Shown piece by piece: positions 1 to 64,000 of a stretch of 64,000 nucleotides of DNA. Origin of the DNA: Tumebacillus sp. BK434 (GTDB lineage: Bacteria > Bacillota > Bacilli > Tumebacillales > Tumebacillaceae). The DNA is taken from contig NZ_SLXS01000002.1 in the NCBI RefSeq assembly GCF_004340785.1, positions 124,001 through 188,000 on the forward strand, written 5' to 3'. The translations under genes and the position numbers were made by a program. Position 1 is the first letter of the stretch; each line of letters begins with the position of its first letter. The notes under the pieces are model-generated. The model did not search any database. It was not told where the DNA came from and saw nothing but the letters and a program-made list of their open reading frames with translations.

Positions 1-579
1 GAAAATGTGCAGATGTTCAACATCCCGGCGGTCGTCGCGATCAACAAGTTCCCGACCGACACGGACGAAGAGATCGCCGTCGTCACCAACTGGTGCCAGG
101 AGAACGGCATCCCGGTCGCGCTGTCCGAAGTGTTTACGAACGGCGGCGATGGCGGGCTGGACCTTGCGAAGCAGGTGCTGGAGATCGTCAACAACCGTCC
201 GGGCGGCCTGATGTTCCTCTACAATGAGACCGACACGATTCCTGACAAGATCGAAACGATCGTCCGCGAAATCTACGGCGGCGATGCTGTGCAGTACACG
301 TCGAAAGCGCAGACGATGCTGAAACGCATCGACGAGATGGGGCTCGGCCATCTGCCGGTCTGCATGGCGAAGACCCAGTACTCGTTTTCCGACAATCCGA
401 ACCTGCGCGGCCGTCCGGAAGGCTTTACGATCACGATCCGCGAGCTGAAAATCTCCGCCGGCGCCGGCTTTATCGTCGCGATCACCGGCGACATCATGAC
501 CATGCCGGGCCTGCCGAAAGTGCCGGCCGCGATGAACATGGATCTGCTCGCAGAAGGCAAGGTCACCGGGCTGTTCTAG
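1..579 (+). CDS. fhs: Formate-tetrahydrofolate ligase, C-terminal part (5' end outside window)
   Basis: ATP-dependent ligation of formate to tetrahydrofolate to give 10-formyl-THF, in cytosolic one-carbon metabolism. The gene is open from base 1 (Glu-Asn-Val-Gln...), so only about 192 C-terminal residues are present. The fragment has the family's AINKFPTDT segment near its start, the GGDGG stretch, LPVCMAKTQYSFSDNP, and the closing GDIMTMPGLPK and AAMNMDL blocks. These are hallmarks of the monofunctional FTHFS family (about 555 residues). The stop is TAG at 577-579. No obvious terminator follows, and the next gene has its own promoter. Identification is strong; start and regulation cannot be seen. 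Confidence 0.95.
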   Translation, partial: ENVQMFNIPAVVAINKFPTDTDEEIAVVTNWCQENGIPVALSEVFTNGGDGGLDLAKQVLEIVNNRPGGLMFLYNETDTIPDKIETIVREIYGGDAVQYTSKAQTMLKRIDEMGLGHLPVCMAKTQYSFSDNPNLRGRPEGFTITIRELKISAGAGFIVAITGDIMTMPGLPKVPAAMNMDLLAEGKVTGLF

Positions 580-646
580 AACTTGCCACGCAACAGATAA
601 AGCTGCCACGGGCATACTAGAACAAAGCCGCACTTTCTAACTTTTG

Positions 647-693
647 TGACAAGTTTTTGTCAAATTGACACTTCACTCGATCAGAGTTAGAAT
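647..693 (+). promoter_or_regulatory. Promoter with adjacent inverted repeat upstream of nadA
   Basis: A near-consensus sigma-A promoter: TTGACA at 665-670, 17 bp spacer, TAGAAT at 688-693. Just upstream is the inverted repeat TGACA-N6-TGTCA (647-662), ending 2 bp before the -35 box. A repressor bound there would interfere with RNA polymerase. In Firmicutes nadABC is commonly repressed by NiaR with nicotinate as co-repressor; assigning this repeat to NiaR is inference. Confidence 0.6.
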
Positions 694-748
694 GACAGAA
701 AATAGGCATAATCAGCCCATTTTCAAATAGAAGGGGGCACTGTCCGCG

Positions 749-1693
749 ATGGCTACCATCCAAGCTGTACCGAATCGTGAACAGCTCGACCAATACAAAG
801 AACGACTGCTCCAACTGAAAAAGGAACGCAACGCCATCATCCTCGCCCACTACTACATGCGGGCTGAGGTGCAGGAAGTGGCCGACTATATCGGGGATTC
901 TTTTGGCCTCGCGCAAAAGGCGAAAGACACCGATGCGGACGTCATCCTGTTCTGCGGCGTTCACTTTATGGCAGAAAGTGCAAAAATTCTCAATCCAAAT
1001 AAAATCGTGCTCATGCCTGACGAGCGCTCCGGCTGCCCGATGGCCGACATGGTCACCGGCGACGGGCTGCGCAAGCTGAAAGCGGAGCACCCGAACGCGA
1101 CGGTCGTCGCCTACGTCAACACCTCGGCAGAAGTGAAAGCGGAAACGGACATCTGCTGCACCTCCTCGAACGCGTTGAAAGTGATCAACTCCGTCGAGTC
1201 TGACGAGATCATCTGGGTCCCGGACAAGAACCTCGGGCACTATGTCTCGCAGTTCACCGACAAGAAGATGATCATCTGGCAAGGCTACTGCAACACGCAT
1301 GACCTGCTGACGCCGGAAGAAGTGCTCGCGCTGAAGGCGGAATACCCGGACGCGCCGATCGTCGTGCATCCGGAATGCCGCCCGGAAGTGGTGGCGCTCG
1401 GCGATTATGTCGGCTCGACGACCGGCATCCTCAAATACTGCCGCGAGTCGAACTTCAAGGACTACATCGTCGCGACCGAAGAAGGCGTACGCTACATGCT
1501 GGAGAAGGAATCGCCGGAGAAGACGTTCCACTTCGCCTCGCGCTACATGGTCTGCCCGAACATGAAAGTCCACAACGTCAAGAAGATGGTCCGCGCGCTG
1601 GAAACGATGCAGCCACAGATCGAAGTCGATCCGGAAGTGGCGGAGAAAGCCCGCCGTTCGCTCGACCGCATGCTGGAAATCGTTCCGAAGTAA
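749..1693 (+). CDS. nadA: Quinolinate synthase A
   Basis: Condenses iminoaspartate (from NadB) with dihydroxyacetone phosphate to quinolinate, the first committed intermediate of de novo NAD synthesis. 314 residues, the short form of the family. The three [4Fe-4S] cluster cysteines are probably Cys96 (SGCPMAD), Cys181 (GYCNTHD) and Cys269 (MVCPNM). LAHYY near residue 33 and HPECRPE near 207 are conserved substrate-site segments. It is the first gene of nadA-nadB-nadC, an order different from the nadB-nadC-nadA of B. subtilis. It is transcribed from the promoter at 665-693, with a ribosome site AAGGGGG before ATG 749. The enzyme is probably oxygen-sensitive, as in the rest of the family. Confidence 0.96.
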   Translation: MATIQAVPNREQLDQYKERLLQLKKERNAIILAHYYMRAEVQEVADYIGDSFGLAQKAKDTDADVILFCGVHFMAESAKILNPNKIVLMPDERSGCPMADMVTGDGLRKLKAEHPNATVVAYVNTSAEVKAETDICCTSSNALKVINSVESDEIIWVPDKNLGHYVSQFTDKKMIIWQGYCNTHDLLTPEEVLALKAEYPDAPIVVHPECRPEVVALGDYVGSTTGILKYCRESNFKDYIVATEEGVRYMLEKESPEKTFHFASRYMVCPNMKVHNVKKMVRALETMQPQIEVDPEVAEKARRSLDRMLEIVPK

Positions 1694-1748
1694 GACGAAG
1701 CGAGCAACACGTTAGAACTACGCAACTCGGTGAAGGAGACACATCCAG

Positions 1749-3368
1749 ATGTTCTCACGATTCATAGCCAACTTTAAGGCAGAAGACGTTACCACCCAAG
1801 ACACCGACGTCGTGGTGATCGGCACCGGCATCGCCGGGATGTATACGGCGCTGAAGATCAGCGAGTATGCGAACGTCGTCATCCTTTGCAAGAAAGGTCT
1901 CACCGAGAGCAATACCAACCGGGCACAAGGGGGAATCGCCGCGGCCATCGCCGAAGGCGATTCCCCTGACTTGCATCGAGAAGACACGATGATGGCCGGG
2001 GCCGGACTGAACGACCTCACCGCCGTCGAAGTCCTCGCCAACGAAGGGCCCGATCTGGTGAACGACCTGATTCGCCTCGGCACCCAGTTCGACACCGAAC
2101 ATGATGCGGAAGGCGAGCATCTCGCCCTGACCCGCGAAGGGGCGCACAGCAGACGCCGCATCCTGCACGCCAACGGTGACGCGACCGGTGCGGAGATTGT
2201 CCGCGCGCTGGCCGTGCAAGTGCGCAAGAACCCGCGCATCACAGTGATCGAAGACGCGTTTGCGATCGACCTGATCACGTCGGAGCACGGCTCCTGCAAA
2301 GGTGTGCTCTACGAGAAGGGCAAGCGGCTGCACTACATACGATCCCAGGCGACCGTGCTTGCGACCGGCGGCGCGGGCAACATGTATCGCTACACCTCCA
2401 ACCCGGACGTCACGACGGCAGACGGTTTCGCCATGGCCTACCGCGCCGGCGCCCGGCTGCAGGACTTGGAGTTCATCCAGTTTCATCCGACGACGCTGAA
2501 CTATCCGGGCGCACCGCGCTTTTTGATCTCGGAAGCCGTGCGCGGCGAAGGGGCGGTGCTGCGCAACATCGCCGGCGAGCGTTTCATGCCCGCCTACCAT
2601 GAGCTCGCCGAACTGGCTCCGCGCGACATCGTCGCCCGCGCCATCGTTTCGGAGATCGAGAAGACCAAGGCGACGTTCATCTACCTCGACATCACGCATC
2701 AACCGGAAGAGCTGATCAAGTCGCGTTTTCCGACGATCTATGAGTTCTGCCTGCAGTACGGCCTCGACCTGACCACCGACTGGATTCCGGTCGCCCCGGC
2801 TGCGCATTACGTCATGGGCGGTGTAAAAACGGATCTCTATGGCGAAACAAATGTCAGAAGGCTGTTTGCCTGCGGCGAAGTCTCCTGCACCGGCGTGCAC
2901 GGCGCGAATCGCCTCGCCTCCAACTCGCTGTCGGAAGCGATCGTGTTTGGCAAGCGCATCGCCGAGCGCATCGAAGCGTTCCTGCAGACGGAGACTGGCG
3001 ACTTCATCCCGCTGCCGAAGACGGAGCACGTGATGAAGAGCCCGATCGACAAAATTGACAACCGCCGCCTGCACCTGCAGAAGGTGATGGTGCGCCACGT
3101 CGGCGTCAAGCGCACCCGCGATTCCCTGGAGCGCGCCTTGTCCGAACTGGGCAAGTACGTCCCGATGCTCTCCCATACCTACAGCAGAAAAAGCGACTGG
3201 GAGTTCATCAACCTGCTGACGTCGGCGCTGTTGACCACGCAAGCGGCCCTGCTCCGCGAAGAGAGCCGCGGCGGGCACTACCGCAACGATTTTCCCAAAG
3301 CAAAAGACTCCTGGCTCAAACACACCATCTTCCAAAAGGATGTGGGTGTAATCGAAGAGAGGTGCTGA
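1749..3368 (+). CDS. nadB: L-aspartate oxidase
   Basis: FAD enzyme oxidising L-aspartate to iminoaspartate, which NadA uses. 539 residues, normal length. The N-terminal dinucleotide-binding motif GTGIAG is at residues 25-30. NRAQGGIAAA, IQFHPTTL and HYVMGGVKTD follow, then the FAD-contacting SCTGVHGANRLASNSL. These patterns separate NadB from succinate dehydrogenase flavoprotein, as does its place between nadA and nadC. The helical C-terminal domain is complete. GAAGGAG lies about 10 bp before ATG 1749. The gap to nadA is 55 bp with no terminator, so co-transcription is likely. Confidence 0.96.
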   Translation: MFSRFIANFKAEDVTTQDTDVVVIGTGIAGMYTALKISEYANVVILCKKGLTESNTNRAQGGIAAAIAEGDSPDLHREDTMMAGAGLNDLTAVEVLANEGPDLVNDLIRLGTQFDTEHDAEGEHLALTREGAHSRRRILHANGDATGAEIVRALAVQVRKNPRITVIEDAFAIDLITSEHGSCKGVLYEKGKRLHYIRSQATVLATGGAGNMYRYTSNPDVTTADGFAMAYRAGARLQDLEFIQFHPTTLNYPGAPRFLISEAVRGEGAVLRNIAGERFMPAYHELAELAPRDIVARAIVSEIEKTKATFIYLDITHQPEELIKSRFPTIYEFCLQYGLDLTTDWIPVAPAAHYVMGGVKTDLYGETNVRRLFACGEVSCTGVHGANRLASNSLSEAIVFGKRIAERIEAFLQTETGDFIPLPKTEHVMKSPIDKIDNRRLHLQKVMVRHVGVKRTRDSLERALSELGKYVPMLSHTYSRKSDWEFINLLTSALLTTQAALLREESRGGHYRNDFPKAKDSWLKHTIFQKDVGVIEERC

Positions 3369-3369
3369 C

Positions 3370-4212
3370 ATGCTGCTAGATGAGCGTGTGATTGAACGCG
3401 CAGTTCGCGCTGCATTAGAAGAAGATATCGGTTCGGGTGACATCACCACCAACTCGATCGTTCCCAAGGACAAAGGGGGCCACGGCACCCTGCTCGCCAA
3501 AGAGCCGGGCATCATCGCCGGGCTTGACGTGGCGGAAGTCGCCTTCAAACTGGTCGATCCGGCGCTGGAAGTAAACCGTCTGGTCAAAGACGGCGATGCG
3601 GTCGCCAAAGGCACGCCGATCATGGAAGTGACCGGTTCGGCCCGCTCGATCCTGATCGCTGAGCGCGTGGCGCTCAACTTCTTGCAGCGTCTGTCCGGGA
3701 TCGCCACCCGCACGGCGAAGTTCGTCGAGCTGGTGCGCTATTACAACGCCAAGATCGTCGACACCCGCAAGACGACGCCGGGCCTGCGCGCCTTGGAAAA
3801 ATACGCGGTCGTCGTCGGCGGCGGACGCAACCACCGCTTTGGCCTGTTCGATGCGGTGCTGATCAAAGACAACCACATCGAGATCGCCGGCGGCGTCAAG
3901 CAGGCGATCATGGCGGCTCGCCACCAGATCCCGCACACGATGCGCGTCGAGGTGGAAGTCGAGTCGATGGAGCAGATTGACGAAGCGCTGGAAGTGAAAG
4001 CGGACATCATCATGCTCGACAACATGACGCCGGAACAGATGCGGGAAGCGGTCGAGAAGATCACCGGCCGCGCGCTGATCGAAGCGTCCGGCGGCGTGAC
4101 GGAAGAGACGATCGTCGACATCGCCAAGACGGGCGTCGATTACATTTCGATCGGCGCTTTGACCCATTCGATCAAAGCGCTGGACATCTCGCTTGATATC
4201 CTCGCGAAATAA
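3370..4212 (+). CDS. nadC: Nicotinate-nucleotide pyrophosphorylase (carboxylating)
   Basis: Quinolinate phosphoribosyltransferase: quinolinate plus PRPP gives nicotinate mononucleotide, CO2 and pyrophosphate. 280 residues, full length. Visible motifs are RLSGIATRT, the PRPP/quinolinate-binding [20 protein letters not shown], and IKDNHI in the barrel. The C-terminal GGVTEETI and [11 protein letters not shown] are also typical. The start lies one base after the nadB stop, with GAAGAGAGGTG as ribosome site inside the end of nadB, which indicates tight translational coupling. It completes the de novo pathway to NaMN. Confidence 0.96.
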
Positions 4213-4228
4213 CCGGGAGAAAGAGACT

Positions 4229-4993
4229 ATGATACTCGTTCTGGATGTAGGGAATACGAATATTACGCTTGGCGTTTATAAGGGCAATGACCTGCTGTAC
4301 CACTGGCGGATCGCGACGATCCGCGAGCGCACCGAAGACGAGCTCGGCATTCTCGTCAAAAGCCTGCTCGCCGACAAAGGCATCGCCGTCGGCGAGATCA
4401 ACGGCATCGCGATCTCCTCGGTCGTGCCGCCGCTGATGTTTGCTTTGGAGCGCATGTCGAACAAGTATTTCGGCCACAAGCCGATCGTGATCGGGCCGGG
4501 CGTGAAGACCGGGCTGAACATCAAGTATGAAAACCCGCGGGAAGTCGGCGCGGACCGCATCGTCAACGCGGTCGCTGCGATCGAAAAATACGGCTACCCG
4601 CTGATCATCGTCGACTTCGGCACGGCGACCACGTTCTGCGTGATCAACGATGTCGGCGATTACATGGGCGGCGTCGTGGCGCCGGGCATCAACATCTCGA
4701 CCGAGGCGCTGTTCCGCCATGCGGCCAAGCTGCCGCGCATCGAGATCACCCGCCCGGCGAGCGTCGTCGGCCGCAACACGATCACCTCGATGCAGTCCGG
4801 CGTGCTGTACGGCTTCACCGGGCAGGTGGATGGCATCGTTTCGCGAATTAAGAAAGAGTTCAACCTGCCGTTCAAAGTGATCGCGACCGGAGGATTGGCG
4901 AGCCTGATCTCCGCCGAGTCTTTTGAGATCGAGATTCAGGACGACAACTTGACGCTCGACGGGCTGCGGATCATCTGGGACCGCAACCAGTAA
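4229..4993 (+). CDS. coaX: Type III pantothenate kinase
   Basis: Phosphorylates pantothenate in the first step of coenzyme A synthesis. ATG 4229 is chosen because GGGAGAAAG sits just before it and because type III enzymes start directly with the phosphate-binding strand, here [11 protein letters not shown]. 254 residues. ASKHA-fold signatures are DVGNT (6-10), the pantothenate-contacting [18 protein letters not shown], and GGVVAPGI. It follows nadC by 16 bp, so a cofactor operon (NAD plus CoA) is likely. Type III enzymes are usually insensitive to CoA feedback and need a monovalent cation; that is family knowledge. Confidence 0.95.
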
Positions 4994-5011
4994 AAAAGGG
5001 AGGATAAGCCT

Positions 5012-5509
5012 GTGGCAGTTAGACCTGTTGTGCTTGACCCGAACCCGGTGCTGCGCGCGATCGCAGAACCGGTGACCAAGTTTGACCAAGAGCTGTTCAC
5101 TTTGCTCGATGACATGGCGGACACCATGTACGACTACAACGGCATCGGCCTTGCCGCGCCGCAGGTCGGCGTCTCGCAGCGTGTGATCGTCGTCGACTAT
5201 GGCGATGAGCATGGCGGCCTGATCGAGATGATCAACCCGGTGATCGTTGAAAAATCGGGCTCGGTCGTCGACGTTGAAGGCTGCCTGTCCATTCCGGGAC
5301 TGCGCGGCAACGTCGAACGCTTCGAGAAGCTGACCTTGCGCTTCCAGCAGCGCGACGGCAACACCTACGAGCTGACACCGGAGGGCTACTTCGCCCGCGT
5401 CTTCCAGCATGAGATCGACCACCTCGACGGCATCTTGTACACCGACAAGGCGATCGACACCTACCCGATCGAAGAATCGGAAGTCTCGGAAGTGCAGGAA
5501 ACCGAATAA
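5012..5509 (+). CDS. def: Peptide deformylase
   Basis: Removes the N-formyl group from nascent proteins. 165 residues from GTG 5012, with GGGAGG 9 bp upstream. All three metal-site motifs are present: GIGLAAPQ (44-51), EGCLS with metal ligand Cys91, and HEIDH (133-137) with the catalytic Glu. The C-terminal tail is acidic (EESEVSEVQETE). It sits 18 bp after coaX and ends the nad-coaX-def operon at a strong terminator. Only a single def is visible in this window, and no fmt is adjacent. Confidence 0.95.
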   Translation: MAVRPVVLDPNPVLRAIAEPVTKFDQELFTLLDDMADTMYDYNGIGLAAPQVGVSQRVIVVDYGDEHGGLIEMINPVIVEKSGSVVDVEGCLSIPGLRGNVERFEKLTLRFQQRDGNTYELTPEGYFARVFQHEIDHLDGILYTDKAIDTYPIEESEVSEVQETE

Positions 5510-5516
5510 GCAGAGC

Positions 5517-5546
5517 AAAACCCTTGCGAATCGGCAAGGGTTTTTT
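5517..5546 (+). terminator. Intrinsic terminator after def
   Basis: An 11-bp perfect stem (AAAACCCTTGC, 5517-5527, pairing with GCAAGGGTTTT, 5534-5544) with a six-T tail. It ends the nadA-to-def transcript 8 bp after the stop. Confidence 0.9.
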
Positions 5547-5585
5547 CATAATGAAAGCAAGTGGGACAAGACAGGAGATGAGCGT

Positions 5586-5762
5586 ATGGCTGGCCAAGAC
5601 GATATGATTCGCAACCTGATGTCGATCATCGAGCGCATGGTCGATCTGCAAGACCGGACGGTGCAACAGCTGGAAACGGTCACCTCCCAAGTGGAGGAGC
5701 TGCAGCGCCGCCTCGACACCCTCGATCCCAGAGACCTCCCGAAACAGCAGCGGCTGAACTGA
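5586..5762 (+). CDS. Small coiled-coil protein, unknown function
   Basis: 58 residues, MAGQDDMIRNLMSII... The central part (about residues 8-47) is a heptad-like amphipathic helix rich in Glu, Gln, Leu and Val, so it probably forms a coiled coil. There is no signal peptide or membrane segment. AGGAG at 5573-5577 is well placed before ATG 5586. It lies between the def terminator and spo0F, and may be transcribed by readthrough or from an unseen promoter. I do not recognise the family. Confidence 0.6.
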   Translation: MAGQDDMIRNLMSIIERMVDLQDRTVQQLETVTSQVEELQRRLDTLDPRDLPKQQRLN

Positions 5763-5969
5763 CAGCTCGTTCTATCCCCCCCCCTTCTGCCACATATCAT
5801 TCGATCTGAACTCCCGAAATTTTACACATTGTAAAAGAATTCTTGTCGCATATAGTCGAAATTTAAGGGAAAGTCAGTTATTGATCAATGCGGAAAAGGA
5901 TTTTCCAAGTGGGACGCGAAACTGTACATTCATGGAAACTGAACGATCTGAAGAGAGGGGACTCACTCG
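5763..5969 (+). promoter_or_regulatory. spo0F upstream region with inverted repeat and two 0A-box-like sites
   Basis: A 207-bp gap with three notable items. A run of nine C lies at 5776-5784. A perfect inverted repeat TTTTACA-CAT-TGTAAAA lies at 5820-5836. Two tandem sequences, TGTCGCA (5844-5850) and AGTCGAA (5854-5860), each differ by one base from the Spo0A box TGTCGAA. In B. subtilis spo0F is controlled by Spo0A and sigma-H. Control here by Spo0A is inference, and I could not place a convincing sigma-H promoter. Confidence 0.45.
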
Positions 5970-6341
5970 ATGGGCAGCAAGGATAAAAAGGTTTTGATCG
6001 TCGACGACCAGTACGGCATCCGCGTATTGTTGCATGAAGTTCTGGATAAAGAAGGCTACACGATTTTCCAGGCGCCAAACGGCGTCACCGCGTTGCAGAT
6101 CGTCAAGGATGAGCAGCCGGATCTCGTCCTGCTCGACATGAAGATTCCGGGTATGGACGGCTTGGAGATCCTCCGGCACATCAGAAACATCGAGCCGGAG
6201 ACGAAAGTGATCATGATGACCGCGTACGGCGAGCTCGACCTGATCAAGGAAGCGACCGTGCTCGGCGCGATCACGCATTTTACCAAGCCGTTTGATATCG
6301 ATGAACTGCGCGAAGCGGTCAACCAGCAATTGGTCTCGTAA
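5970..6341 (+). CDS. spo0F: Sporulation initiation phosphotransferase Spo0F (response regulator)
   Basis: Single-domain receiver that relays phosphate from sporulation kinases to Spo0B and then Spo0A. 123 residues. The acidic pocket is Asp12/Asp13, the phosphoryl acceptor is Asp56 in [13 protein letters not shown], with Thr84 and Lys106 (FTKPFD) completing the active site. [12 protein letters not shown] and MTAYGELD are nearly identical to those I recall from B. subtilis Spo0F, and there is no output domain. GAGAGGGG precedes ATG 5970 by 9 bp. In B. subtilis it is followed directly by fbaA; here two amino-acid-degradation genes intervene. Confidence 0.96.
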
Positions 6342-6359
6342 GAAAGGGGTACGTACAAC

Positions 6360-6755
6360 ATGGAACACACTTCGATGATCCGCCTGCGCATGAGCTCGCA
6401 CGATGCGCATTACGGCGGCGACCTGGTAGACGGAGCACGCATGCTCGGTCTGTTCGGTGATGTGGCGACAGAGCTGTTGATCCAATTGGATGGCGACGAA
6501 GGTCTGTTCGTCGCTTATGACTGTGTGGAGTTTAAAGCGCCCGTGTTTGCCGGTGATTACATTGAAGCGCACGGCAAGATCACGAAAATCGGCAACACGT
6601 CCCGCCAGATGGAGTTTCACGCCTACAAGGTGATCCAGGCGAACGTCGATCCGGCCAACCCGTCGGCCGCCGATGTGCTGCAGGAGCCGATGCTGGTCTG
6701 CTATGCGCGCGGCACCTGTGTGACGCCGAAAGACAAGCAGCGTTTGGGAGGTTGA
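6360..6755 (+). CDS. kal: 3-aminobutyryl-CoA ammonia-lyase-like hotdog protein
   Basis: Probably eliminates ammonia from 3-aminobutyryl-CoA to give crotonyl-CoA, as in anaerobic lysine degradation. 131 residues, a single hotdog domain. [38 protein letters not shown] and CYARGTCVT follow the pattern of that small family, and the pairing with a Kce-like gene directly downstream supports the call. The Cys/Thr-rich C-terminus is typical. AGAAAGGGG precedes the start. It follows spo0F by 18 bp and is probably co-transcribed. Another hotdog lyase or thioesterase remains possible. Confidence 0.75.
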
Positions 6756-6760
6756 GCAGC

Positions 6761-7576
6761 ATGGAGAAATTGATCATCACCGTCGCCTTGACCGGCGCGG
6801 AAGTCACCCGCGAACACACTCCCCACCTGCCGGTCACGCCGGACGAGATCGCACAGGCAGCCTTCGAGTGCTGGCAGGCGGGCGCCGCCATGGTGCACGT
6901 GCACGCCCGCAAGGACGACGGCACTCCGACACAGGACAAAGAGGTCTACCGCCAGATCATCGAGAAGACCAAGGCGCTGTGCCCGGTGATCGTGCAGGTT
7001 TCCACCGGCGGCGCCGTCTGGATGACGCCGGAAGAGCGCCTGCAGCCGGTGACCTTGCAGCCGGAGATGGCGACGCTGACCACCGGCACGGTCAATTTTG
7101 GCGACGATGTGTTCATGAACGCACCGAAAGATCTGGAGACGTTTGCGCAGACGATGCAAGAGCATGGCGTCCGCCCCGAATTTGAAGTTTTCGAGGTGGG
7201 CATGATAACAAATGCTATGCGGCTGGTCAAAAAAGGCCTGGCTTCCGAACCGCTTCATTTTGACTTGGTGATGGGCGTGCCCGGCGCGATTCCAGGGACG
7301 CCGGAGAATCTGATGCACCTGATCTCACAGCTGCCTGCAGGCGCGTCCTGGTCGGTCGCAGGCGTCGGACGCAGCCAGTTGCCGCTCTCGACGATGGCGA
7401 TTCTGCTCGGCGGCCATGTACGGGTCGGGTTCGAAGACAACATCTACTACACGAAGGGCGTTCTGGCCGAAAGCAACGCGCAGTTCGTGGAGCGCATCGT
7501 GCGTTTGGCCGGTGAGTTGGGCCGCGAAGTGGCAACGCCCGACGAAGCGAGAAAAATGTTGGGACTCCCTCTGTAA
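6761..7576 (+). CDS. kce: 3-keto-5-aminohexanoate cleavage enzyme family (BKACE)
   Basis: Beta-keto acid cleavage enzyme: cleaves 3-keto-5-aminohexanoate with acetyl-CoA to 3-aminobutyryl-CoA and acetoacetate in lysine fermentation. Start ATG 6761 has GGGAGG 9 bp upstream; an in-frame TTG at 6752 is less well placed. 271 residues, TIM-barrel type. MVHVHAR supplies the HxH zinc ligands and TGGAV follows a central strand. FEVFEVGM and GGHVRVGFEDN (active-site Arg/Glu region) are diagnostic of the DUF849/BKACE family. The product of this reaction is the substrate of the preceding lyase. Family members vary in keto-acid specificity, so the exact substrate is inferred from the neighbour. Confidence 0.85.
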   Translation: MEKLIITVALTGAEVTREHTPHLPVTPDEIAQAAFECWQAGAAMVHVHARKDDGTPTQDKEVYRQIIEKTKALCPVIVQVSTGGAVWMTPEERLQPVTLQPEMATLTTGTVNFGDDVFMNAPKDLETFAQTMQEHGVRPEFEVFEVGMITNAMRLVKKGLASEPLHFDLVMGVPGAIPGTPENLMHLISQLPAGASWSVAGVGRSQLPLSTMAILLGGHVRVGFEDNIYYTKGVLAESNAQFVERIVRLAGELGREVATPDEARKMLGLPL

Positions 7577-7587
7577 TTTGGTATGAT
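7559..7587 (+). promoter_or_regulatory. Candidate promoter for fbaA
   Basis: TTGGGA (7559-7564), 17 bp spacer, TATGAT (7582-7587), overlapping the end of kce. It would give fbaA-tal expression independent of the spo0F-kal-kce unit. Confidence 0.55.
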
Positions 7588-7638
7588 GGGGAATGGAAAG
7601 CACCAGCATGCAATCGATGGAAGGACGGAGGGTACATA

Positions 7639-8496
7639 ATGGCATTTGCATCCTTTAAAGAAGTGTTGCTCGACGGCTACAAGAACGGCTACGCTGTCGG
7701 CCAGTTCAACATGAACAACCTGGAGTTCACGCAAGCGATCATCGAAGCGGCAAACGAAGAAAGATCTCCGGTCATCTTTGGCGTGTCCGAAGGCGCGATC
7801 AAGTACATGGGTCTGGAGTACACCGTGGCGATGGCGCGCGTGGCGATGGAAACGTCGAAAGTTCCGGTCATCCTGCACCTCGACCACGGTCCGAACCGCG
7901 ACCTCGTCATGAAGTGCATCAAGGCCGGGTTCTCCTCGATCATGATCGACGCGTCGCACTATCAGCTGGAAGAGAACATCCGTCTCTCCAAAGAGATCGT
8001 CGATCTGTGCCATCCGGTCGGCATCGAGGTGGAAGGCGAGCTCGGCCGCATCGGCGGCACCGAGGACGACCTGACTGTCGATGAGCGCGACGCGACGTTG
8101 GCCGTTCCGGCCGAAGCGGTGCGCCTCGTGCAGGAGTCGGGCATCGACGCGCTGGCGCCGGCGATCGGCTCTGCGCACGGCCCGTATAAAGGCAAGCCGG
8201 AGCTGGCGTTCGACCGTCTGCAGGAGATCCGCGACCTGCTGCCGAACACCCCGCTCGTGCTGCACGGCGGTTCCGGGATTCCGGATGAAGACATCCGCAA
8301 AGCTATCTCGCTGGGCGTTGCGAAGATCAACGTCAACACCGAGAACCAACTGGCGATGACCGCTGTCATCCGCGAAGTGCTGGGCAAGGACGCCAACGTC
8401 TACGACCCGCGCAAATACATGAAACCGGCTCGTGAAGCGATCAAAGAGACCGTCAAGCAGAAGATGCGCCTGTTCGGTTCTTCCGGCCGCGCGTAA
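7639..8496 (+). CDS. fbaA: Class II fructose-bisphosphate aldolase
   Basis: Zinc aldolase interconverting fructose-1,6-bisphosphate with DHAP and glyceraldehyde-3-phosphate. 285 residues, usual length. VPVILHLDHG carries catalytic Asp82 and zinc ligand His83. SAHGPYKG and VLHGGSG supply further metal ligands and phosphate contacts, and GVAKINVNT forms the substrate phosphate site. The ribosome site GGACGGAGGGT lies 6 bp before ATG 7639. It keeps its usual place between spo0F and tal. Together with glpX further on, it covers both directions of the FBP step. Confidence 0.96.
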   Translation: MAFASFKEVLLDGYKNGYAVGQFNMNNLEFTQAIIEAANEERSPVIFGVSEGAIKYMGLEYTVAMARVAMETSKVPVILHLDHGPNRDLVMKCIKAGFSSIMIDASHYQLEENIRLSKEIVDLCHPVGIEVEGELGRIGGTEDDLTVDERDATLAVPAEAVRLVQESGIDALAPAIGSAHGPYKGKPELAFDRLQEIRDLLPNTPLVLHGGSGIPDEDIRKAISLGVAKINVNTENQLAMTAVIREVLGKDANVYDPRKYMKPAREAIKETVKQKMRLFGSSGRA

Positions 8497-8522
8497 GCTG
8501 TTTGTGGAGGAGGTAGTGGTTC

Positions 8523-9167
8523 GTGAAATTTTTTCTCGATACTGCGAATGTAGCTGAAATCAAAAGCGCTGCTGAGCTCGGCGTGATCTATGGCGTCACC
8601 ACCAACCCGTCGCTGGTGGCGAAAGAAGGCGGCGATTTCACCGCGATGCTCAAGGAGATCACGGAGATCGTCGACGGCCCGATCTCGGCCGAAGTCATCT
8701 CGCTCGATGCGGACGGCATGGTCGAAGAAGGCTTGAAGCTGGCCGCCATGCATGAAAACATCGTGATCAAAGTCCCGATGACGCTGGAAGGACTGAAAGC
8801 GGTACACCGCTTTGCCAAACAGGGGATCAAGACGAACGTCACCTTGATCTTCACCGCCAACCAGGCGCTGATGGCCGCCCGCGCCGGCGCGACATTTGTT
8901 TCGCCGTTCCTCGGCCGCCTCGATGACATCTCGATGGAAGGGATGCAACTGATCCGCGACATCGCCGAGATCTTTGACATCCACGGCATCGACACCGAGA
9001 TCATCGCGGCGTCGATCCGCCACCCGATGCACGTCCATCAGGCGGCGCTGTCTGGCGCGCACATCGGCACCCTGCCGCTGAAAGTGCTGGAGTCGCTGGT
9101 GAAGCACCCGCTGACCGACCAGGGGATCGAGCGTTTCCTGGCCGACTGGAACAAAGCGATGAAATAA
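8523..9167 (+). CDS. tal: Transaldolase (TalC/FSA-like short form)
   Basis: Transfers a dihydroxyacetone unit between pentose-phosphate sugars. 214 residues, the compact subfamily found after fbaA in Bacilli. [18 protein letters not shown] and the Schiff-base lysine Lys83 in NIVIKVPMT are visible. [11 protein letters not shown] and ASIRHPMHV also match. Start GTG 8523 is supported by a strong GGAGGAGGT at 8506-8514. It is co-transcribed with fbaA (26 bp gap) and ends at a terminator. Fructose-6-phosphate aldolases are close relatives; the synteny favours transaldolase. Confidence 0.93.
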
Positions 9168-9190
9168 GCACCTGTTACAGGTGCTTTTTC
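9166..9190 (+). terminator. Intrinsic terminator after tal
   Basis: AAGCACCTG (9166-9174), TTA loop, CAGGTGCTT (9178-9186) and a T tail. The stem starts inside the tal stop codon. Confidence 0.88.
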
Positions 9191-9215
9191 TCATACTGAA
9201 AGGAGATTGGATATT

Positions 9216-9926
9216 TTGGAAATGATGGATGCACGACAGATCATTGAATACATTGGCAAGAGCGAGAAGAAGACCCCGGTGAAAGTACATATCAAAGGCC
9301 AGCTCGACGCGATCGATTTTGGCGCGAACATCAAGACGTTCTTCACAGGCAATGTCGGCGTGCTGTTCGGCGACTGGAAAGACGTGGAGCCGGTGCTGTC
9401 CGGCAACGCGGACAAGATCGAAGACTTCGTGGTCGAGAATGACCGCCGCAACTCGGCGATCCCGCTGCTCGACATGAAGAACATCAAGGCGCGCATCGAG
9501 CCGGGCTCGATCATCCGCGATCAGGTGACGATCGGCGACAATGCGATCATCATGTTTGGCGCATCGATCAACATCGGCGCGGTGATCGGCGAAGGCACGA
9601 TGATCGACATGAACGCGGTCGTCGGCGGCCGCGGCACGATCGGCAAGAACTGCCACATCGGCGCGGGCGCGGTCGTGGCCGGCGTGATCGAGCCGCCGTC
9701 TGCAGACCCGGTGGTGATCGAAGATGACGTGCTGGTCGGCGCCAACGCTGTGATCCTCGAAGGCGTGCGCGTCGGCAAAGGCTCTGTCGTCGCAGCAGGC
9801 GCAGTCGTCACGCAAAACGTCCCGGCGGGCGTTGTCGTCGCCGGCGCACCGGCGCGCATCATCAAAGAGATCGATGCGAAGACCAAGTCGAAAACGGAGA
9901 TCATGCAGGAGCTCCGCCAACTGTAA
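9216..9926 (+). CDS. dapH: Tetrahydrodipicolinate N-acetyltransferase
   Basis: Acetylates tetrahydrodipicolinate in the acetyl branch of diaminopimelate/lysine synthesis. TTG 9216 is preferred: AGGAG (9201-9205) is 10 bp upstream, and the protein then reads [13 protein letters not shown], matching the known family N-terminus and the usual 236 residues. An N-terminal alpha domain is followed from about residue 95 by a left-handed beta helix of hexapeptide repeats (for example [20 protein letters not shown]). A C-terminal helix follows. It overlaps dapL by one base. DAP feeds peptidoglycan, and the pathway also makes spore dipicolinate. Confidence 0.94.
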
Positions 9927-11050
9927 TGAGCAAGTTCGCTGACATTCGCCGTGCCCTGCACCGCATCCCGGAGCCGGGTTTCCAAGAGTTTAAGACACAG
10001 GCATTTCTGCTCCGCTATCTGCAGCAGCTCCCGCAGGAGCGGCTGGAACTGAAGACGTGGCGCACGGGCATCTTGGCGAAAGTCAAAGGCTTGAACCCGA
10101 CGCGCCGCATCGCCTACCGCGCCGACATGGACGGGCTGCCGATCACGGAGGATACGTCGTACGAGTTCCGCTCCGAGCATGAAGGCTACATGCATGCCTG
10201 CGGGCATGATGTGCACATGACGATCGGGCTCGGCGTGCTGACGCATTTTGTGGAGCATCCGGTGGACGATGACCTGATCTTCCTTTTCCAGCCGGCCGAA
10301 GAAGGTCCGGGCGGCGCGCAGCCGATGATCGCGAGCGAAGAGTTCCAAGCGTGGAAGCCGGACATGATCTTCGCCCTGCACATCGCGCCGGAGTATCCGG
10401 TCGGCACGATCGCGCTGCGGCCGGGCATTCTGTTTGCGAACACGTCGGAGCTGTTCATCGACCTGAAAGGCAAAGGCGGCCATGCGGCGTTCCCGCATAC
10501 CGCTAACGACATGGTGGTGGCGGCGGCGCATCTGACCACGCAATTGCAGAGCATCGTGGCGCGCAACGTCGACCCGCTCGATTCGGCGGTGGTGACGATC
10601 GGCAAGATCACCGGCGGCACTCGCCAGAACATCATCGCCGAGCATGCGCGGCTGGAAGGCACGATCCGCACGATGTCGCTCGACTCGATGAAAAAGGTCA
10701 AGAGCCGCATCGAGGCGCTGGTGAAAGGGATCGAGGCCGGTTTTGAGTGCGAGGCGCAGATCGACTACGGGTCGAACTACTGCCAGGTGTTCAACAACGA
10801 GGCGCTGACCACCGAGTTCATGGACTGGGTGCGCGAGACGGGCGAAGTCAACCTGATCGAATGCCCGCCCGCGATGACCGGCGAAGACTTCGGCTACTTC
10901 CTCGAAGCGATCCCCGGCTTCCTGTTCTGGCTCGGCGCCGATACCCCGTATGGGCTGCACCATGCCAAGATCGAACCGAGCGAGCAGGCGATCGACGTCG
11001 CCGTTCGGCTGATGAGCAACTACCTGACGTGGAAAGCACAGCAGGCATAA
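9926..11050 (+). CDS. dapL: N-acetyldiaminopimelate deacetylase (M20 family)
   Basis: Removes acetate from N-acetyl-LL-diaminopimelate. 374 residues of M20 metallopeptidase fold. Metal and catalytic motifs are RADMDGLP (Asp67), MHACGHDVH (90-97) and PAEEGPGG (catalytic Glu near 125). A dimerisation domain holds [11 protein letters not shown], and the C-terminal [14 protein letters not shown] carries the last ligand region. The ATG shares an A with the dapH stop (TAATG), so translation is coupled. An amidohydrolase of other specificity cannot be excluded by sequence alone, but pairing with dapH is decisive. Symbol as in B. subtilis (ykuR). Confidence 0.93.
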
Positions 11051-11053
11051 TCG

Positions 11054-11095
11054 AAAAGGTCTTCCGTTCGCAGTTGCGAGCGGAAGACCTTTTTC
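11054..11095. terminator. Bidirectional terminator between dapL and a minus-strand gene
   Basis: AAAAGGTCTTCCGTTCGCA (11054-11072) pairs almost perfectly with 11075-11093, flanked by A-run and T-run. It serves dapL on plus and the gene ending at 11096 on minus. Confidence 0.88.
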
Positions 11096-11557
11096 TTACG
11101 AGGCAGGCCCGATTTCCAAGGGGCGGTGCCGATTCGGTTGATGCGTGACTTCGAGTTGTGCAGGAGCATCGATGCGGACCAGATCGGCCCCGGAGTTCGT
11201 CGTGGAAAAATCCGCTTGGAGCAGCGCATAGCCTTGCAGGTCGCCGTCTTTGATCACATAGAAGTGGTAGCTCTCGTGATGCGTAAAGTTGGCGCTGACC
11301 TGCCGGGTGAGCTTCCACGACAGGTGCAGCGACTGCAAGGATTTTGTTGGGGTGTACGGCGGGACGACCAGCAGCGTGTCATACTCATATGGCAGATTCA
11401 GCACCGTGCTCTCGCCGGGAGCCAGTTGCAACGTCGCCTGAAATGGTTCGGCCAAGGATGGCATCGCTTCCATCGCATACCTGCCCGGCCACAGCCAGTA
11501 GAGCATGACCAATGCCAACAGCAGACCCGCCGTGACAATGAGCTTGTGCTTAGCCAC
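11096..11557 (-). CDS. Membrane-anchored protein of unknown function
   Basis: Starts at GTG 11557 (MAKHKLIVTAG...), overlapping the end of the ankyrin gene by 8 bp. GTG 11581 in the same frame would add eight residues. 153 residues: one N-terminal hydrophobic segment (about residues 5-23) followed by a probable extracytoplasmic domain. That domain has alternating polar and hydrophobic beta-type sequence (QATLQLAPGESTVLNLPYEYDT). No catalytic motif is visible. Translational coupling to the ankyrin gene suggests a shared role. I do not recognise the family. Confidence 0.65.
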   Translation of the reverse strand: MAKHKLIVTAGLLLALVMLYWLWPGRYAMEAMPSLAEPFQATLQLAPGESTVLNLPYEYDTLLVVPPYTPTKSLQSLHLSWKLTRQVSANFTHHESYHFYVIKDGDLQGYALLQADFSTTNSGADLVRIDAPAQLEVTHQPNRHRPLEIGPAS

Positions 11558-12200
11558 GCAGCAGATCTGCCGCCTGAGCACGGTCGTGGCGCAGCGCCGT
11601 TTGCAGCGGAGTCTCGCCGTCGTCTTTGGTGATGCTGCGGTCGGCGCCGTGGGTGAGGAGCAGGGAGATCATCGCGGTGTCGCCGTTTTGCGCCGCTTCA
11701 TGCAGCGGGGTGAAGCCGTCCTGCTGATGGGCGTTCACTTCCGCACCGTGCTTCAGCAGCAGCTCGGCGATCGCGACATGACGATTCGCCACCGCCGAAT
11801 GCAGGGGCATGACCTGGAAGTTATTTTTCGAGACAGAGTTGACCTCCGCGCCCTTCTCCAACAGATACGCCGCCACCGGCAGATGCCCGAGAAAAGCGGC
11901 CAGTCCCAGCGCCGTGAAGCCATCGTTGCCAAACGCCTTCGCCAGCGTTTCGTCCGCCGCCACCAGTTCGCGCACGCGCGCTTCTTTGCCCAGCGCCGCC
12001 GCTTCAAACACGTCCAGTCCGATGCCCAGTTCCAGCAGCAGCTCCGCCGCCTGCGGCTTGCCGTGGTACACCGCCGTCAGCACCGGCGACTGCCCGGTCG
12101 TGCCGCGCAAATTCAACAGCTCAGCGTCTCCTTTCACCATCTCTTTGATCGCATCGAGATCGCCCGATGCACAGGCTTGCAAAAAGTCTTGTGCGCTCAT
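11550..12200 (-). CDS. Ankyrin-repeat protein
   Basis: 216 residues built almost wholly from about five to six ankyrin repeats. Clear repeat cores are TALGLAAFLGHLPVAAYLLEKGAEVN, PLHSAVANRHVAIAELLLKHGAEVN, TPLHEAAQNGDTAMISLLLTHGADRS and TPLQTALRHDRAQAADLLRG. There is no signal peptide, so it is probably a cytosolic protein-binding scaffold. AGGAGG lies 7 bp before ATG 12200, and a good minus-strand promoter lies at 12231-12259. Bacterial ankyrin proteins of this size often pair with a membrane or secreted partner; here the coupled downstream membrane protein is the obvious candidate (inference). Confidence 0.88.
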   Translation of the reverse strand: MSAQDFLQACASGDLDAIKEMVKGDAELLNLRGTTGQSPVLTAVYHGKPQAAELLLELGIGLDVFEAAALGKEARVRELVAADETLAKAFGNDGFTALGLAAFLGHLPVAAYLLEKGAEVNSVSKNNFQVMPLHSAVANRHVAIAELLLKHGAEVNAHQQDGFTPLHEAAQNGDTAMISLLLTHGADRSITKDDGETPLQTALRHDRAQAADLLRG

Positions 12201-12230
12201 TCAAGAGCCTCCTCGTACTAGGGTAAGAGA

Positions 12231-12259
12231 ATCATATATCATCCGTAAAAAATTTCCAA
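12231..12259 (-). promoter_or_regulatory. Promoter for the ankyrin/membrane-protein pair
   Basis: Reading the minus strand: TTGGAA (12259-12254), 17 bp, TATGAT (12236-12231). It lies between the peptidase stop and the ankyrin start. Confidence 0.6.
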
Positions 12260-12264
12260 GGCTG

Positions 12265-13767
12265 TTATTTCGAAAACCGCCCCGCCACTTGCCCGATCAG
12301 CTCATCATTTGGCGTGTCCAGCCACATCTTCATCCGGCCGACCGCTTTCGGCTCGATGTCAGCCAGGGCTCGCTCCAGATCGGCTCTCGTTGCGGTACGG
12401 CCGGCATTCTTCAAATAGTACTGCTGGAGGAACTTGAAAAACGCATCATCGCCGAGCACCTTGCGCAGATCGTGATACATCAGCACCATCCGCTGGTAGG
12501 TGTAATAATAATGCGCCTGCGACGTCTGATACGTCCCGTAAGGAACGGCCGATTTGCCGGTCTTCACGCGGTTGGGAGTACCGTACTTGTACGGGGTATA
12601 CGTGTAATTGTGCGCGAATCGCTTCCACGCCTCGTTGATCCGTCCTTGATACGCCCCCGTTCCTTCGCGCCGCTCCGTATCCAGCAAGGCGGCGTAGTCG
12701 GCAAGACCTTCGTCCAGCCAGGGAGTCTCCACTTCGTAGTTGCCCACGGCGTTGTAGAACCAGGCATGGGCGATCTCGTGCACGATCCAATGCTCCGGGT
12801 CGTCATACGTCCACAGGTCTTGGGCAAACAGCGCCAAGTTGGGCAGCTCGTGCGCGTAGACCGTCCCGGCCGGCAGCTCCAGCACGCTCAGCACGGGGAA
12901 GGGATTGCGCCCGAAGCGCTCCGTATAGGTCGCCACAGCCGAACGAGTCAATGCTTCGGCGCGGCCCAGATCGGCCTTGGAGACCGACGCCACCGTCACG
13001 CTCAGCCCGGCCGGCGTCTTGTACTTCGTCTCCACAAAACCGGCCCCGCCGACCAGCGCAAAATTCCGCACTTTCTTCGCCTCAAACGTCAGCGCCCGCC
13101 GTCCGCCCTCCAGCTTCTTCTCGCCGGTCTGCAGGCCGGACGCATACCACTTGAGATTCCCCGGCGTCGTCAACTCCACCTGATAATTCCCCAAGTCCAT
13201 CAAATACGGATCGCCAAATCCCAGCGTCGCCGGCCGCTCCATCCACTCGCCGTCCCGCTCGACTCCGACGATCGGGTACCAGTAGGACACGGTCGCCACG
13301 CCTTTCCAATACCCGGTGCGCGATGGCGCTTGGGGCAGCTGCGTGCGAAACGCAAGCGTCACCGTCTGCGGCTCCGCGCTTTTTTTCGCCGGGATCAGCA
13401 CCTGCTCCGCCGTCACTTGCGCCTTGACCGCCGCTCCGTTCAATTTCACACCGGTCACCTGCATCGGGACGTAGAGATAGAGCGGCAGCCCGTCCAGCCG
13501 CAGCTCGGGCACCGTCACGCTCATCTCACCCACGATCTCCCCCGAATCTTGAAAAGCGGCCTTGATCTCATACACGGGCTCTGTCGGCGTCGGTGTCGCC
13601 AGCGGGTGCAGGTTCAAGACCTGCGGACCGAAGTGCAGTGTGTACTGCTGCCGAAGCAGCGGCATCCAGCCGTCCACAGGCCGCAGCACCACCGCCAGCA
13701 CGGTCATGGTGGCCAACAAGGTCAGCATCACCGAATACAGCTTCAAAAACCGCTTCCTCCGCTTCAC
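12265..13767 (-). CDS. M1-like membrane-anchored zinc metallopeptidase
   Basis: Probable gluzincin peptidase facing outside the cell. GTG 13767 is chosen because AAAGGGGG lies 7 bp upstream and because the protein then starts KRRKRFLKLYS before a single transmembrane segment (about 10-29). 500 residues. The zinc site is complete: HEIAH (330-334) plus Glu353 in WLDEGLADY, 18 residues on, as in M1 peptidases. The usual M1 substrate motif GxMEN is not visible; AHELPN (305-310) occupies its place. An endopeptidase-like or altered specificity is therefore possible. No terminator is evident downstream. Confidence 0.85.
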   Translation of the reverse strand: MKRRKRFLKLYSVMLTLLATMTVLAVVLRPVDGWMPLLRQQYTLHFGPQVLNLHPLATPTPTEPVYEIKAAFQDSGEIVGEMSVTVPELRLDGLPLYLYVPMQVTGVKLNGAAVKAQVTAEQVLIPAKKSAEPQTVTLAFRTQLPQAPSRTGYWKGVATVSYWYPIVGVERDGEWMERPATLGFGDPYLMDLGNYQVELTTPGNLKWYASGLQTGEKKLEGGRRALTFEAKKVRNFALVGGAGFVETKYKTPAGLSVTVASVSKADLGRAEALTRSAVATYTERFGRNPFPVLSVLELPAGTVYAHELPNLALFAQDLWTYDDPEHWIVHEIAHAWFYNAVGNYEVETPWLDEGLADYAALLDTERREGTGAYQGRINEAWKRFAHNYTYTPYKYGTPNRVKTGKSAVPYGTYQTSQAHYYYTYQRMVLMYHDLRKVLGDDAFFKFLQQYYLKNAGRTATRADLERALADIEPKAVGRMKMWLDTPNDELIGQVAGRFSK

Positions 13768-13854
13768 CGCAGAACCCCCTTTCCCGTTTCCGATACCAAA
13801 TGTTACAAGTTTCGACAAACATGCGGAGGTTCCTTCAAAAAGAAAACAGTATAA

Positions 13855-13879
13855 CACAATACAACCATTGTGATATAAT
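13855..13879 (+). promoter_or_regulatory. Extended -10 promoter with inverted repeat, upstream of glpX
   Basis: TGA-TATAAT (13871-13879) is an extended -10 element with a poor -35. Overlapping it is the inverted repeat CACAAT-N6-ATTGTG (13855-13872), a plausible operator where bound protein would block the promoter. The regulator is unknown. Confidence 0.5.
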
Positions 13880-13917
13880 ATACCCGAACTTTGAGTACGG
13901 AAGGGGTTATATTCAAC

Positions 13918-14886
13918 ATGGAACGCGAATTAGCAATGGAGATTGTGCGCGTCACCGAAGTGGCAGCGCTGGCATCTGCCAAATGGATGGGCACCGGCAA
14001 GAAAAATGAGGCGGACAACGCTGCAACCACTGCGATGCGCGCGATGTTCGACTCTGTCAATATGCAAGGCACCGTCGTGATCGGCGAAGGCGAAATGGAC
14101 GAAGCGCCGATGCTCTACATCGGTGAAAAGCTCGGCACCGGCGAAGGTCCGGCGCTCGACGTCGCCGTCGACCCGCTCGAAGGCACGAACATCGTCGCCA
14201 AAGGCCTCTGGAACGGCCTGACGGTCGTCGCCGTCGCACCGCAGGGGTCGCTCCTGCACGCGCCGGATATGTACATGGAGAAGCTCGCGGTCGGACCGCG
14301 CGCCAAAGGCCGTGTGCACCTCGACGCGACCGTCAAGGAGAACCTCGAAGCGGTCGCTAAAGCGTCCGACAAAAGCATCTCCGAAGTGGTCGCCATCCTG
14401 CTCGACCGCCCGCGCCACCAAGAGCTGATCGAGCAGATCCGCTCCGCAGGCGCCCGCATCAAACTGATCTCCGACGGCGACGTGGCGGCGGCGATCAACA
14501 CCTGCTTTGACGAGACCGGCGTGGACATCATGTTCGGCACCGGCGGCGCTCCGGAAGGCGTGCTGGCTGCCGCTGCCCTCAAGTGCATGGGCGGGGAGAT
14601 GCAAGGCCGGCTCAAGCCGGAGTCGGATGCGGAGATCGAACGCTGCATCAAGATGGGCATCACCGACCACAGCCGCATCCTGATGCTCGACGACCTCGTC
14701 AAAGGCGACGACGCGATCTTCGCCGCGACCGGCGTCACCGAAGGCGAACTGCTCAAAGGCGTGCGCTTCCTCGGCCACAACATCGCCACCTCGCACTCGC
14801 TGGTCATGCGCGCCAAGACCGGCACCGTGCGCTTCGTCGAAGCGCGCCACAAGCTCAACCTGAAGCCTCACCTCGTCATGGTGTAA
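13918..14886 (+). CDS. glpX: Fructose-1,6-bisphosphatase class II
   Basis: Hydrolyses fructose-1,6-bisphosphate in gluconeogenesis. ATG 13918 gives [23 protein letters not shown], the standard family start; GGAAGGGG at 13899-13906 supports it. 322 residues. Metal and phosphate-binding motifs are [22 protein letters not shown], and the C-terminal [16 protein letters not shown]. It sits before rho as in B. subtilis, but the murA paralogue usually found between tal and glpX is absent. That slot holds dapHL and the minus-strand accessory block. Confidence 0.95.
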
Positions 14887-14916
14887 GCGTATTACACAGT
14901 TGCGTACCTGAGCAGT

Positions 14917-14966
14917 CCGCATTCGTCCTGCATAAAGTAGGAAGAATGCGGCTACTATGGTATAAT
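14917..14966 (+). promoter_or_regulatory. Hairpin and extended -10 promoter upstream of rho
   Basis: Inverted repeat CCGCATTC (14917-14924) / GAATGCGG (14944-14951) with an inner TCCT/AGGA pair and no T tail. It is followed by TGG-TATAAT (14958-14966), an extended -10 with a weak -35. The repeat could be the glpX 3' end or an operator overlapping the -35 region. Confidence 0.5.
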
Positions 14967-15012
14967 GCTTTAATGTGTTGCATTCATCATGATGATTGTA
15001 GGTGAACGGTCC

Positions 15013-16305
15013 TTGCATACTATCGCAGAGTTGGAACTGATGAAGCTGACCGAGCTGTATAAACTGGCGAAACAGTTCGAGATTCCTTATTACGGCACGC
15101 TGAAGAAACGCGAGCTGATCTTCGCCATCCTCCGCGCCCAGGCCGAAGAGGAAGGGTTCATGTTTGCCGAAGGGGTGCTCGACATCATGCAGGACGGCTA
15201 CGGGTTCCTGCGTCCCGTCGGCTACTCGCCCTCCGGCGAAGACATCTATGTCGCCGCGTCCCAGATCCGCCGCTTTGACCTGCGCACCGGCGACCGCGTC
15301 TCCGGCAAAGTGCGCAAACCGAAAGAAAACGAGCGCTACTTCGGCCTGCTGCAGGTCGAAGCGGTGAACAGCGTCTCCCCGGAAGTCGCGGCGGAGCGCA
15401 TTCATTTCCCGGCGCTGACCCCGCTGTTCCCGACCCGCAAGTTCACGATGGAGACGGCGGCGGAGAAATATTCGACCCGCATCATCGACTTGCTGACCCC
15501 GGTCGGCTTCGGCCAGCGCGGTCTGATCGTCGCCCCGCCGAAAGCGGGCAAGACGATGCTGCTCAAAGAGATCGCCAACAGCATCACCACCAACCATCCG
15601 GAAGTGGAGCTGTTCGTGCTGTTGATCGACGAGCGCCCGGAAGAAGTCACCGATATGCAGCGCTCGGTCAACGCCGAAGTGGTCGCCTCGACGTTCGACG
15701 AGCTGCCGGAGAACCACATCAAGGTCTCCGAGCTGGTGCTGGAGCGCGCGATGCGCCTCGTCGAACACGGCAAGGACGTCGTGATCCTGATGGACTCGAT
15801 CACCCGCCTCGCCCGCGCCTACAACCTCGTCATCCCGCCGTCCGGCCGCACTTTGTCCGGCGGTATCGACCCGGCGGCGCTTCATCGCCCGAAACGCTTT
15901 TTCGGCGCCGCGCGCAACATCGAAGAGGGCGGCTCTCTGACCATCCTCGCCACCGCGCTGGTCGACACCGGCTCGCGGATGGACGATGTGATCTATGAGG
16001 AGTTCAAAGGCACGGGCAACATGGAGCTGCAACTCGACCGCCGCCTGGCCGAGAAGCGCATCTTCCCGGCGATCGACATCCGCAAATCGGGCACGCGCCG
16101 CGAGGAGCTGCTCGTCTCTCAGGAACATCTCGACAAGATCTGGGGCATGCGCAAGTCGATGAGCGACAACCCGGACTTCACCGATCTCTTCCTCAAGACG
16201 CTCAAGAAAACGAAGACGAACGAGGAGTTCCTCGCCACGATCGAAGGAGCCAAAGAAGCGAAGCAGTTGAACAAAGAGGAAGCAAAAGGGACGGACGCAC
16301 GTTAA
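15013..16305 (+). CDS. rho: Transcription termination factor Rho
   Basis: Hexameric RNA helicase that terminates transcription. TTG 15013 has AGGTGA 7 bp upstream and gives 430 residues, close to other Firmicute Rho proteins. The ATGs at 14989 and 14992 lack a ribosome site. Domains in order: N-terminal helix bundle ([15 protein letters not shown]), OSB-type RNA-binding domain with DGYGFLRP (about 61-68), and a RecA-type ATPase. The ATPase has Walker A APPKAGKT (about 174-181), [14 protein letters not shown], and the Q/R-loop region [20 protein letters not shown]. There is no acidic insertion of the actinobacterial kind. Confidence 0.96.
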
Positions 16306-16318
16306 TCCGTCCCTTTTT
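16284..16318 (+). terminator. Intrinsic terminator overlapping the rho stop
   Basis: AAAAGGGACGGA (16284-16295) pairs with TCCGTCCCTTTT (16306-16317). The rho stop codon lies in the loop. Confidence 0.9.
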
Positions 16319-16362
16319 GTGTTATCATAAGACAGATCACCACCAGAGAGGACGAATGAGCG

Positions 16363-17637
16363 ATGCATCTCGTTTATGCCGATAAAAAAGGCCAGATCTA
16401 CGACCATCCCGACCTGCTCGCCCTCGGGCGCAACGGGGAATTTCTGACCGACATTTACGAAGAAGAGCTGATCCCGCTCCCGGACGGCGCGACCCTCGTC
16501 TCGCTGCCGGGCACGAAAGCGCTCGGCTTCGATCCGGAGACGGGCAAGACGATCTCCTTGCCGGGCGAGGAGTACACCGCCGTCGGCGCCCTGCTCCCGC
16601 AAGGCTTCACCCGCCTGCTCCTGCCGGGCTATGCCAAGGCGGACGACGCCGAGCCGTTCCCGCTGTTCGGCTACACCGCTGTGGTTTGGAAAGACGACAG
16701 CTTCTACGTCGCCGCCGATGCGACCGACGACCCGTACCGCTGGAACCCGATGATCTTCCCGGATGCGCAAGTGGAGCAGAAGGTGCAGGAGATCACTACG
16801 CTGTATCCGGACAACCGCATCTGGAAGCATCTGACCAACTGTGCGCTCGGCTATGGCTGCCTGACCTCGCGCAACACCTTCCTCGAACGCTGGGAAGGCG
16901 CGCTGCCCGTCTCGTCGACCTGCAACGCGGGCTGTGTCGGCTGCATCTCAGAGCAGCCGGACGATTCGCCGTTCCCGTCGCCGCAGGTGCGGATGGACTT
17001 CAAGCCGACCGTCGAAGAGATGGTCGAGCTGATGCTGCACCACCTGAAAGCGTCGGACGACGCGATCATCTCATTTGGACAAGGCTGTGAAGGCGAGCCG
17101 TCCACGCGCGGCGTCGACATCGCCGAAGCGATCCGCCGCGTGCGCGCCGAGACCGGACGCGGATTCATCAACATCAACACCAACGCCGGGCTCGTCGACA
17201 TGATCAAACTGATCACCGACGCCGGGCTCGACTTGATGCGCGTCTCGACGATCTCCGCGCTCGACGACCACTACAACGCGTACTACCGCCCGCGCCTGTA
17301 CGGGGTGGAGCACGTCGGACGCTCCTTGAAATATGCGGCCGACAAAGGCGTCTACACGTCGATCAACTACCTGATCTTCCCGGGCGTCACCGACCGCGAA
17401 GAGGAGATCGAAGCGATGGTCGACTTCATCAACCAAAATGACGTCAAGCTGATACAGATGCGCAACCTGAACATCGACCCGGAGCTGTACCTCGGCACGA
17501 TCCCGAAAGCGAAAGGCGACCTGCTCGGCATGAAGACGATGCTCGACATCTTCAAGAGCGAATGCCCGAACACGGTGATCGGCTCGTACACGCACGTCCC
17601 GCCGTCCGAGTTCCGCAACACGATCAAAAAGCCCTGA
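16363..17637 (+). CDS. Radical SAM protein of unknown function
   Basis: 424 residues. The cluster motif is CNAGCVGC (Cys187, Cys191, Cys194: CX3CX2C), placed mid-protein after a roughly 180-residue N-terminal domain. That domain is rich in short beta-type segments and contains Cys160 and Cys166 just ahead of the core. The radical SAM barrel continues with FGQGCEGEPS (the GGE-like SAM site), FININTNAG, MRVSTISALDDHYNAYYRPR and NYLIFPGVTDREEE. There is no SPASM-type cysteine cluster at the C-terminus. It is a single-gene unit between two terminators. The substrate cannot be inferred from neighbours, and I do not recognise a named family. Confidence 0.85.
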   Translation: MHLVYADKKGQIYDHPDLLALGRNGEFLTDIYEEELIPLPDGATLVSLPGTKALGFDPETGKTISLPGEEYTAVGALLPQGFTRLLLPGYAKADDAEPFPLFGYTAVVWKDDSFYVAADATDDPYRWNPMIFPDAQVEQKVQEITTLYPDNRIWKHLTNCALGYGCLTSRNTFLERWEGALPVSSTCNAGCVGCISEQPDDSPFPSPQVRMDFKPTVEEMVELMLHHLKASDDAIISFGQGCEGEPSTRGVDIAEAIRRVRAETGRGFININTNAGLVDMIKLITDAGLDLMRVSTISALDDHYNAYYRPRLYGVEHVGRSLKYAADKGVYTSINYLIFPGVTDREEEIEAMVDFINQNDVKLIQMRNLNIDPELYLGTIPKAKGDLLGMKTMLDIFKSECPNTVIGSYTHVPPSEFRNTIKKP

Positions 17638-17660
17638 CCATATGGTCAGGGCTTTTCTTT
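17626..17660. terminator. Bidirectional terminator, radical SAM gene / peptide gene
   Basis: AAAAAGCCCTGACCA-TATGGTCAGGGCTTTT, an almost perfect palindrome with A-run and T-run on either side. It ends the plus-strand radical SAM gene (stop inside the stem) and the minus-strand peptide gene. Confidence 0.9.
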
Positions 17661-17674
17661 ATTGCACGTAAAAC

Positions 17675-17896
17675 TTAGTGGTTGGGGCCGTGGTCGGTCC
17701 ACCAGAGGTTGGTCACCGGCGGGTCGATTTCGACTTCGACGAGACCCGTTCCGATGGAACCTGTGCCATCTCCATCCGGTGATACGATGTTCGGACCGAA
17801 GTCGGTCCACCAAGCTTCTGCGTTGCCTTGCGGAGCTGCCAGTACCGTAACCATCGCTACGGTAGAGAGGAAGATGATGCCGATGAGTTTTTTCAT
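17675..17896 (-). CDS. Secreted peptide precursor with two WWTDxGPN repeats (candidate pheromone)
   Basis: 73 residues. Residues 1-28 form a classic Sec signal peptide (MKK, hydrophobic core, AEA cleavage site). The mature part begins at once with WWTDFGPN (29-36), runs through an acidic Gly/Pro linker, and ends with WWTDHGPNH (65-73). A duplicated 8-mer at both ends of a secreted precursor resembles Phr/PapR/NprX-type signalling peptides. GGGAGG lies 9 bp before the ATG, and there are two good promoters upstream. It follows a TPR regulator gene on the same strand. The pheromone role is inference; an antimicrobial or spore-associated peptide is possible. Confidence 0.75.
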   Translation of the reverse strand: MKKLIGIIFLSTVAMVTVLAAPQGNAEAWWTDFGPNIVSPDGDGTGSIGTGLVEVEIDPPVTNLWWTDHGPNH

Positions 17897-18014
17897 GAGT
17901 TTGTGCCTCCCGAGAAAGTAGAATCATCGTGCTGCGAACCCTAGTGTAATGTAGTGGTAGGACTTATGTTAGGTTTAAGGTTTGATAATGGTGTTGCTGT
18001 CTGCGCTATAAATT

Positions 18015-18091
18015 ATTATACAGAAGAAAGTTACAAATACAACCGTGTTTCGAAAAAAAGTGAGTATAAAATTATCTACAATTTGTAACAA
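18015..18091 (-). promoter_or_regulatory. Two promoters for the peptide gene
   Basis: Minus strand. Distal: TTGTTA (18091-18086), 17 bp, TATACT (18068-18063). Proximal: TTGTAT (18042-18037), 16 bp, TATAAT (18020-18015). The region is AT-rich compared with its surroundings. The peptide mRNA would carry a leader of over 100 nt. Confidence 0.6.
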
Positions 18092-18119
18092 GATGCTACA
18101 CGATCTGTTATGGATCGAC

Positions 18120-18148
18120 AAAAAAGGCCCGTCCAAGGCGGACAGGCC
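18120..18148 (-). terminator. Terminator of the TPR regulator gene
   Basis: Minus strand: GGCCTGTCC (18148-18140) pairs with GGACGGGCC (18134-18126) and is followed by six T. It separates the regulator transcript from the peptide gene. Confidence 0.85.
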
Positions 18149-18179
18149 GTGATGTTTCAAGGGTTGCACAGAGCTTTGG

Positions 18180-19469
18180 TTAGACCATGATCCCGATCTT
18201 GCGCAACGTTTCATCGAGGATGACATGCATCCGGCGCAAGGTGTCGGTCGCTTTGATATAGTCGCTTTGCTTTTCATACAGGTCGGCCAGCTCCTGATAG
18301 ACGAAGCGCAGTTCGCGCAGGTGCTCCTGCTCGCTGAGCGTGCCGATCGTGCGCTCGTACCAGTCGACCGCAGCCGCCACATCGCCTTGCTCGCGCTTGA
18401 CGATCGCCAAGGCGTGGTAGACGGCGGAGAGATTCTGGGCGTGGTCCGGGAGCAGAAACAGAGATTCCTGGCAGAACGCCTCCGCCTGTTGCAGCTTGCC
18501 GGCCTGCACGTAGAGCTTGGCGATCTCGCCGTGAATTTTCGCGTCATCGCTTGGAATCTCCAGCTTGCGGTATTCGGCGAGACATTCGTGCAGCAGGTCG
18601 ATCGCCTGCTCGATCCGGCCCTGCTCCGCTTCGACCAAGGCAAAATTAGCTTTGACGTCGATCGCCTGCTTGCTGTTCTGCAAGCTCTCATAGATCGTCA
18701 GCGCATCGTGGCAATAATCGATGGCGCGCGTGAAGTCGCGCAATTTCTTATAGGATACCCCGAGCCCGAGATAGACATCGGCCAACTGGCGCAGGTTGGT
18801 CGTGCCGCGCAGCAGGTTGTACGCTTCCCGGTAGAAGCGGATGCCGTCTTCGAACTCGCCGAGCTGATAATGCGCATGAGCCAGATTGGTGACGATGCGG
18901 GCGCGCGTATAAGGATCGATCTCTTTCAGCCGGGAGAACGTCTCATACGCTTTGCGCCAGTGATAGAGCGCCAGCGGGAAGTTCTCCTGCGCATAGCGCG
19001 CTTCGCCGAGCTTGTTCAAACAGAGCAGGGCGGTATGGTCATCATTTTTGCGAATCACCGTGTCATAGACCTGCTCGAACAGCTCGACCGCTTTTTCCGT
19101 CTCGCCGCAGATCAGAAACGCTTCTGCCAGATCAAATTGCACTTCGTGCACCGGGAGATGCGGCGCCGGGTTGCCGATCAGCTCGCGAAACAGGGGAATC
19201 GCCTGTTCAAAATTGCTGGCGGCCAGATACGCCTTGGCCAGCTTATAGGTGCTGGTCTGCTCCATCTGTGTCTGCATATCGGCAATAAAATATTCGATCG
19301 GCGTCTCCAGACGCTCGGCGATTTGCTCCAGCACTTTGTGGGAAGGATATGCTTTGTCCGACTCGATCTGCGAGATCATCGAGATCGTGACGATCCCGGA
19401 GCCCAGCTCTTGCTGGGTCAGTCCTTTTTGCACCCGCAGCTCGCGTATCTTTTGTCCTAAAGAGATCAA
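18180..19469 (-). CDS. HTH-TPR transcriptional regulator (RRNPP-like)
   Basis: 429 residues from TTG 19469, with AGGAGGG 6 bp upstream. Residues 1-60 are an XRE-type helix-turn-helix (LGQKIRELRVQKGLTQQELGSG...ISQIES). The rest is about nine tetratricopeptide-like helical repeats, such as AYLAASNFEQAIPLF, ADVYLGLGVSYKKLRDFTRAIDY and AKLYVQAGKLQQAEAF. This is the architecture of NprR, PlcR and PrgX-type regulators, whose TPR domain binds an imported peptide. The gene just downstream encodes an exported repeat peptide, the expected partner. A -10-like TATAAT is at 19520-19515. The DNA targets are unknown. Confidence 0.88.
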   Translation of the reverse strand: MISLGQKIRELRVQKGLTQQELGSGIVTISMISQIESDKAYPSHKVLEQIAERLETPIEYFIADMQTQMEQTSTYKLAKAYLAASNFEQAIPLFRELIGNPAPHLPVHEVQFDLAEAFLICGETEKAVELFEQVYDTVIRKNDDHTALLCLNKLGEARYAQENFPLALYHWRKAYETFSRLKEIDPYTRARIVTNLAHAHYQLGEFEDGIRFYREAYNLLRGTTNLRQLADVYLGLGVSYKKLRDFTRAIDYCHDALTIYESLQNSKQAIDVKANFALVEAEQGRIEQAIDLLHECLAEYRKLEIPSDDAKIHGEIAKLYVQAGKLQQAEAFCQESLFLLPDHAQNLSAVYHALAIVKREQGDVAAAVDWYERTIGTLSEQEHLRELRFVYQELADLYEKQSDYIKATDTLRRMHVILDETLRKIGIMV

Positions 19470-19643
19470 ATTAAACCCTCCTGAATGGTTAATTTTAGTT
19501 ATGATTGATCGCGTATTATAGTTAAGTGTTTGATTATTACCTGATTCCACATATTTAAGGTACACCCTCGTTTGAAGTTTGTAAAGCCTTCTTACATTAC
19601 TAATGTGAAAAATCAGGGAATTTTTCCCTTGCCCTTGAAAATC

Positions 19644-19673
19644 TTGCGGCTGAAAACGAGTGTATGGTATACT
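19644..19673 (+). promoter_or_regulatory. Promoter and leader hairpin of rpmE
   Basis: TTGCGG (19644-19649), 18 bp, TATACT (19668-19673) preceded by TGG (extended -10). In the leader, GGTCAT (19698-19703) and ATGACC (19714-19719) form a small hairpin 3 bp before the ribosome site. Confidence 0.6.
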
Positions 19674-19737
19674 AGCTACCAGTGTGTATGAACAAAGGGT
19701 CATGGCAAAATCTATGACCAGGAAAGAGGTGACTAGA

Positions 19738-19935
19738 ATGAAAGCTGATATCCATCCGAAGTACTTCGTTACTACTGCTTCCTGCGCTTGCGGCAACAAG
19801 TTCGAAATGGGTTCCACTAAGGAAAACCTCAAGGTCGACGTTTGCTCGCAGTGCCACCCGTTCTATACTGGTAAGCAAAAGTTTGTAGATGCAGGCGGTC
19901 GCGTCGACAAGTTCAAGAAGAAATACAACCTGTAG
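19738..19935 (+). CDS. rpmE: 50S ribosomal protein L31 (zinc form)
   Basis: 65 residues, [11 protein letters not shown]..., starting at ATG 19738 with AAAGAGGT upstream. Cysteines in [10 protein letters not shown] and [12 protein letters not shown] form the zinc site of the Cys-type (C+) L31, which doubles as a zinc store. The zinc-free paralogue is not in this window. It sits between rho and tdk exactly as in B. subtilis. The protein ends in a basic KFKKKYNL tail. Confidence 0.97.
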
Positions 19936-19956
19936 TCCGCGATCTATACAGTATAG

Positions 19957-19986
19957 AAAAAACAGGGCGCAATGCCCTGTTTTTTT
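19957..19986 (+). terminator. Intrinsic terminator after rpmE
   Basis: AAAAAACAGGGC (19957-19968) pairs with GCCCTGTTTTTT (19974-19985). Confidence 0.92.
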
Positions 19987-20004
19987 ATTAGGGAGAGATC
20001 AGGC

Positions 20005-20616
20005 TTGTACTTTACGAAACAGCCGGGCTGGATCGAAGTGATTTGCGGAAGCATGTTCTCCGGCAAGAGCGAAGAGTTGATCAGACGTATTAAACGGGCA
20101 AAGATCGCCCGCCAGCAGGTGCAAGTGTTCAAACCGGCGATCGATGACCGCTACCATGCGACGGCGGTCGCCTCGCACGGCGGCGACAAGGTCGATGCGG
20201 TCGCGATCACCGATGTGGCCGACATTCGCGCCCATCTCGACGCAGCGACCACGGTGGTGGCGATCGACGAAGTGCAGTTTCTGGACGCCGATGTGGTGCC
20301 GTTCTGCCAGGAGCTGGCGGAGCGGGGCATCCGCGTCATCGTCGCGGGGCTGGACACCGACTTTCGCGGCGAGCCGTTCGGGCCGACCCCGATGCTCTTG
20401 GCGACGGCCGAATACGTCACCAAGCTGCAGGCGATCTGCACGGTCTGCGCAGATCCGGCGACTCGCAACCAGCGCCTGATCGACGGCAAGCCTGCCGGGT
20501 ACGACGATCCGGTGATTCTGGTCGGCGCTTCCGAGTCGTATGAAGCGCGCTGCCGCCACTGTCACGAAGTTCCGCTCGGCACATCCGTATCGCTTCCGGC
20601 TATTTCCAATACGTGA
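20005..20616 (+). CDS. tdk: Thymidine kinase
   Basis: Phosphorylates thymidine to dTMP in salvage. TTG 20005 (GGGAGA 8 bp upstream) gives [25 protein letters not shown], matching the family start. 203 residues. P-loop GSMFSGKS, the [11 protein letters not shown] Walker B-like segment, and the zinc ribbon pairs CTVC and CRHC are visible. [27 protein letters not shown] is the lasso/substrate loop. Start and ribosome site lie 19 bp beyond the rpmE terminator T-run, so some readthrough may feed it. Confidence 0.95.
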
Positions 20617-20639
20617 TCTTTTGCATGAGATGCAAAGCG

Positions 20640-20678
20640 GCAAGCGGCTCTTCCGACGGGAAGGGCCGCTTGCTTTTC
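20640..20678 (+). terminator. Intrinsic terminator after tdk
   Basis: GCAAGCGGC (20640-20648) pairs with GCCGCTTGC (20665-20673), with an inner TTCC/GGAA pair and a TTTT tail. Confidence 0.85.
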
Positions 20679-20744
20679 GTTTCCAGTGTCAGCGCCCCTC
20701 CTCGCGGGCAAGATAAGCACAACACCGAGGAGGAGGTGACCTTG

Positions 20745-21404
20745 ATGCAGAAACGTTTCAAATGGATCACAGGCCTCACAGCCGCGATCTTGACCATGAC
20801 GCTGGCAGCAGGGTGTACGCCGACCAACGACCTGGCGCGCAACCAGCAGCGCTATGGCGTCAACACGAACAATGTGGCGCCGGGGCAGGAAAAGGTCGAC
20901 GTGCCGCGCTTCGACAACAAAAACATCGACGTGGACGGCGACGGGGACAAAGAGCATCTCTCCGGTGCCAACGATGTGAACAATCCGTCGGTCGACCTGC
21001 GCTCGTTTACCTATCCGGGCACGACCAACGCGGCGCAGGGCATCTATCCGACCTCGACGGCCGACCGCATTCAGGACTTGGCGTCTTCCGTAGACGGAGT
21101 GGCCAACTCCCGCGCGGTCGTCGTCGGCCGCACCGTGGTCTTGGGGCTGAACCTGGAGCGCACCGTGCGCCCGGCGCAAAAGGCGGACATCGTCAACTTC
21201 GTCCGGCAGCGCATTCTGGTGCAGGCGCCGGTGTTTGAGCGCGTGCACATCACCACCGACCGCGCCCAGACCCGCCAGATCCAACGCCTCGCCGATGAGA
21301 TGCGCAAAGGGCACTCCTTGTCTGTGTACAACGATGAATTTATGGACCTGACCAAAAAAGTGCCGGCGGTCGGTCCGAACCTGATGCCGGCGACGAACCG
21401 GTAA
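20745..21404 (+). CDS. YhcN/YlaJ-family sporulation lipoprotein
   Basis: 219 residues from ATG 20745, with GGAGGAGGTGA upstream. A lipoprotein signal peptide with lipobox LAAGC is at about residues 19-23. A low-complexity linker rich in Asn and Asp follows (NTNNVAPGQ, KNIDVDGDGDKE). The C-terminal domain (from about residue 105: TADRIQDLASSVDGVANSRAVVVGRTVVLGLNL) is the BON-like domain of the YhcN/YlaJ spore lipoproteins. It is probably anchored in the inner spore membrane. It faces the gerABC operon across a shared terminator, consistent with a germination or spore-membrane role. Confidence 0.85.
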   Translation: MQKRFKWITGLTAAILTMTLAAGCTPTNDLARNQQRYGVNTNNVAPGQEKVDVPRFDNKNIDVDGDGDKEHLSGANDVNNPSVDLRSFTYPGTTNAAQGIYPTSTADRIQDLASSVDGVANSRAVVVGRTVVLGLNLERTVRPAQKADIVNFVRQRILVQAPVFERVHITTDRAQTRQIQRLADEMRKGHSLSVYNDEFMDLTKKVPAVGPNLMPATNR

Positions 21405-21444
21405 ACCTGTAATCCTGTAATCCTGCGATCTTATCCGATGCTGC

Positions 21445-21480
21445 AAGCGGAGTCCGGCCGAGCTGCCGGCTCCGCTTTTT
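21445..21480. terminator. Bidirectional terminator, spore lipoprotein / gerC
   Basis: AAGCGGAG-T-CCGGC pairs with GCCGGCTCCGCTT, followed by T on plus. The other end lies on the gerC stop on minus. Confidence 0.85.
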
Positions 21481-22591
21481 ATTTGATGATCCCGGTGCGG
21501 ATGATGTTCAGCTTGAAGTTGACTCGGACGTCCGCTTTGCTATAGCTTTCGCGCCAGATCTTGCGGCTCCATTTCGGATACAGCGCATTGGCGCGGATGT
21601 GTTCACCGATGCCGATCGGGTCGCTATGGTATTTGTTTTGCAGATCATCCAGCAAATTTTTCATGCGCACGGTCAGCCCCCGTTCGATCGCCCGCTCCAC
21701 TTTTTTCAACTGGGCCGGTTCGGAGAGCGGCTTGGGGCCGGTGTATTCGACGACCTGCCCGGCGACCTCGACCTCGAACACCACCACGGGGTTGCCGTCT
21801 TTCATCGAGACTTTGTAGCGGTGATCGGCGCGGACGAACGTCAGCATGATCTGCTCCGTGACCTTGTTGTTCTTGCCGGTGCGCAGCGCCTGTTTGATAT
21901 CCCCTCCTTCGCCCGAACCGCGCAGCAGCAAAAGCATTTTGGTCTCCTCCGGCGACAGCGAGCCGACAAATTTGTCATCGCGAAACAGCGCGGTGCCGGC
22001 CGCCGACACGTTGCCGCCCAGCTTCTTCACATAAGGAACGATCGGGTCGGCGCCGTAACTGTGATACTGACGTATAAAATCGTGCAGCGTCGTGCGGGGA
22101 ACGGTGTAGTTTTTCGCTTCCTTACGCAGCAGTTCAAAGATGTATTTGCCGATCTGCGGGCGGTCTCGATAACTGCCATTGATGAGCTCCTGCGTTGTGC
22201 CGTCGGAGATGCAGAGGATCAGCGAAGAGGTGATGTTCACGTCGCGCTGCAGCGTGTCGAGCACCCGCAAGACGCCTTGCCGGGCCAGCGTTTCCGAAAA
22301 GATCGCCGTGCGCAGCTGGCCGGAGACCACTTGGCGGTCGGTCGACATCGAGATGTTGCTGCGCGCCTCTTTGGACAGGTCGCCTTTCGAAGTGATGATC
22401 TGCACTTTCTCTGTGGCCTCCTCGGAGACTTCCGGCATGGCGACGGTCATCTTGAGCATGCCGCTTTTGTCGACGTCATAGCCGACGACGAGGATCAGTC
22501 CGAGGTCTTCCAGCACGTTCTGCCGCGCGCAGCCGGTGACCAGCACGGCGGCGGCGAGCAGGGCGAGCAGCAGTTGCCGTGAGCGCTTCAT
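21479..22591 (-). CDS. gerC: Spore germination receptor subunit GerC (lipoprotein)
   Basis: C subunit of a GerA-type nutrient germinant receptor. 370 residues. Lipoprotein signal MKRSRQLLLALLAAAVLVTGC, then DLGLILVVGYDVDKSG, SNISMSTDRQVVSGQLRTAIFSE and the family's central domains. Its C-terminal block is rich in charged residues (KNLLDDLQNKYHSDPIGIGEHIRANALYPKW). The ATG overlaps the gerB TGA (ATGA), and AGGAGGTG precedes it. It is expected to be expressed in the forespore under sigma-G. Which of the GerA/GerB/GerK-type receptors it matches cannot be told by eye. Confidence 0.9.
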   Translation of the reverse strand: MKRSRQLLLALLAAAVLVTGCARQNVLEDLGLILVVGYDVDKSGMLKMTVAMPEVSEEATEKVQIITSKGDLSKEARSNISMSTDRQVVSGQLRTAIFSETLARQGVLRVLDTLQRDVNITSSLILCISDGTTQELINGSYRDRPQIGKYIFELLRKEAKNYTVPRTTLHDFIRQYHSYGADPIVPYVKKLGGNVSAAGTALFRDDKFVGSLSPEETKMLLLLRGSGEGGDIKQALRTGKNNKVTEQIMLTFVRADHRYKVSMKDGNPVVVFEVEVAGQVVEYTGPKPLSEPAQLKKVERAIERGLTVRMKNLLDDLQNKYHSDPIGIGEHIRANALYPKWSRKIWRESYSKADVRVNFKLNIIRTGIIK

Positions 22592-23757
22592 GAAGCCTGC
22601 ACCTCCTGCTTCGGCGTATCGGAGGGCGGCTGCTCGTCCGCCTTCTTGTGGAAGATCAGGGCGATGAGCAGCAAGAGCGGAGGCAGCCCGACCGACACCA
22701 GAGCGCCGATCATCCCGGCCAGCTCCTGCATCGTCGTCAAATCCATCAAGTTTCTCGGGTAGATGCCGATCCCATAAACAATCGGAGCCAAGACCAGCAC
22801 GCAGGTGGTCGGTCTCCATTTGTTAAAGTGGGCCAGATAGCGACTGGCCGCCCAGATGTAGGAGGCGGCCGTGTTGACGATCAGAAAAGACCAGGTGACG
22901 ATCCCGATGTGCTCGATGCGCTCGATGATCGGCAGCATGACGATCTTGAACAGGTGCAGAGTCGGCGAAAGCATCGATTTGATCTGCTCCTGTGAATAAA
23001 AGCCGATCGCGATCAGCACGACGATCAGGTATATGGCTGTGGTCATCCAGGTGCCGATCGAAGAAGCGAGCAGCGCCTTTTTTTTGTATTGCAAAAAGGG
23101 GTAGATCACCAGCAGCAGCTCGAAGCCGACCGCGGAGATGCCAACTTCCCAAGTCGCTTGGAGCAGCGAGATCAGCTTCACATGGAACAGGGGCCGGTAA
23201 TAGTCGGTCTGGAGGTCTTGGATCGGCACGACCAGCAGCGCCATCATCCAGATCGTCCCGAAAAAAGTGACGACCGCAAACTGACCGAGCACCCGCGCGC
23301 CGCCCAGCGCGCAGTAGACGGTCGGCATGATCAGCAGAATGTAGAACATCAAGGTCGAGGTGGTCGGAAACAGCCACTGCTGCACCACTTCGATGTAGCT
23401 GCGCGTGACGACAGCCGCCACAAATACGAAGTACAGGGCAAACACAGCGCCGAGCGTGCTGCCGAGCCATCGGCCAAACAGCTTGTTCATGATCTGATAG
23501 ACATCGAGGTTGCCAAAGCGGTGCAGGAGCTTGACGATGAAGATCACCGCCACCTGTATGATCATGCCGGCGATCAAAATGGCGATCCACCCGCTGTGAC
23601 CCGCTTTTTCGGAGACCAGCCGGGGCAGGTTGAACAGTCCGGCGCCGACCTGACAGGTCTGCACAAACAGAATCGTTTGCGAAAAGTCCAGCGAGCGCAG
23701 GGAGAAGAAAGTGTGATTCTTCTGCTGATTCAGTTGCTTCCGCTGCTTCTGCTTCAA
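22588..23757 (-). CDS. gerB: Spore germination receptor subunit GerB (permease-like)
   Basis: 389 residues, about ten transmembrane helices, of the APC/spore germination permease family (GerAB-like). The first helix holds QTCQVGAGLFNLPRLV and the membrane topology runs to RNLMDLTTMQELAG near the end. It is thought to bind the germinant amino acid or sugar. Start TTG 23757 overlaps the gerA TGA, with AAGGGGGGG before it, so it is coupled to gerA. The last 20 residues are a soluble Gln/Pro/Lys-rich tail. Confidence 0.9.
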   Translation of the reverse strand: MKQKQRKQLNQQKNHTFFSLRSLDFSQTILFVQTCQVGAGLFNLPRLVSEKAGHSGWIAILIAGMIIQVAVIFIVKLLHRFGNLDVYQIMNKLFGRWLGSTLGAVFALYFVFVAAVVTRSYIEVVQQWLFPTTSTLMFYILLIMPTVYCALGGARVLGQFAVVTFFGTIWMMALLVVPIQDLQTDYYRPLFHVKLISLLQATWEVGISAVGFELLLVIYPFLQYKKKALLASSIGTWMTTAIYLIVVLIAIGFYSQEQIKSMLSPTLHLFKIVMLPIIERIEHIGIVTWSFLIVNTAASYIWAASRYLAHFNKWRPTTCVLVLAPIVYGIGIYPRNLMDLTTMQELAGMIGALVSVGLPPLLLLIALIFHKKADEQPPSDTPKQEVQAS

Positions 23758-25358
23758 GGCTGTTCCCCCCCTTCGTTGCTGTCGACTGCCGCTTCGGTCG
23801 GCGTGGCGCGCTGTGATGTTTCTTGCTTAAACGGCTGGCGCTGCGTTTCGCGCGGCCGGGTGTTCGTCGGCCGAAACTTCATAAACGGCAGCGGGGCGCG
23901 GATAAAGGTGTCCTTCCAGTCGCTGATCCGCATCGGCGCAAACGGCGACAGATACGGCGCGCCAAGCGATGTCAGATGCAGGAAGTGGATCATGATCAGC
24001 AACAGCCCGATAAACAGGCCGTACAGCCCCCAGAATCCGGCGAACATGATCAGGAAAAAGCGCAGGGCGCGCAGGGCGCCGGACATGATGTACGATGGCG
24101 TGATAAACGAGGCGATCGTCGACAGCGCGACCGAGATGATCAGGATGTTAGACGCAAAGCCGGCCGAAACGGCCGCTTGGCCCAAGACGATACCGCCAAC
24201 GATACCGATCGTCTGCCCGACCTTGGTCGGCAGGCGCGCGCCCGCCTCGCGCAAAAGTTCGATCGTGACTTCCATCAGCAAGGTCTCATAGAGCGGCGGA
24301 AACGGCACGCGCGCCCGCGACTCGGTCAAGGATACGAGCATGTCGCTTGGAATCATCTGATAGTGATAGGTGACGACGGCGACATACAAGGCGGACAGCG
24401 AGATCGAGATCACGACGCCGACGATGCGCAAGGTGCGGATCACCGAGGCGGACACCCAGCGGTTGGAGTAGTCTTCGCCGGTTTGGAAAAACTCGATAAA
24501 TGATGCGGGCCCGGACAGCACGAACGGCGAGCCGTCGATGAGGATCGCCACTTTTCCCTCCAGAAGGTGCGAGCTGATCCGCTCCGGCCGCTCCGTCATG
24601 TGAAACTGCGGAAACGGCGAATAGGGATTGTCATCGATCAATTGCACGAGATCGCCCGCGTCGGAGATGCCGTCGATCTCGACCGCCTGCAGGCGCTCCT
24701 CGACCGAGTCGATGTATTCCTGCTGGGCGATGCTGTTGATGTAGACGATCGCCGCCGTCGACTTGGTGAATTTGCCGACGGTGACGAATTTGACTTTCAG
24801 ATCGGGCGTGCGGATGCGGCGGCGCAGGATCGACAGCGAGATCTGGAGGGATTCGTTAAACGATTCCTGAGGACCTAAGATGACGCTTTCCGTCTCCGAG
24901 CGGTCGATGTTGCGCACGGGCGGCTGGTAGGTGTTGACCGCATATGCGGAGCTCGTTTTTTTGATGAAAAAGACGGTCCAGCCGAATAAGATGTATTTGG
25001 TGGCATCCTCGAGATGCTCAAGGATTTTGATGTCCATCGCGCCGGAGACTTGATCGGCGCTCAGATCGGGCTGCTTTTGGGTGAGAGCGGCGATGGACCC
25101 GTAGGCCGCTTCGACCATGTCCAGTGTGATCAGGGGTTCGATATAGACGACAAACACTTCCGAATCGGTGATCATCCCCGGCGGCAGGTCGCGCATTTTG
25201 ACGTCGATCGCCTCTTGGAAGATCTCCCTGATCTGCTTGACGTTCTCCGCGTAGGAGCCGAGCTTGCCTTGGGGCAGATTGTTCGATTGCGGAGCAGAAT
25301 CATCGTATGAAGGCTTGCGGTGCGCTTTCTTGAGCAGTTGGCGAAACAGTTTCATCAT
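23754..25358 (-). CDS. gerA: Spore germination receptor subunit GerA
   Basis: 534 residues from ATG 25358, with GGAGGG 7 bp upstream. An N-terminal soluble domain (about 1-290) ends in EGKVAILIDGSPFVLSGPA, followed by a membrane domain. PFPPLYETLLMEVTIELLREAGARLPTKVGQTIGIVGGIVLGQAAV is conserved here (residues about 375-420), followed by four to five membrane helices and a long hydrophilic C-terminal tail. It is the first gene of gerA-gerB-gerC. I could not place a confident sigma-G promoter between 25359 and 25508. Confidence 0.92.
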   Translation of the reverse strand: MMKLFRQLLKKAHRKPSYDDSAPQSNNLPQGKLGSYAENVKQIREIFQEAIDVKMRDLPPGMITDSEVFVVYIEPLITLDMVEAAYGSIAALTQKQPDLSADQVSGAMDIKILEHLEDATKYILFGWTVFFIKKTSSAYAVNTYQPPVRNIDRSETESVILGPQESFNESLQISLSILRRRIRTPDLKVKFVTVGKFTKSTAAIVYINSIAQQEYIDSVEERLQAVEIDGISDAGDLVQLIDDNPYSPFPQFHMTERPERISSHLLEGKVAILIDGSPFVLSGPASFIEFFQTGEDYSNRWVSASVIRTLRIVGVVISISLSALYVAVVTYHYQMIPSDMLVSLTESRARVPFPPLYETLLMEVTIELLREAGARLPTKVGQTIGIVGGIVLGQAAVSAGFASNILIISVALSTIASFITPSYIMSGALRALRFFLIMFAGFWGLYGLFIGLLLIMIHFLHLTSLGAPYLSPFAPMRISDWKDTFIRAPLPFMKFRPTNTRPRETQRQPFKQETSQRATPTEAAVDSNEGGEQP

Positions 25359-25437
25359 CGGGGTTCCCTCCTTCCAAAAAGGGAATTCTTCCCCATACCA
25401 TTTGCACATTTTGGTTCTTTTATGAGGAGTTCCCATT

Positions 25438-25466
25438 TTGACGGAACTAAAGTTCTCTATTATACT
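25438..25466 (+). promoter_or_regulatory. Sigma-A-type promoter upstream of the DUF1385 gene
   Basis: TTGACG (25438-25443), 17 bp, TATACT (25461-25466). It lies in the divergent region facing gerA. Confidence 0.65.
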
Positions 25467-25508
25467 TAGAATGTTATACGATACCCGAATTGCAGGGAGG
25501 CGGTCGGA

Positions 25509-26423
25509 ATGGAACCGCAATTGTACATCGGGGGTCAGGCGCTGCTCGAAGGCGTGCTGATGCGCGGCGGGGACAAAGTGGCGATCGCCGTGCGCAAGTC
25601 CGACCATACGATCCATGTGGAAGAGGAAACGCGCTCGCCTCTTACCAAGCGCTCCCGATTGCTGGCGCTGCCGGTCGTGCGCGGCACGGCGGTGCTGTAC
25701 GATTCCCTGCTGACAGGATACAAAGCGTTAAATCGATCGGCCGCTCTGTCCGGAGCGGAAGACGAGGATGAAGAGCTGTCGCAGTGGGAGGTCACCTTGT
25801 CGCTTCTGGTGTCCGTCCTGCTCGCTGTTGCACTGTTTTTGCTGTTGCCGCTGTACGGGGCGAAATGGCTGACCGGCGAAGGCGCCGGCGCTCTGTTTGC
25901 CGCGGTGGAAGGCGGACTGCGCCTTGGCGTGTTTTTCCTCTATGTCTGGCTGATCTCGCGGATGAGCGACATCCGGCGCGTGTTCATGTACCACGGTGCG
26001 GAACACAAGACGATCAACTGCTATGAGGCGGGCGAGGAATTGACGGTGGAGAATGTCCGCCGGCACACGCTGATCCACAAGCGCTGCGGCACGAGCTTTC
26101 TGCTGTTTGTGATGCTGATCTCGATCGTGCTGTTTTCGTTTCTGTCCGGCACCTGGCTCAGCCTGTGGGAGATGGCGCTGTTCCGCCTCCTGCTGCTGCC
26201 GGTCGTGGCCGGGCTGGCATACGAACTGATCCGTTATTCGGGCGGCACGACGAATAGATTTGTGACCTGGCTGGTATCGCCAGGCTTGCTCTTGCAAAAA
26301 GTAACGACCCGCGAACCGCATGACGAGATGATCGAAGTGGCGATCCTCTCGGTCAAATGCGTGATTCCGGCGTCAGATTCCAGTAGAGGTGAAAACGATG
26401 ATCGACCGCTTACAAGCGCTTGA
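25509..26423 (+). CDS. DUF1385 (YqhQ-like) membrane protein
   Basis: 304 residues with GGGAGG upstream. N-terminal [24 protein letters not shown] is the signature of DUF1385. About four to five transmembrane helices follow (from about residue 95), with [41 protein letters not shown] carrying conserved His, Glu, Asn and Cys residues (about 158-198) that suggest a metal or catalytic site. The C-terminal [13 protein letters not shown] is also conserved. Function is unknown, though the family commonly sits next to prfA in Firmicutes. It overlaps prfA by 26 bp, so the two are co-transcribed. Confidence 0.88.
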
Positions 26424-27474
26424 AGACCGATATAACAAACTGAGTGACCTGCTCTGCGACCCGGAGATCGCCAGCGACCCGAAGAAGCTGCGCGACTACG
26501 GCAAAGAGCAGTCCGACCTGGAAGAGACGGTCAACGTCTTCCGTGAATACAAAGAGGTCGTGCAGGGCCTGGCCGACGCGAAGAGCATGCTCGGCGAGAA
26601 GCTCGACGACGAAATGCGCGACCTCGTCAAGATGGAGATCGACGAGCTGTCCGAGCGTGAAGAAGATCTGCAGGCGCGCATGACGATCCTGCTGCTGCCG
26701 AAAGACCCGCTCGATGAGAAAAACGTTATCGTCGAGATCCGCGGCGCGGCAGGCGGCGACGAAGCGGCCCTGTTTGCCGGCGATCTGTTCAAGATGTACA
26801 CCGCCTATGCGGAGCGTCAAGGCTGGAAGACCGAGACGGTGGAGGCGAGCTACACCGAACTGGGCGGCTTCCGCGAAGTCGTGTTCCAGATCATCGGCAA
26901 GGGCGCCTATTCCAAGCTGAAGTTCGAATCGGGCGCGCACCGCGTGCAGCGCGTGCCGACCACCGACTCCGGCGGCCGCATCCACACCTCGACGGCGACC
27001 GTTGCCGTCCTGCCGGAAGCGGAAGACGTGGAAGTGGAAATTCACGACAAAGACCTGCGCGTCGACACCTTCTGCTCGTCCGGCCCAGGCGGCCAGTCGG
27101 TCAACACCACCCAGTCGGCCGTCCGCATCACCCACGTGCCGACCGGCGTGTCCGTCTCCTGCCAGGATGAAAAGTCGCAGATCAAAAACAAAGAGCGCGC
27201 GATGAAAGTCCTGCGTGCCCGCCTGTTCGAGATCGAGCTGAAGAAACAGCAGGAAGCGGCCGCTTCTGCCCGCAAATCGGCAGTCGGTACCGGCGACCGC
27301 TCCGAGCGGATCCGCACCTACAACTTCCCGCAATCGCGCGTCACCGACCACCGCATCGGCCTGACGCTGCACAAGCTGGACTACATCCTCGCCGGCGACC
27401 TCGACGAGATCATCAACACTTTGATCCAAGTCGAGCGCACCGACGCGCTGAAAGCGCAAAACGAGGAAGAATAA
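26398..27474 (+). CDS. prfA: Peptide chain release factor 1
   Basis: Terminates translation at UAA and UAG. ATG 26398 has AGAGGTG 6 bp upstream; GTG 26389 overlaps that site and is unlikely. 358 residues. The codon-recognition PAT-type motif lies in [18 protein letters not shown], and the catalytic GGQ in [17 protein letters not shown]. The [18 protein letters not shown] block is typical. Coupled by TAATG to prmC, whose product methylates the GGQ glutamine. Confidence 0.96.
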
Positions 27475-28364
27475 TGTCTCACGGGACGATGGAAACGATT
27501 CGGGAAGCCCTGTTGCGGGCTTCCCGTTTCTTTGAAGAAAAAGGGGTGCGCGCGCCGCAGTTCAACGCGGAGCTGCTGCTGCAGCATGTGCTCCGCATCG
27601 ACCGCACCAGGATGCTGGTGCGGTTTCAGGAGCCGTTTCCGCAGGCGGAGCGGGAAGCGTTCGACCGTCTGCTGGCCCGGCGCGGCGCCGGGGTGCCGCT
27701 GCAGCATCTGACCGGCGAGCAGGAGTTTTACGGACGTCCCTTTTACGTGTCGGGGGATGTGCTGATCCCGCGCCCGGAGACGGAACTGCTGATCGAGCGC
27801 GTGCTGCAGGAGCAAGGCGCGTTTGACGCGCCTGTCATTGTCGATATCGGGACGGGGAGTGGGGCGATCGCCTTGACCTTGGCGCTGGAATGGCCGGCAG
27901 CGCAAGTGTTCGCTGTGGATATCTCCCCGGCAGCGCTGCAGATGGCACGGCGCAATGCCGAGCGGCTGGGCGTGGCCGACCGGGTGGAATTTTTGCAAGG
28001 GGATCTGGTGCAGCCGCTGGCTGCACGCGGGCTGCGGCCGCAGATCGTCGTCTCCAACCCGCCATACATCCCGACGGCCGACTGTGAACAGCTCGACGTG
28101 GAAGTGCGCGATCATGAACCGCGCCTTGCGCTCGACGGCGGCGCGGACGGGCTGTATCCGTACCGCGTGATCTGCGGGGCGCTGCCAAAGCTATGGCCGG
28201 ACGACGGGCCGGCTTTTGTGGCGTATGAAGTGGGGATTCATCAAGACCGCGACGTGGAAGCGATGATTCGCGCGGCGCTGCCCGCCGGGGAATCAGGTGA
28301 GACGGGCATCGTGCCGGACTGGCAAGGCATCGGGCGCGTGATCTGGGGCAGACGGGGAGAGTGA
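27474..28364 (+). CDS. prmC: Release factor glutamine methyltransferase
   Basis: Methylates the GGQ glutamine of release factors using SAM. 296 residues; ATG 27474 shares its A with the prfA stop, and GAGGAAG is just upstream. An N-terminal five-helix release-factor-binding domain ends at QHLTGEQEFYGRPFYV. The Rossmann methyltransferase follows: motif I DIGTGSGAIAL, acidic loop VFAVDISPAAL and the substrate motif SNPPYIP. An alternative start at residue 6 (METIREALL) is possible. Confidence 0.95.
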   Translation: MSHGTMETIREALLRASRFFEEKGVRAPQFNAELLLQHVLRIDRTRMLVRFQEPFPQAEREAFDRLLARRGAGVPLQHLTGEQEFYGRPFYVSGDVLIPRPETELLIERVLQEQGAFDAPVIVDIGTGSGAIALTLALEWPAAQVFAVDISPAALQMARRNAERLGVADRVEFLQGDLVQPLAARGLRPQIVVSNPPYIPTADCEQLDVEVRDHEPRLALDGGADGLYPYRVICGALPKLWPDDGPAFVAYEVGIHQDRDVEAMIRAALPAGESGETGIVPDWQGIGRVIWGRRGE

Positions 28365-28369
28365 CGCAG

Positions 28370-28549
28370 ATGGCTGCAGATAAGAAATGGATGCTGTTGT
28401 TTATTTTCTTGGGCTTCTTGTTCGCCTTGTTTATCACCTTCGGGCGCGACTATGTAGAGCACGCGCCGCTGATCGGCTGGGGCGGCGCGGTCGTTTGCTA
28501 CGGCATCGCCTATGGCATCACCCGCACGGCGAGCAGGCGGAAACGCTAG
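28370..28549 (+). CDS. Small two-helix membrane protein (ywkF position)
   Basis: 59 residues from ATG 28370, with GGGGAGAG 8 bp upstream. Two hydrophobic segments (WMLLFIFLGFLFALFITF and APLIGWGGAVVCYGIAYGI) are joined by a short charged loop, with a basic C-terminus (RRKR). It occupies the place of ywkF between prmC and spoIIR in B. subtilis; homology to YwkF is not established. Function unknown. Confidence 0.7.
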   Translation: MAADKKWMLLFIFLGFLFALFITFGRDYVEHAPLIGWGGAVVCYGIAYGITRTASRRKR

Positions 28550-28550
28550 T

Positions 28551-28575
28551 CTAGCATTTTTTTGCTAGAATTTTT
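28551..28575 (+). terminator. Terminator-like hairpin
   Basis: CTAGCA (28551-28556) pairs with TGCTAG (28563-28568) and is followed by AATTTTT. It is short but has a good tail. Confidence 0.6.
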
Positions 28576-28655
28576 CTGCTGCTAGGTTTAAACTCGCAAT
28601 CTCGCGTCCATACTCGTAGCATAAGAGATGACCAGTTACGAGGGGGATGCAAGCG

Positions 28656-29405
28656 ATGAGACAAGAGTTGGCGATGGTGCGGGAAGCGGTCGAGAAAGTG
28701 AACAAACGGGCGGCGATCGCGCTGCTGCTCGCGGCGGCGATGATCGGGATTGGCGTTGGCCCGACCGAAGCGCAAGACCTCGGACCGGTCGCGGCAAACG
28801 TGGTGATCGACGACGAGATGATGCAAGAGCAGGTGCAGACCGGGCAGTCGATCCCGGGCGACGCGATCCGCCTGCGCATCATCGCCAACAGCGACTCGGC
28901 GGAAGACCAGCAGCTGAAGCGCGACATTCGCGACGAGATCATCGCAGCGATCGCGGTGGAAGTGGAAGGGCTGAAGACGGCCGAAGCTGCGCGGGAACAG
29001 ATCCGTGCGGCCGTGCCGGAGATGAACGAGATCGCCAAGCGCGTGATCGAAGAGCAAGGTTACTCCTACCCGGTGGCGACCGACTTTGGCCTCGTGCCGT
29101 TCCCGACCAAGATGTACGGCACCGAAGTCTACCCGGCCGGCGAGTACGAAGCGCTGCGCATCCAAGTTGGGGAGGCGAAAGGCCAAAACTGGTGGTGCGT
29201 GCTGTTCCCGCCGCTGTGCTTTGTGGACATGAGCAATGGCGACGCAGTCAAGGCGAAAGACATGGAGACGGCTGCGATCACGACCGTCGCGGTGAAAGAC
29301 GCGGCCGGCGGCGAGCAGGAAGTGGAAGTCCGCTCCGCCTTGTTCGACAAGATCGCCTCCTGGTGGGACGGCCTCACTGACAGCATCGGCGGTTTCTTCG
29401 CCTAA
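28656..29405 (+). CDS. spoIIR: Stage II sporulation protein R
   Basis: Forespore-made signalling protein secreted into the intermembrane space, where it triggers SpoIIGA to process pro-sigma-E. 249 residues from ATG 28656 (GAGGGGG 9 bp upstream; the ATG at 28647 touches that site). It has a signal segment (RAAIALLLAAAMIGIGV) and the family core IPGDAIRLRIIANSDSAEDQQLKRDIRDEI. VPFPTKMYGTEVYPAGEYEALRIQVG and NWWCVLFPPLCFVD follow. In B. subtilis it is a sigma-F gene; CATACTC about 45 bp upstream resembles a forespore -10, but this is weak. Confidence 0.95.
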   Translation: MRQELAMVREAVEKVNKRAAIALLLAAAMIGIGVGPTEAQDLGPVAANVVIDDEMMQEQVQTGQSIPGDAIRLRIIANSDSAEDQQLKRDIRDEIIAAIAVEVEGLKTAEAAREQIRAAVPEMNEIAKRVIEEQGYSYPVATDFGLVPFPTKMYGTEVYPAGEYEALRIQVGEAKGQNWWCVLFPPLCFVDMSNGDAVKAKDMETAAITTVAVKDAAGGEQEVEVRSALFDKIASWWDGLTDSIGGFFA

Positions 29406-29459
29406 TTTTCGGCAAGCGAATCACACAGCATCCCCTCTGTGCATAGTGTGTGAAACAAG

Positions 29460-29502
29460 CCCGCATCCTGAGAGCATGTGACTCCGGGGTGTGGGTTTTT
29501 TT
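29460..29502 (+). terminator. Intrinsic terminator after spoIIR
   Basis: CCCGCATCC (29460-29468) pairs with GGGTGTGGG (29487-29495, two G-T pairs), followed by seven T. A second hairpin TCACACA/TGTGTGA (29421-29453) lies between it and the stop codon. Confidence 0.8.
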
Positions 29503-29577
29503 GTGCATACTCTAGCATATTCGAACATCTTCGCTCATAGAGATAGAGTAACCAATTGCGGAGAGGACGTGCGAAGG

Positions 29578-30075
29578 ATGAACATCGTGATACGCAAAGC
29601 GGAGCAGAGCGATCGGGAGACGATCCAAGGGCTGCTGCTCGGAGCGGGAGTCAGCGCGCAGGGCGTGGAAGAGCAGGTGGACGGCTTTTTGCTGGTCGAG
29701 GCGGTGGACGGGGGGCAGAGGTCGGCCGTCGGCACGGTGGGACTGGAGATCATCGACGGCCAATACGGGGTGATGCGCTCGCTGGTGATCAAAAAAGGGG
29801 CGAACACCGCCGACCTCGGCGCGGAGCTGATCCGGCTGTTTGTGGCTTATGTGGAGACGACCGAGATTCGGCAGCTGTACTTACTCACACAATCCACAGC
29901 GGCCCCCCTGTTTATCCACATCGGGTTTTCCACAATCCACAGGGAGCAGCTGCCGGAAGCGGTAGCCCAGAGCCCACACTTCCTGGCGTATAAAAATCAG
30001 GCGGCGGTCTGCTTGGTGAAAACGTATACATCCACAAGTTATCCACACCCGCATGTGGATAGTGTGAATAAATAG
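29578..30075 (+). CDS. ywlB: GNAT-family N-acetyltransferase (YwlB position)
   Basis: 165 residues from ATG 29578, with GGAGAGGA about 10 bp upstream. GNAT fold: N-terminal IRKAEQSDRETIQGLLLGAGV, VEAVDGGQRSAVGTVGLE, then the acetyl-CoA strand and loop MRSLVIKKGANTADLGAELIRLFV (in place of R/QxxGxG/A). LYLLTQSTAAPLFIHIGF follows. Substrate unknown. Synteny (spoIIR-ywlB-ywlC) supports YwlB. The last 50 codons overlap a cluster of DnaA boxes, so the C-terminal sequence (TSTSYPHPHVDSVNK) is probably shaped by that DNA function. Confidence 0.82.
   Translation: MNIVIRKAEQSDRETIQGLLLGAGVSAQGVEEQVDGFLLVEAVDGGQRSAVGTVGLEIIDGQYGVMRSLVIKKGANTADLGAELIRLFVAYVETTEIRQLYLLTQSTAAPLFIHIGFSTIHREQLPEAVAQSPHFLAYKNQAAVCLVKTYTSTSYPHPHVDSVNK
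29881..30071. other. DnaA-box cluster at the ywlB-ywlC junction
   Basis: Matches to TTATNCACA: perfect at 29912-29920 (plus), 30039-30047 (plus) and 30063-30071 (minus). One mismatch at 29881-29889, 29926-29934 and 30054-30062 (minus). Weaker CCACA-containing copies lie at 29890-29898, 29933-29941 and 30028-30036. About nine sites in 190 bp is far above chance. From memory, a DnaA-binding cluster is reported in the B. subtilis ywlC-ywlB intergenic region, the same place. A role in titrating or regulating DnaA is inference. Confidence 0.8.
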
Positions 30076-30130
30076 GAACCTATGTTCTTCTTTTTTTCGA
30101 CAAAATGATTCATATTTTTCCCTGTTCTTT

Positions 30131-30139
30131 TGCTATACT
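30131..30139 (+). promoter_or_regulatory. Extended -10 promoter for ywlC
   Basis: TGC-TATACT (30131-30139) with no good -35; it lies 35 bp before the start codon. It is just downstream of the DnaA-box cluster, so DnaA binding could influence it. Confidence 0.5.
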
Positions 30140-30174
30140 AAGGACACAATCCATACGAACAGGGACGGTAGCAG

Positions 30175-31197
30175 ATGGAGACAAAACGATTTGGAACAAC
30201 CGAGCAGGAGATTGCGGAAGCGGCCGCCTTGCTGCAAGACGGCGAAGTGGTCGGCTTTCCGACGGAGACGGTCTACGGGCTGGGCGCCAATGCGTTCGAT
30301 GCCGCGGCTGTGGATAAGATTTTTAAAGCGAAAGGGCGGCCTTCCGACAACCCGCTGATTGTCCACATTGCGCACCGGCAGGATGTGGACAAATTGGCGC
30401 AGGCGGTGCCGGAAGGGGCGGCCCTGTGCATGGAGCATTTTTGGCCGGGGCCGCTGACGATCGTGCTGCCCTGTGTGGACGGCGTGCCGCGCAACGTGAC
30501 GGCAGGGCTGCGCACGGTGGGCATTCGGATGCCCGACCATGTGACGGCGCTGCAGCTGATCGACGCGGCCGGTGTGCCGCTGGCCGCGCCGAGCGCGAAC
30601 CGCTCCGGCCGCCCGAGCCCGACGACGGCGGAGCATGTGCTGGAAGACCTCAGCGGGCGCATCGCCGGCGTGGTCGACGGCGGGGCGGCAGGTGTGGGCG
30701 TCGAGTCGACCGTGCTCGATTTTACCGGGGACCGGCCGATGATCCTGCGTCCGGGCGGCGTGACTCGCGAGATGCTGCAGGACGTGATCGGCGAGGTCGG
30801 CATCGACCCGGCCTTGGCGAGCGGGGTCGGCACGCCGAAGTCGCCCGGAGTGAAATACACGCATTATGCGCCTCAAGGCGAGATGTGGCTGGTCGAAGGC
30901 GAGCAGGATGCTGCCAAGATCGCCGCGCTGACGGCAGACGCGCAGGCGGCAGGGCGCCGCGTCGGCGTGCTGACGACAGCCGAGCGCGCCGGGCAGTACC
31001 GGGCCGACGTGGTGATTCCCTGCGGCAAGCGCAGCGATCTATCCACCGTGGCGGCCGGACTGTATGAGGCGATCCGGCAGTTCGACCACGCCGGGGCCGA
31101 TGTGATCTACGCGGAAGTGTTTCCGGAGACGGGCGTGGGGCTGGCGGTGATGAACCGTTTGCGCAAAGCGGCGAGCCATCGAGTTATCCGTGCCTAA
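30175..31197 (+). CDS. ywlC: L-threonylcarbamoyladenylate synthase (Sua5/YwlC)
   Basis: Makes threonylcarbamoyl-AMP from threonine, bicarbonate and ATP, for the t6A modification of ANN-decoding tRNAs. 340 residues, the long Sua5 type. An N-terminal YrdC domain has VVGFPTETVYGLGANA, KIFKAKGRPSDNPLIVHI and AAPSANRSGRPSPTTAEHV. The linker SPGVKYTHYAPQG (about residues 222-234) leads to a C-terminal Rossmann-like Sua5 domain. AGGGACGG precedes ATG 30175. It is followed by a terminator-like hairpin. Confidence 0.95.
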   Translation: METKRFGTTEQEIAEAAALLQDGEVVGFPTETVYGLGANAFDAAAVDKIFKAKGRPSDNPLIVHIAHRQDVDKLAQAVPEGAALCMEHFWPGPLTIVLPCVDGVPRNVTAGLRTVGIRMPDHVTALQLIDAAGVPLAAPSANRSGRPSPTTAEHVLEDLSGRIAGVVDGGAAGVGVESTVLDFTGDRPMILRPGGVTREMLQDVIGEVGIDPALASGVGTPKSPGVKYTHYAPQGEMWLVEGEQDAAKIAALTADAQAAGRRVGVLTTAERAGQYRADVVIPCGKRSDLSTVAAGLYEAIRQFDHAGADVIYAEVFPETGVGLAVMNRLRKAASHRVIRA

Positions 31198-31209
31198 TGT
31201 CTGAAAATG

Positions 31210-31256
31210 GCGGAGAGGAGCCTGAAAGATGGGCTCGTCTCCGCTTCATCTTTTCT
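31210..31256 (+). terminator. Terminator after ywlC
   Basis: GCGGAGA-G-GAGCC (31210-31222) pairs with GGCTC-G-TCTCCGC (31232-31244), then a T-rich tail (TTCATCTTTTCT). One G-G mismatch. Confidence 0.7.
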
Positions 31257-31296
31257 CAGTGGATCATGTATAATGAGAAGAGACAATTGCATGATC

Positions 31297-31430
31297 CATG
31301 GCTGAGTTCCGGCTTGATCCGGAAGCGGAGGACCCAATCAACATGGGGTGAATTCTGCCTGCAGGGGCAGAAAGGGTGAACATGATCTCTCTTGCCACCC
31401 GAACCCGACAGCTAACTTCGTAAGCCGATG
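31297..31430 (+). promoter_or_regulatory. c-di-AMP riboswitch (ydaO-yuaA class)
   Basis: The conserved core is clear: GGACCCA (31330-31336), GGGGTGAAT (31345-31353), and CCCGAACCCGACAGCTAAC (31398-31416) followed by TTCGTAAGCC. The outer stem pairs CATGGCT near 31297 with AGCCGATG near 31430. A -10 TATAAT lies at 31269-31274. These blocks define the ydaO class, which in Bacilli switches off K+ uptake and cell-wall genes when c-di-AMP is high. Only about 7 nt separate it from the ribosome site and no terminator is seen, so control may be at translation. Confidence 0.9.
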
Positions 31431-31449
31431 CGAGAAGAGGGTGAAACGT

Positions 31450-31854
31450 GTGAACCGTTGTCTGATCGTCACCATGGACGAGTCGGCCGTGCCGTTCGTT
31501 CAAACGCTGCACACCTTGGGGCTGGACTGCGCTTTTTTGGATTTTTGCGCACAAACGTCCCAATTTTTGCGCGAGCAGAAAGTGGAGGCACCCGTGATCA
31601 AGGTCGGCCCGCACAAGCAGGATGTCGTAGACAGACTGCGGGCATGTTCGTTTGACACGGCGGTCGTCTTCGAAGGGCCGTGGCTGGAAAGCGCGCTGAT
31701 CGTTCAGGCGCTGAAGCTGGCCGGAATTGGCAAAGTCGTCGTCGTCGCGCAAAATCAAAGCTTCATGCGCTCCTACCGCGCCTTGGGCGCCGACCGGGTG
31801 GTTGGCGTGCGCCGCTGGAACCGCGATTCGCTGCGCGTGCTGAGCGCTGTATAA
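31450..31854 (+). CDS. RCK-N/TrkA-N-like single-domain protein
   Basis: 134 residues from GTG 31450, with GAGGGTG 6 bp upstream. It reads as one Rossmann-type half-domain: strands VNRCLIVTM, CAFLDF and FDTAVVFEGP, then VVVVAQNQSFMRSYRALGADRVVGVRR, which strongly recalls the end of RCK-N (KtrA/TrkA-N) domains. The glycine-rich GxGxxG of NAD-binding members is missing (TMDES instead), and there is no RCK-C domain. Placement behind a c-di-AMP riboswitch fits a potassium-channel or transporter regulator. No ktrB/trkH-type transporter is adjacent, so a partner must be elsewhere. Function inferred. Confidence 0.65.
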   Translation: MNRCLIVTMDESAVPFVQTLHTLGLDCAFLDFCAQTSQFLREQKVEAPVIKVGPHKQDVVDRLRACSFDTAVVFEGPWLESALIVQALKLAGIGKVVVVAQNQSFMRSYRALGADRVVGVRRWNRDSLRVLSAV

Positions 31855-31858
31855 CCGG

Positions 31859-31898
31859 AAAGACCGGAGCTTGATCGATCAGGCTCAGGTCTTTTTTT
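31859..31898 (+). terminator. Intrinsic terminator after the RCK-N-like gene
   Basis: AAAGACC (31859-31865) pairs with GGTCTTT (31888-31894), with an inner GAGC/GCTC pair and further T. Confidence 0.8.
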
Positions 31899-32007
31899 TA
31901 TGGATTTTTCTTGGCAAAGGGCACTTGTCCACACCTCTTCGCTCCGGTCTACATACGATGGAGTACAAACATCAGCAAGGATGATTCTTTCGGAGGTGGA
32001 AGCAGGA

Positions 32008-32397
32008 ATGCAAAAGCAGTTTGAAAAACTGATTGGCAAAGCGGTCACTCTTTATACGAAAGACGGCCCGAAGGTGGGCATCGTCGAGAAGGTAAGCGCG
32101 AAAGGTGTCACTTTGAGAGAGTTGCCGAAAAAGGACCGCAAGGGCCTCGATGTCGAGCATGTCTTCTTCGGTGGAGGTTTTTATCCGTATGGCGGCATTG
32201 GCGGTTTTGGCGGAGCGGGCCTCGGGGTTGGCCTCGGTGTCGGAGCGGGCGTCGGCTTAGGCGCCGGGTTGGGATTTGGCCGTCCGTTCGGATTTGGCCG
32301 TCCGTTCGGGTTCGGTGGTCCGGTGGGGTTCGGCGGTCCGGTGGGGTTCGGACGTCCGTTCGGGTTTGGCCGTCCGTTCGGCGGCATGTTCTGGTAA
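32008..32397 (+). CDS. Glycine-rich repeat protein, probably spore-associated
   Basis: 129 residues from ATG 32008, with GGAGGTGG 8 bp upstream. Residues 1-50 form a small beta domain (KLIGKAVTLYTKDGPKVGIVEKVSAKGVTLREL) resembling spore-coat or Sm-like domains. The rest is Gly-rich, first GxGxG-type (GVGLGVGAGVGLG), then about five copies of FGRPFG or FGGPVG, ending MFW. The repeat unit is also visible in the DNA. CATACGAT at 31952-31959 resembles a mother-cell sigma-E/K -10. A coat or exosporium role is inference. Confidence 0.75.
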   Translation: MQKQFEKLIGKAVTLYTKDGPKVGIVEKVSAKGVTLRELPKKDRKGLDVEHVFFGGGFYPYGGIGGFGGAGLGVGLGVGAGVGLGAGLGFGRPFGFGRPFGFGGPVGFGGPVGFGRPFGFGRPFGGMFW

Positions 32398-32414
32398 TCG
32401 CAGAGAGTGTGCAG

Positions 32415-32447
32415 AAAGCTCCGGCTTGGAAAAGCCGGGGCTTTTTG
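32415..32447 (+). terminator. Intrinsic terminator after the Gly-rich gene
   Basis: AAAGCTCCGGCTT pairs with AAGCCGGGGCTTT; loop GGAA; T tail. Confidence 0.88.
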
Positions 32448-32546
32448 CCTTGTCCGATTTGGCTGCTCCGCATGTGGTTCAGAACGGGGGACAGGTTGCA
32501 TACACATGAGAGGGACGGACAACCGGGGGGAGGGACAGTCGTTTTG

Positions 32547-33113
32547 ATGACCAGTATACAGTGGGGAGAGTTCATGACGCTATTGCTGATGGCGCTGGCC
32601 CTTGGCATGGATGCGTTCTCCCTGGGGCTTGGCATGGGCATGCTGCGGCTGAACTCCCGGGAGATTTCGAAGATCTCGCTGACGATCGGATTATTCCATG
32701 TGCTGATGCCTTTGATCGGGATGGCGGCCGGCCTGTACCTGGCGCAAGCGGTGGGCGAGATGACCAAATGGATCGGCGCCCTGCTGTTGATTGGGCTAGG
32801 TGTACATATGGTGTGGAATTCGCTAAAAGGGGATGACGAGGATGCCGGACTGCGCGGCGGGTCGCGGACGACCGGCCTCGGTCTGATCCTGTTTGCGCTG
32901 TCGGTCAGCATCGACTCGCTGTCGGTCGGCTTCTCGCTGGGGACGCTCGGGGCCAATGTGGGGGTCGCCGTGGCCTTGTTTGGCATCTGCGGCGCGATGA
33001 TGGCGGCGACGGGACTGTCGATCGGCAGCCGTGCCTCGCATCTGTTCGGGGAGTACGGCGAAGCGATCGGCGGGGCGGTGCTGGTGGCGTTTGGCGTGAA
33101 ATTCCTGCTGTGA
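32547..33113 (+). CDS. mntP: Manganese efflux pump MntP
   Basis: Exports Mn2+ across the membrane. 188 residues, six helices. The start at ATG 32547 (MTSIQWGEFMTLLLMAL) fits the known short N-terminal extension of Bacillus YwlD; ATG 32574 is an alternative with GGGGAGAG close by. Conserved acidic residues sit in ALALGMDAFSLGLGMGM and LFALSVSIDSLSVGFSLG, an internal repeat of the fold. Synteny with ywlD supports the call. No Mn riboswitch (yybP type) is visible upstream. It is followed 13 bp later by a second metal transporter. Confidence 0.93.
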   Translation: MTSIQWGEFMTLLLMALALGMDAFSLGLGMGMLRLNSREISKISLTIGLFHVLMPLIGMAAGLYLAQAVGEMTKWIGALLLIGLGVHMVWNSLKGDDEDAGLRGGSRTTGLGLILFALSVSIDSLSVGFSLGTLGANVGVAVALFGICGAMMAATGLSIGSRASHLFGEYGEAIGGAVLVAFGVKFLL

Positions 33114-33126
33114 GGAGGGTGGCTTT

Positions 33127-33867
33127 GTGGCGCAAATCTTGCTGGTGAGTTTACTGTCGGGCTTGGCAACGACGCTGGGCGGTCTGTTGGTGCTGCGCAT
33201 CGGCAAGCTGACGCGGCACGGGCTGGCCTTTTTTCTGGCGCTGGCGGCGGGCATCATGCTGGCGGTGGTCTGCGCCGACCTGATTCCGGCGTCCTATGCG
33301 GGCGGGGGCGCGAACGCGGTCTTGTACGGGGTGACCGCAGGCTGGTTGTTCATGATGGTGATGCGCCGCTGCGTGACGGCGGTGCTGCGCAGGTCGCCTT
33401 TGGCGAAAGGGGCGTCGTTTCACTATCTGCGGCTCGGCTGGTTCATCGCGGTGGTGACCGCCTTGCACGACATTCCGGAAGGCTTGGCGATCGGCGCGGG
33501 TGACATGCTGCATCCGGAGCTCGGCATGCTGCTCGCGCTGGCGATCGGGCTGCACAACCTGCCGGAGGGGATGTCGATCGCCGTACCGCTGCGCATGGCG
33601 GGGATCCCGGGGAAGAAGATTCTGGGGATCATCACGCTGGCCGCTTTCTTCACGCCGCTGGGGACGCTGGTCGGGATCTTGCTGTTTGAGGTGTCACCGC
33701 AGCTGATCTCGATGTCGATGGGCTTTGCGGCGGGCGCGATGGGCTATGTGGTGGCACGGGACTTGTGGCCGGAAGCGTGGCATTCGTCGAAGCTGATCAC
33801 GGCGGGCGGCACGATCCTTGGGGCGGCTCTGCTCCTGATCGCCGGGCACCTGCATTTGCACGGGTGA
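33127..33867 (+). CDS. ZIP-family divalent metal transporter
   Basis: 246 residues from GTG 33127, with GAGGAGGGTGG upstream. About eight helices. The two metal-site motifs typical of ZIP transporters are ALHDIPEGLAIGAG and GLHNLPEGMSIAVP. A long cytosolic loop between helices 3 and 4 is short on histidine. It is close to the ZupT/GufA branch that imports zinc, iron or manganese, though some members export. Co-transcription with mntP suggests a shared role in metal balance. This gene is an addition to the ywlD-ywlE order of B. subtilis. Confidence 0.9.
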   Translation: MAQILLVSLLSGLATTLGGLLVLRIGKLTRHGLAFFLALAAGIMLAVVCADLIPASYAGGGANAVLYGVTAGWLFMMVMRRCVTAVLRRSPLAKGASFHYLRLGWFIAVVTALHDIPEGLAIGAGDMLHPELGMLLALAIGLHNLPEGMSIAVPLRMAGIPGKKILGIITLAAFFTPLGTLVGILLFEVSPQLISMSMGFAAGAMGYVVARDLWPEAWHSSKLITAGGTILGAALLLIAGHLHLHG

Positions 33868-33885
33868 GGGACTGGCGGCTATACT
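33856..33885 (+). promoter_or_regulatory. Promoter for ywlE
   Basis: TTGCAC (33856-33861), 18 bp, TATACT (33880-33885), overlapping the 3' end of the ZIP gene. Confidence 0.55.
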
Positions 33886-33921
33886 GAGAGGGAGCAAGCG
33901 AACGGAATGAGGAGGATTCGG

Positions 33922-34608
33922 ATGAAACTGTTGTTTGTATGCACCGGGAACACCTGCCGCAGCGCGATGGCAGAACCGCTCATGCGCCGCCGCCTGGATA
34001 CGGCCGGTCTCGGCGACCGGGTGGAAGTGCGTTCGGCAGGCGTCGCCGCGATGCCGGGCGCACCGGCGTCGCAAGGGGCGGCGCATGTGCTGAACGCGAA
34101 GGGGATGGACGGCGCCGGCCACATGGCGTCCCTGCTCGATCGTGAGCTGGTCAACTGGGCCGACCTGATCCTGACCATGGGCGAATCGCACAAGCGGGCG
34201 ATCGTAGAGAAGCATTTCGATGCGCTGGACAAGACGTTCACCTTGAAAGAGTTCGTCGATGACGACCCGGCGAACCTGGCGATCCTCGATGCGATGGCGC
34301 AGGTGCAGGAAGCGGCGCAACTGAAGCAAGGCCAGTTTTTGCAAGACCACGCCGACGAAGTGGAAGCGCTGCAAGCCCGCTACCAAGCGGGAGATGCCAG
34401 CGCAGCCGGCGACCTCGAACAGCTGCAGGCGCGCCTCGAAGCGTCCGTCAAAGCGGAGAGCCAGCAGATGGTCGACCTGATGGGCAAACTGCCCAGCTAC
34501 GACATCGCCGACCCGTACGGCGGCCCGCAGAGCGTCTATGATGCGACGGCAGCCGAGATCGACGTGCTGCTGGAGAAGCTGGTGCAGAGGTTGCAAGAGG
34601 AGCTGTAA
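33922..34608 (+). CDS. ywlE: Protein-arginine-phosphatase (YwlE-like) with a large insertion
   Basis: Low-molecular-weight phosphatase that removes phosphate from arginines placed by McsB. 228 residues from ATG 33922, with AGGAGG 6 bp upstream. The P-loop is VCTGNTCRSAMAE (Cys7, Arg13), where Thr in CTGNTCRS marks arginine phosphatases. RSAGVAA and LTMGESHK are conserved, and the general acid is Asp197 in DPYGG. Known YwlE proteins are about 150 residues. Here residues about 113-190 (FVDDDPANLAILDAMAQ... to SQQMVDLMGKL) insert an acidic, Gln/Glu/Ala-rich helical, probably coiled-coil segment just before the DPYGG loop. Confidence 0.9.
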   Translation: MKLLFVCTGNTCRSAMAEPLMRRRLDTAGLGDRVEVRSAGVAAMPGAPASQGAAHVLNAKGMDGAGHMASLLDRELVNWADLILTMGESHKRAIVEKHFDALDKTFTLKEFVDDDPANLAILDAMAQVQEAAQLKQGQFLQDHADEVEALQARYQAGDASAAGDLEQLQARLEASVKAESQQMVDLMGKLPSYDIADPYGGPQSVYDATAAEIDVLLEKLVQRLQEEL

Positions 34609-34622
34609 GGGGCAGAATCGAG

Positions 34623-34651
34623 AAAAGCCACAGCGGGATGCTGTGGCTTTT
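34623..34651. terminator. Bidirectional terminator, ywlE / ABC transporter
   Basis: AAAAGCCACAGC (34623-34634) pairs perfectly with GCTGTGGCTTTT (34640-34651). Confidence 0.9.
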
Positions 34652-34653
34652 GT

Positions 34654-36426
34654 CTATGCTTGCGCTTCTTCCAGCTGGAACTGCTGCGTGGCCAGTTCCC
34701 GATACAGCTCGTGTGTCGCCAGCAGCTCTTCGTGCGTGCCGACGCCTGTCACGCGGCCTTTTTCGAGCACGACGATCTGGTCGGCGTCGACGACGGTGGA
34801 GAGGCGGTGGGCGATGACGAGGGTGGTGCGACCGTGCATCAGGTTGGCCAGCGCGTCCTGGACGACTTTTTCCGAAGTGGAGTCGAGGGCGGAAGTCGCT
34901 TCGTCGAGCATCAGGATGTTGGGGTTGCGCAGCAGCGCGCGGGCGATGGCGATCCGCTGGCGCTGACCGCCGGAGAGCTTGATGCCGCGCTCGCCGACTT
35001 CGGTGTCGTAGCCTTGGGGCAGCTCTTGGATGAAACTGTCCGCATAGGCCATGCCAGCCGCCTGCTGCAGCTCTTCCTCCGTCACCGCGCGTTCCACCCC
35101 GTAGGCGATGTTGTCGCGGATCGTCCCCGCCATCAGCGGGCTCTCCTGCGAGACATAGCCGAGCTGTTCGCGCCATGACTTCAGGCTGAACGCGTCGATC
35201 GGCGTGTCCCCCAGCCGGATCGTCCCGCCGTTCGGAAGGTAGAAGCGCTCCAAGAGCGAAAACAGGGTCGTCTTCCCGGAACCGCTGGGACCTACGATCG
35301 CCGTCACCTTGCCGGGCAGGAACGTAATGTCCACCCCGTGCAACACTTCGTCGCCAGTTTGATAGGTGAAGGTCAAGTCCTCCACGCAGATCGGCAGGTG
35401 GGTGCTGTCCACCGTTTGCTGCTTGGTGTGGTCTTCTTCTTCATGCTCGAGAATGCCGGTCAAACGCTCCGTCGCCCCCATCGCTTTTTGGATCGAGGTG
35501 AAAAACTGAGCCAGCTGCCCGAACGGCATGATGATCTGGAACAGGTAGAGGATAAACGCCACCAGCTCGCCCACACTCAGCGCCCCGGTCGCCACGCGCA
35601 CCCCGCCGAAGCCGATGATCACGACGAGGATCGCCATCATCAGGAAGGTCATCAGCGGCGCGAGAACCGCTTGGACTTTCGCTTCTTTCAGGCCGAATTG
35701 GAACAGCTGCCGGATGCCCGCTTCGCCGCTTTTGTTTTCGCGGGCTTCGGCGTTGAACGATTTGACGAGGCGGATCTCCTGCAGCACTTGGGTGAGCAGG
35801 GCGGTGAAGGAGGCCATCTCGTCCTGCAGGCCTTTGGAGATCAGGTACATCTTGCGCCCCATCGGCCGGATGACGAGGAAGGTGATCGGCACGGCCGACA
35901 GCATGACGAGGGTCATCTGCCAGTCGAGGTACAGGAGGATGACGACCGACCCGACGATGGAGATGATGCTGGTGAAAAAGGAGATCATGTGCGTGACGAT
36001 GATGTCTTTGATGATCCCCGTGTCGCTGGTCATCCGCGAGATCGTCTCCCCGGAACGGTGCTTGTCAAAATAGGGGATCGGCAGCGCCAGCAGCTTCTGC
36101 CACAGCCGCCGCCGCAGGTTGGCGACCACCGTCTGCCCGACATAGGAGAGCATATAATGGGAGAACGCCGCCGAGACGCCCTGCAGCAAGAAGGCGAAGA
36201 TCAGGAGCAGGATCACCGACGTGTTCAAAGCCGACACGCTGACGACATCGACGAGGTTCTTCGTGAACCACGGCACGATCAGCGACGCTCCGGTGTTGAT
36301 CAGGCTCAGCAGCAGAATGGCTGCCAGCAGGAGCTTCGGCGGATTGGTATTGGTAATCAGGCGCAGGAAGGCGCGCCACTGGTCTTTTCGTATCGCTTTG
36401 GGTTGTGCTTGTTGCTCGTCGTTCAT
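34654..36426 (-). CDS. ABC exporter, membrane and ATPase domains fused (BmrA-like)
   Basis: 590 residues from ATG 36426, a half-transporter expected to act as a homodimer. Six transmembrane helices span about residues 30-310; the coupling segment SYVGQTVVANLRRRLWQKLLALPIPYFDKHRSGETISRMTSD is typical of MsbA/BmrA exporters. The nucleotide-binding domain has Walker A GPSGSGKTT, Q-loop YVSQESPLMAGTIRDNIAYG, signature LSGGQRQR, Walker B ILMLDEATSALD and H-loop IAHRLST. A multidrug or lipid substrate is likely but not determinable. It lies on the minus strand inside the ywlE-ywlF interval, an insertion relative to B. subtilis. Confidence 0.93.
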   Translation of the reverse strand: MNDEQQAQPKAIRKDQWRAFLRLITNTNPPKLLLAAILLLSLINTGASLIVPWFTKNLVDVVSVSALNTSVILLLIFAFLLQGVSAAFSHYMLSYVGQTVVANLRRRLWQKLLALPIPYFDKHRSGETISRMTSDTGIIKDIIVTHMISFFTSIISIVGSVVILLYLDWQMTLVMLSAVPITFLVIRPMGRKMYLISKGLQDEMASFTALLTQVLQEIRLVKSFNAEARENKSGEAGIRQLFQFGLKEAKVQAVLAPLMTFLMMAILVVIIGFGGVRVATGALSVGELVAFILYLFQIIMPFGQLAQFFTSIQKAMGATERLTGILEHEEEDHTKQQTVDSTHLPICVEDLTFTYQTGDEVLHGVDITFLPGKVTAIVGPSGSGKTTLFSLLERFYLPNGGTIRLGDTPIDAFSLKSWREQLGYVSQESPLMAGTIRDNIAYGVERAVTEEELQQAAGMAYADSFIQELPQGYDTEVGERGIKLSGGQRQRIAIARALLRNPNILMLDEATSALDSTSEKVVQDALANLMHGRTTLVIAHRLSTVVDADQIVVLEKGRVTGVGTHEELLATHELYRELATQQFQLEEAQA

Positions 36427-36532
36427 AAGGCACCCGCTCTCCGTAATTTGTTTGGAGTCGTACATTCTTCCAAAAGAAAGGCTATACTAGAATTATAGAC
36501 AATCTTCTGGCAGAAAAGAGGATAAAAACGGG

Positions 36533-37771
36533 ATGATTAAAACTTTTTCTGTGAAAAATTTCCGGAATGTGATGATCGATGAGATTCCGCTGGCGAAAAT
36601 CAACCTGATCGTCGGGCCGAATAACTCGGGGAAGAGCAATCTTTTGAAGGCGATGGGGTTTGCTTCTGAACTGTTGCTGGCAGAGAAGTCGAAGGATGAG
36701 AGTGCTTTTTATCAGGTGATGGGGGATCATGGATGGGATGAAATGTTACGAAGAGGGGTGCATGAGCGTGATCGGTCAATCGATTTAACTTGGGAGATTG
36801 CGAATGAAGGCTATAAGATGCTTTATAAAATCTCGTTTCATGTCAGCGGTGCAGATCATATTCCCGTTGGGTGTTACATTCTCGAGGAAACTGCTTCTAT
36901 GTATGACGATGATACATTCGCTTACTTAGTAGAGAACGGCATCTTGTCAAGCAGTGCAAAGTACCAGAACAAGAAAAATGGCAAGGGAGCAGGCGGAGAC
37001 TTTGCTGCTCATGATCGTGACTCCATTTTTCAACAAGAACATGATTTGTTGAAGCAGGAGAAATTCAGGGTGGAACTATACCCTTTATACCAAGAGGTGT
37101 CTGGTAGTCTTAAAGACTATTTTTTCGTTCAAAAGGGGTACTCCTGCGCTAGTTTTAGTCATCAGCGTGTCACAGAACCAATTGGCATCACGCTCCACCA
37201 AAACCACCTCGAGGAAGACGCTTCAAACCTCGTCAATGTACTCGGCTACCTCGACGACAAATACAACTTCCTCGACGACTACACCGAGCGTTTGCAGGAA
37301 CTCATTCCGAATCTCAAACGCTTGAAACTGATCCACATCACCGAGAGCAAACGTCAGCTCCAACTCGTCATCGACAGCAAGACCTACAAACTCTCGGAGA
37401 TGTCGCGAGGCACGATCCAAGCGATGATTCTGACCCTGCTCCTGTGGACGCCGGAGCGCATGAGCATCCTGTCGCTGGACGAGCCGGAAGTCAACCTGCA
37501 CCCCGCCTGGCTGAAGCTGATCGCCGAGTGGACAACGCGCTCCACCTCAGCGCAGCAATACTTCATCTCCACGCACTCGCCCGATTTCTTAGACCGCTTC
37601 ACCGAGCTCTATCGCCAAGGGGAAGTCGCGCTGCTCGTCTGCAACCTCGACGGGGAGCAGACGGTCACCCGCATCATGCCGGACAAGCTCGACAGCTTCT
37701 TCGAAGAAGGCTGGGAACTGGGCGACCTCTACCGCGTGGGCGAACCGCAGTTAGGCGGGTGGCCGTGGTGA
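36533..37771 (+). CDS. ABC/SMC-like AAA ATPase (AAA_15/AAA_21 type)
   Basis: 412 residues. Walker A VGPNNSGKS (27-35), signature-like LSEMSRGT near residue 285, Walker B ILSLDEPEVNLHP (from about 312) and switch His348 in ISTHSPD. There is no TOPRIM or nuclease domain in this chain, unlike full OLD proteins. The stop overlaps the next start by 4 bp (GTGA), so the two products are probably made together. The first 600 bp is clearly AT-rich and the remainder GC-rich, suggesting a transferred or recombinant gene. Such ATPases usually power anti-phage nuclease pairs; that role is inferred. Confidence 0.82.
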   Translation: MIKTFSVKNFRNVMIDEIPLAKINLIVGPNNSGKSNLLKAMGFASELLLAEKSKDESAFYQVMGDHGWDEMLRRGVHERDRSIDLTWEIANEGYKMLYKISFHVSGADHIPVGCYILEETASMYDDDTFAYLVENGILSSSAKYQNKKNGKGAGGDFAAHDRDSIFQQEHDLLKQEKFRVELYPLYQEVSGSLKDYFFVQKGYSCASFSHQRVTEPIGITLHQNHLEEDASNLVNVLGYLDDKYNFLDDYTERLQELIPNLKRLKLIHITESKRQLQLVIDSKTYKLSEMSRGTIQAMILTLLLWTPERMSILSLDEPEVNLHPAWLKLIAEWTTRSTSAQQYFISTHSPDFLDRFTELYRQGEVALLVCNLDGEQTVTRIMPDKLDSFFEEGWELGDLYRVGEPQLGGWPW

Positions 37772-38478
37772 CGACCGTAGGCTATTATTGCACAGGAGGG
37801 TATACGGAGACGGGCGGGATGGATCAGTTTTTGCACAAAGTGAATGATCAGGTTACGTGGAAGCGATGTTTTCCCGCTGTCACGAAACCAAGTCCTAAAC
37901 TGAAGCGTCCAGATCCGACCCCGGTGGTATCGCATAATGGCATAACCGGCGAGCAACTGGTCACACAGATGATCGACCGTCTGCAAAAATACGGCTGCGA
38001 CTACGACTGCATCCTCTTCATCGACGACGCCGACTGCCGTTTTGACGGAGACCTTGAGGCTTACCAAAAATGGGTCGAGGAACTCCAAGCACAGATCAAC
38101 CGCACACTCCGCCGGGAAGTCCCGCTCTATGTGCTGCTCGCCTCGCCGGAGATCGAAGGCTGGTTCCTGGCCGATTGGGGCAATGGATTTGGGAAAGAGT
38201 ATAAACAGATCAAGCACGCTCTGCACGCCGAGATCAAAAAGATGTTCGGCGACGACGCCTCTTTTTCCAACCTTGAACACTATGGCGGGCCGCTTGCCAA
38301 CGGGGCTTGCACGTCGAAGATCAGCTCGCAGATTCAAGACATCGTCACCCTTTGCGGAGATCGCTATAGCAAAAAATCGAACGGTTCTGCTATGCTAAAA
38401 CAGATTGTTCCAAACGTTGTCGCGCAAACGTGCACCGCGTACTTTGCGCCCACGTACCGTATGTTAGCGGCATTATAA
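37768..38478 (+). CDS. TOPRIM/DUF4276-like partner protein of the ATPase
   Basis: 236 residues from GTG 37768. Features compatible with a TOPRIM-like fold are an early acidic motif (Glu14 in GGYTETGG), a strand ending in two aspartates (CILFIDDADCRF, Asp86, Asp87, Asp89), and PEIEGWFLADW (128-137). The last recalls the EIEAWLLAD of DUF4276 proteins. These families commonly follow AAA_15/AAA_21 ATPases and are probable nucleases. No helix-turn-helix or membrane segment is seen. Family membership is by pattern only. An effector of another kind cannot be excluded. Confidence 0.65.
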   Translation: MTTVGYYCTGGYTETGGMDQFLHKVNDQVTWKRCFPAVTKPSPKLKRPDPTPVVSHNGITGEQLVTQMIDRLQKYGCDYDCILFIDDADCRFDGDLEAYQKWVEELQAQINRTLRREVPLYVLLASPEIEGWFLADWGNGFGKEYKQIKHALHAEIKKMFGDDASFSNLEHYGGPLANGACTSKISSQIQDIVTLCGDRYSKKSNGSAMLKQIVPNVVAQTCTAYFAPTYRMLAAL

Positions 38479-38511
38479 CGTTATCATTCCAAACGCAACG
38501 GAGGTCTGATC

Positions 38512-38982
38512 ATGAAAGTGGCAATCGCAGCCGACCATGGCGGTTTCACGCTGAAGGAGTCGGTCAAGAAGAAGCTGGAGAGCATGGGGCTGTCTTACCA
38601 TGATTTTGGTACATACTCGGAAGCGTCGGTCGATTATCCGGACTACGGCATTCAGGTCGCCGAAGCGGTGGCGCGGGGGGAATATGACCGCGGCATCCTG
38701 ATCTGCGGCACCGGGCTTGGCATGTCGATCGTCGCCAACAAGGTGCCGGGCATTCGCTGCGCCTTGCTGCACGACACGTTTTCGGCAAAAGCAACCCGGG
38801 AGCACAACGACACCAACGTGATGGCGATGGGCGCGCGCGTGATCGGCCCGGGCCTCGCGGATGACATCGTGGAGCTGTGGCTCTGCACCGAGTTCAGCGG
38901 CGGACGCCATGCCGCCCGCGTCGGCAAGATCGGCGACATCGAAAAGCGCTACGGGCGCGAAGAAGGTGTCACCGGATGCTGA
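38512..38982 (+). CDS. rpiB: Ribose-5-phosphate isomerase B
   Basis: Interconverts ribose-5-phosphate and ribulose-5-phosphate. 156 residues with GGAGG before ATG 38512. Catalytic Cys in ILICGTGLGMSIVANKV, AADHGGF at the N-terminus, and REHNDTNVMAMGARVIG are family hallmarks. The C-terminus is slightly extended ([13 protein letters not shown]). It overlaps ywlG by 7 bp. In B. subtilis this is ywlF, after ywlE. Confidence 0.94.
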   Translation: MKVAIAADHGGFTLKESVKKKLESMGLSYHDFGTYSEASVDYPDYGIQVAEAVARGEYDRGILICGTGLGMSIVANKVPGIRCALLHDTFSAKATREHNDTNVMAMGARVIGPGLADDIVELWLCTEFSGGRHAARVGKIGDIEKRYGREEGVTGC

Positions 38983-39542
38983 CCCCGGAGCTGGCGGCCG
39001 TCAAAGCGCAGACGCTGCAAGCGATCGGCGACCTGCAAGCCCAGGCGCAGCTGACCGGGGAGCACATCCTCGTCATCGGCGCTTCGTCGAGCGAAGTGGT
39101 CGGGAAGAGGATCGGCTCGGGCGGCTCGCTTAACGCCGCCGCAATGATCGTGGAAGCGGTGCTGGAAGCCCGGGCAACATACGGCTTCCACGTCGCGTTT
39201 CAATGCTGTGAGCATCTCAACCGAGCTTTGGTCGTCGAACGCGACACGCTCCGGCAATTCGGCCTCGAAGAAGTGGTCGTCGTGCCGGTGCCGACGGCGG
39301 GCGGCGCCGTCGCTTCGACCGCCTACCGCAAGCTGAACCGCCCGGCGATGGTCGAACGCATCCAAGCCCACGCCGGCCTCGACATCGGCGATACGCTGAT
39401 CGGCATGCACCTGCGTCCCGTCGCCGTGCCGGTGCGCGGCACGCTGCGCGAGATCGGGGAAGCGCACGTGACGATGGCGCGCACGCGCCCGAAGTTGATC
39501 GGCGGCGCGCGGGCGGTGTATTTTTTTGATCAGGAATCTTAA
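38976..39542 (+). CDS. ywlG: UPF0340 family protein YwlG
   Basis: 188 residues starting inside the end of rpiB (ATG 38976; GAAGGTG 8 bp upstream). The conserved family blocks [78 protein letters not shown] and [16 protein letters not shown] are all present. Function unknown; always near rpiB and glyA in Bacilli. A Rossmann-like alpha/beta protein is likely. Confidence 0.92.
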
Positions 39543-39567
39543 AAACACGAACTTTTTTTCGCTTTTA

Positions 39568-39576
39568 TGCTATAAT
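39568..39576 (+). promoter_or_regulatory. Extended -10 promoter for glyA
   Basis: TGC-TATAAT (39568-39576), in an AT-rich stretch after ywlG. No clear -35 and no riboswitch in the 47-bp leader. Confidence 0.6.
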
Positions 39577-39622
39577 GTTCGGAAATAGCGTGTTTTCAGC
39601 ACTGGAAAAGGGGAGACCTTGG

Positions 39623-40873
39623 ATGAGTTATTTGAGAATGGCAGATCGTGAAGTAGCAGAAGCACTGGAACTGGAACTGGGTCGTCAGCGCAGCAAGATC
39701 GAGCTGATCGCGTCGGAGAACTTCGTGTCCCGCGCGGTGATGGAGACGATGGGCACGGTGCTCACGAACAAATACGCGGAAGGCTATCCGGGCAAGCGCT
39801 ACTACGGCGGCTGCGAGCACGTCGACATCGTGGAGAACCTCGCCCGCGACCGCGCGAAGGAACTGTTTGGCGCAGAGCACGCCAACGTGCAGCCGCACTC
39901 CGGCGCACAGGCGAACACCGCTGTGTACTTCGCCTTCCTCAAACCGGGCGACACCGTGCTCGGCATGAACCTGTCGCACGGCGGTCACCTGACCCACGGC
40001 AGCCCGGTGAACATCTCCGGCCAATACTACAATTTTGTCCCGTACGGCGTTGACGAAGACACGTCGATGATCAACTATGACAACGTGCGTGCACTGGCGC
40101 AGGAGCACAAGCCGAAGATGATCGTCGCCGGCGCATCGGCTTACCCGCGCTCGATCGACTTCAAGAAGCTGCGCGAGATCGCAGACGAAGTCGGCGCGTA
40201 CCTGATGGTCGACATGGCGCACATCGCAGGTCTGGTCGCGACCGGTCACCACCCGTCTCCGGTGCCGTACGCAGACTTCGTGACTTCGACCACGCACAAG
40301 ACGCTGCGCGGTCCGCGCGGCGGCCTGATCCTCTGCAAGGAAGAGTATGCGAAAGCGGTCGACAAGGCGATCTTCCCGGGCATCCAAGGCGGCCCGCTGA
40401 TGCACGTGATCGCATCGAAAGCGGTGGCGTTTGGCGAAGCGCTGCGCCCGGAGTTTAAAGGTTACATCCAGCAGGTGGTCGACAACGCGCAGGCGCTGGC
40501 ATCCGCGCTGACCGAAAACGGCTTGAACATCGTTTCCGGCGGCACCGACAACCACCTGCTGCTGATCGACGTGCGCAACCTCGGCTTGACCGGGAAAGAA
40601 GCGGAGCACCTGCTTGACGAGATCGGCATCACGACGAACAAGAACACGATTCCGTTCGACCCGGCGTCGCCGTTCGTCACGTCCGGCGTGCGCATCGGCA
40701 CCCCGGCGGTCACCTCCCGCGGCTTCGGCCAGGCGGAGATGGTCGAGATCGCGGAGATCATCGCGCTGACCCTGAAGCACAAGGACGAGCAGCCGAAGAT
40801 CAACGAAGCGCTGCGCCGCGTGAAGGCGCTGTGCGACAAGTTCCCGATGTACGAAGGCCTGACGTATCTCTAA
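39623..40873 (+). CDS. glyA: Serine hydroxymethyltransferase
   Basis: PLP enzyme converting serine and THF to glycine and methylene-THF. ATG 39623 has AAGGGGAGA 6 bp upstream and gives 416 residues, the usual size. Motifs are [55 protein letters not shown], and the Schiff-base Lys in [14 protein letters not shown]. It provides the one-carbon units that the fhs product also handles. It ends at a strong terminator. Confidence 0.97.
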
Positions 40874-40891
40874 GCGTGAAGGAAAAACGAC

Positions 40892-40935
40892 AAAAGAGTC
40901 CGCCGTTATGGACGGCGGACTTTTTTTGCTATAAT
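40892..40935 (+). terminator. glyA terminator overlapping the upp promoter
   Basis: AGTCCGCCGT (40897-40906) pairs with ACGGCGGACT (40912-40921), then seven T. The T-run runs straight into TGC-TATAAT (40927-40935), an extended -10 for upp. Confidence 0.88.
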
Positions 40936-40968
40936 GGACGAAGACATCCGGCAAAGGAGATAACTGTC

Positions 40969-41598
40969 ATGAGCAAAGTCTACGTTTTTGATCACCCGTT
41001 GATCCAACATAAATTGACCTACATACGCGACAAAAACACCGGCACGAAGCAGTTCCGCGAGCTGGTGGAGGAAGTGGCTATGCTGATGGCCTATGAAGCG
41101 ACCCGCGATCTGCCTCTGAAGGAGACGACGATCGACACGCCGGTCTCGCCGGCGAAGACGAAGATCCTGGCTGGCAAAAAACTCGGCGTGGTGCCGATTT
41201 TGCGGGCGGGCCTGGGCATGGTGGACGGGATCTTGAACCTGATTCCGAGCGCCAAGGTCGGACATATCGGCCTGTACCGCGACCCTGAGACCTTGCAGCC
41301 GGTGGAGTATTACTGCAAGCTGCCGTCCGACGTGGCGGAGCGCGACTTGATCGCCGTCGACCCGATGCTGGCGACGGGCGGTTCGGCAGCGGCTGCGATC
41401 ACGTTTATGAAGCAGCGCGGCGCGAAGAACATCAAGCTGATGTGCCTGATCGCCTCTCCGGAAGGCATCGAAGTGGTGCAGCGCGAACATCCGGACGTGG
41501 ATATCTACGTGGCGGCCGTCGATGATTGCCTCAATGACCACGGCTACATCACGCCGGGCCTCGGCGATGCAGGCGACCGCCTGTATGGCACGAAGTAG
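40969..41598 (+). CDS. upp: Uracil phosphoribosyltransferase
   Basis: Salvages uracil with PRPP to UMP. 209 residues from ATG 40969, with AAAGGAGA upstream. [35 protein letters not shown] is the typical start. The PRPP site is [14 protein letters not shown], and the uracil-binding C-terminus is [40 protein letters not shown] is conserved. The neighbouring mnaA follows 38 bp later with no terminator, so the two may be co-transcribed. Confidence 0.97.
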
Positions 41599-41636
41599 TT
41601 GTGGCAAGCCAGGGTTGGTAGAAGAAAAGGAGAGCG

Positions 41637-42788
41637 ATGAACAAGATGGAACCCATTCGCGTACTGACGGTGTTTGGTACTCGTCCTGAAGCGGTCAAGA
41701 TGGCTCCGCTGGTAAAAGCTTTGGAGCGTGCGGGCGAGCAGATTCACTCGCGCGTCTGTGTGACGGCGCAGCACCGGCAAATGCTCGATCAGGTGCTGGA
41801 GCTGTTTGAAGTGACGCCCGATTATGACCTCGACATCATGGAGCCGCGCCAGACGCTGACCGGCGTGACGATCAAAGCGCTGGCCGGGCTGCAGGATGTG
41901 ATTCAGAAGGAGCAGCCGCACATCGTGCTGGTGCACGGCGACACGACGACGACGTTTGTGGGGGCGCTGGCTGCGTTTTATCAGCAGGTGGCGGTCGGCC
42001 ACGTGGAGGCCGGACTGCGGACGTTCGACAAGTATTCGCCGTTCCCGGAGGAGATGAACCGTCAGTTGACCGGGGTGATGGCCGATCTGCATTTTGCGCC
42101 GACAGAGCAGTCGAAAGGCAATCTGCTGGCGGAAAACAAGCCGGAAGCAGCGATCTATGTGACCGGCAACACGGCGATCGACGCGATGGCGACCACAGTA
42201 CGCGAGACATATGCGCATCCGATTCTGGACGGGCTGCAGCCGGGTCAGCGTTTGGTGTTTATGACGGCGCATCGTCGGGAGAACTTGGGCGAAAAGATGG
42301 AGAACATCTTCCGGGCGGTGCGCCGTTTGGTGGACGAGCATGAGGATCTGGTGGTCGTCTATCCGGTGCACTTGAATCCGGCGGTGCAGGAGCCGGCAAG
42401 GGCGATTCTGGGCGGACATGAGCGGATTCATCTGAGCGACCCGATGGATGTGTTCGATACGCATAACTTTATGTCGCGGGCCTACCTGATTTTGACCGAC
42501 TCGGGCGGGATTCAGGAGGAAGCGCCGTCGCTGGGCGTGCCGGTGCTGGTGCTGCGCGATACGACCGAGCGTCCGGAAGGCATCAAGGCGGGAACGCTGA
42601 AGCTGGCCGGGACGGATGAAGCGGTGATCTATGAGATGGCGAAGGAGCTGCTGACCAATCCGGAGGCGCATCGCGCGATGTCGATCGCGGCGAACCCGTA
42701 TGGCGATGGGAAGGCTTCGGAGCGGATCGTGCAAGCGATCCTTTATCATTTTGGTAAGGGTGAGAAGCCGGAAGAGTTTTTGGTGTAA
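41637..42788 (+). CDS. mnaA: UDP-N-acetylglucosamine 2-epimerase (non-hydrolysing)
   Basis: Interconverts UDP-GlcNAc and UDP-ManNAc for wall teichoic acid linkage units or other surface polymers. 383 residues with AAAGGAGAG upstream. VLTVFGTRPEAVKMAPL, VHGDTTTTFVGALAAFY, HVEAGLRTFDKYSPFPEEMNRQ, MTAHRRENLG and LTDSGGIQEEAPSLGVPVLVLRDTTERPEG are diagnostic of the GT-B-fold epimerases. It lies between upp and the atp operon, as in several Bacilli. Ends at a perfect terminator. Confidence 0.95.
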   Translation: MNKMEPIRVLTVFGTRPEAVKMAPLVKALERAGEQIHSRVCVTAQHRQMLDQVLELFEVTPDYDLDIMEPRQTLTGVTIKALAGLQDVIQKEQPHIVLVHGDTTTTFVGALAAFYQQVAVGHVEAGLRTFDKYSPFPEEMNRQLTGVMADLHFAPTEQSKGNLLAENKPEAAIYVTGNTAIDAMATTVRETYAHPILDGLQPGQRLVFMTAHRRENLGEKMENIFRAVRRLVDEHEDLVVVYPVHLNPAVQEPARAILGGHERIHLSDPMDVFDTHNFMSRAYLILTDSGGIQEEAPSLGVPVLVLRDTTERPEGIKAGTLKLAGTDEAVIYEMAKELLTNPEAHRAMSIAANPYGDGKASERIVQAILYHFGKGEKPEEFLV

Positions 42789-42793
42789 ATGGG

Positions 42794-42829
42794 AAACCAC
42801 CGTGTCCTGTGAGGGTACGGTGGTTTTTT
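42794..42829 (+). terminator. Intrinsic terminator after mnaA
   Basis: AAACCACCGT (42794-42803) pairs with ACGGTGGTTT (42817-42826); T-run to 42829. Confidence 0.9.
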
Positions 42830-42863
42830 GTTGGTGGCTGGTGAGGGTTGGGTGGTCGGGTCC

Positions 42864-42973
42864 GGGCGGGACATGCTGCGGGTTCACGGTGAAATCTGAA
42901 CCCTTTGATTGAGTAAAAGATTTTTAGAGGAAGGGTATGAGATTTCAATTTCACCACTCCGCATGTCCCGCCC
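42864..42973. repeat. Long imperfect inverted repeat, MITE-like or structured RNA
   Basis: The outer arms GGGCGGGACATGC (42864-42876) and GCATGTCCCGCCC (42961-42973) pair perfectly. Inside, GGTGAAAT near 42888 can pair with ATTTCACC near 42949. The left arm also contains GGGTTCA/TGAACCC. The centre is AT-rich. A further hairpin CTCCC-CCGA-GGGAG follows at 42973-42986. It lies between the mnaA terminator and a minus-strand regulator gene; I see no convincing coding sequence. Target-site duplications are not evident. Confidence 0.55.
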
Positions 42974-43034
42974 TCCCCCGAGGGAGTTGGGGGGACGGGG
43001 CCACTTATTTAGGTAGGGTCAAGGTCACAAGACC

Positions 43035-44348
43035 TTAGGCGTTTTTGGTATTGGTGCGCATGATGAGGCCGAGGCTCTCGTAGCCGGCGAGCGCCTCGCC
43101 GAAGAGTTGCGTCGCCATGGACTGGTCGCCCGCTTTGGCGCAGATGCGCCCGAGCTTGACGAGCAGGTCGGGCATGCGGGTCTGCACGGAGTGGCTGCGG
43201 GCGAGCGTCAGGCTCTCTTCAAGCGCTCTGCGGCCGGCAGCCTCGTCGCCGAGGAAGCAGGAGATCTGGTACGAGAGGGCGAGCGCGCGAGCTCTGTCCT
43301 CTTCGGCGGAGGGGATGTCGTAGCCGAGCGCGTCTTGGAGGCGGCTCTGGGCTTTGTAGACATCTCCGGCGTCGAGGAGGGCTTCGACGAGGTCGAGCAT
43401 GGTGGTGAAGAGGCTGGCGTCGCCGAGCTTCTGCTTTTGTTCGATCGCCAGCTCGAAGTGCTGGTGCGCTTGGGCATGGTCGCCTGTTTTGACGTACAGT
43501 TCGGCGAGGTTGCGCTCCGCTTCGGACAGCTCGTGCTGCGTTTCGAGCTGACGGGAGATGCGCATCGCTTCCTGGAACAGTTCGAGCGCTTTGTCGTACT
43601 GTTCCTGCTCGCGGTAGTTGGCGCCGAGCATGATCAGGGATTCGGCGTATGCTTCGAGGTTGTTCATGCGCGAGACGAGGCTGGTGGCTTTTTCCGCGTA
43701 GTCCAGCGCCTGGTCGTAGTTGCCCATCTTGTGGTGGGTCTGCGAGAGGAGCGAGAGGATCTTGCGGTGCAACTCGTCATCCATCGTATCGTCCGTGGCC
43801 TGATCCGCTTGTTTGAGGTAGTCGAGCGCTTGCGGATAAAACGATTGGCGAAACGACACCTGGGCAAATTGGAAATAGATGCTCGGCAGCCATTCATGAT
43901 GTCCGGACAGGTGGGCTGCAGATTGTGCTTCAAACAGGTATTCGTTCGCTCGGTGATACTCTTCCTGTGTTAAGGCAATGCGCGACAGCAATAAGGCTGA
44001 CTGCGCAATGTAGTGGTGCAAACGAAGCTCCTTCGCATCATTCATGATCTCTTCGGCAAACCGTGTCGCCATCGAGTAGCGCTTGCGGTGCAGGAGCGCC
44101 TCCGATTCGGCGAGCAAGGTCTTCGCCCGTCGCCCCAGCGTTTCTTCCGGCGTTTCTTTAAAATAGCTGTAGGGCGTCTCCAGACGTTCGGCGAGGTAGC
44201 GCAGCAGCTCCTCAGATGGAACCTGCAGGTCGCGCTCGACCAGGCTGAGCGTCGCCGGCGAGATATAATCCCCCGCGATATCTTTAAGGGTGAGATCTAA
44301 TTCTTTGCGCTTCAAGCGCAGCTTTTGCCCGAGGGTCAAATATTGCAT
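43035..44348 (-). CDS. Second HTH-TPR regulator (RRNPP-like)
   Basis: 437 residues from ATG 44348, with AGGAGA upstream. N-terminal helix-turn-helix LGQKLRLKRKELDLTLKDIAGDYISPATLSLVERDLQVPSEELLRYLAERLETPYSYF is followed by about nine TPR-like repeats (for example QALDYLKQADQAT, YDQALDYAEKATSLV, YDKALELFQEAMRIS). Same architecture and nearly the same length as the regulator at 18180-19469, so they are paralogues. No secreted-peptide gene is recognisable beside it. AAGGTC-ACAA-GACCTT (43021-43036) at its end forms a small hairpin without a T tail. Targets and ligand are unknown. Confidence 0.85.
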   Translation of the reverse strand: MQYLTLGQKLRLKRKELDLTLKDIAGDYISPATLSLVERDLQVPSEELLRYLAERLETPYSYFKETPEETLGRRAKTLLAESEALLHRKRYSMATRFAEEIMNDAKELRLHHYIAQSALLLSRIALTQEEYHRANEYLFEAQSAAHLSGHHEWLPSIYFQFAQVSFRQSFYPQALDYLKQADQATDDTMDDELHRKILSLLSQTHHKMGNYDQALDYAEKATSLVSRMNNLEAYAESLIMLGANYREQEQYDKALELFQEAMRISRQLETQHELSEAERNLAELYVKTGDHAQAHQHFELAIEQKQKLGDASLFTTMLDLVEALLDAGDVYKAQSRLQDALGYDIPSAEEDRARALALSYQISCFLGDEAAGRRALEESLTLARSHSVQTRMPDLLVKLGRICAKAGDQSMATQLFGEALAGYESLGLIMRTNTKNA

Positions 44349-44539
44349 AATCGTTTCTCCTATTCCGTGACGGAATCCTGAAATTCATTCTATTGATGAT
44401 AATTTACCACGCCGTCAACCCAAGTGAAAAGAGGCGAATTGCGATTCACAGGCGGGAAAAAATGACGCGGATGGCGGGTCTAGGATGCAGCGAGCAGGGA
44501 AAAGTAGCAAAGACGAGAATATATAGTCTGAATAGAGAC

Positions 44540-44557
44540 TGAATGACTCTTCATTTT
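44540..44557 (+). promoter_or_regulatory. FadR-like operator upstream of the thiolase
   Basis: TGAATGACTCTTCATTTT closely resembles the Bacillus FadR palindrome TGAATGAnTAnTCATTCA (from memory). It ends 2 bp before the ribosome site of the thiolase gene. Just upstream is AGTCT-N6-AGACT (44525-44540). Repression relieved by acyl-CoA would be expected; inference. Confidence 0.45.
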
Positions 44558-44575
44558 CGAAAGGAGTTACACACA

Positions 44576-45760
44576 ATGGCAAATCGTGATGCAGTGATTG
44601 TAAGCGCTGTCCGCACAGCGATCGGCAACTTTCAAGGGGCGCTGGCCGGCATTCCGGCACCGGAGCTCGGCGCTATCGTTTTGAATGAAGCACTCAACCG
44701 CGCAGGGGTGTCGAAAGACCTGGTTGACGAAGTGATCATGGGCAACGTCCTGCAGGCGGGCCTCGGCCAGAACCCGGCTCGTCAGGCATCGGTAAAAGCA
44801 GGCCTGCCGAACACGATCGCATCGATGACGATCAACAAGGTCTGCGGCTCCGGCCTCAAAGCGGTCATGCTGGCAGCGCAAGCGATCAAAGCGGGCGACG
44901 CAGACGTGATCCTCGCCGGCGGCATGGAAAATATGTCCCGCGCGCCGTATTTATTGGAAGGCGCTCGCACCGGCTACCGCATGGGCGACCAGAAAGTGAC
45001 CGACATCATGATCCGCGACGGCCTGTGGTGCGCTTTTGACGATACCCACATGGGCATCACCGCGGAGAACGTGGCGGAGCGCTACGGCCTGACCCGCGAG
45101 GAGCAGGATGAGTTCGCCGCCTGGTCGCAGCAAAAAGCGGAAGCGGCACTGGCGTCCGACCGCTTCAAAGATGAGATCGTGCCGGTGCAGATCCCGCAGC
45201 GCAAAGGCGACCCGATCGTGTTTGACAAAGACGAGTTCCCGCGTGCAGGCACCACGGCTGAGTCGCTCGGCAAACTCCGCGCGGCCTTCAAGAAGGACGG
45301 CACCGTCACCGCCGGCAACGCGTCGGGCATCAACGACGGCGCAGCAGCTGTGCTCGTCATGTCCCGTGAGAAGGCGGAAGCGCTCGGCCTGAAGATCCTC
45401 GGCACCGTCACCGCCTACGCGTCTGCCGGCCTCGACCCGAACGTGATGGGCCTCGGTCCGATCTACGCGACCAAGAAAGCGCTGGAGCGCGCCAACCTGT
45501 CGATCGGCGAGATCGACCTGATCGAAGCGAACGAAGCGTTTGCCGCCCAGTCGCTGGCTGTCGGCCGCGACCTCGAGATCCCGCGCGAGAAGCTGAACGT
45601 CAACGGCGGCGCGATCGCCCTCGGCCATCCGATCGGCGCATCGGGCACCCGCGTGCTCGTCTCCCTGATCCACGAGATGGAGAAACAGGATGCAAAACGC
45701 GGCCTGGCGACGCTCTGCATCGGCGGCGGCCAAGGCGTGGCGCTGGTGTTCGAACGCTAA
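44576..45760 (+). CDS. Acetyl-CoA acetyltransferase (thiolase)
   Basis: Condenses two acetyl-CoA to acetoacetyl-CoA or runs the reverse reaction. 394 residues from ATG 44576, with AAAGGAG 9 bp upstream. The catalytic cysteine is in [15 protein letters not shown] (about residue 88). [24 protein letters not shown] and the second cysteine in [10 protein letters not shown] complete the active site. The length favours biosynthetic/degradative thiolase of the ThlA/MmgA/AtoB type. It could take up the acetoacetyl-CoA that Kce-type lysine or fatty-acid degradation yields. It stands alone, with no hydroxybutyryl-CoA dehydrogenase next to it. Confidence 0.93.
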
Positions 45761-45773
45761 GAAAATTCGGCTT

Positions 45774-45837
45774 TGTGGCGACTTTTAACAATTCTTTGTC
45801 GGTTTTATGAACGGCGTATAAAACTTGCGTCGCCACA
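45774..45837 (+). other. Nested inverted repeat after the thiolase gene
   Basis: Outer arms TGTGGCGAC (45774-45782) and GTCGCCACA (45829-45837); inner arms GTTTTAT (45802-45808) and ATAAAAC (45818-45824). No T tail, so not a plain terminator. May be the thiolase 3' end or part of the atp leader region. Confidence 0.6.
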
Positions 45838-45860
45838 GGAGTTAGCACCCCTCCGTTTCG

Positions 45861-45966
45861 TTGACAACCCAAGGGGGGATGTAGTAGTATGGTCTCTGGG
45901 TTGGGGTTTCATACAAGGGACTGGTGTCTCGACTGATGAAACTTCCGTTGCCTAGAGACCATTTTT
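45861..45966 (+). promoter_or_regulatory. atp operon promoter and leader hairpin/attenuator
   Basis: TTGACA (45861-45866), 18 bp, TAGTAT (45885-45890). Directly after it GGTCTCT (45891-45897) can pair with AGAGACC (45954-45960), followed by ATTTTTG; inside, GTTTCAT (45906-45912) pairs with ATGAAAC (45936-45942). A second copy, GGTGTCTC (45923-45930), could also pair with GAGACC. Alternative structures ahead of a T-run suggest attenuation. A third hairpin GCCTCA/TGAGGC spans 45992-46030 before atpI. Confidence 0.55.
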
Positions 45967-46048
45967 GTGGACTTTCATACATAAATACACAGCCTCAGGG
46001 TGAACGTATCTAAGGGTACCAGTTTGAGGCAAAGATGGGAGTCTCGAA

Positions 46049-46435
46049 ATGAACGAATTTAATCGGTTGGCCAGAACAACAGTCAAGTACACGCTGATTA
46101 TCACGCTTGTTTTCGCGGCACTCTGGGCCCTGTTGCCAAGCCTCAAGTCGATATTTGCCGGCCTAACGATTGGGTCGGCAGTTAGTTTGTACTTCGCTGT
46201 TAGCGCTTCCAAACAGACCGAGATGGCGGCCGACGTCGCTTTGCGGAATGTGAAGAAACGCCCCAGTGTCGTGATGATGTACCGCATGGTGATGATCCTT
46301 GGCGCCGTGCTCCTCGTACAAGCGCTGGAACCCAGAATCGGGTATGTGAGTCTTCCGGGATTGTTGATAGGCTTCTTCGTTTATCAACTGGTGATCTTGG
46401 CAGGCTTCCTATACAACAAAATCAAAACTTCATAG
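46049..46435 (+). CDS. atpI: ATP synthase protein I
   Basis: 128 residues, four predicted membrane helices, GGGAG 7 bp before ATG 46049. AtpI helps assemble the c-ring or insert Mg2+/subunits of F1Fo; it is the usual first gene of the operon. Sequence is poorly conserved in this family, so the call rests on position, size and topology (LIITLVFAALWALLPSLKSIFAGLTIGSAVSLYFAV and the C-terminal PGLLIGFFVYQLVILAGFLYNKI). A basic cytosolic loop (NVKKRPSV) is typical. Confidence 0.88.
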   Translation: MNEFNRLARTTVKYTLIITLVFAALWALLPSLKSIFAGLTIGSAVSLYFAVSASKQTEMAADVALRNVKKRPSVVMMYRMVMILGAVLLVQALEPRIGYVSLPGLLIGFFVYQLVILAGFLYNKIKTS

Positions 46436-46470
46436 TACCATCACGCTATTTGGAAGGGGTGAAATTTGGA

Positions 46471-47238
46471 ATGGATCACATTTTTCCTACCCTCGGAGAA
46501 GGCTTGTGGGCAATCAACTTGACCGCAATCGGAACCAGCGTGCTGGCCGCTCTCGTTGTGCTGCTTCTGGCGCGTCTGGCAGTGGCAAACATCGATGTGC
46601 GCAGACCGCGCGGCATCCAGAACTTCTTCGAGTGGGTGGTCGACTTCATCACGGGCCTCGCGAAGGATACGATCGGTGACCGTGCGATGACGTATGTTCC
46701 GCTCGCATTCACTTTGATCATCTACCTGTTCGTCGCGAACCAAATGGGTCTGATCACCAACGTCGTAACGCATGTGCATGAACCGATGTTCGGCATCTCG
46801 GCGGGAACGCTGGCTGAACACGATGGCGAAGGTCACGTGTCTTGGTTCATGTCCCCGACCGCGAACTTGAGCGTCGCGATGGCGATGTCGATCGGGATCG
46901 TCGGCATGACGCACATCATTGGTCTGCGCAACCCGCGCCAATACTTCAAGCACTACTTCGAACCGAACCCGGCCTTCTTCATCCTTCACCTGATCGATGA
47001 AGTGGCGAAGTTCCTGACGCTCGGTCTGCGTCTTTACGGGAACATCTTCGCGGGCGAGGTCCTGATTGCCATCCTGCTGGGAATCCCGTTGCTGTTCGGT
47101 ATCATCCCGCTTGGCGGCATCCCGATGATCGTCTGGATCGCGTACTCGATCTTCGTAGGTACGATCCAAGCGTTCGTATTTACAGTCCTGACACTGGTTT
47201 ACATCTCGCAAAAACTGCCGCACAACGAAGCTCACTAG
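46471..47238 (+). CDS. atpB: ATP synthase subunit a
   Basis: Proton-channel stator subunit of Fo. ATG 46471 with GAAGGGGTG 9 bp upstream gives 255 residues. The essential arginine lies in FLTLGLRLYGNIFAGEVL. The proton-pathway segment near the C-terminus is GTIQAFVFTVLTLVYIS. The region HVHEPMFGISAGTLAEHDGEGHVSWFMSPTANLSVAMAMS is an extended loop. Five to six membrane helices. Second gene of the atp operon. Confidence 0.96.
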   Translation: MDHIFPTLGEGLWAINLTAIGTSVLAALVVLLLARLAVANIDVRRPRGIQNFFEWVVDFITGLAKDTIGDRAMTYVPLAFTLIIYLFVANQMGLITNVVTHVHEPMFGISAGTLAEHDGEGHVSWFMSPTANLSVAMAMSIGIVGMTHIIGLRNPRQYFKHYFEPNPAFFILHLIDEVAKFLTLGLRLYGNIFAGEVLIAILLGIPLLFGIIPLGGIPMIVWIAYSIFVGTIQAFVFTVLTLVYISQKLPHNEAH

Positions 47239-47297
47239 GAGTTGTTGGCACGGCAGGCAATCTGCAACACCATGTAACACCCTTTCAATCACAATAA

Positions 47298-47546
<249 letters not shown>

Positions 47547-47633
47547 ACCATTCCGGACGACCAGCAGGTTGGCGGGGCGCTGTTCAGAACGCCTGCGCCT
47601 TCCTTTTGTCCACCCCGAAAGGAGTGAATTTCA

Positions 47634-48119
47634 TTGGAATTGCAACTGGGAACCATGTTAGTGCAGTTGGGGGTCTTCGTCGTCCTCTTCCTGCTGCTGA
47701 AAAAGTTCGCATTTGGTCCTCTCATGCGCGTCATGAACGAGCGTGCTCAATATATCGAGAATCAAATCAACACGGCTGAAAAGAACCGTGAAGAAGCGGA
47801 CCGTCTGGCTTCCGAGCATCGCACCGCGATCGAAAAAGCGAAGCAAGACGCGCACGAACTCATGGAGAACGCACGCCGTACCGGTGAAAAGCAAGCTGCC
47901 GACATCATCGCAGCTGCAGAAACCGAAGCTCGCCGTCTGAAAGAAGAAGCAGTTGCTGATATCAACCGTGAAAAAGAACAAGCGATCGCAGAACTGCGTG
48001 AGCAAGTGGGCAACCTTTCCGTTCTCCTCGCGGGCAAGATCGTCAGCAAAGAGCTGAACGCAGAAGGCCACAAAGCTCTCTTCGAAGAAGCGGTTAAAGA
48101 AATGGGTGTTCGTGTATGA
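47634..48119 (+). CDS. atpF: ATP synthase subunit b
   Basis: Peripheral stalk: one N-terminal membrane helix (LGTMLVQLGVFVVLFLLLKKFAF), then a long charged coiled coil. 161 residues. Start TTG 47634, with AAAGGAGTG 7 bp upstream. The heptad-rich region (about 45-150: ENQINTAEKNREEADRLASEH...) reaches the delta-subunit-binding end. It overlaps atpH by 4 bp (ATGA). Confidence 0.95.
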   Translation: MELQLGTMLVQLGVFVVLFLLLKKFAFGPLMRVMNERAQYIENQINTAEKNREEADRLASEHRTAIEKAKQDAHELMENARRTGEKQAADIIAAAETEARRLKEEAVADINREKEQAIAELREQVGNLSVLLAGKIVSKELNAEGHKALFEEAVKEMGVRV

Positions 48120-48649
48120 AGAACACCGTAGTTGCAAAGCGTTACGCTGAAGCTCTGTACAGTGTTGCGGGCGAACGCGGTCAAGCCGATTCGGTCGAAC
48201 AAGAATTGGCTGGGATCCTTGATGTCTTCAAGTCTCATCCGGAGCTCACGAACATTCTTGAGCACCCGGGCATCTCGATCGACGCGAAGAAAAAGCAGGT
48301 AAACGAGCTGTTCAACGGCCGCGTTTCCGAACTGGTCCTGAACTTCCTCAACCTGCTGTTCGACAGCCGTCGTCAAGATGCGCTGGCTGATGTGTACACA
48401 GCGTTCACCGAACTGGCTGACGCTGCAAAAGGTCGCATCAAAGGTGAAGTAGAATCGGCAGTTCCGCTCTCGGATGAAGAGTTGAACGAACTGAAATCCA
48501 AGCTTGGCGCAAACGGCCAGCAGGTGGAGTTTACGACAAAGGTCAACCCGGAACTGATCGGCGGCCTGCGCGTGCGGATCGGGGACCGTGTCCTCGACTA
48601 CTCCGTATCCGGCCAGCTCAACCGTTTCCGTCAAACGCTCAAATACTAG
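48116..48649 (+). CDS. atpH: ATP synthase subunit delta
   Basis: Joins the b dimer to the top of F1. 177 residues. The N-terminal helical domain begins VAKRYAEALYSVAGERG; the C-terminal domain has VNPELIGGLRVRIGDRVLDYSVSGQLNRF, the most conserved segment of the family. Translation is coupled to atpF by ATGA. Confidence 0.96.
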   Translation: MKNTVVAKRYAEALYSVAGERGQADSVEQELAGILDVFKSHPELTNILEHPGISIDAKKKQVNELFNGRVSELVLNFLNLLFDSRRQDALADVYTAFTELADAAKGRIKGEVESAVPLSDEELNELKSKLGANGQQVEFTTKVNPELIGGLRVRIGDRVLDYSVSGQLNRFRQTLKY

Positions 48650-50176
<1,527 letters not shown>

Positions 50177-50226
50177 TCCAAACTGTCGTCTAGCTTAACC
50201 ATTTCATCTGGTAAGGTGGTGGAATC

Positions 50227-52535
<2,309 letters not shown>

Positions 52536-52566
52536 AGCTCCATCTTGGGCTTAGGAGGAAACCGAT

Positions 52567-52977
52567 ATGAACAAAATGCCTATCGAAATCGTCACTCCTG
52601 AACGCAAGGTGTACGCAAATGAGGCAAACCTGATCATCGCGCGCGGCGGCGACGGCGACCTCGGCATCATGGCCGGGCACACGCCTCTCGTCACCACCTT
52701 GAAGATCAGCACCCTCCGCGTGAAAACGGATCAAGGCGAAGATGTGATCTCCGTGGCCGGCGGCTTCTTGGAAGTCAAGCCGGAGAAGGTATCTGTGCTC
52801 GCAGAAGCGGCAGAGCTGCCGGAGGAGATCGACGTCGATCGTGCGACCCGTGCGAAAGAGCGTGCGGAACGCCGTCTGGCGGACCGCGGCGAATCTTTTG
52901 ACCAAGTTCGTGCGGAAATTGCTCTTGAGCGTGCCATCAACCGACTCCGAGTGGCGACGAACAAAAACCATCGCTAA
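52567..52977 (+). CDS. atpC: ATP synthase subunit epsilon
   Basis: 136 residues. The N-terminal beta sandwich (MPIEIVTPERKVYANEANLIIARGGDGDLGIMAGHTPLVTTLK) binds gamma and the c-ring. The C-terminal two-helix part (DVDRATRAKERAERRLADRGESFDQVRAEIALERAINRLRVA) can extend to inhibit hydrolysis. It is the last atp gene and is followed by a terminator. Confidence 0.97.
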   Translation: MNKMPIEIVTPERKVYANEANLIIARGGDGDLGIMAGHTPLVTTLKISTLRVKTDQGEDVISVAGGFLEVKPEKVSVLAEAAELPEEIDVDRATRAKERAERRLADRGESFDQVRAEIALERAINRLRVATNKNHR

Positions 52978-52989
52978 CTGATGCAGCTG

Positions 52990-53022
52990 AAGCTCCACAC
53001 GTTGTACGTGTGGAGCTTTCCT
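52990..53022 (+). terminator. Terminator of the atp operon
   Basis: AAGCTCCACACG (52990-53001), TTGTA loop, CGTGTGGAGCTT (53007-53018). The T tail is short (TTTCCTGTTT). Confidence 0.8.
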
Positions 53023-53117
53023 GTTTGAGAAAGCTTGTTTTCGAGTAAAAACAGGCGGATTTGGAAAATGCTATGGGGAAGCTGTTTTTTGCCCTGTACT
53101 GGCGCTTGAAGCATGGT

Positions 53118-53146
53118 TTTACATGGCTTCCTGACTTTGTTATAAT
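53118..53146 (+). promoter_or_regulatory. nuo operon promoter
   Basis: TTTACA (53118-53123), 17 bp, TATAAT (53141-53146), an excellent sigma-A match about 40 bp before the nuoA ribosome site. Nothing else is visible between 53023 and 53117. Confidence 0.75.
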
Positions 53147-53192
53147 GTTGGGGGCAAAACTGTGAAATCTTTTTGAAGATGGAGGGGCTACT

Positions 53193-53561
53193 ATGGTCTC
53201 GTATTGGAACAGCTACGTCTTTATCTCCCTGTTCCTCTTGTTGGGCTTGCTGCTCCCGATCGGAGCGTTGTGGGTAGCCGGACCGTTCCTGCGTCCGAAG
53301 AACCCCACGCCGGAAAAACTCACGACCTACGAGTCCGGCGTCGAGCCGTTTGGTGAAGCGCACGTCCGTTATAACGTCCGCTACTACCTGTTTGCACTCA
53401 TGTTTGTGGTGTTTGACGTGGAAATCATGTTCCTGTATCCATGGGCTGTATCGTTCGACAGCCTCGGCTTGTTTGGTTTGGTCGAAATGCTGATCTTCCT
53501 TGGACTGTTAGTATTAGGTCTCGTCTATGCCTGGAAAAAGAAGGTGTTGGAATGGAAATGA
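53193..53561 (+). CDS. nuoA: NADH-quinone oxidoreductase subunit A
   Basis: 122 residues, three membrane helices. [49 protein letters not shown] contains the conserved cysteine-free loop and the acidic FDVE segment in helix 2. First gene of an 11-gene complex I operon. GATGGAGGG precedes ATG 53193. Confidence 0.95.
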
Positions 53562-54100
53562 CAAACGCGAACAACAACCAACAGCCGGCTTACATGCAGT
53601 TCGAGGGCTTCACAGAAGAGGAGTCGCAAGAACTGTCCAAAGCAGGCATCATCATCGGTACGCTGGAGCAGATCAAGGGCTGGGCGCGTTCGAACTCGCT
53701 GTGGCCGTTGACCTTTGCGACCGCGTGCTGCGGCATTGAAATGATGGGCACGGGTGCTGCGAACTATGACCTCGACCGTTTCGGGATCATCTTCCGTGCA
53801 TCCCCGCGCCAAGCGGACTGCATCATCATCGCCGGCACGATCACCAAGAAGATGGCGCCGATCTTGAAGCGCCTCTATGATCAAATGCCGGAGCCGAAAT
53901 GGGTCGTGGCGATGGGTTCCTGCGCAACTGCAGGCGGCCCGTATGTACGCGCTTACTCGGTCGTCAAAGGTGCAGACCAGGTGATCCCGGTCGACGTCTA
54001 CATCCCGGGCTGCCCGCCGTCTCCGCCCGCTCTGATCTACGGGCTGAACAAACTCCAGGATAAGATCCGTTTGGAGTCCAAAGGGAAGAAGGTGCGATAG
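53552..54100 (+). CDS. nuoB: NADH-quinone oxidoreductase subunit B
   Basis: Holds the terminal [4Fe-4S] cluster N2. ATG 53552 has AAGGTG 7 bp upstream and overlaps the end of nuoA; ATG 53558 (ATGA overlap) is possible. 182 residues. Cluster cysteines are in [21 protein letters not shown] and [29 protein letters not shown] is highly conserved. Confidence 0.96.
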
Positions 54101-54739
54101 ATGAGCGAAGAAACCAAAGCGCCTGAATCAAAACCGGAAGCAGCAGCTGAAGTGAAAGCAGAAGCGAAGCCCGAAGCGGCTGCCAAACCTGCAGCAGCGG
54201 CGAAACCGGCGGCAGCAGCGAAGCCGGCAGCTGCCAAAGAAGAAACGCCAGAGACTGTTGACCCGCGCGTAGAAGCGGCCAACGCGAAGCTGGAGCAGAT
54301 CAAACAACGCATCGTGGCCCAATTCGGCGAAGAGGTGATCGAAGAAGCAGCCCTCGCCAAGTTTCAGCCGACGTTCGTGATCAAAAACGAAAACTGGCCG
54401 GCTGTCGTCGAGTTCCTCAAAGTCACCGACGACCTGGCATTTGTCTACGCCGAAGTGATGGCCGGCACCGACCACATGGCCAAAGGCTACTGCGAAGTGT
54501 ACCTCAACGTGCACTCCTTCGTGCTCGACATGGACCTGGCGCTGAAAGTCCGCACCCCGCGCGACGAAGCGTCCGTTCCGTCGATCGCACACATCTTCAA
54601 TGGCTTGAACTGGGAGGAGCGCGAGATCTACGACCTCGTCGGCGTCAACTTCCCGGGGCATCCGGACATGCGCAGAATCATGCTCGAAGACTACTGGCAA
54701 GGGCACCCGCTGCGCAAAGATTACGTTGTGAAGGACTAG
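54101..54739 (+). CDS. nuoC: NADH-quinone oxidoreductase subunit C with low-complexity N-terminal extension
   Basis: 212 residues; the ATG follows the nuoB stop directly. The 30-kDa subunit core starts near residue 60 and ends with SIAHIFNGLNWEEREIYDLVGVNFPGHPDMRRIMLEDYWQGHPLRKDY. Residues 1-55 are a charged Ala/Lys/Pro/Glu-rich tail with KPAAAA-type repeats (about 28-45), absent from most NuoC. It is not fused to NuoD. The tail may be a flexible docking arm for an unknown electron-input partner (inference). Confidence 0.95.
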   Translation: MSEETKAPESKPEAAAEVKAEAKPEAAAKPAAAAKPAAAAKPAAAKEETPETVDPRVEAANAKLEQIKQRIVAQFGEEVIEEAALAKFQPTFVIKNENWPAVVEFLKVTDDLAFVYAEVMAGTDHMAKGYCEVYLNVHSFVLDMDLALKVRTPRDEASVPSIAHIFNGLNWEEREIYDLVGVNFPGHPDMRRIMLEDYWQGHPLRKDYVVKD

Positions 54740-54754
54740 GGGGAAAGGAAAGCG

Positions 54755-55858
54755 ATGGCTGAAATTCGCACTGAAGAACTCTTAATGAACATCGGTCCTC
54801 AGCACCCTAGTACGCACGGCGTACTGCGTGTTGTGGTCAAGGTGGACGGCGAGATCATCCGCGATGCGGAACCGGTAGTCGGCTACCTGCACCGCGGAAC
54901 CGAGAAATTGGCAGAAGACCTGCAATATACGCAGATCATCCCGTACACCGACCGCATGGACTACCTGGCTTCGATGGTCAACAACCATGCGATCGTCAAT
55001 GCGGTTGAACGCGCGATGGACCTGGAAATCCCGGAGCGCGCAGAACACCTGCGCATCATCGTCGTCGAACTGAACCGCATTGCATCGCACTTGGTGTTCC
55101 TCGGCACCTACCTGCTCGACTTGGGCGCGATGAGCCCGTTCTTGTACGCCTTTGCGAACCGCGAGAAGATCACCGACCTGTTCAACCGGATCTCCGGCGC
55201 CCGCCTGACGTTCAACTACATGCGCGTCGGCGGCGTCAAGTGGGATGCTCCGGAAGGCTGGGTGCAAGATGTGCTCGACTTCATCGCACACTTGCGCAAA
55301 GAGATGGAAATGTTCCATGAACTGGTCACCGGCAACGAGATCTTCTTGGAGCGCGTCAAGGGAGTCGGCGTCTACGATGCGGACACTGCGATCAACTACT
55401 GCTTGTCCGGCATCAACCTGCGCTCGACCGGCTTCAACTGGGACCTGCGCAAGAACAAGCCGTACTCGATCTATGACCGTTTCGACTTCAACGTCGTCAC
55501 CGGCAAAAACGGCGACTGCTACGACCGCTACATGTGCCACATGGAAGAGATCGTCGAGTCGATGAAGATCGTCGAGCAAGCCGCTCAGCAGATCCCGGAC
55601 GGCCCGGTGATGGGCAAAGTGCCGAAGATCCTGCGCGTGCCGGCCGGCGAATACTACTCCGCTGTCGAAGGCGTGCGCGGCGAACTCGGCCTGTACATCG
55701 TCTCCGAAGGCAAAGACAAACCGTACCGCATCAAATGGCGTCGTCCGTCCTTCATCAACCTCCAGCTTCTGCCGAAGCTGCTGGAAGGCCAGTCCATGTC
55801 CAACCTGATCGCGGTCCTCGGCGCCGTCGATATCGTGCTTGGGGAGGTTGACGCGTAA
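54755..55858 (+). CDS. nuoD: NADH-quinone oxidoreductase subunit D
   Basis: 49-kDa subunit lining the quinone site. 367 residues, with GGGGGAAAGGAA upstream. NIGPQHPSTHGVLRVVVKVDGE, GYLHRGTEKLAE, YTDRMDYLASMVNNHA and the C-terminal MSNLIAVLGAVDIVLGEVDA are characteristic. The quinone-binding His and Tyr are in QHPSTHG and PYTDRMDY. It lacks the NiFe cysteines of hydrogenase relatives. Confidence 0.96.
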   Translation: MAEIRTEELLMNIGPQHPSTHGVLRVVVKVDGEIIRDAEPVVGYLHRGTEKLAEDLQYTQIIPYTDRMDYLASMVNNHAIVNAVERAMDLEIPERAEHLRIIVVELNRIASHLVFLGTYLLDLGAMSPFLYAFANREKITDLFNRISGARLTFNYMRVGGVKWDAPEGWVQDVLDFIAHLRKEMEMFHELVTGNEIFLERVKGVGVYDADTAINYCLSGINLRSTGFNWDLRKNKPYSIYDRFDFNVVTGKNGDCYDRYMCHMEEIVESMKIVEQAAQQIPDGPVMGKVPKILRVPAGEYYSAVEGVRGELGLYIVSEGKDKPYRIKWRRPSFINLQLLPKLLEGQSMSNLIAVLGAVDIVLGEVDA

Positions 55859-56859
55859 TGACAGAGATGTTTTCCTGGCTGGATAAGCCGATGGAACTGT
55901 CAACGTTCCTGAATATGGTGATTGGCGCCGTGATCGTCCTCGCCTTCATTCTCGGCGTGGTCACCTACACGATCTACTTCGAGCGCAAAGTCATCGGCTG
56001 GATGCAATGGCGGATCGGTCCGAACCGCGTAGGTCCCCTCGGGCTCCTGCAGACGGTCGCGGACGTTCTGAAGCTGTTGATCAAAGAAGATATTGTCCCG
56101 GCGAAAGCGGACCGCAACATCTTCCTGATCGCGCCGCTGATCGCCTTTTTCCCGTCGTTCATGGTCCTCGCAGTGATTCCGTTCTCCGCGACGCACATCT
56201 TCACGGCGGCGAGCAACGTCGGCATTCTGTACTACATCGCCCTCTCGGCGACGTCGATCCTTGGCGTCGTGCTTGCCGGCTGGGCGTCGAACAACAAGTA
56301 CTCGCTGATCGGCGGGATGCGTTCGGCAGCACAGATGATCTCCTATGAAGTACCGCTTGCGATGTCGATGCTCGGCGTTGTGTTGCTGGCAGGCTCGCTG
56401 AACATGGTGGATATCGTCGAAGCGCAAAAGGAATTCCCGTACGTCTGGTACGTCGTGCCGCAAGCGCTCGGCTTCATCATCTTCATCATCTCGGCGACTG
56501 CAGAACTGAACCGCACGCCGTTCGACTTGCCGGAAGCTGAGTCTGAGCTGGTCGCAGGTTACTTCACCGAGTACACCGGCTTCCGCTTCGCCTTCTTCAT
56601 GCTGGCAGAATATGTGTACGTATTCGCTATGTCTGCGCTTGGCACCACGCTGTTCCTCGGCGGCTGGGAAGGTCCGTTCCTCCCGGGTTGGCTGTGGTTT
56701 GCGATCAAGGTATCGGCGTTTATCTTCTTCTTCTTCTGGGTGCGTGCAACGATGCCGCGGATTCGTACCGACCAGCTGCTCGTCTTTTCCTGGAAAGTGC
56801 TGATTCCGCTGGCCTTGCTGAATCTGGTGCTCACAGCAGTCCTCAAATATCTGATCTAA
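55858..56859 (+). CDS. nuoH: NADH-quinone oxidoreductase subunit H
   Basis: 333 residues, eight helices; TAATG overlap with nuoD. ERKVIGWMQWRIGPNRVGPLGLLQTVADVLKLLIKED and the cytosolic loop with conserved acids ELNRTPFDLPEAESELVAGYFTEYTGFRFAFFMLAEY form the quinone entry channel and the E-channel. Complete. Confidence 0.96.
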   Translation: MTEMFSWLDKPMELSTFLNMVIGAVIVLAFILGVVTYTIYFERKVIGWMQWRIGPNRVGPLGLLQTVADVLKLLIKEDIVPAKADRNIFLIAPLIAFFPSFMVLAVIPFSATHIFTAASNVGILYYIALSATSILGVVLAGWASNNKYSLIGGMRSAAQMISYEVPLAMSMLGVVLLAGSLNMVDIVEAQKEFPYVWYVVPQALGFIIFIISATAELNRTPFDLPEAESELVAGYFTEYTGFRFAFFMLAEYVYVFAMSALGTTLFLGGWEGPFLPGWLWFAIKVSAFIFFFFWVRATMPRIRTDQLLVFSWKVLIPLALLNLVLTAVLKYLI

Positions 56860-56878
56860 TACAAAGTGGGGTGAAATC

Positions 56879-57316
56879 ATGTTCGGTTTCCTTAAAGGGT
56901 TGAAAGTCACCTTCGCCCAACTCACGCATAAGAAGGTCACCCTGATGTATCCGGATGAGATGCCGGACTTCGGCGAACGCTTCCGTGGGGTTCACAAGTT
57001 CTCGCCTGAGAAATGCATCGTGTGCAACCAGTGCGCGCGGGTCTGCCCGACCTCCTGCATCTCGCTTTCGGGCACGCGCGGCGGCGACAAGAAGCTGCAC
57101 ATTGACACCTATGACATCAACTTCGAAATCTGCATCCTTTGCGACCTGTGCACCGAAGTGTGCCCGACCGAAGCGATCCAGATGACTGATACCTTCGAAC
57201 TTGCGACGTACAACCGGGTCGACCTGTATAAAAACATGTTCTGGCTCGACGAGAACCGCAAGAAGACCGAAGGCATCCTCGAACATGACGGTTCTGCTTT
57301 CGGGGGTGAAAAGTAA
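56879..57316 (+). CDS. nuoI: NADH-quinone oxidoreductase subunit I
   Basis: 145 residues. Two [4Fe-4S] motifs of ferredoxin type: CIVCNQCARVCPTSC and CILCDLCTEVCPTEA, binding clusters N6a and N6b. An amphipathic N-terminal helix (MFGFLKGLKVTFAQLTHKKVT) anchors it. In complexes lacking NuoEFG this subunit is the likely electron entry point for ferredoxin or another donor (family inference). Confidence 0.95.
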   Translation: MFGFLKGLKVTFAQLTHKKVTLMYPDEMPDFGERFRGVHKFSPEKCIVCNQCARVCPTSCISLSGTRGGDKKLHIDTYDINFEICILCDLCTEVCPTEAIQMTDTFELATYNRVDLYKNMFWLDENRKKTEGILEHDGSAFGGEK

Positions 57317-57843
57317 TGTTCGGTGGCATTGAATTTACCGGGCAGAACATCGCGTTTTTTCTGATCTCGCTGTTCGTCATCGCATGCGGCGTCCTGCTGC
57401 TCTCGCTTCGCAAAGTGCTGTACATGGCACTGGCTGTCGGCGGCGTGTTCATCGGCGTCGCGGGGATCTATATCATGCTCGAAGCGGAGTTTCTCGCTTT
57501 CATCCAAATCCTGCTCTACGCAGGCGCCATCACGATCATGATGCTCTTCGCGATCATGCTGACGCGGCATGACGAAATCGAAAAACCGCAAAAGGTCACC
57601 GCACACCCGGTGTGGGCGGCGATCGCTGCGATCGGTCTTGGCGGCATCATTCTCTACGTGACCAAATTCGCAGGCCTGCGCTGGCCGTCTCCGACCGACT
57701 CCCCGTGGGAAGGTCAGGACAACGTCAAGCTGATCGGCGAATCCTTGTTCGGCCAATACGTCATTCCGTTCGAGCTGGTCTCGGTGGTGCTGATCGTAGC
57801 ACTCGTTGGCGCGATTACTCTTGCAAACAAGGAGGAGAAGTAA
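57316..57843 (+). CDS. nuoJ: NADH-quinone oxidoreductase subunit J
   Basis: 175 residues, five helices; the ATG shares an A with the nuoI stop. GVLLLSLRKVLYMALAVGGVFIGVAGIYIMLEAEFLAFIQILLYAGAITIMMLFAIML is the conserved block including the pi-bulge helix. Confidence 0.94.
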   Translation: MFGGIEFTGQNIAFFLISLFVIACGVLLLSLRKVLYMALAVGGVFIGVAGIYIMLEAEFLAFIQILLYAGAITIMMLFAIMLTRHDEIEKPQKVTAHPVWAAIAAIGLGGIILYVTKFAGLRWPSPTDSPWEGQDNVKLIGESLFGQYVIPFELVSVVLIVALVGAITLANKEEK

Positions 57844-57846
57844 TCG

Positions 57847-58152
57847 ATGTCGGTTGAACAGTTTATTACGCTCGGCGCGATTCTGTTTTGTATCGGTCTT
57901 TACGGCGCGCTGACCAAGCGCAACATCATCATCGTCCTCGTCTCGGTCGAGCTGATGCTCAACGCCGTCAACATCAACCTGCTGACGTTTGCGCGCTTCG
58001 GTCTGATGCCGTCGATGAACGGCCAGATCTTTACCCTCTTTGCGATGACGATCGCAGCGGCGGAAGTGGCTGTCGGTCTCGCAATTTTGATCTCGTTGTA
58101 CCGGAACCGCAATACCAGCGACGTTCGGGATCAAGACCTCATGAAATGGTAA
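57847..58152 (+). CDS. nuoK: NADH-quinone oxidoreductase subunit K
   Basis: 101 residues, three helices. Conserved membrane glutamates lie in IIVLVSVELMLNAVNINLLTF and TIAAAEVAVGLAILISLYRN, part of the proton-transfer chain. 3 bp after nuoJ; no separate strong ribosome site beyond AAGGAGGAGAAG at the nuoJ end. Confidence 0.95.
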   Translation: MSVEQFITLGAILFCIGLYGALTKRNIIIVLVSVELMLNAVNINLLTFARFGLMPSMNGQIFTLFAMTIAAAEVAVGLAILISLYRNRNTSDVRDQDLMKW

Positions 58153-58191
58153 TCCGGGGTCTTCTAAAGAACTACGGAGAAAGGTGATCGT

Positions 58192-60093
58192 ATGGTCGAA
58201 TATGCCTGGTTAGTTCCCCTCTTCCCGCTGGTGGCGTATGTGCTTCTGTTCGTGCTCGGTCGGCGGGCGCAAGAGGGTATTGTCACTGCGATCAGCGTGC
58301 TGGCAGCGCTGGCGGGCTTCGCGGTATCGCTTTTCATCTTGTCGGATGTGAAAGCAAACGGTGCGTCTGCACCTTACATCTTCCACTGGCTCTCCGTCGG
58401 CGAAACAACGCTGTCGATGGGTTATGAAGTCACCCAGCTCAACGCGATGATGCTGGTGGTGGTCACGTTCATCTCCACGCTGGTGCTGCTCTTCTCGAAG
58501 AGCTACATGCACGGCGATGAGCGTTTCCCGGTGTTCTATCAATATCTCAACCTGTTTATCTTCTCGATGCTCGGTCTGGTCATCTCGCCGAACCTCCTGC
58601 AAGTCTACATCTTCTGGGAACTGGTCGGCCTGTGCTCCTTCCTGCTCGTAGGCTTCTGGTACTTCAAGCCGGAAGCGGCTGCCGCAGCGAAAAAAGCATT
58701 TATCGTCACCCGTATCGGTGACGTCGGTCTCTTCATCGGGATCGTGCTGCTCTTTATCGCCACCGGCACGTTCGAATATGCCGGCATCTTCCAAGCGATC
58801 GAGACCAAGACGTTCCTGATCGATTGGATCTCGCCGGAAGCGTTGATCACGCTCGTCGCGATCCTGATCTTCATCGGCGCGATCGGCAAATCGGCACAAT
58901 TCCCGCTGCACACCTGGCTTCCGGACGCGATGGAAGGCCCGACTCCGGTCTCCGCGCTGATCCACGCCGCCACGATGGTTGCAGCCGGCGTCTACCTCGT
59001 CGCACGCGCGTTCCCGATCTTCGAAGCATCTCCGGATGCCTTGATGGTCATCGCGATCATCGGTGCGGTCACCGCGATCCTCGCGGCGCTGATCGGTCTG
59101 ACGCAAAACGACATTAAGCGTGTCGTCGCCTACTCGACCGTCTCGCAGCTCGGCTACATGGTGATGGCGCTCGGCGTTTCGGCGTATGTGGCATCGACGT
59201 TCCACCTGATGACGCACGCCTTCTTCAAAGCCCTGCTGTTCCTCGCAGCAGGTTCGGTCATCCATGCGATCCACCACAACCAGGACATCCGTGCGATGGG
59301 CGGGCTGTGGAAGAAGCTGCCGATCACCGGCTGGACGTTCCTGATCGGCGCGCTCGCGCTGTCCGGGATTCCGCCGTTCGCCGGCTTCTGGTCGAAAGAT
59401 GAAATCCTGCTCGGAGCGTACCACTCCGGCAACACGGTGCTGTTCGTGCTGGGTCTGCTGGCCGCTTTCTGCACTGCGTTCTACATCTTCCGCGTGTTCT
59501 TCATGACCTTCACCGGCGAGTTCCGCGGTGAGAAGGAAGTCTATGAGCACGCGCATGAATCCGGTCCGCTGATGACCATCCCGCTCGTCCTGCTCGCGAT
59601 CATGGCGATCGTCGCAGGTCTGCTCAACTCGCCGGTCACCGGCTACGCGTTTGAGCACTTCATGCTGCATGACGGCGAGATCGGTGCAGTACACACGCCG
59701 GAGCTGTGGATCGCCGTCTTGGCGACGGTCGTCGCGCTGCTTGGCATCGGGCTTGCATACCTGATGTACAAGTCGAAATCGATCGATCCGGCCAAATTGG
59801 GCTCGGGCGCGCTGCGTCCGCTGTACCAGCTGTCTTACAACAAGTTCTATTTTGACGAACTCTACAACTATGTGATCGTCAAGCCGGTCGTCTTCATCGG
59901 CCGCGTGCTCAACTTTATCGACAAGTGGATCGTCGACGGCCTCGTCCATCTCTTTGGCGAAGCGACAGTCGTCGGAGCGCTTGGCCTGAAATACAGCCAG
60001 AACGGCCAAGTCCAGACGTACGGTCTGATCTCCGTTCTCGGCGCCATTGCGCTGATCGCCGGCGCATTGATCTGGGGAGGTGTTGTGAAATGA
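58192..60093 (+). CDS. nuoL: NADH-quinone oxidoreductase subunit L
   Basis: Antiporter-like proton-pumping subunit. 633 residues, about 16 helices and a C-terminal lateral helix region. The core contains FWELVGLCSFLLVGFW, KSAQFPLHTWLPDAMEGPTPVSALIHAATMVAAGVYLVAR, DIKRVVAYSTVSQLGYM, and the lysine/histidine residues of the pump path. GAGAAAGGTG precedes ATG 58192. Confidence 0.96.
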   Translation: MVEYAWLVPLFPLVAYVLLFVLGRRAQEGIVTAISVLAALAGFAVSLFILSDVKANGASAPYIFHWLSVGETTLSMGYEVTQLNAMMLVVVTFISTLVLLFSKSYMHGDERFPVFYQYLNLFIFSMLGLVISPNLLQVYIFWELVGLCSFLLVGFWYFKPEAAAAAKKAFIVTRIGDVGLFIGIVLLFIATGTFEYAGIFQAIETKTFLIDWISPEALITLVAILIFIGAIGKSAQFPLHTWLPDAMEGPTPVSALIHAATMVAAGVYLVARAFPIFEASPDALMVIAIIGAVTAILAALIGLTQNDIKRVVAYSTVSQLGYMVMALGVSAYVASTFHLMTHAFFKALLFLAAGSVIHAIHHNQDIRAMGGLWKKLPITGWTFLIGALALSGIPPFAGFWSKDEILLGAYHSGNTVLFVLGLLAAFCTAFYIFRVFFMTFTGEFRGEKEVYEHAHESGPLMTIPLVLLAIMAIVAGLLNSPVTGYAFEHFMLHDGEIGAVHTPELWIAVLATVVALLGIGLAYLMYKSKSIDPAKLGSGALRPLYQLSYNKFYFDELYNYVIVKPVVFIGRVLNFIDKWIVDGLVHLFGEATVVGALGLKYSQNGQVQTYGLISVLGAIALIAGALIWGGVVK

Positions 60094-61610
60094 TGGGGAA
60101 CCTGCTGACCATCATCGTTTTCCTCCCGCTGCTGGCCGCACTGATCATCGGCTTTGTTCCGCGCAGCAGCCAAGGACAGGCGCGCTCGATCGCATTGATC
60201 GCGACCTTCCTGTCGCTGCTGTTTGCAGGCATCGTCTACGCGGGCTTTGATTTTGGCGCGAAGGGCATGCAGTACACCGAATCGGCTGAGTGGATCAACA
60301 TCGCGAACGCTTACAAAGATCAGGCGCTCGTCATCGGCTACGACCTTGGCGTCGACGGCCTGTCGATGCCGTTCCTGCTGCTCACCGGCATCGTCTCCTT
60401 CCTCGCCGTTCTGGCATCCGGACGGATCCAGCACCGGGCGAAGGAGTACTACATCTGGTTCCTGCTGCTCGTCACCGGTCTCTACGGCTGCTTCGTGGCC
60501 CTCGACCTGTTCCTGTTCTTCCTGTTCCTTGAGCTGACCCTGATCCCGATGTACTTCCTGATCGGCATCTGGGGCGGCGAGCGCAAAGGCCCCGTGGCGA
60601 CGAAGTTCCTCGTCTACCGTGGGATCGCGTCTGCGTTCATTCTGGTCGCGTTCATCGCGATGGCCTTCAAAGCGGCCGACGCAACCGGCGTGATTTCCCT
60701 GAACATGCTGACGATCGCCGATGCGTTCTCGAAGGCATCGCCCGACCTGATCACGGCCGCCTTCAAAAACGGCATCTTCCTGGTGCTGTTCCTGGCGATC
60801 CTGATCGAGGAAGCGTTCTTCCCGTTCCACACCTGGCTGCCGGACACGCATGAACAAGCGCCGTCCGCAGTCTCGATGATCGTCGGCGGCGTGCTGATGA
60901 AAATCGGCGCGTACGTCCTGTTCCGCATCGCCGTCGGCATCCTGCCGGACGCGGTGCAGCACTACGCAGTGTTGATCGCCGTGATCGGTGTGATCAACAT
61001 CGTCTACGCGGCTCTGATCGCGATGGTGCAAAAAGACTGGCGCCGCCTGCTGGCGTTCTCCGCGATTTCGCACATGGGGATCGTGCTGCTCGGCGTCGCT
61101 GCGATGAACCAGGCGGGCATCCAGGGCGGGATCTTCATGACGATCTCCTCCGGTCTGCTCTCCGCGCTCTTGTTCTTCCTGATCGGCGCGATCAAGGAGC
61201 GCACCGGCACGGCGCTGATCGCCGGTCTGGGCGGTCTGTCCAAGCCGATGCCGATCCTCGCCGGCTTCCTGCTGGCAGCGGCGCTCGGTTCGCTCGGCCT
61301 GCCGGGCATGAGCGGGTTTATCTCTGAGATTCTGGCGTTTATGGGCTCGTTTGAAGTATTCCCGGTCCTCTCGGCTGTGGGTGCGCTTGGGATCATCCTC
61401 GCGGCTGTCTACCTGCTCTGGGCGATGCAGCGCACGACCTATGGTCCGACGTCTGCACAGCTTGAAGGGGTGACAGACGCCCGTCCGATCGAATTTGTTC
61501 CGGCGATCGTTCTGCTCGCGCTGATCATTTTGATCGGGGTCTACCCGCAAATCCTCAGTGACCTGGTGAACCCGTCGATCCAAACGCTCGTCACCAGGAT
61601 AGGAGGGTAG
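60090..61610 (+). CDS. nuoM: NADH-quinone oxidoreductase subunit M
   Basis: 506 residues from ATG 60090, overlapping the nuoL stop by 4 bp (ATGA), with GGGGAGGTG about 8 bp upstream; the ATG at 60093 is an alternative. Antiporter-like subunit with FFLFLELTLIPMYFLIGIWGGERK, EAFFPFHTWLPDTHEQAPSAVSMIVGGVLMKIGAY, DWRRLLAFSAISHMGIVLLG and LPGMSGFISEILAFMGSF. Confidence 0.96.
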   Translation: MMGNLLTIIVFLPLLAALIIGFVPRSSQGQARSIALIATFLSLLFAGIVYAGFDFGAKGMQYTESAEWINIANAYKDQALVIGYDLGVDGLSMPFLLLTGIVSFLAVLASGRIQHRAKEYYIWFLLLVTGLYGCFVALDLFLFFLFLELTLIPMYFLIGIWGGERKGPVATKFLVYRGIASAFILVAFIAMAFKAADATGVISLNMLTIADAFSKASPDLITAAFKNGIFLVLFLAILIEEAFFPFHTWLPDTHEQAPSAVSMIVGGVLMKIGAYVLFRIAVGILPDAVQHYAVLIAVIGVINIVYAALIAMVQKDWRRLLAFSAISHMGIVLLGVAAMNQAGIQGGIFMTISSGLLSALLFFLIGAIKERTGTALIAGLGGLSKPMPILAGFLLAAALGSLGLPGMSGFISEILAFMGSFEVFPVLSAVGALGIILAAVYLLWAMQRTTYGPTSAQLEGVTDARPIEFVPAIVLLALIILIGVYPQILSDLVNPSIQTLVTRIGG

Positions 61611-61613
61611 CAC

Positions 61614-63131
61614 ATGAATCCGGTACAATCGTTCTCTACGCTCAGCTTCTCCGGCGTGTGGGACGTGATGGCTCCTGAAGTCATCCTCGTCCTGCTCGGC
61701 TTCGGGATGCTGGCGTTCGACTTGTTCGTCTCCAAAGAAACCTCCCGCCGCATCTCTCCGTGGATCGGCGTGGCCGGTCTGCTCGTCGCGCTCGCGCTCG
61801 TGCTGCGCAACTTCGGCGTAGTCGCGGACGGCGGCTTGAAAGAGCTGTCCAACATGCTCTACGTGCTCGACGACTTCGGCAACGTGTTTAAAGTGATCTT
61901 CATCTTGGGCACGACGTTCACGCTCCTGATGTCGATCGATTTCTTCCGCCACAACCCGTCGGTGAAAGTGGCCGAATACAGCTACCTGCTGATCTTCGCC
62001 ACCGTCGGCGCAATGGTCATGTCTTCCGCGTATGACCTGATCACCCTGTTTGTCGGTCTCGAACTGCTCTCCATCTCGTCGTACGTGCTCGTCGCGATCC
62101 GCCGCGATGCGAAAGGCGGCGAAGGGGCGATGAAATACCTCGTCATGGGTTCGATCGCCACAGCGTTCGCACTGTACGGGATGTCCTTCCTGTACGGCGT
62201 GACCGGTCAGACCAACATCGCGCAGGCTTCGCAGATGATCGCGCAGATGTGGATCGAGTTCAAGCCGCTGATCGTGCTCGGCTTCCTGCTGATGACGATC
62301 GGCTTTGGGGCCAAGATCGCCTTGGTGCCGTTCCACATGTGGGCGCCGGACACATATGAAGGCGCTCCGAACCCGATCACCGCGTTCCTGTCTGTCGTCT
62401 CGAAAGCAGCCGGCTTCGCGCTGGTGCTGCGCGTGTTCATCTGGGCGTTTGGCCCGGAGTTCAACGAGATCTACATGTACCTCGCGATCCTCGCCGGCCT
62501 GACCATGGTCATCGGGAACATCGCGGCGCTGGTACAAAAGAACATCAAGCGCCTGCTCGCCTACTCCTCGGTCGCACAAGCCGGTTACCTGCTGATCCCG
62601 CTCGCGGTGCTCGGCGCCGGCAACGCGCAGGAGAACATCTGGCTGGCGTTTGGCGAAGTCACTTTCTACCTGACCGCCTACCTGTTCATGACGATGGGCG
62701 CGTTCGCCATCCTGACCAACGTGACGCGCGCAGCGGGCAACGAGTCCTTGGAAGCGTTCCGCGGCCTCTACAAGCGCTCCCCGTTCCAAGCGGTGGCGAT
62801 GTCCGTGTTCATCCTGTCCATGGCGGGGATGCCGATCACCGCCGGCTTCTTTGGGAAGTTCTACATCTTCCTCGGCGCGATCAATACCCAGATGTACTGG
62901 CTGGCTGCTTTGCTCTTCGTCACGTCGGCCATCGCGTTCTACTACTACTTCGGTGTGCTCCGTGCGATGTTCATGAAAGAGAGCGAAGCACCGGTCACCG
63001 AACAAAAACTGGCGCTGCCGTGGTCGCTGGGCCTGATCGCCGGCGTCGGCCTGATCGGGACGATCATCCTCGGCGTGCTGCCAAACCTGTACCTCGATGT
63101 GCTCAACGGGCTGAACTGGTTCGGGATGTAA
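61614..63131 (+). CDS. nuoN: NADH-quinone oxidoreductase subunit N
   Basis: 505 residues, AGGAGGGT upstream, 3 bp after nuoM. Antiporter-like subunit with LFVGLELLSISSYVLVAIRRD, GAKIALVPFHMWAPDTYEGAPNPITAFLSVVSKAAGFAL, NIKRLLAYSSVAQAGYLLIPL and AGMPITAGFFGKFYIF. Last gene of the nuo operon. Confidence 0.96.
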   Translation: MNPVQSFSTLSFSGVWDVMAPEVILVLLGFGMLAFDLFVSKETSRRISPWIGVAGLLVALALVLRNFGVVADGGLKELSNMLYVLDDFGNVFKVIFILGTTFTLLMSIDFFRHNPSVKVAEYSYLLIFATVGAMVMSSAYDLITLFVGLELLSISSYVLVAIRRDAKGGEGAMKYLVMGSIATAFALYGMSFLYGVTGQTNIAQASQMIAQMWIEFKPLIVLGFLLMTIGFGAKIALVPFHMWAPDTYEGAPNPITAFLSVVSKAAGFALVLRVFIWAFGPEFNEIYMYLAILAGLTMVIGNIAALVQKNIKRLLAYSSVAQAGYLLIPLAVLGAGNAQENIWLAFGEVTFYLTAYLFMTMGAFAILTNVTRAAGNESLEAFRGLYKRSPFQAVAMSVFILSMAGMPITAGFFGKFYIFLGAINTQMYWLAALLFVTSAIAFYYYFGVLRAMFMKESEAPVTEQKLALPWSLGLIAGVGLIGTIILGVLPNLYLDVLNGLNWFGM

Positions 63132-63156
63132 ACTGAGCTGAACAATTGTCAACAAA

Positions 63157-63194
63157 CGCAAGACTCCGGGACTTTAGTCTCGGAGTCTTTTTGC
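63157..63194 (+). terminator. Terminator of the nuo operon
   Basis: AAGACTCCGGGAC (63160-63172), TTTA loop, GTCTCGGAGTCTT (63177-63189), followed by TTT and GCG. One mismatch in the stem. Confidence 0.9.
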
Positions 63195-63245
63195 GTCAAT
63201 TATGGTACGATGTTACGAGATGTGAAGAGAGGCGGGGGATGTGCC

Positions 63246-63494
63246 GTGTATTTTGGCTCCCAAGAGACTGGGATGGGCTGGATGTCCCTGTTCAATCTGG
63301 CCTTTTTGTTGTTTGGCGTGCTGATCGCCTGGTATGCGCTGCAAGTCGTGCGCTGGGATGTGTTTCTCAAGGATGCGAAAGGGCGTCCTGCTGCCGTCCT
63401 GCGCCTGCTGCTGTCCATTTTGCTCGGCTATCAGCTGGCGAAGTTCGCCAATGAATACATGATGTCCACGATGATGCTCAAGCAAATCTTCTAA
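63246..63494 (+). CDS. ywzB: DUF1146 (YwzB-like) small membrane protein
   Basis: 82 residues from GTG 63246 with GGCGGGGGA 5 bp upstream; longer in-frame starts lack a ribosome site. Two membrane helices (LFNLAFLLFGVLIAWYALQVV and AAVLRLLLSILLGYQLAKF) and WYALQVVRWDVFLKDAKGRPAAVLRLLL, the DUF1146 core. Its place after the energy operons and before ywmB matches B. subtilis ywzB. TGG-TACGAT (63202-63210) may be an extended -10. Function unknown. Confidence 0.82.
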   Translation: MYFGSQETGMGWMSLFNLAFLLFGVLIAWYALQVVRWDVFLKDAKGRPAAVLRLLLSILLGYQLAKFANEYMMSTMMLKQIF

Positions 63495-63579
63495 ACTATT
63501 TTTCTAGCAACTCGTATATCCTCGCCCTGATGCGGTCAGAATGGGTAACATCCATTCGACGGGCAGGGAGAGAGAGACG

Positions 63580-64000
63580 ATGAAGAAAATTGGGATTCTC
63601 GGTATCATCTGTTGTTTGATCGCAGCAGCATTCAGTTTGTTTTCCGCGCGCGAGACGATCGCGGAGAAGGCCGACACCGGCGCTTTTTTGAACATGGCGT
63701 TCGCCGAGACCGGCGCGGACGTGGAAGGCTGGCAGGTGCACAACTGGTCGGCGCTCGACAAGGAATACAAGTCGGCCGATGACCTGAAAGCGCTGGGCTT
63801 GAGCTTGAACAAGACGTTCGCCATCCAGCAGGCGCAGGAGTCGGTGCAGGCACAAGGCGACCAGGCGTCCTTCACTTTGCGCGGCAAGTGGCAGAACGGC
63901 GCCGCAGCCCAACTGACGCTGACTTCGATGAAATTCCAGAATCACGCTCCCCAGACGGTGCTCGTGCTGCGCGTGGAACGCGACGCAAAAGATCTCGGCG
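63580..64000 (+). CDS. ywmB: YwmB-family protein (3' end outside window)
   Basis: First 140 residues only. GGGAGAGAG precedes ATG 63580. An N-terminal signal/anchor (KKIGILGIICCLIAAAFSLFSA) is followed by a domain with GADVEGWQVHNWSALDKEYKSADDLKALGLSLN and SFTLRGKWQNGAAAQLTL. This resembles the TATA-box-like YwmB fold of sporulating Bacilli. Synteny (ywzB-ywmB, normally followed by murAA and spoIID) supports it. Function unknown. Confidence 0.8.
   Translation, partial: MKKIGILGIICCLIAAAFSLFSARETIAEKADTGAFLNMAFAETGADVEGWQVHNWSALDKEYKSADDLKALGLSLNKTFAIQQAQESVQAQGDQASFTLRGKWQNGAAAQLTLTSMKFQNHAPQTVLVLRVERDAKDLG

Follow-up and report, generated by a model that had tools for sequence, protein, structure and literature searches.

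The window analysed here, a stretch of 64,000 nucleotides from the Tumebacillus sp. BK434 genome, carries on its minus strand a gene (18180..19469; TTG start preceded by AGGAGG) encoding a putative pheromone receptor of 429 residues. Pfam places HTH_3/HTH_19 within residues 5-62 and TPRs after them, with HTH_3 and TPR_12 above the Pfam cut-off, and the size and domain order agree with those of RRNPP receptors (250-500 aa, TPRs, usually an N-terminal HTH). The L31 gene (rpmE) lies upstream of this regulator. On the same strand, 283 nt beyond the regulator stop, a downstream gene (17675..17896, minus strand; ATG start preceded by GGGAGG) encodes an exported-type propeptide of 73 aa with two WWTDxGPN copies. 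The coordinates and the Pfam domains thus confirm the same-strand pair of HTH-TPR regulator and small precursor reported in a preliminary description of this DNA. A radical-SAM gene (16363-17637) is convergent with the peptide gene, and rho lies beyond it. The radical-SAM protein matches PF04055 and has no NCBIfam match above the cut-off; a rho-like ORF adjoins the radical-SAM gene in the three loci inspected (L142, L143 and L145).

The precursor consists of an MKK start, a hydrophobic stretch, a cleavage-like AEA site, WWTDFGPN, a 28-residue linker and WWTDHGPNH. By a simple rule, residues 1-28 (17813..17896, minus strand) form a predicted Sec signal peptide, with cleavage expected between AEA and WW. 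The first candidate pheromone copy directly follows as residues 29-36 (17789..17812, minus strand), and the second forms the C-terminus as residues 65-73 (17678..17704, minus strand), exactly as the preliminary description had placed them. At the nucleotide level, synonymous changes in the Gly and Pro codons distinguish the two copies. The precursor has no Pfam match above the cut-off and no NCBIfam match, and a search of a plasmid collection returned no match to it.

The preliminary description had assigned two promoters to the peptide gene, one of which holds up in the comparison with relatives. The sequence TTGTAT-16-TATAAT (18015..18042, minus strand), which in the window scores below the threshold of our consensus scan, recurs as TTGTA[T/A]-16-TATAAT in all seven genomes of the family, 96-119 nt upstream of the peptide start. 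Since this element is kept in 7/7, a separate promoter for the peptide gene is very likely. The other, TTGTTA-17-TATACT (18063..18091, minus strand), is a weak candidate that reached 9/12 in the consensus scan and is not conserved, the form TTGTTA-17-TATAAT occurring among the relatives in T. avium only; as shuffles of the scanned region average 2.1 such matches, the match alone proves nothing. Between the two genes, the previously noted terminator was recovered at 18126..18148 on the minus strand (10-pair stem with 7 G-C pairs, then a T-run), and the aligned relatives have, by eye, a T-run behind a possible stem. A palindromic terminator (17627..17656), which the scan lists on the plus strand, lies between the convergent peptide and radical-SAM genes; judging from its palindrome, AAAAGCCCTGACC...GGTCAGGGCTTTT, it could act on the minus strand as well and so serve both genes. 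For the regulator, we picked by eye a putative promoter, TTTACA-17-TACCTT (19557..19585, minus strand), within a conserved upstream block that reads TTTACA-17-TAC[CT]TT in 7/7 genomes. The best 11-mer common to both promoters had 24 mismatches over 14 regions, compared with 23-25 in five mononucleotide shuffles, and we therefore do not claim a shared operator.

We then consider the distribution of the pair. The family is here the seven-genome group f1 (G000-G006), where G000 is the genome of the window, G002 is T. avium and G005 is T. lacus; exact sequence matches link G004 and G006 to the loci of T. flagellatus and T. permanentifrigoris, respectively. NCBI places the genus Tumebacillus in the Alicyclobacillaceae. 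A regulator ortholog occurs in all seven genomes, with 74-97% identity to the regulator of the window in the other six (97% in G002, of the same genus group), and a scan of named genomes found it in Tumebacillus avium, T. lacus, T. flagellatus and T. permanentifrigoris. In 7/7 genomes, a gene with the WW....PN motif follows 254-311 nt downstream in the same order and on the same strand; its product of 37-92 aa is encoded by the next gene on the regulator's strand, in agreement with the adjacent propeptide of 10-100 aa expected of RRNPP pairs. Outside the family, 5/7 relatives of the same order have a 70-75% identical radical-SAM gene, and in none of these five was a regulator match or a WW motif found within about 1.5 kb; in one of them (L143), rho, the radical-SAM gene and the L31 gene are directly consecutive. 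The regulator and the peptide gene are therefore present together and absent together at this locus, which is the co-occurrence that the preliminary description had called for. The seven genomes are not independent tests, owing to their common ancestry and synteny.

Among 299 genomes of the class, with at most five candidates scored per genome, 12 had a match at E 1e-85 or better, comprising the seven of the family and five of the same order. Family orthologs scored about 1e-268 to 1e-277, paralogs from 1e-132 and order relatives 1e-104 to 1e-89, and no ortholog-level match outside the family was found in these 299 genomes. On viral contigs, 14 loci matched the regulator, each with 27-46% identity over no more than about 117 residues of its N-terminal part (one of the 14, L119, is a contig of a genome and matches in the TPRs only), and none was an ortholog. 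Two tblastn matches, L004 (E 0.17) and L005 (E 0.4), were set aside after six-frame translation showed no peptide gene.

The peptide copies are conserved in a manner distinct from the rest of the precursor. A degenerate WW pattern found 13 WW sites and four others in 14 genomes, compared with two hits for the reversed control, and at the orthologous place six family genomes have two copies and one has a single copy. The recurrence of WW....PN at the orthologous place in 7/7 genomes shows that the repeat is more than chance. WW....PN is invariant in all seven precursors, and the linker varies in sequence and in length (12-48 residues). Between G000 and G002, copy 1 (8/8) and copy 2 (9/9) are identical with one synonymous change each, while the linker agrees at 18/30 positions; between G000 and G001, the copies are again identical (8/8 and 9/9) and the linker agrees at 12/32. 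The other genus shows changes in the copies as well: G003 and G004 agree at 5/8 and 6/9 positions of the copies and at 9/14 in the linker. Residues 3-4 differ between lineages and are equal between both copies in 6/6 two-copy precursors (TD/TD, NE/NE or SE/SE), an agreement that is suggestive rather than statistically strong, since there are only three types. The T. lacus precursor (37 aa, GTG start) has one copy, and it is the one rejected by a simple charge and hydrophobicity rule for Sec signals that accepted the other 6/7. The residue before the first Trp is A in six genomes and G in one, so signal peptidase could itself create the N-terminus of copy 1. Judged from these sequences, a retained motif around a free linker fits a repeat that evolves like a pheromone precursor.

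An AlphaFold model of the regulator (mean pLDDT 90.1, pTM 0.75; 82-row alignment) consists of an HTH followed by a TPR superhelix. Among the structural matches listed, the best bacterial quorum receptors were NprR (5dbk; Z 25.3, rmsd 5.6, 346 residues aligned, 13% identity) and RapI (4i1a; Z 25.2), and identity to the Rap and NprR chains was 11-15%. LGN TPR proteins reached Z 27-29, up to 29.2, above NprR, and in a profile search designed TPR proteins scored higher than PlcR (2qfc, E 1.9e-24). The TPR fold is thus not diagnostic: the model has a superhelix like those of the solved receptors, and shares it with other proteins. The best 50 Foldseek matches among viral models were for the most part giant-virus proteins of the TPR or Sel1 type. 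An NprR chain was absent from the best 60 of the 72 sequence-search matches to the regulator, and the 13% structural-alignment identity to 5dbk falls short of the at least 30% over 80% mutual coverage to a reference receptor that defines a subfamily in the available part of PMC10075063. The modelled resemblance to NprR and Rap therefore supports the family, not a subfamily.

The regulator has numerous paralogs. HTH-TPR matches at E 1e-20 or better numbered 24 in G000, 21 in G001 and 45 in G002, and after one G000 locus with an internal stop (L060) was left out, a script found an adjacent short exported-type ORF for 54/89 of them (12/23, 12/21 and 30/45, respectively). The script required the same strand and a distance within about 450-520 nt; an earlier, downstream-only survey had given a candidate peptide at 45/105 loci. 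These ORFs lie mostly downstream, often overlapping the stop by 4 nt, and sometimes upstream. By eye, about six of the 54 look like chance, namely L053 (downstream), L066, L069, L071, L083 (upstream) and L086 (111 aa), and an upstream candidate exists too at L053, L066 and L069; two peptides (L077 and L085) were counted twice. As a strand control, the 89 regulators had 42 downstream and 16 upstream candidates on the same strand, and two and none, respectively, on the opposite strand. The 16 upstream candidates do not make a clean control, since 12 of them look by eye like real peptide genes (two others are a neighbour's peptide and two are chance-like).

Several of the paralog peptides are repeated as well: AFINGGEPLSPK occurs five times (L026), FIHDAEPL four times (L027, L033), YEPGIPM twice (L052, L096) and SITTP twice (L028-L030). 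Adjacent exported-type peptides with 2-5 copies were seen at L026, L027, L033, L052, L096, L067, L077, L085 and L088, with the cores FINGGEPLSPK, FIHDAEPL, YEPGIPM, GPGPMS, GGDPM and DIGPEPDTAP. The repeat-bearing Tumebacillus paralogs look like a large set of pheromone pairs, of which we found no description. At L077 and L085, a single exported-type peptide gene is flanked by two HTH-TPR genes, following one of them and preceding the other, so that both receptors may share its peptide.

In a tree that also held the best-scoring loci of G003-G006 (16 in all), the seven receptors with the WW peptide group together (support 1.0) within a 32-member clade (support 0.968). By the script, 24/25 of the other members lack a peptide gene next to them, which means that pheromone pairing is not the rule in this clade; the exception, L049, has an 86-aa ORF with a TTG start that is unlike the peptides. 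The orphans form four groups, three with a member in each of the seven genomes and one in the three genomes of the genus, plus the single gene L024. The groups nearest the WW receptor that lack an adjacent peptide by the script comprise L009-L020, L024 and L040-L051. By eye, a secreted-type protein of about 460 aa comes after L012-L014, L040, L041, L046 and L047, and an ABC-ATPase-like ORF after L015-L017.

In the available parts of the sources cited in this and the following paragraph, an RRNPP system comprises a receptor of the HTH-TPR or Rap type and, encoded next to it, a propeptide exported by Sec that yields a pheromone of 5-10 residues (PMC11343458, PMC10075063). Propeptides hold one to four pheromone copies, with up to eight reported (PMC11343458, PMC5199041). 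The preliminary description had presented the duplicated peptide as new-looking; tandem copies are known in Phr3T and Phr105, where both are active (PMC11343458), and the duplication is therefore not new in kind. The Rap-Phr3T and Rap-Phr105 systems of Bacillus phages likewise have two conserved copies per propeptide in an otherwise unconserved sequence (PMC11343458), but Rap, which has lost its HTH, targets proteins (PMC11343458, PMC12700828), and in Phr105 4 residues separate the two copies at the C-terminal end, whereas the WW copies occupy both ends of the predicted mature precursor.

Receptors fall into nine-TPR and five-TPR clans (PMC12700828). NprR-NprX of the Bacillus cereus group likewise combines an HTH and nine-TPR receptor with a secreted propeptide (PMC12700828), and nprX duplications are reported (PMC5199041); it differs in its peptide and in the 13% receptor identity, and the Tumebacillus pair has an intergenic promoter and terminator. 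PlcR-PapR of the same group also consists of an HTH-TPR receptor, found by profile (2qfc), and an exported peptide, but PlcR, a chain of 293 residues, belongs to the five-TPR clan (PMC12700828). The AloR-AloP systems of Paenibacillaceae resemble the situation here in having many HTH-TPR/propeptide pairs in one genome, with some genomes exceeding 25 (PMC7425212), and differ in the mature peptide (SHGRGG for AloP13), as compared by description rather than by receptor sequence. RRNPP_detector names Alicyclobacillaceae once, for ten biosynthetic clusters, in the available part of PMC10075063, and that paper's own lists may already include Tumebacillus pairs. Our literature search found no report on RRNPP in Tumebacillus, the quorum-sensing and peptide papers found for the genus being unrelated by title, and in the accessible RRNPP literature we found no match to a peptide that starts with Trp-Trp and stands at both ends of the mature precursor.

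Taken together, the co-occurrence, the motif conservation and the HTH-TPR fold support, as far as sequence goes, the RRNPP-type pair proposed earlier, and we consider it highly probable that the two genes form a Tumebacillus quorum-sensing cassette of the RRNPP type, its export, processing, import, binding and targets all being predictions from the sequence. The 73-aa precursor would be exported by Sec and cut by signal peptidase at AxA directly before the first Trp-Trp, leaving copy 1 at the mature N-terminus, and copy 2 would end at the precursor C-terminus. With one more extracellular cut per copy, the precursor would then yield WWTDFGPN and WWTDHGPN(H), two nearly identical peptides 8-9 residues long. 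An oligopeptide permease would re-import them, for which the eight SBP_bac_5 proteins of the genome offer a possible route. They would bind the concave face of the TPR superhelix and thereby alter DNA binding by the N-terminal HTH, and the likeliest target would be the peptide gene with its own conserved promoter, alongside other genes. With a gap of 254-311 nt and a terminator between them, the two genes do not form an operon; many paralog pairs, by contrast, have a 4-nt overlap.

The separate promoter and terminator are also what one would expect if the small gene encoded a secreted effector, an intact Trp-rich protein of antimicrobial or surface function that the regulator merely controls or has nothing to do with. 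Short exported Trp-rich proteins can be antimicrobial. A linker free in length (12-48) and sequence and the single copy in T. lacus fit a processed carrier better than a folded protein, and the lack of Pfam and NCBIfam matches, though compatible with an effector, does not point to one; we regard this explanation as quite improbable. The convergent, adjacent radical-SAM gene raised the idea that its enzyme modifies the Trp-Trp peptide as a RiPP. The idea was dropped on distribution evidence, the 70-75% identical enzyme of 5/7 order relatives having no WW motif beside it, and the peptide comes after a Sec-type signal sequence, making such a modification extremely improbable.

Finally, the four orphan groups and L024 in the receptor's own clade (support 0.968), together with the separate promoter of the WW gene, would suit a shared signal that is read also by sister orphan HTH-TPR receptors. 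In alignment A3, however, 76 residues invariant in the seven WW receptors occur in at most 10% of 20 sister orphans, and RRNPP receptors are usually specific for their own peptide in the part of PMC11343458 available, so that such sharing has a small chance of being right. Its strongest form, in which the WW peptide would be a Tumebacillus hub signal feeding its own and several conserved orphan sister receptors, seems unlikely to us. If true, it would tie many regulons to one signal, by way of a two-end propeptide whose gene has a fixed place in the core chromosome, with the rho/radical-SAM genes on one side and rpmE on the other.

As a two-gene cassette, the WW pair looks like a new example, not a fundamentally different form, of known bacterial peptide communication. 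WW....PN is a candidate pheromone core not met in the accessible RRNPP literature examined, and it yields two exact peptides that can be tested. Each of three Tumebacillus genomes has 21-45 such receptors, over half of them, by the script, next to an exported-type peptide in one to five copies. With its many pairs beside a conserved orphan clade, the genus is a good place to study the gain, duplication and loss of signals.
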